64,000 nt of DNA from Polytrichum commune (lineage: Eukaryota > Streptophyta > Polytrichopsida > Polytrichales > Polytrichaceae). Both the position numbers and the translations under genes were made by a program. Location: NCBI GenBank assembly GCA_950295325.1, contig OX485807.1:1862501-1926500 (forward strand), given 5' to 3'. The notes below the pieces were generated by a model. The model saw only the letters and a program-made list of their open reading frames with translations, was not told the DNA's origin and ran no database searches. Shown piece by piece: positions 1 to 64,000 of the stretch. How positions within the stretch are numbered: the first letter of the stretch is position 1; the number at the start of each line of letters is the position of its first letter.

Positions 1-420
1 TTACCAATTCAAGAAGCAGCTGGTTCCAACAACAGGAACTTCCGAACCCTTCCTAACCAACGATTTCTAGTTCCTCCCATTTCATCTTTTGACATCTCTG
101 AGTAGGACTTGGTATTTTAACCCTGGCCTTAAATTGCAACCCAAACATAAAGACATGTGATTGACACCCTCACCTGGGACTCATTAACGGCAGAAACATT
201 AGGAACTTCCGTCACACACTCACGAGGGTTTCCAAGGCCCCCTAGTTATGGTACCTACCAAAATATAGGTTAAATCCTCCCTCCATCTTTGTTTCTTCGA
301 ACTAGTACATTTCACTACGAAAGAATCAAAACTCATCAGAATAGTCAGCTAGGTTGCAAATCATTTCAGCCAATATGGGTCTGGCTACTGCAATAATCAA
401 GCGGGTAGGAAACTTCCAAC

Positions 421-474
421 CTTCATGCCATTGGGTGTGGCTAGGCTGTAGAGCTGAATCCTCTCGGACGCCAT
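421..474 (-). CDS. First exon of a second Ure2p-like glutathione S-transferase gene (runs off window)
   Basis: The minus strand reads an ATG at 474 followed by 18 codons, MASERIQLYSLATPNGMK, and then a GT donor at 420-419. This is almost identical to exon 1 of the complete GST gene at 23156-23209; the only residue change is Arg for Lys at position 5, and the exon length and donor position are the same. In the complete gene intron 1 is 365 bp. A similar intron here would put exon 2 at or beyond the left edge of the window, and no exon 2 sequence is visible in positions 1-420. The orientation matches the complete copy, so the two form a tandem pair about 22.7 kb apart, now separated by LINE insertions. 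Whether the rest of the gene is intact cannot be judged from this window. Confidence 0.8.
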
Positions 475-1857
475 GATTCTTCCCTGACCTTCTTCACCAG
501 CTGCTGATCATAAGCTCTGAAATATTTCCCACAACATAAGCTAATTCAGAGTATATATACTGACGTCGAAGAGTTTCTTCAACTTAGCAGATCAAGAAGA
601 CTCTAAGCTAGAATTTTTTTTTGTAAAGAATGAAATCCTCCACAAAGAAATAGACTCTGTCCAGTAGAACCACAACTATATAGGGCATCCAACATCGTCA
701 ACTCGAGCAACACCAGATCAACCAACTGTTGTTGTCCAGAAACAACACTGACAACACAACATTATGGAACGCCAAAATTACCACCTTCAGGAGAGAATTG
801 AGAGTGTTGTGGAGAGATCAATGGGAGTAGGGAGTTTATAAGGAGGAGCACCTGATTTTGTTGTTTATTTTATAGGTCACCTAGCTAAGGGAGCTTGAAG
901 TCAATTCCTTGGTGTCAAGTCAGCAGTTTCTTTGTGCAAAGTTTCACATTGTCCAAAGATCTTCGGGAAGCTACAGAACTGATGACGATGACTTCGATGG
1001 TCCAGGTGGCCTTCCGTGGTGCTATAAATGTTTTTAAAATTTAGCAGTATTAAAAAGTGCGATAAAAAAATCAACTGTACGTATGTAAACCTAAGTATTA
1101 GATGTATATACTGCCAGAAATTGGGAGCATTCTGACCACATTTGCTATGTGAGATTGCTATGTCCGAGCCCTCGAACTGTGCTTGAAAGTTTCACAGAGC
1201 ATGTTTAACACTAAAGTGGCACGAAAGGCATTAGGCCATGGCTCATGAATGACCATGATTCCTGTTAAGACAGGATGAATGTCATCCATTCACTCTCCGG
1301 TTCCATCCATGGCTTAGTAAGCATAGGAAGTAAAAGGATGTTAACTCTATTTACACTATATCTTAACTTGAGTTAACCAACTATATTTCATCACTATATA
1401 ACCATAATGGAATAGAGCTCCGGCTCATTCTTTTTGATGCTCATAATGCTTGTCTCTCAACAATTCCTTACGTTTTGGATGAGAGCATAGAGAAGTTTAT
1501 GGACTATAACCCAAAGTCTTTCGGAGGTCACAAGCCCTTAGTGTGAACCCAAAGTGGATCATGAAAAAGATCTCATAATACTTTAACTAGATTTGAGAAT
1601 GCATCATGGAGGAGAAACGAAAGAAAGTGTTTAATTGTAGCTTTGTTTATGTATTGGTGTTTGTATATATATGTTGATACATCCCCAGGATCAGGCACCA
1701 TGATTGCAATAGATCCCCCACTACCAGAACAATATACCTTATCAAAACAACAGGTGGAGCCCACCTCATAAGTAAGATAGAAAATTTCCTCTTAAAAGCC
1801 ACACCACTTGAAAGAGAATGGCATAAGTTATCCACTACACCCCCCCCCCCTCAGAAA
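475..1857. other. Gene-poor stretch between GST exon and LINE
   Basis: I see no credible coding exon here. The short minus-strand reading frames near 1573-1835 lack recognisable motifs. The stretch ends in a run of about a dozen C (near 1842-1852) immediately before homology to the plus-strand LINE begins. Confidence 0.5.
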
Positions 1858-3990
1858 TTGTCTTCCCGAGAGTTAAAATATATACACAAATTACTTATGG
1901 AAAACATATATGACATAAAACAACTCACCCTTCCAAACGGCACACACTTAATGTCATACATCGAATACTCAAAATACTATAAAAAACCCACCCACCCGAT
2001 AAACACAAGCTTTGAAAATAATAGAAAAATTATTTTGTTACCCATGTTGTAATGAAGAATGCCTAGAAACATGCCAAGAACATTACCCACCACGTACACT
2101 AAAAAGAGCATACGTCATAAGGGAACATAATATAACAAATAACGAAACCCGTATACACCCACTAACCCCACCACACCCAACACACCCGACCACTCCAGTA
2201 CACATAAAAAACAACCCAATAAAATACCCTATACAGTCAATAATAGACCACTACATAAAATCAACTACAGATAAATACAAAAATATAAAAAAACCAACAC
2301 ACATACCTATGCCAATGGATATTATCCAATGGAACGATATACACCAAAAACCTCCCACAAAGAGAATTATTCCCCTACAATCTCCCAAGAGTCATACAAC
2401 ATAACACAAACTTAATACTCACATACTACACCAAAATACAGCATAAAAAATATGAAAATATCATAAAAGAAAATGACATGTTTGCACAAAACAAAGATCC
2501 CAAACACATTTCCCCTCCCCTGAACACCCCACTCGTGAAAATCTCAATACAAGAATGCAACCCTGAAAAAAACATTAACACTAACACAAACAAAATACAA
2601 ATACAAAATGACTCCGCCTATATCTATGATGAAACAGGCAAACACATTATCACCATTCCATACAATAGGATGACTTGGTTATGGAACCAATACAACTGCA
2701 CACTACATCAACCACATGACTTAATACCCCCTACTCAACCATTTGAAATCGAAATAGCGTGGCTTTACCAAAGGTACAAACACAGAATACCGAAAAATGA
2801 CCCACTTAAAAACGCACATCATTCCCTGCCCAAAACACTATTAGATTATATCACGACATCCTTTGAAATCACACATTCTTATTTCTCATCACCAGTCACA
2901 TGCTCAACCCATCTAACCAAATTCTTTTCACCATTTCCTAGAGATAAAATCTTTGGATCCATCGGTAACGCATTCTCACATAAGTGGCAAGGAATAGGAT
3001 ACGCCCACCCACACAATTTAGGCCCCTTCCCAGACACACATGTAATCACGCAAATACCAGCAGACACCACCAAATATGAAGAGCATACAAGACCACAAGA
3101 ATCCAATGAAACACGCATAGAACCACTCACCATAAGAATCCTATGCGTCCATCACCAAAATAATAGTATCGGTACTACAGAACAAATGAACACAATAAGA
3201 AATATATGCAACAACCTGAACATAACCCGTATAACCACCCAAATTGCTCCCCCTACCCCACAAAATCTAGAAGTCAACAAATGTAAAACATGGAACACCC
3301 TCACCTACCCCACTCCAAACACGCAACTACACAATACAATTCCACAAATCCCCAACTATGAAAAAGAAACACCACTCAAATTCCCCCCCAAGTATTGCTT
3401 CTACACAGATGGATCCTTTAACCCCCCAAAAAAATGGGAGACATTTGGCGGAGAGAAGAAGCTGGATATGGTATATATAACCAAGAAAAAAATATCAAAC
3501 TCGCACTACGACTACCAGGCCTACAAAACATATTTCGAGCAAAACTAATGGCCATCCACCACACCCTCACAATAATAAAAAACGACTTCCCAAATGAACC
3601 AGCACATATTTTCACAGACTGTCTTAACGGCCTATATGTAATCAAAAACCAAATCAAACACCCCACACTACACAATAATCACCCCGATAAAACAATATTA
3701 GAAGAAATAGTGAACTTTCTTACACAAAGAACCCAACCCACAACATTATACAAAGTAAGAGCACATGCAAACATTAATGGTAACGAAGAAGCCGACGCAC
3801 TTGCCAAAGAAGGGACATCAAAAGAACACTACAACGCCTCTCAACCACACGAATTTGCCCACTCAACGCCATACTACTACCAAAGAGACACATGGCCATC
3901 AATGGAAACAACCCCGGACAAAGGGCCCATCAGATTCCTAGAAAAACACCTAGTGACGTACAACAAGAACATAAATTTAGAATTAATCCC
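1858..3990 (+). pseudogene. Outer LINE copy, upstream half: post-RT region, Cys cluster and RNase H (broken)
   Basis: This is the 5'-truncated first half of a non-LTR retrotransposon ORF2. It is homologous, at clearly divergent protein level, to the minus-strand copy at about 7400-4950. Reading needs at least three frames (about 1858-2052, 2012-2404, 2478-3440, 3434-3990). Visible landmarks in order are a Cys cluster (LFCYPCCNEECLETC, near 2030-2075) followed by HYPPRTLK, a long linker with WLYQRYKHRIPKNDPLK, and an RNase H domain. The RNase H domain has YTDGS (near 3400), FTDCLNGL (near 3610) and the His/Asp motif RAHANINGNEEADALAKEG (near 3760). The usual catalytic Glu in the AELMA motif is Lys here (AKLMAI). 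The homology stops exactly at GAATTAATCCC (3980-3990) and resumes at 16812, so this is half of one interrupted element. The RT core and APE domain are absent, which suggests 5' truncation at insertion. Confidence 0.85.
3980..3990 (+). repeat. Left target-site duplication of the nested LINE insertion
   Basis: The 11 bases GAATTAATCCC occur here and again at 16812-16822. The plus-strand LINE coding sequence stops at the first copy and resumes at the second. Joining across a single copy restores the reading ...NLELIPILYPNIDEW..., which has the same number of residues as the corresponding stretch of the minus-strand copy. Variable-length duplications of this size are typical of LINE insertion by target-primed reverse transcription. 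Confidence 0.8.
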
Positions 3991-4008
3991 TAAGAAGAAG
4001 AAAAACTT

Positions 4009-4027
4009 CGGTCTCCGGAGGAGACCG
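4009..4027. other. Perfect 8-bp hairpin near the inner LINE's 3' end
   Basis: CGGTCTCC, a 3-base loop (GGA) and GGAGACCG form a perfect stem-loop about 20 bases from the junction. On the minus strand it lies just before the terminal TTTTTCTTCTTCTTA. LINE RTs of several clades recognise a 3' stem-loop plus short repeats on their RNA. A similar role here is inference. Confidence 0.5.
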
Positions 4028-4270
4028 ACGTGAATGAAGTGTCTGTTCGATCCTCCTCCAATCCGATGCCCACAGGACAAAGGTATGGAGGTAAAGATCT
4101 ACTCCTCCCTTTCGAGAGTAGACACTATAGTCACCAGTTACTAGTAATCAAGAACCAAAATGGTTAGTTTTTAGGGGGGATTGTTAGTATGGTTTGGGTC
4201 GCCAAGTCGCTAGTGCATTTGTTAGTGGATGGAGTAGAGTGGCTTAGTTACTAAAGTTTTATGGCTTTAT

Positions 4271-5050
4271 CTATGGGGGGTCTAGTGTTTGGGGCAGGGG
4301 TTGGTGATTTTTTATTCTTCTTTTGTGTAGGAGGATAGACATGGCATACTTAATAGCGATAGTATTGATGTTTTTAAAAGTATTTTTAATGATAGGCATA
4401 GGTATTTTGAATTTATTTTCGAGTGATTTCATTGAAGGAATGTGTGTAGTGGCTCTAGCGCCTGCGGTGATTATAATAAGGGGATCAACTTTCCATCCTC
4501 TAGCAACGATACTATCAATTAATGGTTTATATTTGTTATTTTTTGCTTCAAGTGTTTCTGGAGAGAATCTATCATTACAGTATGTGAATTCGATGAATTG
4601 TATGGTGATGTTGGGGTCCATGTCTGTGGGGGGGTCATGTTGGTACGGTAATCCTCTAACACAAAGGATGTCAGGTCTAAATCTGGAGTTACAATGGCAT
4701 CTTTGTGTACCGCATGTGCAAGGGAGTAGCCAATTGGGAACGGTGTTTTCCTGGGATGTATTATTGAAGGTGCCAGTGTTCATGAGAATATAACATCGAG
4801 ATTTTTCAGATGAGATTAGTAATTTCCTAATTTCCCATACAGCTTTATTGTGTCTTTTGACGTGAAGTGAGTGTATATGTTGTTGTTTACACGTAAGTAG
4901 TACATGTAACCACGTGTCCGGTTCGTATGAGTTGCAAATGGGGCATGTAATAGAGGGATATGATGTCTACCGAAGAACAATTGTTTTTTAGCATTGCCCA
5001 TATAGGTTCCTGTTCGGAATTTGATGAGGCATGATTTTTGTTTATCTGTG
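4271..5050 (-). pseudogene. Inner LINE ORF2 C-terminus: CCHC finger and restriction-like endonuclease domain
   Basis: The open frame at 4783-4271 encodes the C-terminal 170 residues. It has a Cys-rich stretch (LPCTCGTQRCHC), then RPDILCV, a spacer and IQFIEFTYCNDR, then KYKPLI and GWKVDPLIIITAGARA. The PD...E-x-T arrangement followed by a KY-x-PL helix is the layout of the PD-(D/E)XK restriction-like endonuclease of R2, CRE and Dualen LINEs. Just upstream (4800-5000), in shifted frames, is the CCHC finger that is intact in the outer copy. The domain ends at a stop at 4271. The assignment to REL is from motif layout, not a search. Confidence 0.65.
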
Positions 5051-6953
5051 ATTTCCGGGTTTTCCCATAATTCGTTAGAAAGTTCTTTGTCTATATCTGC
5101 ATTTCCTGTCCATTTATAAGTGTTGGGGGTTTGTGTGGCCATGTTTTCCAAGTTGTTTTCCCTATCGTATTTAATAATTTGTTTTTCTAGGAATCTAACG
5201 GGGCCTTTATCAGGAACGTCCGTCATTGAGGCCCAAACGTCCTTTTGGTAGTAGTATGGGGTGGCATGGGCATGTTCATATGGGTGAATGGCAATTCTGT
5301 GCTCTAGTTCTAGCCCTTCTTTTGCCAATTTGTCTGCTTGTTCGTTGCCGTTAATGTTGATGTGTGCTCTGACTTTGTATAGTGTGATTGGTTGTGTTCG
5401 GTTTTGAAGTAGTTGTACCATGGTGGCGAGGGTGATTTGGTCAGGGTGGCTATTGTGAAGTGTGGGGTGTTTAATTTGTATATTGAGTAAGTATAATACA
5501 TTGAGACTGTCGGTAAATATGTATGCGGGTTCGTTTGGATATAGTGTATTAATGATTGTTAGTGTTTCATGTATGGCTATCATTTATGCTCATAATATGT
5601 TTTGGAGTCCATGTAGTCTTTTGGAGATGTTAAGGCCCTTCGGGCTATAGATTCCATATCCAACTCTTTCTCTTCTCCATACTTCAGGGTTAATTTCTTT
5701 GGGTTTCATAAAAGAACCGTCTGTATAGTAGCTGAATTGTGGATGGAATTTTAATGGTAAGTTGGTTTGGTAATTAGGGAATTGTGGAATAAGTATGTTA
5801 TTATTATTGGGTGTGTTTGGATAGTTAGATTTAGCCCATTTTTTGCTAGGATTAACGGCAGTATTTAAGGGGGTGGGTTGTGCAATTTGTGTGTGAATTT
5901 GTAATATTTGGAGGTTATTTGCTATGTTGGTGAGTTGATTCATTTGTTCGTAGGTACCGATGTAATTGTTTTGGTGGTGGATACAAAATATTTGTAGTGT
6001 TGATAATTCTTTTCTCGTGATATTGAGTTCAGGGGGAATTGTGGGTTCTTCGTATATGATGGTGTCTGCTGCAAAGTGGGCAATGATGTGTGTGTCTAAG
6101 AATGGGCCAGTGTATGGGTTAAAGTTATGGTACCAATCCATATCTTTTGAGATAAGTATAGTGATTGTATTTGGGTCGTTTTTGGCCGCAATGCGGGCCC
6201 AATGGATGGTTTGTTGTAAGTCTGTTGCGTTATGGGGGTGGGCGTAACCAATTCCCTTTCATTTTTGGTCAAATGTTTTTCCTAGGGATCCAAATATTCT
6301 ATCCCTAGAGAATGGTGAGTGGAATTGGGTGAATTGTGTGGAACAAATAACTGGGGATGAGAAGTATGAATGGTTGATATTAAATGTTGTTATTAGGAAA
6401 TCTAGTATTGGAGTTGGTATAGTATATTGGGCACGTTTAAGTGGGTCATTTTTAGGAATACGGTATTTATACCTTTGATATAGCCACACGATTTCAGTTT
6501 CAAATGATTGGGTAGGTGATTCTAGACTATGTGGGGTATCTTTAGCTTGATGGTATTGTTTCCATAGCCATAGTAGTCTAGTTTTTGGGATGGTAATGAG
6601 GTGCCGGCCGTTGTCTTCATATATGTGAGCGACGTCTAATTGTGTTTGGATAGTGTTAGTATTTGTTTCGATGTTATTCTCTGGGTTGCATTCATTAATG
6701 GAGATATGTGCTAATGGAATTATTGTGGCAGGGATAACGTATCTAGTATCTCTTAGTTGTTCCGTGGAGAAGTATGCGTTGACGATATTTGTGAAGTGTT
6801 TGTGTTGCCTTTTCGTATAATATTGGGTAAGTAGTTCGGTGTTGTGACAACTAGTATAGGCATCACAATAGGGAAATAATTCTCTTTGGGTGCGTCATTT
6901 GTTGTATCTGGTATTATTTGTTGTAGTCCATTGGCATAGGTATGATGTGTCAT
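4816..6953 (-). pseudogene. Inner LINE ORF2: linker and RNase H domain (broken)
   Basis: Four overlapping minus-strand frames (6953-6753, 6489-6259, 6141-5590, 5583-4816) together align with the outer copy's 2280-3990. RNase H motifs are YYTDGSF (near 5730), IFTDSLNVLYLL (near 5510) and the catalytic His/Asp motif RAHININGNEQADKLAKEG (near 5330). At the start of the second motif the frame carries two stops close together (near 5580-5592): TGA, where the outer copy has CGA, and TAA, where the outer copy has AAA and active RNases H have Glu. The first looks like CpG decay. The domain sits between RT and REL. It would remove RNA from the RNA:DNA hybrid during insertion. Confidence 0.85.
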
Positions 6954-8898
6954 TTCTTGTAATCCCGTTAGAATCTATGAGTTGTCGTTGTTTGTGATCT
7001 AGTATTGTGTGTATAGGAAATTGACGGGGGTTGTTAAGCATATTGTTGGGAGGCGGGGATAGGTGGGGGATAGGGGGGTTTGGGGGGTGTATAGGAGGGG
7101 TTGGGTGTTGGGGGAGGATGGTATGATTTATTATTGTGTAATTATTCTTTAAGGTTCGTGGGGGGTAATGGTGTAGGCATGGTAGGTGGCATTCTTGGTG
7201 GCAGGAAGGATGGCAAAATAGTTGATTCGCAATGTTTAATGCACTCTTGATGAGTTTTGTAGGATTGGAGTGGTATATTTTAAAGTCGTCTGGGTTCATT
7301 AAGGTTGTGCCATTGGGCATGATTATTTGTTCTAATTTTATTATATTGTGCAATAGAAGTTTTTGTAATAATTTAAGTGAAGTGTTGGGGTTTAGGCCCT
7401 GTAAGTTTTGAGCTTCTTTCAACCATGCGGTTTCAAGTGTGAATGGGTTTAATAAGAAGCTATTTATTGTACTTTTTAGGTGGACTCCGGCTTCATGTTT
7501 AAGTAGGAATAGCGTTCTAGTGATAGGTGATGTAACACAATGATGGTATTTAATGCGGGTTATTTCTTTGGAACCTCCAAATTTTGCAAGTATAAATTGT
7601 GTTAAGCCATGATAGATTTTACCGAGTCTACCTTTGTCATTGAGGGCATTTTGTAGTTGTTCTCCGATACAACGCAAGTAGGCATTTTGTAGAGAGAATG
7701 CTTCAATTCCGAATAGATCGTGCGGGAGTTGTGTAGCGATATTAGATGTGTTTTTTGGTAATCCGCATATTATTTTATGAAGTGCTATAATCTTCTTATC
7801 GAGTTTTTTGATAGCCGGAATAGAGTATGGTATTGCGTAAAAGCTGTAGGCTATACCAACACGTATGATTGTATCTGCCATGTTGATTTTCTGTTTCATG
7901 TTGGCTGGGCATGCTACAAGGGCTTGACATTGTTTAATAACTTTAGCTGTAGTGGTATTAATTTGTGTTTTCCATTTAAGAGATGGTGCGAGGTTGATTC
8001 CCAGATAGGTGTATGGTTCGTGTTGATCTAAGACTGGTAATGGTTGGTTTCCATAGTTTATATTAGTGGATTGAATCAGGGCTTTGAATGTTATGGGGTT
8101 CATTTTAGATTTGTTAGGGCATCCGGTCACTTCACACTTGGGTATTCCAAGGTCCATTTCCGCCCATTCGTAGAATTTGTCTAATTTGTTTAGTTGTGTT
8201 TGTAATGATTTTAATTTGTTGGCAATCGCTGTTAGATCATCGGCATATGCTGCGGATGTGATTTTAATTTTGGAAGTTCCAAAGGTATATCCATTGTCAC
8301 CTTGTTGTAACCATCTAAAGAGGGGTTCTAAGAATATTAAAAATAAGTAAGGGCTGAGAATGTCTCCTTGCATTCTACCTCTTTGAATGAGGATGGGTAG
8401 GGTTTTGCCGAAGTATTCTCCAAAATATATAGTAGTGCATTGTGTGTATATATTTCCAATGAGGTTTATTGCATCTATTGGATATCCAAGGTCTTTCATT
8501 ATGGCTAAGAGTCTTGCATGATCAATGGAACCGAAAGCGTTTTTGAAATCAATGTAGAGGATATATATATCTTGGTTCGTAAATCTTGCGTCTTCTAATG
8601 CTGCAATGAGGAGTTGAAGTTGTCTGGATGTTCCTCGTTCTGCTCTGAATCATTCTTGGCTATCATGCAGTATTTGGTGTCTTTCACCATAAGTTGAGAG
8701 AATAGAGGTTAATGTGCTTGTGTATAGTTTGTATATGGTGCTAGCTAGTGCAATAGGTCTATGGTTAGTAAGTAGTGATGGATCACCTTTCTTGTATAGT
8801 AAAACCATTAAACTAGTTTTCCAGGATGCGGGGATTTGTTTTTGTTTGTAGCAGTGTTTAAAGAATAGAAAGAGTAGCTTGTGGAAACGTAGAGGCAT
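6895..8898 (-). pseudogene. Inner LINE ORF2: reverse transcriptase with thumb and Cys cluster
   Basis: From the minus strand, RT palm motifs appear in the standard order. They are NHRPIALASTIYKL (8740), YILYIDFKNAFGSIDHARLL (8540), RGRMQGDILSPYL (8370), the catalytic SAAYADDL (8240) and YTYLGINL (7990). The 534-codon frame 8499-6895 runs from mid-palm through the thumb to a Cys/His cluster (CHPSCHQECHLPCLHHYPP, near 7180). The frame 8898-8650 joins it after one in-frame stop (TGA after HDSQE, near 8650). A one-base deletion near 8925 separates it from the upstream frame; restoring it would give the usual KAPGPDKIP start of RT. The domain copies the element's RNA into DNA at the target. Confidence 0.9.
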
Positions 8899-8903
8899 AT
8901 TCT

Positions 8904-9440
8904 TTAGGATTGAATTAGGAATTTTGTCTGGTCCTGGGCTTTATTATTTCCTAGGTTTTTGAGGCAGAAGTCGTATGTTTCTTGGTCAAAGTATGTGTGT
9001 AGGGGGGTTTGGGGTTCTCCCCGTTGTTCAATCGTGAATCCTTCTAAGTCATGCCATGGATATTGCCTAACACCACATGTGCAATGTGGTGGGTGAATGT
9101 TATGATAGTAGCATATGGATGTTGTTGGCCGATTACTGATGGATTGTTGAATGTATATTTCTTTTGCAATATCTTCAGGATTGGTTAATATGTTATTTTG
9201 TCTATCCGTGATGGAGTCGAGGGGTGAGGTTTCGGAGTGCTTAAAGACTTTCCTATTTATCTTTTTGGGACTTTTTTCATACATTTGGCGGTATTTTGAT
9301 ACGGCTTTTAGAATACAGTGTTTGATGTATTTTGTGGTGATTTTTCTGGCTTCTTTATTGGAGGTTTTTGCGATAGCGGCTATGGTGTCAATCCATTCAT
9401 TTGGGAGAGTGATTGTTGTAGGTGAATGTGGAATTTGCAC
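8904..9440 (-). pseudogene. Inner LINE ORF2: linker between APE endonuclease and RT
   Basis: This 178-codon minus-strand frame begins after an in-frame TGA at the end of the APE frame (near 9483) and ends at the RT frameshift. Continuous reading through the TGA gives the same frame, so this is a nonsense mutation rather than a gene boundary. It includes a basic region (KINRKVFKHS) and a Cys/His stretch (CYYHNIHPPHCTCG, near 9100). No enzyme motif is recognised in it. It ends in GNNKA, the start of the RT N-terminal motif. Confidence 0.75.
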
Positions 9441-9482
9441 ATGTTGGTGGTTACGGATTTCATTTAAAATGGGATGAGTTTG

Positions 9483-10665
9483 TCAGTGTGGATTGTTTCT
9501 TGCAATATATATTGTTTTTCTAATAAGATGGTATGTGTCGAGGTGTCGTTTCCATTCTTTGGATAGTTTTCGTGGTAGGAAGTCACCTTGCTGAGCTGTT
9601 CTATTTGTAAGGGTTGGTATTGGGGCTGCTTTGCAGGTTTTTTCAATGGTAACTGAAATTTTTTCTACAATGTTGTCTAATGCTGTACAAGCTTCTTGCC
9701 ATTGGTCAGGGGTGAGGTTGTTGTGGTTTTCTAGTATGATGGTTAGTTCGTTTACTTGCATGGTATTTGCTTCAAAAAATTCTATATTAAATTTTTCTAA
9801 GTTTTCCGGCGGGATTGGATTTAGTATTCTAGTTGGTGTAATATTTGCGGGGGATGGTGGTCTAGCTATAAGTAAGTTTTGGGGTATGTGTAAGGTGACT
9901 GGATAGTGGTATGAATTTAGATTTATGTTTGTGATTGTTGTAGAGGCGAATCTGTTGTTATCTGGTGAGTGGATATAGAAACCGTCTATAAGGCTGGTTG
10001 ACGTGTAATTATAACCTCCTTGTCTTGAAATATTAGTGGTTGTTGGAATATATTCTAGATTTAGGGTTGTAGTGAAGTTTTTCCATTGGATGTCGTCCTC
10101 TTGTGGTGCTGTGTGATTATTGTTATTTTGTCTTCCGGTGAGTGCAATATCTTTATTAAAATCTCCACATAAAATGTTTGTGTGGTTTGGGTGCGCAATT
10201 ATTTGGTTGGTGATTGTGGTTTTGAGGTAGGGAATGAGGTGGGTGTCATCTACGTGTGTGGGCATATACATATGTATGATTAGCCATGGCAGGAGTGGAT
10301 GGTTGTGTATTTTTATTATTTGTAGATAAGGGGAGATATTTGCTGGTGTGGGTATCTTGGTAACATTTCCAGAAAATGCGTATTTGTTATGAATAAATGT
10401 GAGAAGACCACCTCTACCGGGGGTGTAAGGCATTCTTTGTTGTATGCATCTTGTGAGGACGTGTGTGTTGTTAAAAATAAGTTTGTATTCAGGGAATTGA
10501 TTTTGAATGTATTTAGTGGATTTAGTTGCTGTGAGTTTGGTTTCTTGGATATTTATAATCGCTATGTTGCTAAAGGAATGGTTTATTAAGCTTTGTAGGT
10601 TTGGTAAGGCTGTGTTAAGTGACGAGGCATTCCATGTTATTATATTTGTTTCGTGGTTAGAGTTT
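9483..10665 (-). pseudogene. Inner LINE ORF2: APE-type (exonuclease III-like) endonuclease
   Basis: The frame is open upstream of its first Met. Motifs in order are TWNASSLN (near 10645), NIQETKLT (near 10555; the catalytic Glu), PYTPGRGGLLTFIHNK (10425), HMYMPTHVDD, ILCGDFNKD (10165; catalytic Asp/Asn), SLIDGFYIHS (near 9985) and SYHYPVTLH (near 9910). The last motif is normally SDHxPV. The Asp is Tyr here, so this copy is probably catalytically dead. APE domains nick the target DNA in most LINE clades (L1, RTE, CR1, I). Having it in the same ORF as a REL-type domain is the notable point. A stop (TGA) ends the frame at 9483. Confidence 0.9.
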
Positions 10666-11047
10666 GTAATTGTTCTTGGGGCTGGTGTGGGGATGTTTGG
10701 AAGTGGAGGTGGGTGTGAGTATTCATCTATGTTTTCTAAGCCCCGGAGTGACTCGGTAATCAGTTTTACAGTGAGAAAGGTTAATTTCCTTTGGAGTGTG
10801 GTTAGTGTAGGTGGAGTCTTTTGGTTGTGGATAAATTTATATAACTCGGTATGTATAGAGTTTTTGGGGTGTATTATATCTTGGTTATTTTCAACAAATG
10901 TTGTGTATGGGTGTTGTGTTAGAATGTGTCGCTCGGGAGGGTTGTTAAGGTTGGCTAGTCTAATGATTAGTGTGTTGGTCCATATGTCGTTAAAGTGGTA
11001 AATGCGGGGTTGGGCTAATATGTTGTTACATGTGTCTATTGAGGGGT

Positions 11048-11356
11048 TTATCGAAATTCTAAAACATATAGTATATGAGTTGATTGGGAATGACTTTGTG
11101 TTAGGATGTATTGATGTAGGTGTGGATATATGATGGTTGTTTGGTGATGTAGTGGGTGATTCCGTTTTAGTATGGGAGCGAACGTATTTGCTATGTGTTG
11201 GTACTCTGGATGTAATTTTATTGTGTTTGGGATAAAATATGTTTTGGCTCTCTTTTTATGTGTAGCGGGGTGTGTGCGTAGGATATCAGGCATTGGTCCG
11301 GGGTTAGGTTCCATATCTCCGCATTGTAATAATGTTAATTTATTGATGAAGTAGTA
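11048..11356 (-). pseudogene. Inner LINE ORF2 N-terminus carrying a 2A motif
   Basis: The minus strand reads HGYYFINKLTLLQC, then GDMEPNPGP, then MPDILRTHPATHKKRAKTYF. A TAA lies about nine codons upstream of the 2A motif. The frame ends at 11048 and is one frame off the APE frame that follows, so at least one indel lies between about 11048 and 10665. The segment is the natural N-terminus of the polyprotein that continues into the APE endonuclease. No domain other than the 2A motif is recognised. Confidence 0.6.
11294..11320 (-). other. 2A (StopGo ribosome-skipping) motif GDMEPNPGP
   Basis: The peptide GDMEPNPGP matches the 2A consensus D-x-E-x-N-P-G-P, and it is preceded by the hydrophobic LTLLQC typical of such sequences. 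2A peptides make the ribosome release the chain at the final Gly and go on at Pro. They are known at the N-termini of ORF2 in several APE-type LINEs (for example trypanosome L1Tc and animal CR1-like elements). Here it precedes the APE domain. Activity is inference. Confidence 0.8.
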
Positions 11357-11517
11357 TCCGTGGAGTTAAAGTAATTTTGGTTTTTTCTTATGTATTTTTT
11401 GATATTTTTTGAGTATGAACTTAGTTGTAGTAAATAGGTTAGGTAAGGCGGGTATTATGTTTGCTAGTTGTTTAGTTGGAAAGTGTGTACTTGTGTTGCT
11501 TTTAGGTTCGTGATTTG

Positions 11518-11964
11518 TTATTGTGTTGGGTGTCCAGATGTTTGTGAATTGGTATTTGTTTTTAGTTTTGTGGCGAGGCCGGGAGGCCGGGAGGCCGAGG
11601 CCGTTTTATTATTTGTAAGTGTGAGCAATCCGCCTTTCCCAGGTGTATAAGGCACTTGTTGGTGGTATTTTGTAGGTTTATTACTGGTTGTGTTGTTTGT
11701 TTGGTTATTACTTTTGACGTGTTTGGTAAGTGATTTGGTTTTGGTTTTTGTTTTAGTTGGAGTATTATTGAATATTGTGTTTATGTGTATTTTTTGTATG
11801 GTATTTATTATTATTGTGTAATATTTTATTATAGCGTTGTTGTTGATGAAGTAGTGTTCGTGGTATTGTTTAACTTTTGAGTCGGTCATTTTGTGATTTT
11901 GTATAAGTGTGTATTTGCTTGTGAAAAATAAGTTAGGTAATATTGGATGGTAGTTGTATGTCAC
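11518..11964 (-). pseudogene. Rearranged second copy of the ORF2 N-terminal region
   Basis: This 148-codon minus-strand frame contains KQYHEHYFINNN (near 11850), resembling HGYYFINK at 11345. Only about 200 bases further on it has VPYTPGKGGLLTLTNNK (near 11640), resembling MPYTPGRGGLLTFIHNK of the APE domain at 10425. In the downstream copy these two landmarks are about 900 bases apart, so this one looks like a deletion derivative or local duplication. The middle is Lys/Thr/Asn-rich low complexity. It has no 2A motif that I can see. It is probably non-functional. Confidence 0.5.
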
Positions 11965-11984
11965 AGGGAGTTTTGTTGTTAGTT

Positions 11985-12400
11985 TTGGGTTTTGGGTTTG
12001 GTGTTGTTTTTTATATTGGTTTTGGTGATGGTTTTGGTGGAGGTTTGGGTGTTGGTGGTGGTTTTGATGCTGGTTTAGTTGTGGGTGTTGGTGGTTGTAT
12101 TGATATCTGGTTGGGTATTGGTTTAGATATTGGTATTGGGTTTGGTATTTAGTTTGGTATATGTTTTGGTGTTGGTACTTGGTTTTGTATTTGATTTGGA
12201 GTAGGTATTTGATTTGGTATTGGTATTTGGTTTGGTATTTGATTTGGTATTCGGTTTGGTTTTGGTGTTTGATTTGGTATTTTATTTGGTGTTGGTATTT
12301 GAAAAGATGTAGGTATTTGGTTTGGTATTTGATTTGTTGTTTGGTTGGATTTTGGTATTTGATTGGGTATTCGGTTTGGTATATAGTTGTTTTGGTATAT
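11985..12400. repeat. Low-complexity TTTGGTAT-type tandem repeat
   Basis: On the plus strand the stretch is built of variants of TTTGGTATTGG and TTTGGTATTTGA, with GTTTTGGTG at the left end. On the minus strand one frame reads Asn-Thr-Lys and Pro-Asn-Thr repeats (such as SNTKPNTKSNTK), interrupted by stops. It lies exactly between ORF1 and the 2A/ORF2 region. It could have been a low-complexity N-terminal tail of ORF2, or an expanded microsatellite in the intercistronic spacer. Confidence 0.75.
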
Positions 12401-12629
12401 AGTTTTAAGGGATTTTGTTCAAGAGTTGAGATAAATAGTTTAATAAGGTTAGGGGTAAGTATTTTATGTGTTGTGATATGTATTGGTTTTATATATTTAT
12501 GTGTATGATTAGTTTTGTTTCTGTTTTTGGATTTTTTGATAAGTGTTTCTTGTTTGAAGGGGGTATTTATAAATACATTTTTATTTTGTTTTTGTTGGTA
12601 TCTTTTTGGTATTGAAGTGGTGAGCTTAT

Positions 12630-14303
12630 TTAGTTTATCGCCATTAAATCTTCCTTGTCGCTTGATGAATCTTCTTTGTCGAGCATTTCCGAGGAGTCCA
12701 AGGCTGCCATGGTTTTGGTGAGGGCTTGTCGGAGTGTGGCCATCTCTTTTTTGAGTGCCCTAGCTGCCTTTTCTGCCGCGTGTGTTGCAAAGTTTTTCGC
12801 TTGACTTGTTAAACGAGTCTCCATGGTTTGCATCTCATCTCTCACTATAGCGGTCCCTTCGGCCACAACTTCCTCAACCATGTGGTGTATGTCTTTTTTT
12901 CTTAGTCCATTGGATGGGGCATTTTCCATGGCTTCTACGGTGTTTGCTAACGCGGTGTTCATATCGTTAAAGCCTAGTCGTGTAAGCTCCTCTCCCGAAG
13001 GTTTAGATATTCCATCTAAGCTTTTTGGGTGAGGAGCAAATTCGACATATTTATTACATATTTTATGATTCTTTTTTACAAAAAATTTATAGACTGCCAC
13101 ACTTAAGCATTGCACATTGCATACACCGGTGAGTTTGCCTTTATCATCCGTTTTAAAGAAGATGTTTAAGATGTTTTTCTCACCCATGCATGCCCTTATT
13201 TCGGTTTCAAGGACCTCTTTAGATTTTAATCTATTTAATTTTTTTGCAATGAGGATGAGTGCATTCTTTTTAGCTAAGTCGTCGCCCGAGGGTTTTCCTA
13301 TCGTAACATCAATGCTTTCATGCCCAAATGTTATTTTGTTCTTTCTTATATTTTCTACTTGTTCCGGGCTAGTTGCAACGATCCAAGCAAAGTTGTGACT
13401 TTCCCCTTTTCGCACATGGGTAATTTCAAAATTGTGCCCTCTATGAAATCCTTCATTTATCACTTCATTAAATACTTTGTACCATGTCTCATCTTTGATG
13501 TTGTCAGTGGTAATTTTGACTGATAACATCTCGCTTGAGGCAATGGTGTCGTAAGTCTTACAAATTTTACCTCTGTGCAATTTATTATCCAGGAGCCGGA
13601 TAATAAATGGCCTAAGTCCTTGAAGCATGGGAATACCGTCTTCTTGTATATTTTTTAAATATATTTTAGCGTGTCCCGACCATTGCTTGCCTCCATGTGT
13701 GCACATTATAGCGATTGGGTCACTTATATTATCACCTAGAGGGATTCTCATTTCATTCATCCTCTTGGTGATGCTTATAAGTGCTTCTTCTTTGGGAATA
13801 ATCATCTCATTTAATTCAAAGAATAAAGCTACGTGGTAATCCATTGCAAAGCCATCACAAGTTTCTATCTCTGAAGGAATTTGTGTGTGATGATAGTTTT
13901 GTTTACCTAGGTTGTTCATACTAGGCCATAATTCTTGAGGTACATACAGGTATGAGACAACACTATCCTGGCATTCTAGTGCTTCTCCTTCATACATGCC
14001 CATTTTGACTAGCTCACTAACACTCTTATGGTTTTCTTTTGCTAGTTTGTTGCTTGCATTCAAAACATTCATTGCTTTGAATCCAAGCCACAACGGAAGG
14101 AATTTTCCTTGTGTGCTAGACCGATTTTTAGTTTTATCAACAATAGTTAGGCATGCATTACTTGATGTCCTCTTTTTTGTTTGAGTTACTTCCATATCTT
14201 TTACCCCATCCAATGACTTTTCAAGACTACGAGCATATGCCATTCTGCAAAAGTAAAGTATGTTGTTATTGTATGTTTTCGATACATTTTCTTTGCTCCT
14301 CAA
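12630..14303 (-). CDS. Intact LINE ORF1-like protein, 557 codons, RRM-like core with C-terminal coiled coil
   Basis: This is the only long intact frame of the inner LINE. The first ATG is at 14303. A likelier start is Met21 (14243, MAYARSLEKSL), because a good splice acceptor (TTTTGCAG) ends one base before its exon, at 14245. Residues about 330-450 alternate hydrophobic strands and helices in an RRM-like way (FAWIVATSPEQVENI; later NILNIFFKTDDKGKLTG). Residues about 490-540 form an Ala/Glu/Lys heptad-like coiled coil (AAEKAARALKKEMATLRQAL), followed by an acidic Ser/Asp/Glu tail. RRM plus coiled coil is a common LINE ORF1 design for binding the element RNA. I do not recognise a specific family. 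Its integrity beside a decayed ORF2 is odd: the insertion may be recent, or this protein may be under selection. A host-gene origin is not excluded. Confidence 0.65.
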   Translation of the reverse strand: MRSKENVSKTYNNNILYFCRMAYARSLEKSLDGVKDMEVTQTKKRTSSNACLTIVDKTKNRSSTQGKFLPLWLGFKAMNVLNASNKLAKENHKSVSELVKMGMYEGEALECQDSVVSYLYVPQELWPSMNNLGKQNYHHTQIPSEIETCDGFAMDYHVALFFELNEMIIPKEEALISITKRMNEMRIPLGDNISDPIAIMCTHGGKQWSGHAKIYLKNIQEDGIPMLQGLRPFIIRLLDNKLHRGKICKTYDTIASSEMLSVKITTDNIKDETWYKVFNEVINEGFHRGHNFEITHVRKGESHNFAWIVATSPEQVENIRKNKITFGHESIDVTIGKPSGDDLAKKNALILIAKKLNRLKSKEVLETEIRACMGEKNILNIFFKTDDKGKLTGVCNVQCLSVAVYKFFVKKNHKICNKYVEFAPHPKSLDGISKPSGEELTRLGFNDMNTALANTVEAMENAPSNGLRKKDIHHMVEEVVAEGTAIVRDEMQTMETRLTSQAKNFATHAAEKAARALKKEMATLRQALTKTMAALDSSEMLDKEDSSSDKEDLMAIN

Positions 14304-14799
14304 CCCATTCCCTTTCCACTTATAAATAAGTGGGCTTTGTAGGGGGGTATTAGGAAGATGTTATTATTTATGTGTGTGTGTTGCTTACTATCATTTACAA
14401 AATACCATGCAATTCTGGTAGATGTTCCTTTAAATGTAGCTATAGCAGTAAAACATGCTTGTGCATAACATTTCCATAGAGTGTGAGAGAGGACGCTGTG
14501 AGAGTTGTTCCAATATAGTGTGGTAATGAGCAACCACATGAGAACAAGGCATGATGCGGTTGCAACCTTCATTTTTAATCTAACCTAACAATAACTAACA
14601 ATTCTATGTGCCTATTACTAGGTGCAACTACTACTACTTCTAATAAATTACAAGTGTTGTGTGCTTAACTAGTCTTATGTGTGTGCTTCTAAGTGCCTAT
14701 GTGTGTGTCAACTATGAAATCAAGAGAGTTTGTTTGTTAATTAAGTGTGTGCTCTAAGTGTCTAATTGTGTGCTTAAGAGGAGGGTTGAGAAGTCTTAC
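14245..14799 (-). other. Possible intron in the ORF1 leader
   Basis: On the minus strand CCAG|GTAAG (donor, GT from 14799) and CTTTTGCAG (acceptor, ending 14245) bracket about 555 bases with no conserved reading. Splicing would place ATG 14243 one base into the next exon. Introns in LINE leaders are unusual, so this is tentative. Confidence 0.35.
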
Positions 14800-14939
14800 C
14801 TGGTAGCGAAGGAGGTGGCAGGCAGCTCCGCAACTCTACTTAACTTCGCAGCTTCGCAGCTCCTCAGCTCTAATCTGAAATCCCTTAACAGTCACAGATT
14901 CGTTAGTTTATCGGAAGCAGGGATTAGGCTAATCTGTAA

Positions 14940-16085
14940 CCTAAGGTAAGAGCTAATCCAACAGGGGTCACTTCACGAATATGGACACCTTTATTGTTGA
15001 TAACAGAAGTTCTGTTAACAAGGATTAAAGTTGATTAAGTCTCTAGTTGCTGGATTGTCTCTTCTAGATTCGTTAGATTGCTGAAATCGTAGATTTAGCT
15101 AATATTCAAGCAGCTAGTGAGTACTGATCGAAGTTAAGGTTTGAACTAAGGTCACCAAACAATTCTGGAAGCCGATATCAAGCAAGTTTGTAAGAAATTT
15201 TTTGAGCTAAGGTTGTAAACTAATCTAGGATTGGTTTTGGGCACACGTATTGTTGGTAACAGGGATGATACTAATATTTCAGAGACTTTAGAGGTTAGAG
15301 TGGATTTGATCTAATCACGGGTTGATATGAGGTCTCCTTATCGATACTATCTTTTGAAGCGATTTCTTCCTTTTATGTAGCTGTGTAGTTATTTCGGCCA
15401 ACAACAATCATGTGGTTTCTGTCAACTAATAGGAAGAGCAAGGTTTTATTAAGTTTTAGTCCTAAGTCCTGGTAAGAATTGATTCGGCAGGAGTCACCTC
15501 ACAAATCTGAGTACGTTTTATCAAGAAGAGAAGTTATGCTAACAAATCTCTATTTGCTGGATTATTTGTACTAGGTTCGTTAAATTGTCGAGGTTTTGAG
15601 CTAATCTTCAATCACTAGTTAGATCTGATCGAAACAGAGATTAGCTAAAGTCACCTAACAACTCTGGTAGCAAGAAATTAAGCTAGTCTGTATGAAATTT
15701 TTGAGCTAAGGTTGTGATCTAATCTGGGTTTTTTGTGAGGAACAGGGGTTAAGCTAAACTCCCGATTCTTTGAAGCATGAACTAAGGTAAGGTCTGTTCT
15801 ATCAGAGGGTTGCTTTTGGGCATATCGGACTCATATATGCGTATTGTTGATAACAAGGATTAAGCTAAACTTTCAGAGATTTTTGAGTTATTGTGAATCT
15901 AATCTGAGTGGGGGTTGATCTGAGGTCACCTAAGCAATACTATCTTTTGAAGCGATTTCTTCCTTTTCAGAAGCTTTTTTAGTTTCTGTAGCTATCTATG
16001 TACTCCGGCCAACAACAATCATGCGGTTCCTGTCAGCTAATCAAAGAGAGCAAGGTTTTGCTAAGTTTTAATCCTTTGAGCATAA
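14940..16085. repeat. Two imperfect tandem leader repeats of about 0.53-0.6 kb
   Basis: The block 14940-15475 is repeated as about 15476-16085, with insertions. Shared landmarks are TTGCTGGATT (15048 and 15555), the GAGCTAAGGTTGT stretch (15200 and 15700), GCGATTTCTTCCTTTT (15359 and 15952) and CGGCCAACAACAATCATG (15394 and near 16006). The repeats lie upstream of ORF1 on the minus strand, in the position of the 5' monomers of mouse L1, which carry promoter activity. Regulatory function here is inference. Confidence 0.75.
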
Positions 16086-16229
16086 TGTTAGATCTAAGTC
16101 ATGATCTGGTATAGTATGACGTTTCCAATCTTTGAACTTTAGAGAGTAGGGTTAGATCTCATTTGGGCAGTGCTTTGTTGAGTTCCTTCGCTCGGTTCAC
16201 ACAACACACAGCTCCACAGTAGCTCGTTG

Positions 16230-16460
16230 TCTGCAGCTCTAACTTGCAGAGCCTTCGCCAATGTCTTGTTTATGCAGCAGCGCGGCTCTTGGTGCAATAA
16301 CAGCTCCTTCGTTTTAGATCTCAAGTTTGTTGATGTATCAGCACCACTCCTGTTGTAGTAGTTCCTCCTTGTAGCACATCCCAAGTTCGTGAGTGCAGCA
16401 ACACAGTTCCTAGTGTCAGAGCAGCTCCTCGTAGTAGATCTCAAGTCCTTCTCCGTGCAA
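16230..16460. repeat. Degenerate minisatellite, about 60-65 base unit
   Basis: Variants of TAGATCTCAAGT...CAGCAAC...AGCTCCT...GTAGTAG recur about four times. Examples are TAGATCTCAAGTTTG near 16315, CACATCCCAAGTTCG near 16375 and TAGATCTCAAGTCC near 16435. A minus-strand frame (16444-16139) crosses it but has no recognisable motif and is probably a by-product of the repeats. Confidence 0.55.
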
Positions 16461-16603
16461 CTCTATGGTGTATCTCTCCGGTGTCGCTCTTGGGCAGCAA
16501 CAGATCCGTAGTAGCTCCCACCGTTGTCGACAACACTGTCTCAACTATGTCTCTGTCTTAACCAAAATCACAAGAAGATGAGTTGTGGGGATGGGTTGGG
16601 AGG

Positions 16604-16611
16604 TTTTTATA
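16604..16611 (-). promoter_or_regulatory. Candidate TATA box for the inner element
   Basis: The minus strand reads GAGTATAAAAACC. Transcription would start near 16575-16580 and run through the minisatellite and tandem repeats to ORF1. It lies about 200 bases inside the insertion boundary, which is unusual for a LINE promoter because a LINE RNA normally starts at the element's own first base. Confidence 0.4.
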
Positions 16612-16811
16612 CTCTTTGTGTGGCTACGTTAGCTGGGTGACCCTTCGGGCATCGAAAGGGTGGGTGGCTGGGGGAGGGAAGCTTGGGGAGCAACAGACTG
16701 TTGCCGCTTCGACCCTTTCCTCCCTCCTCCCTACCTCCGGCAACCTTCTGACCAAATCTCACCGCCCCGAATACCAGTCAAAGGTAAGCGGTTGTTCTTC
16801 TAAACATGCCC

Positions 16812-16822
16812 GAATTAATCCC
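16812..16822 (+). repeat. Right target-site duplication of the nested LINE insertion
   Basis: This GAATTAATCCC is identical to 3980-3990. The outer LINE reading resumes here directly. Confidence 0.8.
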
Positions 16823-17693
16823 CATATTATACCCCAACATAGATGAATGGATAGCCAACGACAAAATAGACAATGAGTTATCCAATAAATTTTGGACAAA
16901 CAAAAACATAACTGACTCCCAAAAAACATGCCTTCTAAAACTGCGACACGGTCAATACATGGGAAATGCCAGGAAACAACTATTCTTTGGCAGAGAAGCT
17001 TTTCCATCAATTACATGCCCCATATGTGACTCAACAGACCCGGATACATGGCTACATGTACTTCTAAAATGCAAACAACACCACATACATGCCCTCCGCA
17101 CCAAAAGACACAATAAAGCAGTATGGGAATTAAGAAAACTTTTGGTGTCATCAAAAAAATCAAGATGTTTTATTCTCATGAATGCAGGAACATTCAATAA
17201 TGACCCCCCAAAAAACACGGTCCCCTCATGGTTATTACCGTGTGAATGTGGTCAACAAAGGTGCCATTGTAACGCCAGATTCAAACCAGACCTTCTATGT
17301 GTGAAAGGACTACCATACCAGTCCCCGCCCCCACTAGAACCCAACGACAACCTAACAATACAATTCATTGAATTTACATACTGCAACGATAGAATACCGG
17401 ATGAAACTATAAACCGAAAAATAGAAAAATATAAACCTTTAATAGACAATATTGCCAACAAAGGCTGGAAGATAGACCCACTAATTGTCATCACTGCAGG
17501 CGCTAGGGCTGCCACACACATCCCCTCTATGGACAACATTGAAACAACATTTAAAACCCCTAAGCAGAGCATCAAAAACACATTTGAGGCAATCAATGTC
17601 ATTGCCATACAATACGCTATGTCCATAATTCTGCACAAAAGAAGGATAGAAAATAATGAGCCAATACCACTAGACACACAACTAGATAGATAA
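16812..17693 (+). CDS. Outer LINE copy, downstream half: intact CCHC finger and REL endonuclease frame
   Basis: This is one open frame of about 293 codons to a TAG/TAA-rich end, without stops. It begins at the right copy of the 11-bp duplication and continues the frame of the outer copy's first half. Domains are an all-helical linker (IDNELSNKFWTNKNITDSQK), then the CCHC finger CPICDSTDPDTWLHVLLKC (C-x2-C-x9-H-x4-C, near 17010-17070). A Cys-rich turn follows (LPCECGQQRCHC, 17240), then KPDLLCV and IQFIEFTYCNDR (17285-17390), KYKPLI, and GWKIDPLIVITAGARAATH (17465-17520). The finger just before PD-x22-E-x-T is the REL arrangement of R2/CRE/Dualen elements, where it nicks or holds the target. 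Its intactness while the first half carries frameshifts is noteworthy. Confidence 0.75.
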   Translation, partial: ELIPILYPNIDEWIANDKIDNELSNKFWTNKNITDSQKTCLLKLRHGQYMGNARKQLFFGREAFPSITCPICDSTDPDTWLHVLLKCKQHHIHALRTKRHNKAVWELRKLLVSSKKSRCFILMNAGTFNNDPPKNTVPSWLLPCECGQQRCHCNARFKPDLLCVKGLPYQSPPPLEPNDNLTIQFIEFTYCNDRIPDETINRKIEKYKPLIDNIANKGWKIDPLIVITAGARAATHIPSMDNIETTFKTPKQSIKNTFEAINVIAIQYAMSIILHKRRIENNEPIPLDTQLDR

Positions 17694-17831
17694 AAAATAA
17701 AAAATAAAATACTTACCCACTTTGAGAATAGACACTCAAATAACCATAAACATGTAATCAATAGACCAATAACCATTAGTGAATAGCAAGCGCCTTGGTT
17801 GAAGTATAAGTGTGGTCAATTCTGTAAATGG

Positions 17832-18463
17832 TCGCCAAGTCATGGTCCCACGGTTGGTTGGGTAAGATGGATTGTGTTACACTAATACAGTCCGGGTTCG
17901 ATTCACGGTGAACCCGTCTGAGCGCTTAATGTGATACACTATGACTTGGTACTGCAAGTGAGGCCCTTCCCACACGAGAGGCACCGGAAGTTTCACAACT
18001 TCCTCCAACGTGGCACCTTGCCCAAGAAAAGTCTCCTTTTCCTCATTTTTCTCCTTATATTGTGGGACTTCCGGGCACTTGTCCCCGGTAGTTGCGAACT
18101 ACATTTATTATGCCATGTCACTCTACTTTATTGCCAAGTAGATCCCGAAGCAAGATCCAAAGCAAAATCCGAAGCTAAAAAGTCATTGTTGCCACTCCCC
18201 ATACTTCCTCTCATGTGGCAACCACTTGCTCATTTGAACCAATGCTATTCATCCAACTCATTGCCGTTCCTCCCGTGTGGTTTGGGCCTGAGTTAAAACA
18301 CGGGCAGGAAAATTGTACCCACCAACCAGGTGCTACCCGTCTCCTGAGCTACCGGTGACATCTTAAATAACTAGTGGACTTACCACTACCCCTCTTTTAC
18401 TCTACTCACACTAACTGGTTGTTTCTATCCATCTCGACATACAAACTAAAAGAAAGTACTCCC

Positions 18464-18480
<17 letters not shown>
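17832..18480. mobile_element. Candidate tRNA-derived SINE(s) ending in poly(A)/(CA)n
   Basis: Just after the outer LINE's 3' region the plus strand has GGTTGGTTGGGTAAGATGG (A-box-like) and, 40 bases on, CCGGGTTCGATTCACGG (an excellent Pol III B box). About 560 bases later there is a run of A (about 18463-18480) followed by CACACA. Near 18300-18360 the minus strand has a second tRNA-like start, GGTAGCTCAGGAGACGGGTAG (good A box), with a weaker B box GGTGGGTACAATTTTCC. This may be one long SINE or two nested in opposite orientation. It does not fold as a complete tRNA by eye, so I do not call a tRNA gene. Confidence 0.4.
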
Positions 18481-18494
<14 letters not shown>

Positions 18495-18503
18495 CACACA
18501 CAC
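18463..18503 (+). repeat. Poly(A) run followed by (CA)n microsatellite
   Basis: About 18 A run directly into about 11 CA units. This is the usual tail of a retroposed element whose poly(A) seeded a microsatellite. Confidence 0.8.
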
Positions 18504-19545
18504 CTGCCAAACAATAAATAAAAGGCACCACAATCAACCAATGGGAGACCACTCAACATCCACTCCACAAAGTTATAACCTTTGCCCCTACAAACACCCA
18601 CACATGGCCAACTTGGCCACCCCAGCTCCTATAGTGCCCACCCCGAGAGGGGTTAGTAGTCTTGCACCACTGATATTATGCCCACTAGACATAATATCAA
18701 GGGTGGGTCGAACGGGCATTTCAATCACGCTGATCCTATCAAGGGTCAGCGTTTCTTCTCTCCTTCTCTCCTCTGTTGATACATCAAGTTTTGAGCATTC
18801 GAACTCTATTTATAAGGTATGAATAAAAAAACATCAACTTTGTTTACTGTATGGTAGGTGCATAGGAAGCAACCTCTTATAGTAGCTCCCAAGAATCAAA
18901 TGAACATGAACAATATTATAAAATGTTATTATAATGAGTTGTCATGGGTTGTCCCTTGGGATTTGCCACACATTATGCTTGGCCTACCTTCAAGAATCCC
19001 GAAAAATTCCCCTACAATCCCGGCCAACATCATCTACATTTGCCATGTGGGACTCAATGTAGTTTTTTCATCCATTGATATGGGTTGTGGTCCAAACTTG
19101 TCCTCATGTAAACCAAATCCGCATATCCACAACACTCTCCGCCATTGAGAATTCAAGAATTCTCAAGAACCATGGCATAATGGCTTTGGTATAAACTTGC
19201 CCTTAATATGCATAAACATATTTTTAATTATTTTCTAAAGATACGTAGACTATACGTGCCATAATAACATGGTGCACTAAGACAAGTTATAATGCACCTG
19301 CTAACCCATAGTGCCCTTCACTGGTCTCAACATTACGCTCTATAAGAAACATAAAATTACAAAGAGAAGATATCCATACTTATCAATGGATGATTCTCTT
19401 GTCCATTTTTATACTTTTGAAATTGTGTTAAGAGGGAGTCTCAATTACATGACAAATGAGTTGTATGGGGGTAGTAGGATTGGAGGACAAGAAGTTACGG
19501 AGAGACTTAGAAAACATTATGTTGAAAATGCATCATTCCATATCC
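18504..19545. other. Gene-poor spacer with one dispersed repeat
   Basis: No credible exon is seen. Positions 18688-18772 match 25322-25404 in the same orientation (AAGGGTGGGTCG, GGGCATTT, AATCACGCTGATC, GTTTCTTCTC shared). This identifies a dispersed repeat of at least 85 bases. Confidence 0.5.
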
Positions 19546-19691
19546 ATAATATTATTCAAATCCATAAAGTGTTTTGTGAGCTTGACAATATTCCACATAA
19601 TACTCTCCACATTCAGTCTGAATGTGAGGAATATTCTATGAAATATTGTCAGTCTCATAGAACATTGTTATGGATGTGAATAATGTTATGT
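19546..19691. mobile_element. Palindromic MITE, family 1, copy a
   Basis: The left arm (AATATTATTCAAATCCATAA...TTGACAATATTCCACA) and right arm (...AATATTGTCAGTCTCATAG, TTATGGATGTGAATAATG) are inverted complements over most of about 146 bases. Copies b (25941-26094), c (34805-34917) and a half copy (47472-47509) share the ends ACATAACATTATTC and CATAACAATGTT. There is no coding capacity, so it would depend on a transposase encoded elsewhere. Confidence 0.8.
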
Positions 19692-19937
19692 CAACTTTAT
19701 TTCTACCAAACCTTAAGAAATTTTCGATGTTGGCATCAAAATAGTTCAATGTAAGCTGACTCCATATCCAATGGCAAAGGTCAGGCTTAAGATTGAGTCT
19801 CTTTGATCAAACAGTGAATGCAAATGTTTTTGGTTGTTCTATCAAATAGCACTCCCATGACCGAATTTGTCTTTGCACAAGATGATGTACACTCCCTTAT
19901 GGATGGCTCTCTAGTGTCACACATTTACTATAATAAT

Positions 19938-20346
19938 AAAGTTATTTGTAAAGTCTCACAAAGAGGGATGAAAGCATGGGTTTGATCCTTCTTTGAGAAA
20001 ACTTTCTATTAAGAGCTCGCTAGCTCATTGTGTATTGGAGCCTATTTTGAAAGTTGGGTGAAACTTTGGGGTCTCTTTTTCCCACCTCTCAACCTTTGAG
20101 AAATTTTAGGATTTAAAACATGGGACCCAATGTTCTAAATGTTTGAACGGCAAATGCAAGGCTAGCTTGGCTCATGCATCCTAATAAGACTAGCTAGAAA
20201 GTTGATTTTTAACAGCCCGACGTCACTTTTTTGTGCATGGTGATTTAAGCATTAAGAAAACCTATGTAACTTTGTGTCAATTCTTATAAACTCAAGGTTT
20301 GGGACTAAACCCATGGTTTCATCTTCTTTTCTTTACAAATAACTCC
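19938..20346 (+). mobile_element. Terminal-inverted-repeat element R1, copy 1
   Basis: The element starts near AAAGTTATTTGTAAAG and ends CTTTACAAATAACT, an inverted repeat that extends inward (ATGGGTTTGATCC against ACTAAACCCATGG). Internal landmarks shared with the other copies are TTTCTATTAAGAGCTC, TTTTGAAAGTTGGGTGAAAC, GCAAGGCTAGCTTGG and AAACTCAAGGT. It has no open frame of note. Copy 2 is inverted at 24601-25023 and copy 3, split, is at 34401-35193. It is a non-autonomous DNA transposon of unassigned superfamily. Confidence 0.8.
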
Positions 20347-21444
20347 AATTTCCAAACAATGTATGTCAAACTTATGCACACCTTCACACATGTTTGGTCA
20401 ATGTATATTTTCTTGACCCACGCTAATTTTGAGCCCACAAAAATGTTCAAAATTGTGAATTTTGAATTAATTCTTTTAAACCAAACATGAATTAATGTGG
20501 GTTTAAAATATACTACCAACATTGAATTGCTTCTATACCTAAATATTAATATAATTCTTTAGAATATTAGAATATTATTTTTGAATATAGATATGTTAGT
20601 AATTTACAAGCGACCCTAATTTTCAACCCAAACATTAAAAAAAAACAAAAACAACTGACCACAGTATTTTCTACCCATGCTAACTCTCACTCCACAATGA
20701 TAGGGGCATAAGATGTAGATAGTGAGGTAGCTGTAAAGAATGTACCTTGTATTCCATTGCGTAACTAGTCACAACAATCTTAAAAAGATTCGAATCGTAG
20801 AAAACTTCAGCAATGAAATTGTGAGATAAGCAAAATATAGAACTTGTTTCTGCTCGGTCTCATTCTGTGCGGCCTTTTTCCTTTCAAGAGTTCGATGTAA
20901 AAAGAGGGATAACTTATGTACACGAAACACTAATATGGTATAACTCACAATAACAAAAGATCCTACAAGTGTTGGAACTCCAAAAATTGAAGCCTCGGAA
21001 GATAAAGAAAATTACAAACAATATGCAGATTCATCATTTACCCAAACAAAGACAGAACTTTCGTTCGGCCAGTGCAAGCTGGACTTCGTTCGGCCAGTGC
21101 AGTGTGGTGAGCGCTAGTATGTGAAAACTTAAAACACATTCACTCCACATTCAACAATGTTGCAAGAATTGAGAGTCTTTTTTCTACTTTCAAAGATCAA
21201 AGTTTGTTTGCGGTATAGTGAAATCTCTTGTTAAATTACAAAGGACCCTTGCATGTGTCGGCAACACGACACTTGATTCTAAAGTTCTCTGCACAAGCAG
21301 CGTCTCACTCTCTACAAGCATATTATACACAGTCCCTATACAGTAAAAAGACATCTTAAACACATTTCGTAGAAGAACTCCTGCCAGAATGCTGCTACTA
21401 CACTGGACCATTGTAGCCCTTAATTACAACCGAGAATTTCCAGT
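20347..21444. other. Spacer downstream of the GST gene
   Basis: AT-rich, with no exon recognised. CTTTCGTTCGGCCAGTGCA is partly duplicated within about 35 bases near 21060-21100. The right end contains the GST 3' UTR. Confidence 0.4.
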
Positions 21445-23209
21445 TCACTTAAGTTTGCAAACTGTCATGCCTTTCGCGGTTGCCGGTCGCGCCTTGCATC
21501 GCTCCAAATATGCCATGCATTTTGGGAAGCTGCTGAGCTCCAGCTTCTCACCGCCATTATATTTATCCTTATCCTTGGCACAGTGGATCCAAGGGAAAAT
21601 GGCCATGTCGGCAATGGAGTAGCCGCTATCGATGATGAAATCCCGCCCTTCCAGCCGTGTCTCCAACACTCCCAACAACCTCTTCGCCTCCGTCGTGTAC
21701 CGCTCCACTGGATACGGGTCCTTGCATTTCTCCTTGGCGTACTTGAAGAAATGGCCGAACTGATGCACATCATTCCAAGAATTTGGGAAGTTTATTTAAT
21801 ATCACACCCTTCTGTGAGAAAACTAATTTCAGCTCTTTGCAAGGTCATCTCTTCTAACGCCTGTGATCATGGATATCTAGGATTCAGATCTAAGTCTTAA
21901 GTACGATAGCCACTACGAGGAGCCCTACAATTGGTTAATAGCTAGTTGCCCTCACAAGCATCGGATATAACGCATAGTTGGTCGACATGTGTCGCTTAAC
22001 ATACATATATAAAATGGTTTAAGTAGGAGCTGCTAATGTGACGCGGAGAAGCAAGACTTCATATCATATTTTGATTTCAGAAACATCAATCATGAGGGAA
22101 TCTCAAAACCATGGGTTATAACCCATAACTATCTCTTCATAGCCACTAGAAGTAGGCCACATGAAGGACTCAGCTTCCTCTTCACGACGGTGATGGAGCA
22201 GATTCAGGAAAAACAATGGAGTAAAATTTGATGCATTGATGTGGTACCTGACCGAACATGGGTCCAACTCCTCCCATCTGGAAAAACAGCCACTGGATTG
22301 TCTCCCACTTGAGCCTAGGGTCATTCGAAAGGAATTTGCCATCCCCTTTCTTCTCAGCAAGGTACATAAGGATTGCACCACTTTCCATAATATTGATTGG
22401 CTTTCCGTCTGCAATCAACATGTCTCACATGTCGTCCTTTCAGTTTCCCAACATTCCCATCCTGAGAACTTGGTTTAAGAGGTGGGAGTACAACAGCTGC
22501 TCGACGACGACGACGCTTTACTCGCACTATAATCAAGCAAAAGAGCAAACTGAATGATATAAACACGAAATGAAACACAGAACGGTCTCCATCTTCCCTG
22601 TGGGATAGGTAGAGAATTCAAATCAAATGTGGGAAAGTTATCGCCGACCTGGGCCGTTAGGGTCGAGGATGGCAGGGATCTTGGAGTTCGGGTTGACAGC
22701 AATAAACTCTGGAGTGAATTGGTCACCCTTCATAATATCGATCGTGTGTGCGTCGTACTCGAAACCCATTTCCTCCAGAGCAATGCTCACCTGAAACAAC
22801 CACCCACCGTTTTCAATAACCCTGTCCCAACAACACGGGGCTACCATCTAGACTAATCAATAATGGCTACTCCCATTGCAACTGATAACATCCAAATCTG
22901 TACGAATTTGCAATCCAGTGCATTTTGATTGGGAATGACACCATCACCTCCTCATACGGCGGATCCAGCAACTTCCAGAACACATTTACCCCCTGTCTAT
23001 ATGAGTTGCAAAGAAAGAAAGCCGACCTAATTGCTCTCACTTTGAACAGATATTCAAATCGAACTTGTGCATTTCACCGTTTAAAGACCCTAATGCAACA
23101 GAGTAAATCATCGAGGTAGAAACGAAGTCTAATAAATATTCCGGACAATACTAACCTTCATGCCATTGGGTGTGGCCAGGCTGTAGAGCTGAATCTTTTC
23201 GGACGCCAT
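21445..23209 (-). CDS. Ure2p/YghU-like glutathione S-transferase (4 exons, 223 aa)
   Basis: Minus-strand exons are 23209-23156, 22790-22649, 22408-22248 and 21759-21445 (stop TGA included). All introns are GT-AG and the phases join cleanly. The protein opens with LYSLATPNGMK-VSIALEEMGF, the TPNGxKxSI signature of the bacterial YfcG/YghU and fungal Ure2p branch. It continues with the thioredoxin fold, including NPNSKIPAI (cis-Pro loop) and MESGAILMYLAEK (Glu-Ser that binds the glutamyl end of glutathione). The C-terminal helical domain has PYPVERYTTE and the N-capping box SIADMAIFPWI. The length is normal for the family. Such enzymes bind glutathione or its disulfide and act as peroxidases or disulfide oxidoreductases. 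Ure2p-type GSTs are reported from mosses but not from seed plants as far as I recall. The protein is likely cytosolic, as no targeting peptide is seen. A partial paralogue is at 421-474. Confidence 0.93.
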
Positions 23210-24600
23210 GTCTGTTACGCTCTTTCTTCACGGCTGATGAGTTATTTTTAATCTGCAGATGCACCTCACAAGCATTAAGCGCCTTCCACTTCTCACGAAA
23301 ATGTTTTAAGCACCTATTGAAGCTTAAGAGCAGACAGCAAACTTGTCACCGTAAAAGTTAGATTTGGAAGAGGAACCTATGCAACAACCATCCCAAGTAG
23401 GCATTTGTGTATGCGACAGACTCAACCAACCCACTGAGGTCTAGCCCTTTTCTAACACGACAAAATCAAATTAGGACCATCCACACGAACAAACTTCATC
23501 TCACAAATCATCCCTCCTCATTTCCCAGAAACAGAATGCAGCAACGCCAATACCCAAGCAGGTGTCCCCGACACAACACTGCGTAATTGAAGGAACCAGA
23601 TGGCCACAGACCTGAAAAGGATGTTATGGCGAAGTGTGGAGAGTAGACTGTAGTTTTGGGGTTGCGGATCGCATATAAATGGACATGGATCTTCAATCTC
23701 CGGATGTTTCTTCTTCACCTTCCTTCTTTTCTAGCTTACTAGTCCTGTGCTTCGTCGTCACCCCAGTGACAGTGTGACGGGCACTTGACGTGGTGCTGGC
23801 TCGTTGCGCCACGCCGGCAGGGATTTGATGTGGGTTTGGATGAAAAGGAGGTTCTATGGATGATAATGTGTGGATGAATGAAACCAATGGATGGATGTCG
23901 TTTGCATGGCTTACCAATTTGCCAAACACTGTCAAAGATGCACTCGTATCATGCGAAAAGCGAAAGGGGCATGGGACTTGCCTCGGATAACTCCGACTTA
24001 TGCCCCCTTCCCACCTGACTTTAGCTTAGCCTAAAAGTTGGTTCTAAAAACACGGCCTTCACACCATCGACACTATCTAGTCCTAAGCCTAGTTGGCAAA
24101 TGATGTGGCATGGTTTTATTTTAGAGTGGAGGTTTTCAGCCTCAAGCACCGACCCTCCCATCCGTACATAGACATGATGCAAGAATGTAGGACCTTTAAT
24201 AGTGTCGGCTCCAACCCTCGCGATTGGTTGTTTTTCGTCTTAGCTATCAGGGCATGAGGAGCTACATTAACAAAATCCAATGGTAAGATAGATGAGTCAC
24301 AAGGCGTTTGGAGATGGAACAAAAACTATCCAACATGTCATCGCATGGTAGATAAAACAATGACGGTGTGTGAAAACTACTTAATTAAAACCTACTCGAG
24401 AATCTCTTGTAGGTGCATCGGAATAGCTGGATGCCTCCGCTATAACCGACATAACTTTCCCCGGTTTTTATGATAGACTTTGGTTATTTGGTAGAGTCAA
24501 GTGGGCAGGGGTCATTACTTATATTGCATGTTGTGTTTCTGGATGAAATCATCAACCTCAAGTTTCCAAACATTAATATTTTGTCAAAGTAATGACTTTT
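23210..24600. other. GST upstream region and spacer
   Basis: This contains the GST promoter and 5' UTR (no clear TATA picked) and then AT-rich spacer. Several short frames near 23500-23940 show no recognisable motif. Confidence 0.4.
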
Positions 24601-25023
24601 ATTAGAGTTATTTATAAAGAAAAGCAAATGAAACCATGGAATTAGTCCCACACCTTGAGTTTAAAAGAATTAATACAAAGTCATCCAAGTTTTCTTAATG
24701 CTTAAATTACCATACAAGAAGAGTGGTGTCAGGCTATTAAAACACGGCTTTCTAGCTTGTCCTACTAGGATGGGTGGGCCACGCTAGCCTTGCATAGACC
24801 AATTCAAAATGTAGGGCAACAGGTCCCATGTGCATACCTTATTTTAGATTCTAAATTTTCTCAAAGTTTGAGAGGTAGAAAGAGGAGGTCCCAAAAGTTT
24901 CACCCGACTTTCAAAATAGGTTTTGATACATGACAAGCTAATGAGCTCTTAATAGAAAATTTTCTCAAGAAGGATCCAACCCACAGTTTCATCACTCTTT
25001 GATGGACTTTACAAATAACTCTA
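24601..25023 (-). mobile_element. Terminal-inverted-repeat element R1, copy 2 (inverted)
   Basis: The ends are TAGAGTTATTTATAAAG and CTTTACAAATAACTCTA. The internal sequence is the reverse complement of copy 1, with GAGCTCTTAATAGAAA, GTTTCACCCGACTTTC and GCTAGCCTTGCAT. This is the most complete copy, about 423 bases. Confidence 0.85.
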
Positions 25024-25940
25024 TTGTTAATTTTCTCAAATTTCAGTTTTGGAACTAGATGAAATTGTCTAAACTTGTTAGTACCAATAAATTTTAGGAT
25101 GAATGTCACATTCTATTAGTAAGTAATTTTATGGAATGTGGATGTTCCTATGATAGTGCTCACCACTTTGGCTACCACAACATCATGAATCAACAAACAT
25201 CGGTGTGGATAATTTGCATGCTTCTAGAGGCTACACTAAACATCTTATTTAGTGTGGCCCACACTATGATTCATCATTGCTTCACAAATTGTCTTGCATT
25301 TGTTGTGTGATCACTAGGGTGGACATATATAATACCAAGGGTGGGTCGCACGGGCATTTAAATCACGCTGATCACATTAAGGTCAACGTTTCTTCTCCCT
25401 CTCTGTAATGACTAGAGAGGCCCTCATATGACATTTGGTGTTAAATGCTCAGTCATGACAATCACTTCGATTAACATGCCACACCAATTTTAACGTCATA
25501 TATATACTAAATCAATGTTCATTGTAGTGAAGCACCACTATTCATGAACTAAAGGACATAGTTTTTTGGTCCGAGGTTTGCAAGATAGTTGTTTATGTCC
25601 CGAGCAAACATGTTAGTTCATCATTTGCCAATAATATGTAAGAAGTTGTGGGCCAACCTTGTTCCATTTGGAATCACTAAGGAAACTCCGTCATTTTTGG
25701 AAATCAAAGGCAACAACCAATGAGAACAAGGAGCAATGAGTGCCAATATGGAACCTAGATAAGGCTAGAAGTTTTGGGGAAGGCACATATAGGGGTCAAT
25801 GTTGGATTGGTATCACGTTCTCTTGATACCACTTGGGTGTGTATAACAAAAACATTACTTTATGTTAAAAACGAATCTCTCATCTTGTGATATGTCCCAA
25901 GTAATGATTATATTATACTCATATTACGAATTTTATATGC

Positions 25941-26094
25941 ATAACATTATTCATATCCATAACAATGTTTTGTGGGATTGACAATATTCCACACAATATT
26001 CCCATATCTAGACCAAATACAAGAATATTTGGGGATATTGTGTAGAATATTGTTAGTCCCACGGAACATTGTTATGGATTTGAATAATGTTATG
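25941..26094. mobile_element. Palindromic MITE, family 1, copy b
   Basis: This is the clearest copy. ATAACATTATTCATATCCAT and AACAATGTTTTGTGGG on the left face CCACGGAACATTGTTATGG and TGAATAATGTTAT on the right. ACAATATTCCACACAATATT lies near the centre and has its own complement. About 60-base arms would fold into a long hairpin. Confidence 0.85.
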
Positions 26095-28195
26095 TGGGTC
26101 ATACGACATGTTCTTTCGTATGTTCTTAATATTTGTATAATGATTCCGTCAAAGGGTTTTTTATTTTGTTTTTCAAGATTTCAAGGTAATAACAACAATG
26201 ACAATAATTGGAGTGATAGAGGCACGATGTACGAATGATAAGGTTGAAAGGAAGGGGGAGATGAAGAAGAGGGCCCACATAAGTTACTTTATAGTGTAGC
26301 ATTGTAACACAATTGTTTATTAGGAGGCCTTGTGCTTTGCAAAGTGCTCAATGACCTCATGGGGTTCACTCCCTCTTATATTTTGCATACACGTGCGTTT
26401 GGGACCTATTTATTGGGGGGCACCTTGCATAAAAGATTATAAGGTGATGGTATTTTACATGTAAACATGTTTCATTATTTTAAAATCCCCTATTTTACAT
26501 GTACATTTTTTACAAAATTTATCTACAATGAATATATTGGACCCTACTTTTTATCACACGTTGTTCTACGATTTTCGCCAGTGAACCCCCCAAGTCAATG
26601 ACACTACATATGTTGGGACTAGAGCTCATGCCAACCACATGGGCCTTGCCTCTGCCAAGCCATGACCCCCACGTATGCGATTTTTTTCAAACCCAACTGA
26701 AAATTGTTGCCAACCCCATGCAACTTCAAAAAATAATACCCTTGCATTCTTGAAAGCCGTTTTGTCCACAAAACCCATATCGAGTGCACTTCACCTACAA
26801 GGTCCAAAATCCAATATATATGTTCACTTTCCCTAGTAAATAAGCAATTAACTGGGATTTGGTTCCCCACTAGGAAATACACATTGAGGCGACATAGTAA
26901 TTATGAAAACTAATCTTATGTAACATTCCACCATTCCTTCCTATGGCTTTCCCAATGGCCTAATTTCTTGCCTCCAAGAGCCATTATTCTCTCTCTTGGA
27001 AGTTGTTTGGGCAAAATCCCGAGGTAAGTAATTACCATCTTTCTTGGTGGATTCAACCAATGAACGGGGAGAACTGACTGCTAGTTATAGATGAACCAAT
27101 TGAGTTTGAGAAATAACCAATTGAAATTCAAAAGTTCAAGAAAATTACCGATCATTTTAGAGGAATCTATATGATATAGTTCATATTAATAAAGAAAAAC
27201 CAAAAGATGTCAACACATGACCGGTTGAATTAGAGACACTACACTAAATGTTGTGTTTAATGTCATTGTGATATATTTTCTAATGACACTTCGTATGAAT
27301 AAGTTTACAAGTAGTGTCACGAATGATTGTATTTTGGATGAAATCCATGTCAATTATTGAAACAAAGTTTGGTATATTTTGCATTCTAACAACTTCATAG
27401 TGAAATACTGTCATGGATGATTGAAATTTTGATGAAAAATCTCTGAGTAAGTGACAATATTTGCAACATTGAAAATCTATGATGTCCAGATTTTCTTAGC
27501 AAGGAATGACGAATAACAATAGGTTTACATTTAGTGTTGGTGACACTAAATGGGCAATTTACAATTAGTATTGAGCAAGACAAATAGACTTGGTGAAACT
27601 AAGTACGATATTTAGTTTAGCATTATATAGTTAAGCATTATAACCGATTATGCCCAGAATCTCCCTGAACATTGGCTTCAACCAAAAGGTTGTCAACTAT
27701 TTAGATCAATTTGAAGATTAGGTATGTCATGTAAAGACCATCGTCCACTTATTACTTAACCTTTTTTTTTCCCCTAGAGGGAACCTCATTGGGCCTCTCT
27801 TAGAAAGAGAAGACACCGTGGAGCCACTTCCATGTCTTCATATGGGGGGCCACTTGCCATAGAGATTCTTTAATGTTTCCAAAAATAGATAAGTGAAAGT
27901 CTCAGTTAATTTGGTTATAAATTGAAGAAGCACAATGATCCAATTTACTTATTTTAAAGCTCCTAGAAGGTCACTAAGACTTGAAGGGGGAAACAAACTT
28001 AAAGGCCCAAGGGTGTTGCCCATTGCAAGGATCAACCATCTTTAGTAGTGTGGGCAACACCCCGAATAAAAAATGTTTCAAAATTGGCATTCAAGATTAT
28101 TGTGAGAGACACTCATCATCCAATCAATGAACTTTGGCCACCTTTGGAATAGGCATATGAACTCCAAATTTGGAATTCCCACATATGTTTATTCC

Positions 28196-28201
<6 letters not shown>

Positions 28202-28238
<37 letters not shown>
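28202..28238 (+). repeat. (GT)n microsatellite
   Basis: About 18 GT units followed by GAGAGAGA. Confidence 0.95.
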
Positions 28239-28241
<3 letters not shown>

Positions 28242-29562
28242 AGAGAAAATACTCTTCCTATTGTATTGAACCTTCTTGTACATATTGTCATCCATTTAAA
28301 AAAAAAAGTCCAAGAATTGCATTAGTCAAGCCCCAACTTGAGAACTTCAACTTTGCAACCGTTTGATATGCTAAAATTTGAGTGAAACGGAGATAATTCT
28401 CTTTGCATGTCTTCATAATGGAGGTGCTTTCCACAAACAAGTGTTTAATCATTAAATATGTTGATGAAAGTGGGATGAATTGCCCTCAACATCAAGGGTG
28501 ATATGAAAGTACCATGTTGACTGAAATGCACCCTCTTGCATATAAAGGGTTGTTACACCCATTGCATTGATTTGAACTAAGCCAATTATTTTATAATAGA
28601 TGAATGTGCAAGTATTGCACATTGCTAACCGAAGAGACTTCAAACACTTGGTTTTCACATATTCAAGATGTGATCAATGCACTTCACACATTTTAACGAT
28701 CATTTTCCCACGTGGATAGCTAATGAATAAGGACTTCATCGCTTTTCCTTTCAAGCGATTGATGGCCATAAGAGAGAACATGGTGTGATCCCTAATATTT
28801 GTCTATACTATATTACCTTTTACTTGTTCATGTGCATAATTGGCAAATTGGCTTCACTCATCTTTTGGTGTGTTTTTGTAGTTTCGGGACGAATTCATAT
28901 AACTTTTAGTCGCTTTGTTTCTTATTTGGTTGATTTGTCCATGTATGCATTTTTTTGAATTTGTAATGAATAGAGGGGGGGGGGGGCATCTTTGGACTAG
29001 GAAGGGCCACTTTAACACTTGGAAGGCTGCTTTATCCCCATGTCAATGACCTAATTACACAACATAAATAAACTCTCAATAATATGTAGAAAATCCCCCT
29101 CAGGTCTCCCCCTAAATAACCCAAAACATCATACTTAGGGCGGATTTACACTAGGGTCCAAGTCCAAGTCCAAGTCCAAACATGTGGGTGTCCAAAAACA
29201 CCTTTCAAATGAACCTTACTTCGGGACTCAAGATGGGACCCAAACTTGAAAATTGGTTTTCCAAAGTAGAAGGAGTATTTTTTTTGAGTGGAGAGTGCTG
29301 AGATTTGACTGCCCACTGGAAAGTGATGCCACATTAGTGCCACTTCATTTTTACATACCAAGTTAAACCCAAAACCCTTGTGAAATTTTCACGAGTCCAA
29401 AATTTTGCTCTTGACCAATAGATAGCTCGATTTTGGAGTTTCATTGGTCTTGGATCCTAGTATAAACTCACAACAATTGTATAACAGGACAATGTGAGGA
29501 TAGGTACTGTGGAATTCATGAGAAGACCAATATTATATACTCCCCTGCAAGAAGATCCCAGG

Positions 29563-29584
29563 TTTTAGGGTTTAAGGGTTTAAG
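29563..29584 (+). promoter_or_regulatory. Telo-box (TTTAGGGTTTAAGGG) upstream of RRP43
   Basis: TTTTAGGGTTTAAGGGTTTAA lies about 165 bases before the RRP43 start codon. Telo-boxes (AAACCCTAA) are common in plant promoters and 5' UTRs of ribosomal-protein and rRNA-processing genes, which fits an exosome subunit. TATTATATA at 29531 may be a weak TATA element. Confidence 0.55.
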
Positions 29585-29747
29585 ATTCAAGCTGCGGGGC
29601 TTTCGTTTCAAGTCTCTTGCCGAATCGACTTCAAAGCAGAAACTTCGTTCATCTCTAACCTCAAGGACTTTACTGTTGAAGTGTGGCAGCGATTGGGAGG
29701 CTTTGTAGAAGAGGTTTGTGAAGAATCGAAGATTTTGTTGAGGAAGA

Positions 29748-32700
29748 ATGACAATAGCAGGGGATGCGCCAGAGCCTGGCGCGGGGCCTGCTGTGGACAT
29801 GGAGGTGGAGGCCTTCAAGCGTCTCTACCCTTTGCAATTCTTCGAGCGATATCTCAACTCCAATGTGCGACCTGATGGTCGCCCTCTCATGCGAGCCCGC
29901 CCCACCTCCATCAACCTCGGTAAGCAGTTGATTGGAGCCTGTCTTTTTCTTTTTTGTTCTTTTCTACGGGGATGATTTTGGGACGAGGGTTATTGCTCTT
30001 CATATAATGTCCGTCTGCATTCCGGGTTTGTGAAACTTAGTTGGTTTTCTGGGATTGAGTTGGTGCTTTGTTCCAATTTGTAGGCGCAATTCCTACTGCA
30101 GATGGTTCGGCACTGGTGAAGATTGGCAACACGGTGAGGAGCTTCACCCCCTTTCTCCAATTTTGAATCACAGTCGAATCTCTCCTTTTCCTCCATTGCC
30201 GCCCATGCGTGTAATACTGCACCTGAAGTGGGTGAAATTTTAGAAATTAATTAAGGAATAGTACTCCATGGCTGTACTTGGCACTCAGCCTTCCGGCTGA
30301 CTTTGAGTTGCTTATCAATTTGTAGAATGTCATTAGCAGTTGATTCCTGCATTTGCTTGTAAAATGCGATGCTGATTTTACCAAGTTCTACTCAACTTTC
30401 ACCTAATCTAAAGATCAGCTGTGGAGAAGGTTGTCATAATGTAGCTGTTGAATCTCCAAATAGCTTGCGCTTATTAGACGAAACGTGTGTTACCCTAAAC
30501 CTATGCATGAATTGTAAGAATTTGTATCAAAAGAGATGTTGAATGATAATCGGTCATTGCAGACAATGCTAGCAGGTGTCAAGCTGGAGGTGATGGTCCC
30601 ATCAAGCGAAACGCCAGATCAGGGTCAAATTGGTAGGATTATGTGTTCTCCTCTTGTTTTATGTCGTCATTGATGGGCATTTTGAGTTGAATATTTGATA
30701 CCTCTCAATTTGAATATCTGCTATATGACTGGAACATTTGGGAAGCATGCAGCGGTGGACTTTCAAATGCCGGCCATCTGCTCACCTCTTGTGAGGCCTG
30801 GTAGGCCTGTTGAAGCTGCCTGCATAGTCTCTGAGCAACTATCGAATATTTTGATCAGGTTGATGTCTTGGCCTTCTTCTGTAGACCTCTTATAATTTGA
30901 GATCGTAGATAGGGTTGAGTTGTGGAGAGGAGCAAGTACAAAGATTATCCAGTTACAGGTTATGGAGTGGAAGAAGTAGATTCAAACTTCTTTTTACTCT
31001 TACACTTGCACATTACTTTCATTGGGAGCTTATTTGATTCAGGTTTCCTTCCTCCCCCTGCCCCATTCCCCCTTAATCTAGTTCTTTGCCTATTTGTAAA
31101 CTCGGTTGAGAAAGAAGCATAGTACTGTATTGACTGAAGAAATGTTTCTGTTCTGCAAGGGAACTTAACATTGATCACATGACCGGATAGGTTGTTCTCA
31201 GAGTTTTGGTATCACATTAGCACGAGTTCCAGGAGCTGCCATAGCTGCCATGCTGTACATTTCAACTTCTGGAAGGCTTAATTGTTGTGTTTGCTCTGGC
31301 AGCTCAAATTTTGTCACTCTGGAGGAGCTGTGTATAGCACCCGGCAAGGCTGCCTGGATAGCTTATCTGGTATGGGCCTACTCCACTCCATGCTCACAAA
31401 CATTTGGTCTTGGAGTAGTTTCTTGCTTGCTGCTCTACATTTCAGGAGCATTCTTAAGCTTGTGTAAGGACATTGTTTCTCCATTCTACTTTCAAGAATA
31501 AATCTAAGAATCTAGATACTTGATTACATGCATGAATACTAAGCATTGTCAAGTGGCAAGCTCTCATTAGTGGACATGTCGTTGTTACCTATGTTTGGAC
31601 AAAGCCTTCTCCCATCTACCAGGATTCAACTTAAATACCTTGCCAAAAAGAATCTCACCATGTGTGTACTCACCAAGATCCTTACGCAGGAGGAACACCC
31701 ACTTTACCCCTTAAGAATGCTATGTTCATTATCAATTTGTCAATGTTTTGGCAGGATATTTATTGTCTGGATGCAGATGGATCACTGGTGGACACTGCAC
31801 TGCTTGCTGCAGTTGCTGCATTGGCCCATCGTATGCTCCTGTCACCATTAAAATATTTCCAGCTGTTGAGAGTTTCCTCTTGCTAAATTGTTCAAGCAGT
31901 GTGCTTTCTTCAGTAGCTCTGTATCCTAAGGTCTAGCCAATTATGAAGTTTGTAAAATTTGGATTTTCTCATTTAATGTATGGTATTTTGCTTTTCCTTG
32001 GAAAAGTTGGTCCATTAATTATGTACAGGATATCCGGTTTATGCTAATCATGTCATTTGTGCACGCTGCTTTAATATAGCTCTAGTATGCCTGTTCATAC
32101 TTAATGGAGGATCAATCAGAATTGGCTTAATCTGTTGACTGAATGCATTTTGTTGGAATTGCAGTTCAACTGCCAGCTGTAACAATGTCCGAAGGGGGTC
32201 GGGTGATTCCTCTTAATGATAAAAATGGAGGTACACAGCAGGACAAGGATGATATGAATGAGATTGATGAAGACCGGATTGTGAAGTCTAAGCAGCGATT
32301 GCAGTTCCGACCAGCGCCAATTGCACTCACATGTATGAAACACAAAAAGCATTTGCTTGCAGATCCGTCTGCAGAGGAAGAGAGTCTTCTGCAATCGTCT
32401 ATTACAGTTGCCACTGATTCATCAGAGAGGCTTATTTCATTCTTCAAGCCTGGGGGTTCTGTTAGTGCGACGTCTGCAACTCTCCAGGTTTGTCTTGTGG
32501 TTCATCTCCTTGTGTATACCCCGCACGTGGTGGTTGTGAAAGGTCTATGTTGGAAGGCCTTGGTCATCTAACCACTGTCAGCTCCAGTATACTTTGGTGG
32601 AAATGTCATTAATCAATGTAGAATGGAACTTGATTAGACAAGCATACATGTATCATCTTGTGTTATACTTTTTTCTAAATTTATTAGAGGATAACGGGGA

Positions 32701-32874
32701 AGCGCACACAAAAGTCTTGCATGACTAGCTAAGTAATGAGATTCATCACCATTTTTTTTTTGGATGCAGGATTGCATTACTTTAGCAAAAAGGAGGTCCA
32801 AAGAAGTACAAGAGATACTTGATGATGCTCTTGCAGAGGTCTATGGTGACACAAGTGGGATGCAAGTAGAATAG
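29748..32874 (+). CDS. RRP43: Exosome complex component RRP43 (8 exons, 322 aa)
   Basis: Exons are 29748-29919, 30084-30133, 30563-30632, 30753-30858, 31303-31369, 31755-31830, 32165-32487 and 32770-32874. All introns are GT-AG, and the summed coding length (969 bases with stop) stays in frame. The RNase PH fold shows in NVRPDGRPLMRARP (residues 39-52; the family RxDGR motif), GSALVKIGNTTMLAGVKLEV and PGKAAWIAYLDIYCLDADGS. TALLAAVAALAHLQLPAV and a C-terminal SFFKPGGS...DCITLAKRRSKEV helix complete it. RRP43 is one of six RNase PH-like proteins of the exosome ring. The ring threads RNA to hydrolytic subunits for 3' processing of rRNA and decay of mRNA in nucleus and cytoplasm. Plant RRP43 is about 300 aa; the extra length lies in an acidic insert (DKDDMNEIDEDR, exon 7). 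The start is supported by the exon 1 reading and the position just after a GC-rich leader. Confidence 0.95.
31545..31630 (+). repeat. Dispersed repeat in RRP43 intron 5, also in the DBR1 fragment intron
   Basis: AAGCTCTCATTAGT-GACAT, then TTGTT, then CCTTCTCCCATCTACCA align with 44262-44360 in the same orientation. Both copies lie in introns. Confidence 0.55.
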
Positions 32875-34400
32875 GAGCCTTTTGGTTAGAATTTCTTATC
32901 AGAAAGTAATTTTCTGTATCTTAATGAAAACTTCCACTGAAATACTTGGGGCCTTTCAGTAGGAATTCTCTTATTTTGCTGGTGTCACAGATTGGAGTCT
33001 TTTCCTTGATATGGAAGAGTACTTTGTAAAGGAGCAAGCAGGTTAGTCTAGAGGGTTACATAGACAACATTGTTTTTGGCATCCCTGAAGTAATGAATGT
33101 AGATCTAAAGACAACCATTCTTAGATGTGAAACTCAGCAAAGGATATCATTCTTTTTAAGAAAAGGATACTCAGTTTGATGAGTAAATTGCAAGTTGGTG
33201 GTGGGCCAAGTGTTTGGGAGTTTCTTTGTATCTACGTTCATTGGGTAGTTTATCTACTGTACACTGCGACCTGTATGCAAGATTGCTGGGCTTTATGGAA
33301 ATTATTGGAACGTCACAGGCCTTTCAGAATGGAATGCATACTTGAGTAAGTTCCACTTTGAAAAGTTCTGCCATCTCAGCTATCGTATAGGAGATGGTGT
33401 TGTGGGTAATTTTCCACACTAAGTTCTAACCGTGCATCAATGAATCACAGTGGGCTGAACCATCTCAGAGACATAGAATGTTGAGGGTATGCATAACCAA
33501 TAGGCCACATTGAATCAACATCTAAATGAACTAGTATGGGCCTGTCCTGTCCCAGCATGTTGCAGCTGTGCATGTGATTTAAGCCCTCTGTAAAGGCTGA
33601 ATTGAAATCTCCCCAAAATTGACTAAATTACTACACTAAGTATGATATTTTGTGTGACTTACTATTTGGAATTATGCAATGCTTTATCTATTCAGTATAC
33701 ATCCCATATTTTACCAACAAATGTTAAATTTATGGTTTGGACATTATAGAACATTGACAGCTTTACTTGGTAAAAAAATATTCCAATAGTAAAAATATAT
33801 AGCACCATGTAAATCCAAATAGAAAGTCACACTAGATATCATATTTGGTGTAGTCCAATTCAGCAACTTATCAAAGAAAATCAGCACCTCTTATGATAGA
33901 TTTGACCATTTGTGAGCATCTTTGTAAAGTTAGAATTGTTCACAAAATTGAGTTGTCCATGTTTCCAAAATTAGAAGATTATAACAGAGGTGTGTACGAT
34001 GGTATGATTGGGTAGCGGTGAGTGTCCAGATATAAACATGCATCTTGACCGTTTGGTGTTAAATGTGCATGGTCAAATCTGCACCGTCTGTCCAACATAT
34101 TGTTGTCAACGGCTGTCCATTTTGGAAAGATTGAATGTCAATGGTGATGATGCCCATGCACCTTTGTCATTCAACCCGTCCAAGATGTATAAAAGATAGT
34201 GTGGATGTTTTTTTTAATAAAAAATATATAGTACTGTGGTCCACAAATAATAATCATATTTATTGTAGATATATGAAAAATATGTTTGTATCCATAAATT
34301 CTAGTTAGTTGATTGAATTTAGCATGTAGCCCTTTTAGAAACCAACTTGAGTATGAAAAATCTGAATGTCAATTTCAATAACATAACTTCAAAGTTAGAT
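32875..34400. other. RRP43 3' region and spacer
   Basis: Apart from the MITE at 33630-33854 no structured feature or exon is seen. Confidence 0.45.
33630..33854. mobile_element. MITE family 2 (ACTACACTAA ends), copy a
   Basis: The left end ACTACACTAAGTATGATAT, TTTGTGTGACTT matches the reverse complement of the right end AGTCACACTAGATATCATAT, TTGGTGTAGT. This gives terminal inverted repeats of about 31 bases around a 225-base AT-rich core. TA precedes the left end. The ends resemble the element at 59334-59645. Confidence 0.8.
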
Positions 34401-35193
34401 TAGAGTTATCTATAAAGTTCCTTAAAGAGGGATGAACCTGTGGGTTTGATCCTTCTTCAAGAAAACTTTCTATTAAGAGCTCGTTAGCTTGTCATATATT
34501 GGAGCCTATTTTGAAAGTTGGGTGAAACTTTTGAGACCTCCTCTTCTCACCTCTTAAACTTTGAGAGAAAATATGGACCTAAAATAGGGTATGCGCATTG
34601 GATCCAACATCCTAAATCCTCTATTGGTCTATGAAATGAAATTGATTTTAAAGTTTGGGAAGCCAAAAAGGCTAATGGGACTGAAATACATCATGATGGT
34701 TTCAATCAGCTAATTATCTAGAATGACAAAGTGTGGTAGCCTTTATGAGATAGACGCCAGTGTCAACCTGATGGTCCAATTTAAAGAAAGACTTGAAGCT
34801 TCCTACATAACATTATTTGGATTCATAACAATGATATTTGGGACCGAATGTGGGAAATATTCCATGGAATATTGTCAATTCCATAGAACATTATTATGGA
34901 TAGAAATAATGTTATGTAGAACTACATTCTCAAATAATGAGGGAAACTTATCTATAACAGAGTTATATAGGGGACATTCCAACACAAAATGTGCTCATGC
35001 AAGGCTAGCTTGGCCCACCTATCCTAGTAGGACAAACTAGAATAGGATTTTTAATAGCCCAACACCACTATCAATGCATGGTAATTTATGCATTCAAAAA
35101 ACTTGGATCACTTTGTGTTTATTCTCATAAACTCAAGGTTTGGGATTAAACCCATGGTTTGATCTCCTTACAAATTTGCAAACATCTCTATTA
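34401..35193 (+). mobile_element. Terminal-inverted-repeat element R1, copy 3 (split by an insertion)
   Basis: The left part 34401-34633 (TAGAGTTATCTATAAAG ... ATTGGTCTATG) and right part about 34997-35193 (ATGCAAGGCTAGCTTGG ... CTCCTTACAAAT) together match copies 1 and 2. In copy 2 the sequence runs straight through (GGTCTATGCAAGGCTAGC). About 363 bases between them are foreign and include a family 1 MITE. Confidence 0.8.
34805..34917. mobile_element. Palindromic MITE, family 1, copy c (nested in R1 copy 3)
   Basis: ACATAACATTATTTGGATTC on the left faces TATGGATAGAAATAATGTTA on the right. The element is shortened in the centre compared with copies a and b. Confidence 0.75.
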
Positions 35194-36410
35194 TCCAAAC
35201 TTCTTCTCTTGTTTTTTAAACTTTTGAAATGAAGATTTTTTGTGTGTAAGAAAATAAGGGCAAAAAGCGTTGTGTCACTGTCATGTAGGGGATAACTTTA
35301 CCAACGTTACGCAAATATCGATATTAAAATAACAAGTGGGTAAGGGGTAGGTATTGAAACAAAACCAAACACATGATACCCAACATGCCATGTTATTATA
35401 AATATCCATAGAATATCCAAAGATATTTACTAGTACATGACTTTACCATGTTATGGTATATGTGCAACTGTAAAGTGGGCACCAATAACTTATTGGGACT
35501 AAAGGATGTGACATAGCTTGGGGTTTGTGGCATCTATGTGAACTCATCCATCATGGATGAAAGGGCTCTAGTAAAACAAAATCTCCCACATGTCAAGGTC
35601 ACTTCATTTCAATGTACTCCTATTAAACTATTTCACAGTTTTTTATGCTATTTTCAAAGTTATTTATTTATATGTGTTACTATTATTAACATGAATAAAA
35701 TATAATGTGCTTTTAGATAGTGTGTTGTGTTTTCACCTTTTGAATGGATGATTTTACTTAGGCATCAATATTGGTAATATAAGATGTGTCATGGCTTCAA
35801 GTTTGTGGCGTTTATGTGAACTCAACCCTCGTGGATAAAAGGGTTCTAGTTAAAAACAAGTTTCTGAAGCGTCGAGGGCCAATTCAATCCATTTTAATCC
35901 TACTACACCAATTCGCAGTCTCTAATGTCATTTTTGGAGCCTTTAAGAATAAACTAAAACTAATTATGTGCTCTCAAATAGTTTTGCTGCATTTTCACTT
36001 TCCGAATGGATGAGTTTACTTAGACATCACCGATCTGGAATTCAAAAGTAGACTAAATGAGCCTACTAGTGTTGTGTGAAATTAATTAGCACGGGCCATA
36101 CCAATTTTTCAATGAAGGTGGAAATAATGTGGGTTCCATGACCTAGGGTATTTCCCTAAATCTCAGTGAAGAATCCCGATCAACATATTGAATATTAATT
36201 ATAAAACAAAAAAGCACAAATTAAAAGAATCACCCACATTAAAATTCTAGAGAAAAATTAATGTGGCACATGCTAACTTTTTCCTACTAGACCCTTAGCA
36301 TGGTTTGAAAATCAATATGGCCCACATTGATTCTCATTTATGTGTGGGCTCATAGAAATTGCCGTGGTCTATAGTAATAGGAGCATTATTTAGTGTACTG
36401 TACCCAATCT
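35194..36410. other. Spacer with a tandem duplication
   Basis: Positions about 35505-35775 and 35782-36030 are diverged direct copies (see the separate entry). No exon is seen. Confidence 0.5.
35505..36030 (+). repeat. Diverged tandem duplication, unit about 270 bases
   Basis: GTTTGTGGCATCTATGTGAA and ATTTTACTTAGGCATCA in the first unit correspond to GTTTGTGGCGTTTATGTGAA and GTTTACTTAGACATCA in the second. CATTTTCAC and GAATGGATGA are in both. Confidence 0.75.
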
Positions 36411-36831
36411 CTATAAAGTGACTTTACCACTGGAATTGGAAGACGACGAACAGTTGCATTCATCTCCGACCACGTAGCAAGCGTTGAGTGCGAGGGAACG
36501 ACGACGAGTGGATGAAAAAGGATCGAAGCTTTTCATGCATCCAGCGCGAAGGAGCTGACGTTGTTCGCGGCAGCGTCGAGGTGGGAGCGCTTTAGTAGCT
36601 CGGCTATGGCTATGGCCACGGCGACGATGATGGCCTTGCGATTGGATGCCAATGGGGCTGTTGCGACTATGGTGGCGTAGAGGAGCAACACAGTCTCGGC
36701 TGCAACATGATGTACAGTAAGTAGCCGCGGGCTCTGCCGCGAGCACGAAATCAGAGGATGCCAGGATTGAGAGCTCAGCAGAGCTAGGGTTTCGAGATCC
36801 GAGGTTGGAGCGTTGTTGCGTTGGACAAACC

Positions 36832-36893
36832 AAGGCAAGGCAAGGCAACGCAAGGCAACGCAAGGCAAGGCAAGACAAGACAAGACAAGACAG
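36832..36893 (+). repeat. Pentanucleotide repeat (GGCAA/GACAA)n in the LAZ1-like leader
   Basis: About a dozen units of GGCAA, CGCAA and then GACAA lie 120-180 bases before the LAZ1-like start codon, probably in its 5' UTR or core promoter. The GC-rich stretch 36540-36800 before it has no convincing exon. The minus-strand frames here are repeat artefacts. Confidence 0.85.
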
Positions 36894-37012
36894 CAGGGAT
36901 AGGTTCCGTGAAAATGGTGGAGGATCCTATCTCCGCTGGTGGAGGTTCTTGATTGATCCTCGGTTGGGGTTTGTATAGATCAGGGTTTGGGTTTAATTGA
37001 TTGGAGGTCGCC

Positions 37013-40000
37013 ATGGCGGGGTTCTTAGGAGTCGCGCTTGCCTTCTTCTGTACGCTTGGAGCGAGTGGGTTAGCCTTGCGGCATATTTATCATCACTTGT
37101 GCAATTATGCGCAACCTACATACCAGCGTTACACTGTCCGCATCATTCTCATGGTTCCTGTAAGTGCTTTTTTTCTTCTTCTTTCCTACAACAAAAAACA
37201 CCTTCCGTGCGAATTAAGCAGAGCCTGGTGACGATCAGGAGTAGCAACATTTTGTATTGCTGAAATGAAGCATTCTAGATAAAACCGATACTTAAATGTG
37301 TTCGTCAGCGATTACAAGTATTTTCCTTCGGATGCATAAGGAAGCTATCAATGCTGCTCGTGAAGCTCACTCACTAGCTTAAAGTCCAAGAAAGCATGTC
37401 AGAATCTGGAAGGTTATTCGATCAATTTTAATGTGCGCCGAAATTAGGCGATTCCACAATCTGTGGCGACCACCGAAGCCTTAAGCTTCGGACGAGTTCG
37501 AGTGCTTGCAAGCGAACTGTCTGATTGCTACTGTAACTGGCGGTTACCATTACCCTGCTCCAATTCGACCGTAGGCCTGACTTCCAGCAACGTTTCCTCG
37601 GCTTCAGGAATTCGGACAAGCATTACTATTAGTGTTTATGGCGGCCAGTTGAAAGAACAATCAGAAATTGGAGGAGTTATCTTGGGTCATTTCGAACAAA
37701 GACATATTTTCGAGTTTATCACAGTCTTTGAGTCTTCATTGAGAAGCTCATCGTGTAGTGGACTTGATTCGCCCTAGTTTCTCAATTTGGAAAATCACTC
37801 CACGAGATTATTAAGTAAGATTGTGGAAATGGAGTTTTCAGGGGCTTTCCTAAGTTTTGAGCTCAGCTGATCCATTGCACTCTTTTGTGTCCAGGTTTAC
37901 TCATTGATGTCCTTTCTGGCGCTGGTTATGCCACAAAATGCAATTATTTTCAACTCAATCTGTGGAATGTAAGTATATCAGTGCTCTTTACTGTATCAAG
38001 TTCTGGTGATTCCATCCATTTCATCAACAAGGTCGTGAATACTTCATGTAGGAATTTGGTCAGCACAAAACAGCGGGTTCTGTTTTGTTGCCATGAATAT
38101 GGAAAATTTGAGTTACAGCATAATTGTGTAAGGTCAAATCTTTGACACATTTATCCACTCTAAGTACTGGTGGTCATCTTGTTTGAGTTGGTTGTCGTTC
38201 CTTGATAGTGCTTGGTAGGTTGTTGTTCTTCTAGTCATTTTTCAGTATTGAAGCCATCTTATTGAACAATGTGGTGTTTTGGGGCATTCCTGGGAGCATC
38301 TCTTGGCAGTATACACACTTGCTGTGTGGTTTGTTGCTGGATGTGGTACTCAAGTTGTCTCCTCAAAAGATTTTGATGAGTGAGCGCTTTAAGATTGAGA
38401 ATGGCGTAGTCTATTTACGAAATATCATATATTGGTCTCAACTGTGTGGACTTTCTATCATTGGACAACATACAAAGTCAAATTGTAGTTACAGAGGTGC
38501 AATTTCGTTCTGTGCAGATATGAAGCATGGGTTATCTACAACTTTTTATCCTTGTGTCTAGCTTGGGTTGGAGGCCCAGGTGAGGTTGTGACAAATCTCC
38601 AGGGCAGAGTGTTAGAACCCTCTTGGCACCTGATGACTTGCTGTTGTCAGCCCATACCTCTTGACGGGTGAGTATTGTATCTCTCTCCTTTGGATTCTAG
38701 AGCCTGGGGCAAGCAATGAACCTGAAGTTAGGCTTGTTGTTTATTGGTTAAAGAGTTTTGTGCTGAGCATCTGGATTGTGATTAATGGACAGTGGAATGT
38801 AAAACCTCTGTTGTTGTTCATTCCAGGCGTTTCATTCGAAGGTGTAAGCAAGGAGTGCTGCAGTTTGTTATTTTGAAGCCTATCTTGGTGTTGGCAGCAT
38901 TTGTCCTTTACTACTTTCACTTGTACGAAGATGGAAGTTTTTCACCTGGAGGAGGATATCTGTACATCACCTTGATCTACTTTGTGTCTTATTCTGGCGG
39001 TCTTGGTTCACTGGTGCTCTTCTATGTGGCCTGCAAGGATCTGCTGATGCCCTTCAGGGCTTTACCAAAGTTCGTTCTTGTGAAGTCTGTGGTGTTCTTG
39101 ACGTACTGGCAAGTAAGTTGTTCAACTTTACAGTATGTTTCTATTACCACTGTTGGGCAGTAGTGAATTTTAACTTGCACACCACTAGTGTTTTTATATT
39201 CTACTCTATAATCCAGTAGGTGGACATGGTTTTGATGACTGACATCTATAAACAGGAGATGCAGTTGGGATCTTCAGCACACATTGTTCATAAAAAAGGG
39301 TGTCTTCTATTGTCATAACTCTCTCTGCGATTCAAAAGAATCTGGTTGATGTTCTTCCCAGGAAGTCAGGTTTGATGCTGGGGACTGATTACGGGCTTCA
39401 TCTTGTTTGCAGGGGGTTGTGATATTCCTTTTCTCTCTAGGTGGTGCTATAAAGACTCCTGAGGAGGCTGCCGATTATCAAAATGTATTTATCTGTGTGG
39501 AGATGCTCATTGCGGCTTTTGCCCATCTTTATGCCTTTCCATATAAGGAGTACGCAGAGGTCAATGTTGGGAGGCAGACTGCACCATGGAATAGCCTGTT
39601 CCATGCTCTCAATCTCACTGATGTTGTTCATGATACAATGCACCAGGTGGGCATTTTAGTCCACCCTCATATGGGTTTTGGTTACTCACATACTAGTGAT
39701 TCAGTGTTTTTGTTTCTACGGTTCACCATTCTTTATGTTTATAGAGTAGCCAACCTATTTGGCTTGGTAGATTCAAGTGATTGTTATGAACTTGCCAATT
39801 GTGGTGATTGAATGGCTTTGAAATCTGATTGGCTATTTGGGTTGCAGTTTGCTCCTACCTACCATGACTATGTTCTTTATAGCGATGGCGGTGAGGGTGG
39901 CGAGGTTGCTCCCAAGCGCTACAGGGCTCGCACATTTGTTCCAACGAGCCAACAGATGAGCCAAGAGATGGAAAGTGTACCAATGCCCAAGAGTCCTGCA

Positions 40001-40183
40001 GCTGATGCTAGGACAAATGCGCCAAGTAACAGTGGGATTGTGGACTTGATTGGCAATCCTCTCATAAATGAAGGAGATTTCAGGCAGGCTTATGACATGT
40101 CACCTTTGGAGCCAGCTGTGATCCCACATGAAAACATTGTAGATGTAGAATTGGCATCTGGGACTGTCCGTCCAGCTCAATGA
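37013..40183 (+). CDS. LAZ1/TMEM184-family (DUF300) membrane protein (6 exons, 408 aa)
   Basis: Exons are 37013-37159, 37895-37968, 38518-38667, 38827-39112, 39413-39646 and 39848-40183. All introns are GT-AG and the total is 1227 bases in frame. The ATG has a good context (CGCCATGGCG). Several hydrophobic spans are clear: an N-terminal one (GFLGVALAFFCTLGASGLAL), then VYSLMSFLALVMP, WVIYNFLSLCLAWVGGPG, LKPILVLAAFVLYYFHLY, LIYFVSYSGGLGSLVLFYV and VFICVEMLIAAFAHLYAFPY. The YEAWVIYNF and AWVGGPGEVV motifs and the TPWNSL-like APWNSLFHALN stretch belong to the OST-alpha/TMEM184/LAZ1 family. The C-terminal 110 residues are hydrophilic and cytosolic-looking. Arabidopsis LAZ1 affects programmed cell death and brassinosteroid signalling at the vacuole membrane. 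The exact substrate of this homologue is unknown. Confidence 0.93.
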
Positions 40184-43065
40184 CCATTTTTGTTTACCCT
40201 ATAGGGCTGTCAGTAGATTGACATGCAATGATGAGACAACAGGGGCAGTTCCATTCAAGCAGCAAGCTGCTCAGCAGAATGATAAGGCAGTATGATCAAA
40301 TGCAAGAGATTGAAGCACAGTGGGGGTTTACAAATTGCTGCTGGCTGTAAACCTTTAAAACAGAATGGCTCCAGGTGTGTAGCTTCACTTTTCATTGTTA
40401 GAATTAGTCACAGTAGAGGGCTACTCAGGTAATCAGTGAGTGACCAAGCGCTCCAAGAGATTAGAAGATTGTAAAATTGCAGTTCTTGCAGAAGAATGTC
40501 AAAATTTGACATCAATACAGATCTAGATTGATATGAGAATCTCCGCTTTGTGTTACATGGGTCCGTAATTCTACTTGATACAAACAGGAAGCATGAAATT
40601 CAGCAGTAGGTCAATTGAATGTAGCAATTTCACTCAGTTGCAATTTGAAAGACATTGAATATCCTCACCATATGGCTCAAGCAAGGGGGTTCTCAGTTTT
40701 TGAAATTACCAATTGGGATGAAAAAGCTGTGAGTTCAATGTCTAAAACCCATGACAAAGTTGAAGCTACCAAGCATTTCTATTAGTAGTGGAACTTACAT
40801 GGATCCTAGATGACAACAACTTGATAATCCTTTGTATTCTTACAACTGGTGATTCACAGCTCTAAATTAAATCCTTCTCATGCTCCAGTTCAATTCACAA
40901 TTGAGTCTTGAGAACAGGCCTGCATTTTGGCGTTTTGGGGAATTGCAAAGGCTCCAACAGGGCCCACCAATATTTCTCAATGTGTACTGGAGATGATCAT
41001 GGATTGTGACTGATCATTGGATCCATGATCAAACCGATAGTTTACTTCATCTTTTTTGTTGTACAAATTCTTTTTGGATATAACCCTCAAGAATCATGGA
41101 TTCATCCCCATTTACAAATGTGCTGAATGTTTGAGAACAGGCAAGGACTTCTGTATCTACAACTTACCTCCTAACTGTCACGAAATCTCCACTGACTTGG
41201 AACGAAAAGATTTTTCACTTGACCCTAAGTACCTGCTGTCCTCAATGTGTAGTCAAACATCGGGTAACAAAGCTCCTGGAGGAAGATTTACATAGTTTTG
41301 AGCTCTTACCTCTTCACACCAGGGGCGCATATTTGCATTCATTGAGGGATCAGAATTCATCGTATTAGCTTGGGGTCTTAAGGTAGGAGCACCTTAAACC
41401 AAGACAGCACCCAAAACCAACACCTCAAAACATTGCACAATAAGTACATGTTGATCTGAGATTGTTCACCATGTGAACATCAAGCCCCCTTAACGGTTTT
41501 GGGTGCCAACACAGTATTCACTTCAATAATTTGTATTTGTTTCAATATTTGGGGTGGGGGCTGAAATTGCAATACACCTGGTCTCCTTTTTCTTCTGCCT
41601 CAGAACACATATTTTGGTTCTTCCGGCTGCCACATGTAAGGTCGATTATATTAACTTACTGTGCATTTGAAGCATCTACATTTTCGAGGAGGAGGCCTAG
41701 AGCCTCCTCCCGAAATGCTGGCTTCTCATGCGGCCACGTCACCAATTCGTTTTAGGGTTAGGGTTCCGGAACGTCTCCTCTTTTAAAGTTCCCCAGAGCG
41801 ATGGAGGTGGCGATGGGTCGCCACTGACATCGCACAAAACATTGCGATGCTGCTGCACCCGAGCACAATCTAACGATTACGTCATTCCAGATAGCTTGCA
41901 AAGGAATTTCACAAAGAAACGGAATTTTCGGACGAAAGGGGACTTTGAATTTGCTCTTTTGAGCGACAGATCGGGTTTCATTGCACGCCTTCTGGTGACA
42001 GGTGATTCCTCCGCTTACAGGAAGATAGTGTTTCTTTTCCCGTTGTGTGTGAACTGGATGTCTTCGAATTCGAGGACTCTTGAATTCGGGATCAGGGGTT
42101 GGAATGGAAAGATGCTGATCGTGGCGTTTTTCAACGATTTTGTAAGCGTATCGAATGAAATGGAATGGAAGATTCGAGAGTCGGCGTAAAGAGAGATTTA
42201 TCGCTGCCTCTTGAATCGTGCAGTGAAGTGTCAAATTTATCGCAAGAGCGCGTTGCAGTGAAGTGTGCTAGCGAGGCAGAACTTATATGTCAAAATGTAA
42301 GGGCACATCCAGCTTTAAGCTTCCTGAGCAAGTTTGTACATGAGAAGCACAGAGTGAAGTGGTTCATTCAAAATTCAGACCATCCTTGAGCTTTCCGCAT
42401 CGATTACTCGACCATAGTAAACTTCTGATGTGGTAGGGGATTATGATAGTGCACATCTAAATTTACTCTTTGTTCAAGTCAAAGGCCTGGATGTCGTTAT
42501 CATGTCGTCTAGTCGAAATCTATCTTCCATTGATTATCAATAATGTCTCTCTATTTCTTGTGCATGCTTGGAGGTCGTGTTTGAATTCAAATGAAGAGCA
42601 ACCTATTTTGGTTCATTGAGGGCCAAAAGTTAGCACCTCTTGGCATGCCAAAATGAGTTTGAGCATTCATGAGCCGATATAGAATGGTTTTCGTGCGAAC
42701 TTCCACACTTCCTCTAAGCATGCACCGTAAGCTTACCGGACATGACAAAACAACCAACTCCGGACTAAACAGTCATGTTGAGTTAGAGGATAACTCTATT
42801 ATTCTGTTCTTGGAGGCCACTTTCCCTTCTCAAGTGGCCATGAATTGTAAGTGGACTAGCATTCGTAGAGCACTCACTCGATTCTTACCTTGAGATTCCT
42901 GTCTCTGATGACCCAACATCTCTTTACATTCTGAAGAGTTTCATAGCTTGGAATTCCCTTTTATGGTGGTGGTACAGGTTTTTGGATCTTCCTTGTTCTC
43001 ACTGTACGCTTGTGGATGGATTTTAACTCTTGTGGGTCACTATACTGCCTTCCCAATTTGAGCAG
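40184..43065. other. Spacer between the LAZ1-like gene and the kinesin fragment
   Basis: This begins with the LAZ1-like 3' UTR. A GC-richer stretch at 41690-42400 starts with a telo-box-like TTTTAGGGTTAGGGTTCC (41750) and contains overlapping frames. One of them (ATG at 42165, MEDSRVGVKRDLSLPLESC) could be a first exon ending at a GTAAGG donor near 42299. I do not recognise its protein and cannot show that it belongs to a gene. Confidence 0.35.
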
Positions 43066-43506
43066 ACACGATATTTGGATCAGCAGCAAAGAATATCAAA
43101 TCTATGAAGAGCACGCCAAGGACGTTGTTCTATCTGCTGTGGCTGGTTTTAATGGTACTTGATTTCTGCAAGTATTCAATGTCCTGTCATCTGCATGTGC
43201 TAATGAATAATGATGTCTTCAATATACAGTGGGGCCCTTCTATTGTTTGACTGCAATTCTCACTGGAGGTGGTGACGAGCGTCCTGCTCTCAAAAGCGAT
43301 TCATGACCTTCTGATGGTTTGTTACATGTTTTATAAAAATCTCTGTAGAAAGGACATCTTATTGATGTATGTTGCGAAAACATTCAGGGACTGTATTTGC
43401 CTATGGGCAAACAAGCAGCGGAAAGACGTACACCATGAGGGGTTCAGAAGCCGAGCCAGGAATTACTAGGCTGGCTGTCAGTGAAGTATTTAATCACATC
43501 CGAAAG
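43066..43506 (+). pseudogene. Kinesin motor-domain gene fragment (2 exons)
   Basis: Exons 43066-43154 and 43388-43506 are flanked by good acceptors (GAGCAG, CATTCAG) and donors (GTACTT, GTAACT) and join in frame. The first reads YQIYEEHAKDVVLSAVAGFN. The second reads GTVFAYGQTSSGKTYTM, the P-loop that binds ATP in all kinesins, followed by RGSEAEPGITRLAVSEVFNHI. The form resembles kinesin-7 (CENP-E/NACK-like). No exon for the motor's start, switch motifs or the rest of the motor is seen on either side. It is therefore probably a duplicated fragment, although both exons lack stops and keep their splice sites. Very long introns to exons I cannot recognise are a less likely alternative. Confidence 0.85.
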
Positions 43507-44060
43507 GTAACTCAGTATTCTTTCTAGAAGAGTAAATAGCTCTTAACATACCGTTCCAACAAAATCTAATTTTTCAAGGGACAAGTAATATTCACCATAT
43601 GTGTGTACATCTCATATGATTATCTTCCAATGGCCTCCAAAATCCTCCAAAGAGATGAGATCCAAAAAACTGGAATTAACTTCCCTTTCTTATAAACATC
43701 GTGGCCACACGTTCAACATATAAAATTTGCAAAACAAATACACCACATGTTTGCAAGTGATGTTTCATTCCCTCTCACATAAAATTACATTAAAGACAGC
43801 ATGAAGTTACAGAGATGGTACTCACAGCTCCCAAAGATAATTAGATGCTTCATGGTTCCCACCCACAAAGAGAGTGGGGTAGGGTGCCTTCTCAACACCC
43901 GAATAATACTTCCAGAAGCTATTCATAGCACGAAATTTTTCTGGGCAGTTCAAAGACAGGAGATCTTCTTCATTCCGCACAGCCTGAATTAAAGCATCAA
44001 CAGTATGTTACAAAATGAATTTGTGCACAAAAACCAGAAATGATTGCATGCGAGGTTCTT

Positions 44061-44087
44061 AAACCCTAAACCCTGAACCCTGAACTC
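44061..44087 (+). repeat. Short interstitial telomere-like repeat
   Basis: AAACCCTAAACCCTGAACCC followed by TGAAC gives two CCCTAAA and two CCCTGAA units, inside the intron of the DBR1 fragment. Confidence 0.7.
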
Positions 44088-44261
44088 CAACTTGCTAAAC
44101 CCACAATTATTTCAAGGAGTCCTGGTGGAATCGGTTGCCCATGACACTGGGTGAAGATTGCACTACAAAATATGTATAGCATTCTTAATGATGTGTGACG
44201 ACACTCTTTCTATTCTAGGTTCAAGAATCAAGGTCCTTAATCACATCCATGGATGCCAAAC

Positions 44262-44360
44262 ATAGTGTAGTGGCATTAAGCTCTCATTAGTCGACATAAC
44301 CTCATTGTTGATGCCTATGATCTTCAGACACAAATCCTTCTTCCATCTACCATTAAAATT
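44262..44360 (+). repeat. Dispersed repeat in the DBR1 fragment intron
   Basis: This matches 31545-31630 in RRP43 intron 5 (AAGCTCTCATTAGT and CTTCTTCCATCTACCA). Confidence 0.55.
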
Positions 44361-44660
44361 GCGCGTGTCCCCGATGAAATCCTTCTCAGGCTATCCAAAT
44401 TACCTACGAAGTATTCCATCTGCAAAGAAACTTAAATAGGCTGGCTACTTGACAATGTCATGTGCACCATAATGATGCTCTCCTTAATTATTATTTTGTG
44501 GCGATTGGAACTCATAAAGGTTTAGGGTTACAACAACCTGGAAGTCGCCACAGCAGATGACCAGATCAATTTTAACATTCTCCACAACCTCCAAATGTTG
44601 CAAAGTGGAATAAATGTTGTCCAGGTCGCCATGTGCACATCCCTCCACAGCAATCTGCAT

Positions 44661-46155
44661 CGCAGTAGAAACGAGCATAGATGAAGAAACTATCAAAATT
44701 TACAAAAAATGATAAGGAAGTTGCATTTACATCACAGCAGCTCCTCTAAAGATTTTTGCAATGTAGCACTTGCTCTTAAAAGATTTAGATTCAGACACAT
44801 GGAAAATAGTAAAATGTAACTCTCATCAGGTGTGTGCGGTTGCAAATTGTGGTTGCTGCACTTAGCATAACGCAAATTACAAGTACTGACAAGGGCGGCT
44901 AGTTATTTTTAGTCAGGGATTACAAAAATCGCATGAAGGTCACAACTTTAATGGCAAAAGAAGTCTTAATTCAAGGATTTCAGTAAAATTATGGGGTCTG
45001 TTGTCAAAGAGCCACAATGGTTGTATGCTCCAAACATGTGTTGTTTCATTAAACCATAATGGCTTGAGAGTTTTTGGTTAATGATCAGGTAGTGCATTTG
45101 CTGTCCAGTTAGATAAATGAAAGCGTAGAATGGAGCACTTTAGTTTTCATATTCTGCCCATTTTCCTCTGAGTTTGTCCGGTTCTCTTTCTGTGGATATT
45201 ATAAACCAAATACCCATCAGTTTTGCATGTCAAAGCTTATGCTTACACTCCTTCCTTTCAATTGTGTTCTACATGGGAAGGAGAGCCCTACATTGGGTGC
45301 CCATACCCATGCCCATGCCCATACCCACCCATGCCCATGGGTTTTGGGTGGGCATGGCTGCGATATTATTGTTCATGGGTGGGCATGGGTTTGATATTAT
45401 AATGGGTTGGCATGGGTGGGCATGGGTGGGGCATAATTACACAATCATACAAGACACATTACACAATACACATTACACAATTTTTGAATACATGGGCGCA
45501 ATTTGAATAGCATGGGTGGGCATGGGTCACTGCTGATGGGCATGGTCTGGGTATGGGTGCAATTAAAAAGGAAAATGTTGGGCTCTGATGTGAAGTGCAC
45601 AAAGACATTGCACCTCATCAACAGTTTTCAACACTTTGGATGGAATCCAATACTTTAAATGTCTTGCTCTTGCTGTTCGTGTCAAGCAGCTCAAATTGAA
45701 CGGTGGTGGTATCCAATTCTAAAATGGCCATGGAGATTCTGATCCATGACCTTGCATTCTCCAATTGGAGCGGATTGTCAGCAAGTATGTCTCCTTCAAT
45801 GGCACATGGCTCATCTCAATGAGTGCAAGTAATCCTTATTACCAGCAACTGCGGCTGATGTTCGTGATGGAGTTTCTGTCACCAAAGAAGATTGCAGCAT
45901 CTCTGAGTATCCGTTAGGAGCAGGTCAGATTTCGATCTCTAATTCCCACTTGGTTTTGAATTGTTCTTGCTATTTTTCTTAAACTCCAGTGCTTTTGATT
46001 TGACGGAGGAACCTATAAAGTTGAGTACTACTTGATTGCATAGTCGTTCTTTGATCCTCACCTAACCACACACCAATCAAATACAGGTGTTCTATTGAGA
46101 AAATTAACTGAACAAAACCCGCATATCAAAGGGTCTAAGGTCAGATTTTACATAC
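44661..46155. other. Spacer containing a palindromic GC-rich minisatellite
   Basis: Apart from 45293-45560 (listed separately) no feature is seen. Confidence 0.4.
45293..45560. mobile_element. Candidate foldback element with CCCATG/CATGGG repeats
   Basis: The left end carries GTGCCCATACCCATGCCCAT and more CCCAT units. The right half carries repeats of GGCATGGGTGGGCATGGGT and ends GGTCTGGGTATGGGTGC. The ends are inverted complements (TGC-CCCATACCCA). Subterminal repeats of this kind are a feature of hAT and foldback elements, but no transposase or clear target duplication is seen. A plain minisatellite is the alternative. Confidence 0.45.
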
Positions 46156-46339
46156 CTGGTGCGGAGGGAGCATCAACATGTATGGATTCTCGAAACTTGT
46201 AAATGCGTCCTGGAGTGAGCAGATCAGTGTCAGTAAGCTCCGTGGTGTCATCGAGCAAAATGCCATCGTGTCCTAATTTCTTCTTCATGTTTTTGAGAAT
46301 TATTGTATAGAGTGAAATGGACTTGGTCGACAATTTATC
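46156..46339 (-). pseudogene. Isolated exon of an unrecognised gene (61 codons)
   Basis: The minus strand has acceptor AGTGCAG, a 184-base open exon and donor CCAG|GTATGT. It reads KLSTKSISLYTIILKNMKKK, LGHDGILLDDTTELTDTDLL, TPGRIYKFRESIHVDAPSAP. Composition and flawless splice sites make it look like a genuine internal exon. I do not recognise the family, and no neighbouring exon is evident. It lies about 1.5 kb upstream of the DBR1 fragment on the same strand, so it may be part of the same duplicated or chimeric segment. Confidence 0.55.
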
Positions 46340-46537
46340 CTGCACTTGTGATGTTGTGTGCTGTTTGTAAAATGTTTCAGTTCATTATGCTTACTTGACT
46401 GTGCCTATGAAACCTACATGTTTGTGAATAAACCTGGTAATCTACCTGCATACACAAATCCAAACTATTTGGAGAGGGGGAATTATTGCATACAAGCGTA
46501 TATCTCATCCATCCAACATCAAAAATTGACCCTCTAT

Positions 46538-46603
46538 AGGTTTGTTGTTGATTCACCTAACTTGTAAATGTAGGTATAAACGAGGTGAATCAACAACAAA
46601 CCT
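46538..46603. repeat. Perfect 21-base inverted repeat
   Basis: AGGTTTGTTGTTGATTCACC plus T (46538-46558) is the exact reverse complement of 46583-46603, with a 24-base loop. Confidence 0.9.
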
Positions 46604-47289
46604 AATTCACCTTATAGGTAAATTAATCCGGTCTACATTTTTATATAGCGATTACTTAATCCCTTATATGTTTATTGCTGATTCAACTCATCTATAGGTT
46701 CATATCTACATCATTTGAACTAATTTGGGAAACAAACTTAGATAATAAGGAGAAGTGATGTTGGTATGAATAGCATGACTGTTTTGAATAGTTTTGCTAT
46801 GCGTATATTTTTCTAGTAAATAATGTCGGAATGAACAATGCTTCCTAGATCTTATGGTGGCTCTAATTTCATAGCATGAAGAAATTTAATATAACTTTAT
46901 CCCACACGCACTATTATCCCACCCTCACTAAATGAGATAATTAGTGTAGTCAAGTGTTTGAGTTTTATAGCAAGCCTATATTTATTTTTTCACAATGAAA
47001 AATTGCAGAAACACCCTATCACATTGAATAATCTAAGTCAACATGTAATTATACCTTAATGACATTATTCTAAGTTTTTTTTAGTTTTTTTCCCTGTATT
47101 GAGCAGCTCATGATTGACTTCGGCCTTAACTTCACACCCGCATATTCACGTTGCCTTCCAGATGAACCGCCTCTCCTACGAGGGGCCTCCTCCTCCAAAT
47201 TTTGGCTACAACCAGATAACTCAATGCTTGTTCATAGATGCTCCATGGAGTCCAAAAATTCCAGACCTTGGACAACTGCCATAATAGCT

Positions 47290-47860
47290 ATAGTTTACTA
47301 GAGTTTTTTCAAGACATTTTAGGTAAGAACTATAATTAACTAGAAGATTTTCAAACCAGTTTGAAGAACAACTAATAGTCAACTAGAAAATTTTAAGACC
47401 AAATTCAACAACAACTATAGTTAATTAGAAAAACTCCACGTCTTAGTATATATTCGAATAAGGTTGCCCCTCATAACATTATTCATTCAAATTCATAACA
47501 ATGTTATGTTTGATTTGCTTCAGTTGAGGGTCTTTAATAAGCTTGGGTCCTTGAGGATCATCAAGAAACGCTTTTATATCATCACTCATAGTGTTGGACT
47601 TTGGAACAACCTCCATGTACACCACCAACACAAATAAACACACTAGTGACACTACAACACTACAACATAATTCCGTGGATAAGCTGTGCTTAACTATAGT
47701 TAACTAGATACAACCAAAGTTAAGTACATTTTATGGTAGAACGAACTTAAAACAACTAGAGTTAACTACATTTTTTGGCATGGTAAATCGCAAACAACTA
47801 TAGTTACGAAAGGTAATTAGTTAACTAATAGATGAATTAGTTGGTTAGTTGTGCAAGGTC
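47290..47860. repeat. Cluster of AACTATAGTTAACTAG-type motifs
   Basis: Near-palindromic variants (ACTATAATTAACTAGA, CTATAGTTAATTAGA, CTATAGTTAACTAGA, CTAGAGTTAACTAC, CTATAGTTACGAAAG) recur at irregular spacing of 50-150 bases. A half copy of the family 1 MITE lies within the cluster. Confidence 0.6.
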
Positions 47861-48720
47861 TGAAATATTCTACTATTTAAAAAACTCACAGTAAGTCGGG
47901 CACTCTGGAGTGCTGGCAAGTGGCACAGAACGATTTCAAACAATTGAAGAAAGGGCATTTGGACATTTGTAGTTATTTGAATCTAATTCATGTCTATCTC
48001 CTGAGAACCAAAGACTTAAGTAGGTCAAATAGCAGGTATTTATATCGTGGCAGGCATGTAGCTCAGCTTCAGTAGACACACTGCTATGCACGGTAATGAG
48101 AGATTGGAACAGAACATTTTAATTCATTGGGAGCGCAAAATCTCACTGAATCAGCACCGAGTCCACTTTGATTCTTTTAAAAGTTTGCAGATTGTGTTCA
48201 CAAAGAGATCAGTAAGGTAGATGAGTATTGTTCAGGTAAAATTTTCATTGCAGCACCTACTTGTAGGATATGAACTAGTTGGTCTTCCTAGGTTGGAATT
48301 CCTACAACTAGAATGAAGTCAAGATCTATGGACTGCACTTTTCGGAACCTTTTGACAAGCTATAGACAAACTTGCAGACCTTTAGAAGAAAAAAAATGGA
48401 GATCAACTGTGAAGGCCAATCGCCCCCATGGTGCTGGTGGCCCCACATTACACTCCACCACCCCCCAGAAAGAATGAGATGTGCTTTGCAAGTCAAGCTT
48501 ACATCAAGAGTTGTTAGTTTCGATTAGAAATCGTTCTTGTTCTTATAATTCTCATCACAAATTCAGATGTAAAAGGAAAACTTTGACATATTCCACAACA
48601 CTCCAACATATTGTATTCTCATTCAAGAATTTCCGACCCAACTTGGGATATCCAACTCGTGATTAGGGTGTCCGTTCCCATGTCGATGTGATAATAGAAG
48701 TGAACAAGTTTGCACTGCAA

Positions 48721-48835
48721 ACATGTGGGTCGTGGGCAATTGTCTTGTGTCATAGGAATGTAAACAAATCTGTTATAGTGATAGATTTGCACTTGTCTTT
48801 CATTGACACAAAACGATTGCCTAGGACTCATATGT
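48721..48835. other. Long imperfect foldback (about 50-base arms, 115 bases)
   Basis: The left arm ACATGTGGGTCGTGGGCAAT, TGTCTTGTGTCATAGG... pairs with the right arm ...TTGACACAAAACGATTGCC, TAGGACTCATATGT. The size and shape suit either a miRNA precursor or a small MITE. A second inverted pair, TTGGGATATCCAAC, occurs just outside near 48641 and 48857. Confidence 0.6.
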
Positions 48836-49950
48836 GGGTAGTGCTGCCATCTGCTATTGGGATATCCAACCCCCATCTACCTTGACCAAAACATAAATTT
48901 TCCACAACACATGTGCTCTATATATGCAATCTTGCTAATCTTTACAACCATAAAACCGATCACTTAAGAGATTTTGTGCCAAATCTATAGAAGTATAAGG
49001 CGGTGCAATTTTATCCCGTGTAGGAAGATAGAAATAAGGAGGATTTCAAAAAAAATTTGGGTAATTATATTCTTTAAAAGTGAAATTACTGTGAATTTTT
49101 GAAGTCAAAAGTTGGTTAGAACATATTGTTAAATGTCTAGAGTCTGCCATAACTGCTCATCTTAACCGTCATTCCTCCTCACTTTAACAATCAAACCAGG
49201 GACACGTGTCATGACATTATTGGTTCCGGCTTGATCGAAATCTAGTGCCCAGCATGATCGAAATTCAATGCCCAGCCTAATCGAAATTATGGCACACTAA
49301 AGGTTTCCGATGCGGTCCAGATCGGGAATAGGCACCTATACTCTAAGGGATCAAGTCCCTGCCAGAAATTCCCGAGATCCCAACGACATCACCATGGTCA
49401 AGTCTTTTTTGGCATTCCGCAACAAAGAGAATCAATCATACAGAAATCCTTGCAAAGTGCTTTTGGCAATTCTAGCTAGTTTCGTGGATGGTCTGGATCA
49501 GACCTGTGCTTGCATTGGAATCTGTGTCACGTTCGATTGCATTTGACTCGTGTGAGTTTCAAGGCGTTGTTGAGCGATGATCTAAAACCAAGAGCTTCTG
49601 AGCGGCCAAGAACTGATACATAAGTTGCATGTACAGATGTATACACAAGTATCTTGCATCATGTACCTATATGTCTCTGACTGATTCGGATCCCATGTTT
49701 GGGATCCGTTTCAAATTAGATTGAATTTGACTTACCATGAGTCCGTTTCATGGCGATAGTGTTGACAATCTGAAACAATGGGAGTGGTACAGAAATTTCT
49801 TGCCAGTGTTGCAAATTACACATGTGCGTGTATGAGTAGCCTGCATTTAAGTAATCTTAGAATGGATTGACATCATTCAGAGAGTGGAATGCTGACCCTT
49901 TGCAAGAAGAGTAGTGTTTAATGAAGTCATCTCACATTCCATACCGAACA

Positions 49951-50166
49951 GTGATCGGGGAGATTTTTGGTCACGATCGGTTGAGATCCTAGTGTTTGCA
50001 AGTCCAACTGGTTACATGCTGACATCCTTTCGTTTCCCTTTATTAAATTGGGGTATATTCTATAAATTCCTCTAAAAATGATCAGTAATTCTCCTGCAAC
50101 CTCGAACTTCAAACAGTTATTCCTCAAACTCAACCGGTTCATCTGTAACTAACTGCCAGTTCTCCC
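49951..50166 (+). repeat. Dispersed repeat R3, copy 1
   Basis: Shared landmarks among the four copies are CGGGGAGATTT, ATCGGT, ATCCTAGTGTTT, AAGTCCAAC-GGTTA, GGTATATTC, ATTCCTCTAAAA, CTTGAACTTCAA, CAAACTCAACCGGTT and ATCTGTAACTA. It has no coding frame and no clear terminal repeats. It may be part of a larger element. Confidence 0.75.
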
Positions 50167-50474
50167 TGATCATACATATCGAATGCAACCTTAAGAATGG
50201 CCAGGGTGACTCATTGTTCTTGCTCTTGGCAGGGGCGAAAAAAAGGTTATGGATTTCGATGCCAGGTTTAGACGCCGTTTTATTTTTATTTATTTCTATA
50301 ATCAGATTAGATTGGATTTGACTCGCGTGAGTTTGCTGATGGGACGGAGGTGATTTGTGAGTCATGAAAGAGTGGACTGTCGGGAGAAGGAGAGGGTGAG
50401 AGTCAAAAGGCGTCGCCTAAAGGAAGACTTGGAAGTCAAAAGATATCTATTTATGACATATTCCAAGTCTTCAC

Positions 50475-50674
50475 CAGTGTCCGGGGAGATTTCTGGGGCA
50501 TAACCGGTCAAAATCCTAGTTACGTGTTGTGGTCTTCCGGCTGTCCTTCATTTAGTCGAGTCATATTCCATAGATTCCTCTAAAATCACCGCTAATTTCC
50601 CTGAAGTCTTGAACTTCAACCGGTTATTTCTCAAACTCAACCGGTTTATCTGTAACTAGCGGTTACTTCTCCCC
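50475..50674 (+). repeat. Dispersed repeat R3, copy 2
   Basis: This carries the full set of R3 landmarks from GTGTCCGGGGAGATTT to GTAACTAGCGGTTACTTCTCC. It is in the same orientation as copy 1, about 310 bases downstream. Confidence 0.8.
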
Positions 50675-51379
50675 ATTTGTTGGTGTTCACTCGAGGTAGA
50701 CCCATGCCTAATCTACATAACCTTATCTAAGTAAGGTACATGTGCCTGATTTCAACATAGCAATAATTTGGACACCTATATCTGAGTGGCTTGTGGTTAG
50801 GTGTGGTTTTGAAAACGGAACTAGAAAAGACACGTGTTTAAGAAAGATTAGACTACATGTTCAAAATACGTCAACCATTCTAAGCTCAATAATCTACACT
50901 TATTGGGGGGCCTGTATGATCACTTAATGAACACAACTTCAATAATGAATAAGATATTCATATGAACTTCGAAAATCATGAGGCAAGTGGCTACAGGCAC
51001 GATATTGGATTTGCTATTTATCTCGCACTAATTGTGGGTTTCGTGTCTTACGTGAAGTGGGTGTAGAGAGTAAAGTATCCAAATAGCGTACGTCTACCTT
51101 AAGTTGAGGTGGATCGGCCTCTCTCAAACACACCTCCAACACAAACACAAATCTACTTTTGTGCAGTGAAAGACACAAGCGTGGTCATAATGCGGTCATG
51201 TCTAAAGAGAGAACTTTAGCTCGTCGGAACCAAAAATGTAGCCTTGACGTTTTTCCATATCCAAGTAGCTCGCAACAGATTAGCACACATGTTGTACCTG
51301 CCCACAAAGTGGTAAACACTGAGACTATTTCCATGTTCATCATTTCTGATTGAAGTGAAATTTTCAATTGTCAATATCG

Positions 51380-51510
51380 AAGGTCTAGGTCTGGATCCTC
51401 AAAAGCCCAAGTAGACAGACAACTCGTTTCTTGCATGTGAAGGTGAGGACAACCTGAAAGAACATCAGAGGCCCATTATGTTCAAAAAGTTTATTGATAT
51501 TCACTATACC
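51380..51510 (+). repeat. Dispersed repeat, second copy at 60850-60985
   Basis: TGTGAAGGT-A-GACAACCT-AA-GAACATCA and then GTTCAAA and TTGATATT are shared with 60850-60985 in the same orientation. Confidence 0.6.
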
Positions 51511-52330
51511 GATATGTACGATTAGGTCGCTCTACGCTAATATACCGACAATGCACACTACTTTAAATGTACACCACAAAAGTAACAAAATACACTACCT
51601 ATTCCTCTATCGTGATTGATGTACGGACAAACAGACCAAAGTTAATAGCCTTTGTAATCTGGTTTTGATGTGAGGTAATCTGCTTGGGTAGATAGGCAAC
51701 CGATTCACAAAGGCCACTTAATTAATTGAACACAGCAGAGCAGAAGCGAAACGTGAGCTGGTAACATTAAGATAACCTGGACTTTGGGGGCCCTACAGAA
51801 TGTTTGTGGTACGGTTTCAAACCTTGAGAGCCCTTGATGACGGTGAAAAGTGCCATTGATCGAATCGGATGAGAACAACATTAAAAAAATTGGGCCCATG
51901 CAGATGAATAATGTTGATTGGTTCTTAGAACGATTCGGGACTTGCATGGCACTTGGCTAACTTGTTTGTGGAGCTCCTACATAATCATGAGTAAACTTTG
52001 AAGAGTCTTCAATTTTATAACTCCTACACAAAGTCCAATCGATGATGATGTGATCATCGACTCAGTGCGTTTTGCTAATTGTTTCAACTGAGCACTTGCG
52101 TTGTTCATCTTATGTTAACGACATTAGTTGTTTTCACACATGCATCCTTTCTATCCCTGTCATCATCAATCTAGCACATTATCTTGCAGGTTTTAAATTA
52201 TGTTATCTTTTACCTCCTTTTTTTTCTTTCTTTCTCTACTGATGATTCTTTCAATCAAGCAAGATGCGTTCATATGTAGTAATAAAGTAAGCAATGACAT
52301 TATTAACATAACATCATAACATTGTTAAGC

Positions 52331-52480
52331 AATGTGTATTCGTTCATGTGGGTCTTGAGAATATAATCATGGGATGTTTCAATCTAATGCAAGGAGACTC
52401 AGATTGAGTATGAATCTGCACTTGGTTGGGGCATCTCATGGTCATATTCTCAGGGCCCACTTGAACGAACGCACACTCCT
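52331..52480. mobile_element. Foldback MITE-like element with about 45-base arms
   Basis: The left arm GTGTATTCGTTCATGTGGGT, CTTGAGAATATAATCATG pairs with the right arm CATGGTCATATTCTCAGGGC, CCACTTGAACGAACGCACAC. The core is about 55 bases. Only this copy is seen in the window. Confidence 0.7.
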
Positions 52481-55400
52481 TAATAAATTTTCGCTCACGA
52501 ACTCAACTTAGAGTTGCATATTTTACAATTGGGAGTTACATTTTTTTTTCATCTACTCATGGAGAGATGTTTATTTGGAAACGTCTAGTTAAATGTTAAA
52601 CCATCACTGGGAGTTAAATAAGTGAGGACAATGCAAGAATCATAATGCATTAACGAGTATTTTTTGAGTTGCCGAGACTTGTACATTGCACAATGAATTA
52701 TTCAAGGAAGAAAATTAAAAGTTTATGATGAAAACCCTAATTATACATCCTTTGCAAAATAATGCGGTCAAATAATCACTTCAACATGAAAATCTCACAA
52801 ATAACATAGTATGCATGTAGCTAAATCATGTTTATAACACAAGAACGTGCTCCACATTTAAAACTAGTTTTTCTCATTTCTATCATAGGCATGTCTATCA
52901 ATAGAATTCACATATACAGTTTGTAAGTCTAAATTCACTTAATACCTGGTTCCTCTCATATTTGAGCATGTGTTACTAACCTAGGTGTAGCTAGCACATC
53001 AAATTTTTGGGAAACCCACTACAATATACAAAAACACCACATGCCTGATAATGTCGAGCTTTAGCAATATGCACTTTGTACTATCTTTATACTCTCTTTT
53101 CCATATGGAAGCCCACGTTTTTGTTCACGGCGTCAAGATGGCCCATGCTTTGTTTTGATTTTTCACTTATAATATGTTTTACATAGAGCCCGACACCATG
53201 AGAAAACTTGTTCTTTCCAACTTGCCATTGCATCGATAAAAACATTGCCACCCTCCAATTGGAAGACCCCTTTGGCGAGTGAGCGTGCACAAGGAAATGA
53301 AGTCCTATTGTATGTAGATGGAGGGGGAATAACGAGTACTTATGGCTATGCCGGGCATTATGGTCGATTCTCGAAAATTTGTAGCCAATACCACACGCAC
53401 CGGACTTCGTGGGTGCAATTGTCTTGTTGGCATTTGTCACCGTGTTGGCAAAGAAACCATTCAAGATATGAGAGAAGGGCTTGAGCATGGAAAAGTGAAC
53501 AAGAAAAGTGGAATGTCCTTCAACCATGATATGGTTATTATATATAGTAGGGGAAGTAGGTATATCTAATTCAAAAATCACTCTGACCTAATGGAGCCAT
53601 CCAATGGGTTTAAACCAAATATAAGACATAATTTGTACATCCTTGGTGTTATAGAGGTACCATATTGTAGATCTTATATTGAGTGTAGCTAGAATCTGAT
53701 TCATCTTTAAATCTAAAATTTCTTATGATTTATGTGTATAATTGAAGTATTTGATTATATCATGTTGTGTGTGAGTGTGCCATAGTTGTTGATGTAAAAT
53801 ACATATCCTGAGGTATATTTTAATCTTACTCTCTGGAATCCGACAATCGTGGAAGTAGATTCTACACACTCTAGTGTCTACTTCTATGGATGTAGAGCAT
53901 GCTTGGGGTGCATTTTATTTTCGTACTTGTATCACGTGGGTGAACAATGGGAATATCGATTATGACTATGGTGTACAAAATATGCATAGGGCTAGGGTAT
54001 TATGGGTAAAGTATGCATTGTGAGCATAGGTGCCATATGTAAATCTACAACAAGGGAATTCATATACAAAAGGTTATATTGGGCTTAAGCTGGAGATGAT
54101 CATCCAACGTCTTCATATCTCATCCAGTATATGAATGGTTTATTCATAGTCATCGCTTGACACCAACCCCACATCCTAGGTTCGGGGCTTTGATTTTGAG
54201 GTGGTGGGGCTCTAGAGTAATTGTCAATCATGGTAGACTTGGTTTGACTCTAATTGTGTTGGTTACAATGTCATGATAAGAACCAATTTGTACAAGTTAC
54301 GGTTGGGTTACAACCAATAAATGTAAGAGTATTCGACGACTTCATTAAGCAAAAATGAGGTCTTTATGCCTACAAATATTGATGGTCTATTTTGGCAAAG
54401 TCCCCCCCCCCTTGTATAGGTCAATTGCTACAGTCCACTAGCTAGTTGATTGTTCCAAATTGATTGTTGCAATTGACTAGGAGTTGTGAACTAGCTTACC
54501 GATTGTTACTAGCAATTGACTTCTAGGAAAACCACAAATAAATAAATAAAATCCCAAAATAACTATGGACGGTTAGATTTTGCATTCAAAAAGATCTAGA
54601 GGTCCAGAAACAATTTAAATTATTTGGATTTTTTGAAATTGTTCTTGAAAATCAACTGCTACTAGCAGTTGAATAGACCAGTTGACCCAAAAAGTGATGT
54701 TTTAACAAAAACATTGTCGCAATAAATAAAAATTTCCACGTCAATGGGTGTAATGTCCCAATGTGATGGCCAAGGGCCGCGTCATGTCCATGTGTGCATC
54801 CCTACTAACATGCATAATTGGGCATCCTCCCAACAAATATGCCAATCATAGTCTAGGATATGTTTGCAATCTATACGATTGTGCAAAGACACTAATTATT
54901 TGTGGACATTAGACATACATTTGTACCGTAATATATGTGTTGATTATGCCCAGAGGGTGGACGCTTTATACCACGTACAGATTCACATGACTATAAGAAG
55001 GGGTATTATGTGAGGTATTAGTGTACATACTATACATAAGGGAGTGAAGTTATTTTCTCTATTGTGTACAATTAAAAAAAGAGGCTATAAAGAATGTTGA
55101 AGTGAAGATAGATGTACAAAAGGGTGCTTTAGGTTTAGAAAAAGAATTGGCAATAGATGTATTATTTCCCTCCAATTCATGTTTTCATCTATTATTAACA
55201 TATGATAATAATTCTTAATGACTACCTTGTCCATTCTTCTTACAACTGACATTTAAGTATATTTGGAAAAACCACTTGTCCCAAAAAGTAGGGGATGTGC
55301 ACTTGTGAGGACAAAAATATCATACAACAACAAAAATAACAACACACCAACCACAACTTTGAATGTTTGTAATCCACTGTTTGTCAACCACCATATATGT

Positions 55401-58400
55401 GGAGTTTTGTGATCTAGTGTATGTCGTACTGGTGGTTGGAATTTTCAAAATTCATGCATACATCCAAATTTACTTAAATCTTAGTTTTGGGGTTTGCATT
55501 TGGGTTCTAGGTTTTTACAAAACGGAGTGCTCATGGGCTCCCTTGAGTATTTCTCTTTAAATTTTGGCTAAGTTATTATGCTCTTTTCTTTGTTTGCTTA
55601 ATGCAATCATTTAGTAACATGCTATGGATGAAACAAACGTTCAATGACTTCCCCATTGGAAAGTGAAAGTGGATTTTATATGTCACAATTGCTTATTTAA
55701 TTTGAGATTTATATTCTATATATGTACTAGTGGAGGCATGTATTATAATACATTGTAAAGCTTGGTATAAATACATGAGTCCATTTTTCAGCATGCCGTT
55801 AGTACGTATACATTTGTTTTTCTCCATAAACTTCTTGTATATAGGGGGTTCAATTTCATAGTTGTCCACGCACGTCATTTAGGTTTCCAATGAAGAGTCC
55901 AACCCCATGTGATTATGCAAGTATGTTATGCTCATGAAGGTAGAAGTTGAGGTCCACATTTGTGTTCATAAGTAAAGTTTTGTTCTTTCTTTAATTTACA
56001 GCAATTGTGGTTGAAACACGGAGAACGTTGGGGGGGGGGGGGGACCCCTAAGAAATTCAATGCTCAAGAGAATCTGCTTCCTAGTGTTGCTTATCAAGCT
56101 TTTTAGGGACAATTATAATGAACACTTTGCTACACATTAAGATAGAAATATCCAACCTTAGTGAACGGGGAGTTTATGGGTTGACTCAAATTTTTACCCC
56201 TCTTTCCACATATCATTCGGTGGTTGTCTATGCTCATGCGGTTGATGCCTAAGCTTATTAACTCAATTCGGTGGAAAAACTAAGGTTTTCTTGGCTTCCC
56301 AGTCATTTTCCCTAAGTTCCTATAAACTATCGGTTACAAAATTGACAAATAAAACAAGAACTCGGTTCACATACTAAATATAAGGCAATTTGCACACTAA
56401 TTCAAATTTGATTACTACGTATGATAAAAGATCATTTCAAATCATATTTTGAAAGAAATCAAAATTATTCAAGTATGAAAACATGAAACACCCTCAATAA
56501 TACATGAAAACAACAACCAAAGACATCAAGTAGGCACTCAAAAATATGAAATTAGCACCCTTAAACATCAAATAAACGTTGCAAAACATTTAAACAACAC
56601 TTAACAAAGGGATGGCAATGATAGCTTTGGTGAAGTCTCGCCGCGGCACCGTACATGTAAACCCTTAAAGATAGAAAGAGACAGATGGAGGATTCAAGGT
56701 AAGGTGTGGGAGAACCAGTTATAACCGGAGATGCCCTTGGGCAACCCAGCTAAGATCCAGTGGGAGATGGTGTGGGGCAGCTAATATCCACCCATTTTTG
56801 AATGGGAACGGATGAAAAACCATCATCAACTTTACATAATCGGTTGATTTCCTATACACTTAATTTTTCCTTCGGGTTTACGGCCTTCAATAGTGAAATT
56901 AAACCAGTAATTTATCAATTTCACTCGGCTGATTTTACATTAAATTTCAAATCTCCCCATTCACTGTCCAAACCAGGTAATCACCCTCTACCCGTGCACT
57001 AGACCGCCGTCATAATAGTGAAGTGCCAAAACTAAAACCGATCATGGCGAGGAGGAAACTTCAATGCGTGTACACTTCGTGTAGCCAATGGGAGTCAAGT
57101 TTAATGTACTCACGAGTTGACCAGTTTAGGTGATATTCTGTATGGAAATGTGGATTACCGTGTTTGGTGTAGGGAGAATCTAGTGAACGGGTAGGGGGTT
57201 TGACAACTTTCCACTTTGAAAAATTGTAGAATGTTTTTGTACATGGCATAAATATATGAAACAACTTGCATTCTTCATGAATCCTTCTCGTCTATCTTGG
57301 AAAAATATCTCATGATTGTAAGACCATATTTTCAATGTGAATCACCTTATTTTCACGGGTTGTGGTCTCGGGGGGGGGAGGTAGTCATTGGTTGGAGTAG
57401 CAATATACGTGCGAACAAATGATAGGGTATTTTAAAAACATGGGGGCAAAAAATTATAAATGGACTTAAGAGTAATATAGGGTATCAAAAATGGCACTAG
57501 ACATCTTTAAAGTACTATAGGGTATGGAATAATAGGTAATTTGGAATTATAAGTAATGCAAGCCATTTTTCTATTAACCCAAAGTAGAAATTTACATAAT
57601 GATAGCATGTGAAAAAAAAAAGAATTGAAAGTAATACCCCCCTATAAAATAGTGGTTGTTCACACCTTTATCCTTAACTTTTTAACACACTCCCCCCCCC
57701 CCCCCCCCCGCCGAGGTTATGGTATTTCTACCTTACATTAGCTCTAATTCAAGTGAGATATTTTCTCAAAGATTGGTGCATGCCCGGATCCCTACTAATG
57801 ATTAGGTAGAGATTGCACTCGAAGAGGGCTTAAAGCAAGCGCAAGCCTTACTAGGAGTTCCAAACATGGCTCCCAAGTCCCTCTACCGTAGTAAAAGAAT
57901 AGCATGGTTCACTACCATGGTTCATTGAAATAGTTTAGTGAACCATGGATATTGGAGGCCAAAGATCCCAAAAACGTAATGGCTTATGAGTAAGGTAGCA
58001 AACAAGTGCAAGGCGTAGATGGCAATGGCAAAGTCATGCAATAAACTATGGTGTCAATGGCAAAGAGTGTAGTGGAAAATAGCAATGCCATATCCACATG
58101 CCATGAAGAGGCAAATCTATTATCTAGTTGATTATGGCATGGATGACCTCTCGGTTGTTTTGTTTTGTGAATGTTTCCAAAATCAAGCATGCAACTCACA
58201 TTTTATACATGAACTTGAACCACCTTCAAAATGCAAACTAATGTTCACCTAAATAGGGGAAAGGACTCTAGGTTCATCATTGTTTACATTTTTTCTTAAA
58301 GACTATTTCACATGGCAACATCATATTAGTTGTGACCTCTAAAAGAATTACCATGTGACATGAGAATGTTTCATTATCTTGAATTGGACAAGTGAACAAA

Positions 58401-59164
58401 ACTATCCTCGTGGGACAAAAATAGTCTCTTCCACCTAACTTGGTAGAAGTGCCTATATTGAACATGGTTTGAACACTTAATACCCTCAATATGGTTGAAA
58501 ACTTTTGCAAAATGAAACACTTAGCAAATCAATTTGAAGAGTCAATGCAATTGAGTTCATGCAATTTTGACACCACGTACTTCACATATGGTTAATAAAA
58601 GTCAAGAATTATTTGCTTTCTAGTTTGATGGCCACCCCCATCACCCCCCCCCCTCTAAAGTAGTGTTGACCATTTATATTCCATTCTCAATGAAAATTTT
58701 GCACTTTTTGTCCTCAAATATTACTCGTTGTTTTTTGTTTTAGTTTGAAATACGTAGGTTCTTACTTTAAGACAATAAAATTGATGTCACAATTGGGTTT
58801 GTGACTGTATTGGGAGGTTTTTTGTTGCCTTCAACGAGCAAGCTTTTCTTGTAGGGAGGAGGTATACCAAATCCATAAGACACCTTTTACAAAGTTTAAA
58901 GTTACATGACAAAGACAAAGACAAAGAAACATCAATGTTCGTTTTATGTTGACATGCGATGTTTGTTCACCAACCTAGTCCATGTCTGCAAGTCTAAGTT
59001 ACATTCTAAGTAGGACACAACAACTCACAATGATACCTAGGCCTTATACTTGACTTGACTTGACCACACCCACCAATTTTTTCTCAAAAAGAGGGAGTGA
59101 CCACAAAGAATTATATGGCTATTCTTTTGACCCTACCCCGAACGTGAGGCTTGCACTTCCCCCT
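52481..59164. other. Gene-poor AT-rich spacer
   Basis: No exon is recognised. Runs of C or G occur near 54404, 56031, 57372, 57693 (about 16 C) and 58644. A weak inverted arrangement of CAATTG and TAGCAATTGAC motifs lies at 54417-54700. Confidence 0.5.
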
Positions 59165-59672
59165 AGTGTCCGGGGAGATTTTGGGGCATAATCGGTCAAA
59201 ATCCTAGTGTTTCCAAGCCCAAACAGTTATGTGCTTTTCTTAACTAATTTGAGGTATATTCTTTAGTTTCCTTTAAAATGTTCAGTAAATATTCTGAAGT
59301 CTTGAACTTCAACTGATTTTTTTTTCAAACTCAACTACACTAAACAGGATATTTAGTGTTTGATTATATTTAATGTTCTTACCACCCTACCCTGCTCAAC
59401 ACTAATTTTCAATTTTTTGACAATTAGTGTTAGAAGATATGCTGGAATTCTCCTTTTATGACTGTTAAAAAAAATCATATCCTTAATAACACTAAATTGA
59501 AACATGTAACTTCCACATATTATCATAGTTGATATTTAGTGTTTGAGTTTACATTTAATGTTACTTATATTCATAGGGTTATTGATATTTAGTACATGCG
59601 TTCGCATTTAGTGTATCAAACACTAAATATCCTTTTTAGTGTAGTTCAAATGTAACTAGCGGTTGATTCTCC
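59165..59672 (+). repeat. Dispersed repeat R3, copy 3, split by a MITE
   Basis: The left part 59165-59333 and right part 59646-59672 (TGTAACTAGCGGTTGATTCTCC) together match copies 1 and 2. The intact copies show no gap at this point. Confidence 0.8.
59334..59645. mobile_element. MITE family 2 (ACTACACTAA ends), copy b, nested in R3 copy 3
   Basis: The left end ACTACACTAAACAGGATATT, TAGTGTTTGAT is the inverted complement of the right end ATCAAACACTAAATATCC, TTTTTAGTGTAGT, giving about 30-base terminal repeats. Several more TTTAGTGT/ACACTAAA motifs lie inside. TA adjoins both ends, consistent with a TA target duplication. The interrupted R3 sequence dates it as younger than R3. Confidence 0.85.
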
Positions 59673-59752
59673 ACATTCATTTCCCCCCCCCCCCCCCCCC
59701 CCTAGCTTATAAGCATAAGCTTTGTAATCGTTTTCTAAACAGGCAATTGACT

Positions 59753-59925
59753 TTAGTGGCAAATTTGGGGGCATAAATCGGTCAATGTCCTAGGGTTTCC
59801 AAGTCCAACCGGTGCATGTTGTGGTCTTTGGTTTTCAAAAAACAAATCTAGGGGTATATTCCATAGATTCCTCTCAAAGGATGGGAACTTTTCCTAAAGC
59901 CTTGAACCTCATCCTCCTCATTCAT
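59753..59925 (+). repeat. Dispersed repeat R3, copy 4
   Basis: AATTTGGGGGCATAAATCGG, TCC-AGGGTTTCCAAGTCCAACCGG, GGTATATTCCATAGATTCCTC and CCTTGAACCTC follow the R3 order. It lacks the distal AACCGGTT part. A long C run near 59685-59702 lies between copies 3 and 4. Confidence 0.7.
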
Positions 59926-62900
59926 TGATTTGACTTACCAATAGGGTCTTTCTCCATGGGCTCCTTTATTATGTGCTCCTTTAAGTGAGGGGGTGACTAT
60001 GCAATTTTGTTTCATGCATCATCCGTGACAATATTGACATGTGTGATTTTAATTTTTTGACGTATTTAAATAAATCTAGACATTTGTTCAAGATCTAGAC
60101 TTTTTTGGTGGTTTCAATTCTATCGGCGGATCCATCAGTACAATTTAAGAGAGATTGAAATCTTATGGAAGATATGTGAATCCTTAGTGATGACTTGAAT
60201 ATTAATCTATTAAGATATGACTAAAAGAAATACAACATCTATTCTTATGTTAAATCTACATAAACAAATGATAAAGAGTGAGAATATTTTCAAAACAACT
60301 TGCTATCATAATGAACTTTGCATACCCTATCGAAAGATCTTACCATACAACCCTGTTGTAGGATCCTATGATAGGACTCATCATGTTTTAATTTGGGACT
60401 TGGACTTAGTCGAGTTTTACTTGAATATCTGATATTTCAAAACATTTGTAGTTTTTTGTGGGTGGTCAAAGTGCATAGAAACTTACCCTTCAAGTCTTTT
60501 GGTTTCTCCACTAAGCCTACTCCTCAAGCTCACCTTTCTCCCAAGATGGCGACTTAGCATGGTTCATCATATGTAAGGATTGGATTAAAATTTATATTTA
60601 AAAAAAAACAATTTACACCAACACGTTAGGAATTCCAAATAAGGAAAATAAGGGTCGATTGTTACTTTTGAAATCAAGATGAATGTTTTTATGATCTTGC
60701 TCATACACAAGGCTAAAATGGTTTTCGCTTAAACATGTACAAATTTCCATACTTGATTGTATACCTAACACATTGTAAACTTCAAATCATTATAGACAAT
60801 CATTTATTGATATATGACTTGCATTTATCTTATTGAAGTAAAGGTTTCAATTGAGGGTAGTCTTGAACCTTAATAGCCAAAATTGACTCCAAACATGTTG
60901 ACTATCATATGTGAAGGTCATGACAACCTAAAGGAACATCATAGACCTATTGCGTTCAAATAGTGTACTGATATTTGCTAGAGCAAGTTGTAAGTTTGTC
61001 ACCACGAGATGTCTTAGACACAACCCCTACGAATTGTTTGTTGTTACTATGCTTGGAAAAATTTAGACCCCTAGATAAGAAAAGTGCACAACGATTCATC
61101 TTATTAGACAAGGAGATCATAAAGTTGAAGAACTTCCCTCTAACGAATACAACATCACTCAACATTGGCCCGGGGTTGACCACTATTTTGGTATTGAATA
61201 CTACCTACAAATAGCACACTGAAGATACAAAGTCCAATGGAACAAGAGTCGTGGATTTGTCCACCTTTCATGAAGACTTGTCCACGTGTCTCGAAATTGT
61301 TTTGGACTATATCACAGATTTAGACTAATGCAATCAAATGTCTTGAATATTTGCTTATGGTTTGGGCATATATGGTGTCAAATCTTGGGGGCCACAAAAC
61401 AAGGTCACCTTGGTGAGGAATGTTATGGACATCATCTAAATAAAATTAGCATTTCTCAAGGGGATTTTGAAACAGTAATGTCACTAGAATGCTTTCATGA
61501 CAAATGAAGACACACTTTTGAGATATAATGGTATTCATCCACACGGGGAGGGGGAGAAGTATTTTGTTGATCAATTTCCATACAAAATAAACATGGGTGT
61601 GTGTAAAGATAAATAAGCTACTACAAACATTCAAAGAACTCCATTGTCTCTAGGTCTTAGCACTACAAGGTTTGAACAAGATTTATATATTTAAATTAAA
61701 ATGAAATAAAAACATTCAATAACATGCGTAGTGAGTATAATAGACTCATTTGTGAAATGATACACGTAGTTTGATTTGATTTAATGTGAGCGCGGACTTA
61801 CATGAACCTATTCATTAGGCCTATTTATGTATGTATTCCCAATTTGCACCAAACATTTACATAATTAGGGTAAAGAGATTATCATGGCTAAAGCACATTA
61901 GTTTGAGATTCATAGGTAAGTGCTTGCACACCCCGAGAATCTCATGGGTGTAAATTGAAGGTTCTTATTGTCCCAAGAGGTCATGATGATGGTTCCTTTG
62001 TGTACGGATTGTTATCACTTGTGCTTGATAGCACATGACACACCATTATGCATCATGATTGAATGATAAAAATGCTTATGACGAATTTGTCTCATTTGTG
62101 GTTACTAAACTCCATGTGAATTGGCGTATTCATAAGCATGAGGTATGCATCCTAGGTGACTAGCTAGGTACTCTAGCTTCCATCCATTTTCTATCTACCG
62201 ATTCATCCCACTATAGCATGTTTAATCTTTGTTGCTAATATCCAACTAATATTTAAAATAAATATGGATTAAGTTGGAGTCCATAATTATAACATGTTGA
62301 ATTTTATTGGAGGATCCTATGATAGGGTTGTATGAAAGGACCCTCCTATAGAATATCCAAAGTAAAATTTGATAATATTATGATTGTTGTTTTGATTATA
62401 TATTTTTTCTTAGAAAATAATTATGTATATTTAACATTAAATAAAAATATATCTGGATTTTCCATCATATTCTAATAACATAAAATTCAAGTAATCGTTG
62501 AGGGTTCACACGTTTTCTTTAAATTTAGGTTTAATAGAAGTGTATCAATGGATCCGCGTATACCACATAAGCAACTAAAAACTCCAAATTTTGAGAATAT
62601 ATCAAGATTTACATAACTAGAAGTAATCCTTGTTCCAAGCCTTGGGTTTGACTTTATTTCCCTTTATTTTGAGAAAGTCACTCCCCAAGGGCCCCAAGAG
62701 AAGGATTTGACTCTATTTTTTGGGGTACTAATGTCTCGATGATGAGTTTTCTCTAATGATTTGTTACTAGGGTTTAAGAATGGTGCGGTTAGGCCTTTTG
62801 AATTGTCGCACAACTCTAGTGTTTGAGATTTGAAAGAGGTGAAACTTAATCTAGCCCTATTTCTCTCTTAAATTACATTGTGTATGCATACGTTTCAACA

Positions 62901-64000
62901 TCAAAATAGGTATATGTCCACACGAGCGTGTTTGATGTGCCTCAACAATATGAACATGAAGCATATACCCACTAATTCACCTCCAAATTTCTCCACACAA
63001 ATGTGTTCCCAAGGTCCACAAAGTGGTAACCCCTCAATCCCAAAGACATGCACAAAACATGAGCTCACACATTGTACAAGGTATAAAATGTAAACCACGT
63101 ACACATGTTTTGTTATAGGGACACATGAACACAACGAGTGCAAAATGAGACTCTAAATTGTTAACTTCACACAAACGGCTCTAATTCCCCATTCAATTAA
63201 TCACCTACAACATGTTGAGTTTTGAGGCTCAACCTTCAATACCCATAGAGACCAAGATGTGGTTTGCCATCTCATTTCTCCAATTCCCTTAGCACTATAT
63301 CATTTATGGTATTTAGTGTCACATGCATAATAGTGTCACTTACCTTATTTTGAGGCGTACGCTAGAATACATTAACAATTTCAACATAATTGTCACCTCA
63401 TGACACCTGACGTTCAGTTGTGTTTATTAATAACTTGGTATGAGCAAGTTCAACAGTGTCATGAGGTGCATTCCTATGTTATAGAATGGTCTACAAGTTG
63501 ACTAATGTGTACACAAGTGACACTTGCCATTAATATGCTCAAGAATATTTTCCTCTTGCATACCAATTTGTGAACACATGACACTAGCCATTAGTACACT
63601 CAAAAATATCTTCCCTTGGATACTAAAATGCAAGACTATCATCTAACGTATCCCAATATGCTCCTCTAAATTTCATAATGTAGATATTCTTTTCAATTAA
63701 AGAATTTACTTATGTTGACCAATGGAATCATATCGGCAATTAGCGGGCGTGACACTTTGAAATCTCTAAGCATCTAGTTTAGGCCCTTTGCAAATAGTGT
63801 ACGTAGCACTAAATACCATAAACAATGCAACTTATTCTCGTCATTGAACAAAAACATAACACAAGACGGGAAAGCACACTACCCTGCTAAATAAATTCAC
63901 AATTCAAGGTGAAAGATCCCCCCCCCCCCCCCCCCAACCTTTAATCACCTTGATGGCTAGTCAAGAAGGTGGTATCCATCCCCTCAATAGAACCCTCCTC
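59926..64000. other. Gene-poor spacer to the right edge
   Basis: Contents are a dispersed repeat copy (60850-60985), a terminal-inverted-repeat element (63301-63826) and a C run at 63919-63935. No exon is recognised. Confidence 0.5.
63301..63826. mobile_element. Terminal-inverted-repeat element, about 525 bases
   Basis: CATTTATGGTATTTAGTG at the left is the inverted complement of CACTAAATACCATAAACAATG at the right (16 bases exact). Inside, CACCTCATGACAC (63398) and GTGTCATGAGGTG (63450) form a smaller perfect 13-base hairpin. The TTTAGTG ends resemble MITE family 2. Confidence 0.65.

Follow-up and report, generated by a model that had tools for sequence, protein, structure and literature searches.

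The 64,000-nt stretch of Polytrichum commune DNA analysed here (the window) contains two nested, decayed copies, A and B, of what is very probably an autonomous, recently active moss LINE of Dualen/RandI-like type. The reading of this element as a Dualen-like LINE with two endonucleases, which the original prediction had put forward, is well supported, because the restriction-like endonuclease (RLE) of R2 ranks first in fold searches with its C-terminal domain and its reverse transcriptase (RT) falls outside the L1 clade. We infer membership of the Dualen/RandI clade itself solely from the architecture.

The original prediction had read positions 3991–17693 as one ORF2. This region instead comprises copy A on the minus strand (3991–16811) and the 3′ part of copy B (16812–17693), and a single element is ruled out: an 11-bp target-site duplication (TSD) flanks copy A, which is therefore nested in copy B. 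Copy B is the older of the two and was split into its 5′ and 3′ parts by the insertion of copy A (Table 1). Stops and frame changes break both copies. The APE of copy A has SYH at the position of SDH in intact copies, and its Exo_endo_phos match (E 3e-4) lies under the Pfam cut-off. The predicted 3′ hairpin of copy A recurs in intact copies with compensatory changes. The proposed presence of two diverged subfamilies in the window is confirmed, their RLEs being about 70% identical, and a third, more distant family was found elsewhere in the genome. The land-plant origin of the host was likewise confirmed, the genome carrying LEAFY genes of the moss type.

Table 1. Features of LINE copies A and B, in window coordinates
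Feature	Position	Strand	Evidence
Copy B, 5′ part: post-RT region to RNase H	~1681..3990	+	tblastn 42–60% vs intact copy
Copy B, chromodomain-like stretch	from 2301	+	within 5′ part
Copy B, PCIF1-like domain carrying a deletion	2733–3260	+	PF12237 E 7.9e-10
Copy B, RNase H	~3390–3850	+	within 5′ part
Copy A, left TSD GAATTAATCCC, 11 bp	3980..3990	+	sequence
Copy A, decayed full-length LINE, 12,821 bp, within copy B	3991..16811	-	TSD on both flanks, 3′ hairpin and tail at the 3991 end
Copy A, 3′-terminal RNA hairpin, then (TTC)n/(CTT)n tail	4008..4030	-	predicted fold -16 kcal/mol
Copy A, CCHC finger and PD-(D/E)XK RLE, stops upstream	4292..4999	-	tblastn 64–79% vs intact copies; R2 fold match made on the copy B homologue
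Copy A, RNase H (YTDGS, FTDS, AHxxxxGNExAD)	5310..5740	-	Pfam PF00075 E 5.5e-7
Copy A, PCIF1-like methyltransferase-fold domain, GYAHPHN replacing ANPPF	5860..6513	-	PF12237 E 4.7e-10, above cut-off; PCIF1 top fold match of intact relative
Copy A, chromodomain-like segment	6769..7023	-	tblastn to E1; E1 fold match to CDY1/CDYL/CHD4 chromodomains
Copy A, RT (YADD), broken frame	7876..9161	-	PF00078 (RVT_1) E 4.9e-19
Copy A, APE (TWNA, QETK, GDFNKD, LIDGF)	9876..10655	-	67% vs intact copy; PF03372
Copy A, predicted 2A-like ribosome-skipping motif GDMEPNPGP	11294..11320	-	aligns with GDIETNPGP of intact E1
Copy A, low-complexity repeats between ORF1 and 2A site	11970..12380	-	TRF, 30-bp period
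Copy A, ORF1, 576 codons open	12630..14360	-	36% identity to ORF1 of intact E1
Copy A, 5′ untranslated region, two diverged direct repeats ~500–600 bp apart	14361..16811	-	repeat search
Copy A, right TSD GAATTAATCCC, 11 bp	16812..16822	+	sequence
Copy B, 3′ part: CCHC and RLE, RLE frame open	16812..17693	+	70% vs intact copy; AlphaFold model m100327122c81 and fold searches

Copies of the LINE, large and recently active, number in the thousands and are spread over all chromosomes of the moss genome. A genome search for intact copies, planned beforehand, recovered them outside the window, where their ORF2 frames measure 2919, 2924, and 2372 aa. The intact element encodes ORF1 and an ORF2 of approximately 2400–2900 aa, in which all frames share one domain order: 2A-like NPGP, APE, RT (YADD), chromodomain, PCIF1-like domain, RNase H, CCHC finger, and PD-(D/E)XK nuclease, the chromodomain and PCIF1-like domain thus lying between RT and RNase H. 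All motifs named in the original prediction were present, far above chance; its list lacked the 2A-like site, the chromodomain, and the PCIF1-like domain. Pfam matches in the intact copies reached E 3.6e-27 for RVT_1, 1.4e-14 for RNase_H, and 1.3e-5 for Exo_endo_phos, the last also above its cut-off; RVT_1 and RNase_H exceeded their cut-offs in the intact copies E1, E2, and E4, with PF00075 E-values of 1.4e-14 and 3.8e-15. The ORF2s of two families are only about 42% identical, and in both families a single open frame encodes APE, RT, and RLE. Comparison of ORF1 with solved structures gave no convincing relative (best E 0.084).

Both endonucleases were recognized in the intact copies. N-terminal to the RT, Exo_endo_phos was above cut-off in E1 and Exo_endo_phos_2 in E4, and the APE motifs WN, QETK, GDFN, and SDH are retained. 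C-terminal to the RT, the PD/E/KY and C-C-H-C residues are conserved, with D, E, and KY invariant among copies, and the domain is under purifying selection (median dN/dS 0.12). Sequence searches against solved structures returned zero matches for the PD...E-x-T...KY block. In fold searches with an AlphaFold model of the copy B RLE, R2 endonuclease domains were the best match (Foldseek E 3.4e-4, probability 1.00), and R2 structures took the top two Foldseek places and the top seven VIA places (Z 7.2–7.9; a VIA Z below 8 can reflect a common arrangement, and the R2 matches, like those to PCIF1, agree with other evidence). The structural match bears out the original assignment of the C-terminal domain as a restriction-like endonuclease. 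The two AlphaFold models were of modest quality (mean pLDDT 58 and 54), with values of approximately 70–87 for the RLE core and chromodomain and lower values for the PCIF1-like part.

Phylogenetic analysis placed the RTs of human L1 and six moss L1 elements in one clade with 100/98 support and the RT of our element outside it; the proposed exclusion from L1 thus held in a tree that contained no RTE, Dualen, CRE, or NeSL sequences. In sequence comparisons, the RT scored better against R2 (E 2.6e-32) than against L1 (E 6e-17), and R2 was the most similar among PDB entries. In RTE elements, APE is the sole endonuclease and both RNase H and RLE are lacking; the RNase H and RLE of the moss element argue against RTE membership. 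No relatives were found when viral contigs were scanned with the PCIF1-like, RLE, and RT alignments or when bacterial and archaeal genome contigs were scanned with the RT alignment. The original description of Dualen is said to include a cysteine protease, whereas none was detected in the moss ORF2: Pfam gave no protease match at E ≤ 5 or E ≤ 1, and a stretch of about 200 aa downstream of the 2A site has no assigned domain.

Three other origins of the element were weighed. A plant L1 that gained RNase H and ends C-terminally in an ordinary zinc-knuckle tail rather than a nuclease would account for the APE–RT–RNase H order, which is common to plant L1 elements with RNase H, and moss L1 elements are present in the same genome. 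This reading is extremely unlikely, since the RT tree already refutes it, as does the fold search, in which R2 RLE was the best match to a domain with invariant D, E, and KY and a signature of purifying selection. Chimerism, by assembly or recombination artefact, of an R2-like RLE-only element with the APE of another LINE would fit both the preference of the RT for R2 over L1 and the R2-like RLE, but we regard it as very improbable, given that several intact copies, independent of one another and drawn from both families, have APE, RT, and RLE in a single open frame, and that the catalytic APE motifs are conserved. Somewhat less improbable, and still unlikely, is a separate dual-endonuclease lineage convergent with algal Dualen, formed by the addition of an RLE or APE to another LINE. 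The 2A-like site, chromodomain, and PCIF1-like domain, none of them reported for Dualen, and the undetected protease speak for convergence, but the shared APE, RT, RNase H, and RLE, a combination to our knowledge reported so far only for Dualen/RandI, are more simply explained by descent.

The E1 motif GDIETNPGP fits the 2A consensus (D/G/C/N)(V/I)ExNPGP, whereas E2, E4, and copy A each have a 2A-like motif that departs from the strict form; variants in other copies are GDIKPNPGP, GDMEPNPGP, and GDIHPNPGP. In two intact copies, the 580 codons of the leader preceding the motif contain 0 stops where approximately 26 would be expected, which rules out base composition as the cause of the open frame. 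ORF2 begins with this long low-complexity leader, which the NPGP site would separate from the enzyme; a 2A-like site placed behind such a leader suggests that StopGo is used by a natural plant gene. No use of 2A by plant viruses was found (PMC12846837).

The chromodomain model of E1 consists of a three-stranded sheet and a C-terminal helix (E7-17, E23-34, E40-46, H56-86; pLDDT approximately 71–83) and matched CDY1, CDYL, and CHD4 in VIA at 1.8–2.7 Å rmsd. In the second family, sequence matches were found to PF00385 (E 0.04) and CDYL2 (E 0.03, in E4), and the domain is under purifying selection (median dN/dS 0.21). For the segment spanning the chromodomain and PCIF1-like domain, Foldseek alone gave nothing significant, and PCIF1 (6irv) was the best VIA match (Z 6.7, again below 8). 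A phmmer comparison with a PCIF1 structure gave E 2.7e-4, PF12237 was above cut-off at at least 150 genomic places, and PCIF1_WW was above cut-off in E1 and E2, with E4 scoring 28.7 against a family cut-off of 31.1. An active cap m6Am methyltransferase acting on the element's own transcript would agree with the Pfam family, the PCIF1 fold match, and purifying selection on the domain (median dN/dS 0.17), but the catalytic NPPF is absent, being replaced by HP[PHQ]N/T (HPPN, HPHN, HPQN, or HPHT) in family 1 and FPTD in family 2 (E4). Judged from these replacements, methylation by the usual PCIF1 chemistry is doubtful, and an active enzyme is accordingly improbable. With NPPF lost, the domain may instead bind RNA or the RNA 5′ end without methylating it.

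The element would move by target-primed reverse transcription, with one nuclease nicking the target, the RT priming on the 3′ hairpin and short tandem tail of the element, RNase H removing the RNA, and second-strand cleavage producing duplications of 11–14 bp; any assignment of a nuclease to a particular strand is conjectural. TSDs of 11 and 14 bp were measured. E1 (13.5 kb) is the sole intact copy with a bounding TSD, and none was found for E2 within the sequence stretch examined. Insertion solely in microsatellites was ruled out: copies E1–E3 share an ATCT tail but differ in their flanks, which are non-repeat. The chromodomain may tether the element to modified histones. As a tentative proposal, which we consider possible rather than probable, a land-plant LINE lineage kept both ancestral endonucleases and gained a histone-reading chromodomain and a repurposed cap-methyltransferase domain, allowing heterochromatic target choice and recognition (or modification) of its own capped RNA 5′ end.

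Our literature search, with Repbase and most subscription papers outside it, found no published description of the full domain combination, nor of a PCIF1 fold in such a role in any retrotransposon. Where LINEs changed from restriction-like to APE endonucleases, Dualen is cited as the intermediate (PMC4640811). A high-copy, recently active dual-endonuclease LINE in a land plant would make the strand choice of each nuclease testable by separate mutations in one element. The chromodomain and PCIF1-derived domain show that modules of chromatin readers and of cap enzymes can be taken up by LINEs.

Among known systems, R2 shares with the moss element the RLE fold and a preceding CCHC finger. R2 has neither APE nor RNase H, uses the RLE as its sole endonuclease, and inserts in 28S rDNA, whereas the moss element has an APE in the same frame, an RNase H, and copies on all chromosomes. 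RNase H is known in plant L1 elements, which share with the moss element APE, RT, RNase H, and the ORF1 and ORF2 layout; the moss element differs in its RT placement outside the L1 clade and in its RLE, chromodomain, PCIF1-like domain, 2A-like site, and tandem-repeat tail. PCIF1/CAPAM is the cap-specific m6Am methyltransferase, and the homologous moss domain conserves FxSP...Y.S...D..FGS.G, but has NPPF replaced and is embedded in a retrotransposon polyprotein. Non-LTR retrotransposons bearing 2A are known from trypanosomes and animals (PMC4981915) and have D[V/I]ExNPGP upstream of the enzyme domains, as does E1; the moss case is a plant element that also carries an RLE. Chromodomains have been captured by LTR retroelements, namely chromoviruses and oomycete Chronos (PMC5348765), and likewise by the moss element, which is a LINE and has the domain placed after the RT and before the RNase H. 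Dualen encodes APE and RLE, and RNase H is listed for Dualen/RandI (PMC4640811). Dualen/RandI of Chlamydomonas reinhardtii thus combines the same APE, RLE, RT, and RNase H in one element; the element of the moss host has, beyond these, a chromodomain and a PCIF1-like domain as well as a 2A-like site.

The interval 3991-17693, which the original prediction read as one Dualen-like LINE carrying an apurinic-type endonuclease (APE), a restriction-like endonuclease (RLE) and RNase H, proved to be LINE sequence throughout but not a single element. The target-site duplication (TSD) revealed that an older plus-strand copy (B) is cut in two by the insertion of copy A; the interval therefore comprises copy A plus the 3' piece of copy B. 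Copy A begins at 16811 and ends at 3991 with a hairpin and (CTT)n. Both copies are decayed, with stops, frame changes and, in copy B, a deletion in the PCIF1-like domain. Copy A has, in its 5' untranslated region, two diverged direct repeats about 500–600 bp apart (15196-16041), recalling the promoter monomers of some LINEs, and a Lys/Tyr/Gln-rich, coding-like repeat of 30-bp period lies between its ORF1 and 2A site (11970-12380, minus strand).

Features of the nested copies (window positions) and of ORF2 in the intact relative E1 (residues)
Feature	Position	Strand	Remark
Copy A, LINE	3991-16811	-	12,821 bp between TSD copies
TSD GAATTAATCCC	3980-3990 and 16812-16822		flanks copy A
Copy B, upstream piece	1681-3990	+	post-RT region, chromodomain-like segment, PCIF1-like domain, RNase H
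Copy B, downstream piece	16812-17693	+	CCHC + RLE
Low-complexity open leader	start of E1 ORF2, ahead of 2A-like site		zero stops in 580 codons
2A-like site GDIETNPGP	~577-586
Conserved block without assigned domain	between 2A-like site and APE
APE	801-1060
RT	1418-1681		YADD at 1597
Chromodomain	~2005-2090
PCIF1-like domain	2171-2390
RNase H	2434-2577
CCHC + RLE	~2685-2915

The window occupies G000:C5:1862501-1926500, and the genome (408 Mb, seven chromosome-sized contigs) contains LEAFY genes whose closest solved relative is Physcomitrella LFY, with D in LDYLFDLYEQ versus H in Arabidopsis. By the established LFY types this points to a moss as host, in agreement with the predicted land-plant origin.

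PF12237 matched at least 150 genomic places, many in very long frames, from which three relatives (E1, E2, E3) were extracted; E4 represents a second family. Long open ORF2 frames occur in E1 (contig 1; 13.5 kb; 14-bp TSD; ORF1 1310 aa, ORF2 2919 aa, counted stop to stop), E2 (contig 4; 2924 aa) and E4 (contig 5, G000:C5:33405001-33416500; 2372 aa), while E3 (contig 5), a near relative of E2, has one break. The anticipated order of APE, RT, RNase H, CCHC and PD...E block was present in one ORF2 of the intact copies, and E1, E2 and E4 keep the catalytic residues of APE, RT, RNase H and RLE. E4 shares only about 42% ORF2 identity with the first family. Its leader is shorter, its 2A-like site reads GDIHPNPGP and its PCIF1 motif FPTD, and its tail is (TTTTC)n; its domain order is identical. 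In the E1 leader region the other two frames contain 27 and 42 stops, E2 is similar, and 0 of 2000 mononucleotide shuffles lacked stops.

Long-frame copies on several chromosomes were 96–99% identical to one another, indicating recent activity. First-look candidate counts, rough and mutually overlapping, were 5373 and 6810 for RLE (two queries) and 1856 for the PCIF1-like domain, and they suggest thousands of 5'-truncated copies. In ORF1, copy A shares 36% identity with E1 and 23% with E2, whereas in ORF2 it is closer to E2 (about 79%) than to E1 (61%); between E2 and family 2, ORF1 is 55% and ORF2 43% identical. Given this disagreement (window 12630-14360, minus strand; derived sequences L021:1-1668, L023:1-1476 and, from E4, L074:444-2183), the families seem to have swapped ORF1 modules. 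A tRNA B-box-like GGTTCGATTC occurs in the E1 3' untranslated region (antisense; ~570-580 of L022, the E1 sequence) and at window ~17894 (+), immediately 3' of copy B, and may come from a tRNA-derived SINE shared with the 3' region of the LINE; ARAGORN found no tRNA in the window. A fragment like a pogo/CENP-B-type DDE transposase, judged by eye only, adjoins E1 (joined coordinates 17366-17884 of L022).

Sequence search in the PDB gave no match for the RLE. With an AlphaFold model based on an alignment of 15 copies (pLDDT 58 on average, 72–87 in the core), the first seven VIA matches were R2 endonuclease regions (Z 7.2–7.9), followed by other PD-(D/E)XK nucleases, and Foldseek ranked R2Tg and R2Pm first (E 3.4e-4 and 1e-3); the modelled fold thus supports the predicted C-terminal restriction-like endonuclease.

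For the PCIF1-like domain, PF12237 exceeded its cut-off and phmmer matched PCIF1 structure 6irv (E 2.7e-4). A model of the chromodomain and PCIF1-like segment (mean pLDDT 54; chromodomain part about 71–83) put PCIF1 at the top of the VIA list and matched the CDY1, CDYL and CHD4 chromodomains at 1.8–2.7 Å. With Z at 6.7 and about 6, these matches would be weak by themselves and were given weight because independent sequence evidence agrees: the Pfam match for PCIF1 and, for the E4 chromodomain, PF00385 (E 0.04) and CDYL2 (E 0.03). The ANPPF site of PCIF1 reads AHP[PHQ]N/T, or AFPTD in E4, making ordinary N6-adenine methylation doubtful. Median dN/dS among diverged copies was 0.21 (chromodomain), 0.17 (PCIF1-like) and 0.12 (RLE), rough values with dS near 1 and many copies dead; all three domains are constrained even so.

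The elements encode the full enzyme set for target-primed reverse transcription, their TSDs measure 11 bp (copy A) and 14 bp (E1), and their 3'-terminal hairpin, conserved with compensatory changes, precedes short tandem tails of (TATC)n, (TTC)n or (TTTTC)n. In the proposed mechanism, the chromodomain would guide insertion, RLE and APE would divide the two nicks unless one is redundant, RT would recognise the hairpin, and RNase H would remove the template RNA. The 2A-like site may free the leader, sparing it from having to fit the enzyme fold, and the PCIF1-derived domain could be an RNA or cap reader.

An unrooted RT tree of the new elements, three R2 and human L1 from PDB alignments and six moss L1 copies, drawn without Dualen, CRE, NeSL and RTE, separated the L1 group from the new elements and R2 by a branch with 100/98 support. 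On these sequences the tree rejects L1, a placement that would have contradicted the original prediction, but falls short of proving Dualen. Outside Repbase and most subscription literature, we found no paper on Dualen or RandI in moss or on a PCIF1 domain in a LINE, nor, in titles and abstracts and in PMC5348765, any LINE with a chromodomain; a moss RandI that is unpublished or recorded only in a database may already exist. In PMC4640811, Dualen is the LINE group that combines APE with RLE, and RNase H is listed for Dualen/RandI. We file the elements as a new Dualen/RandI-like variant, with APE, RLE and RNase H common to Dualen/RandI and the moss elements.
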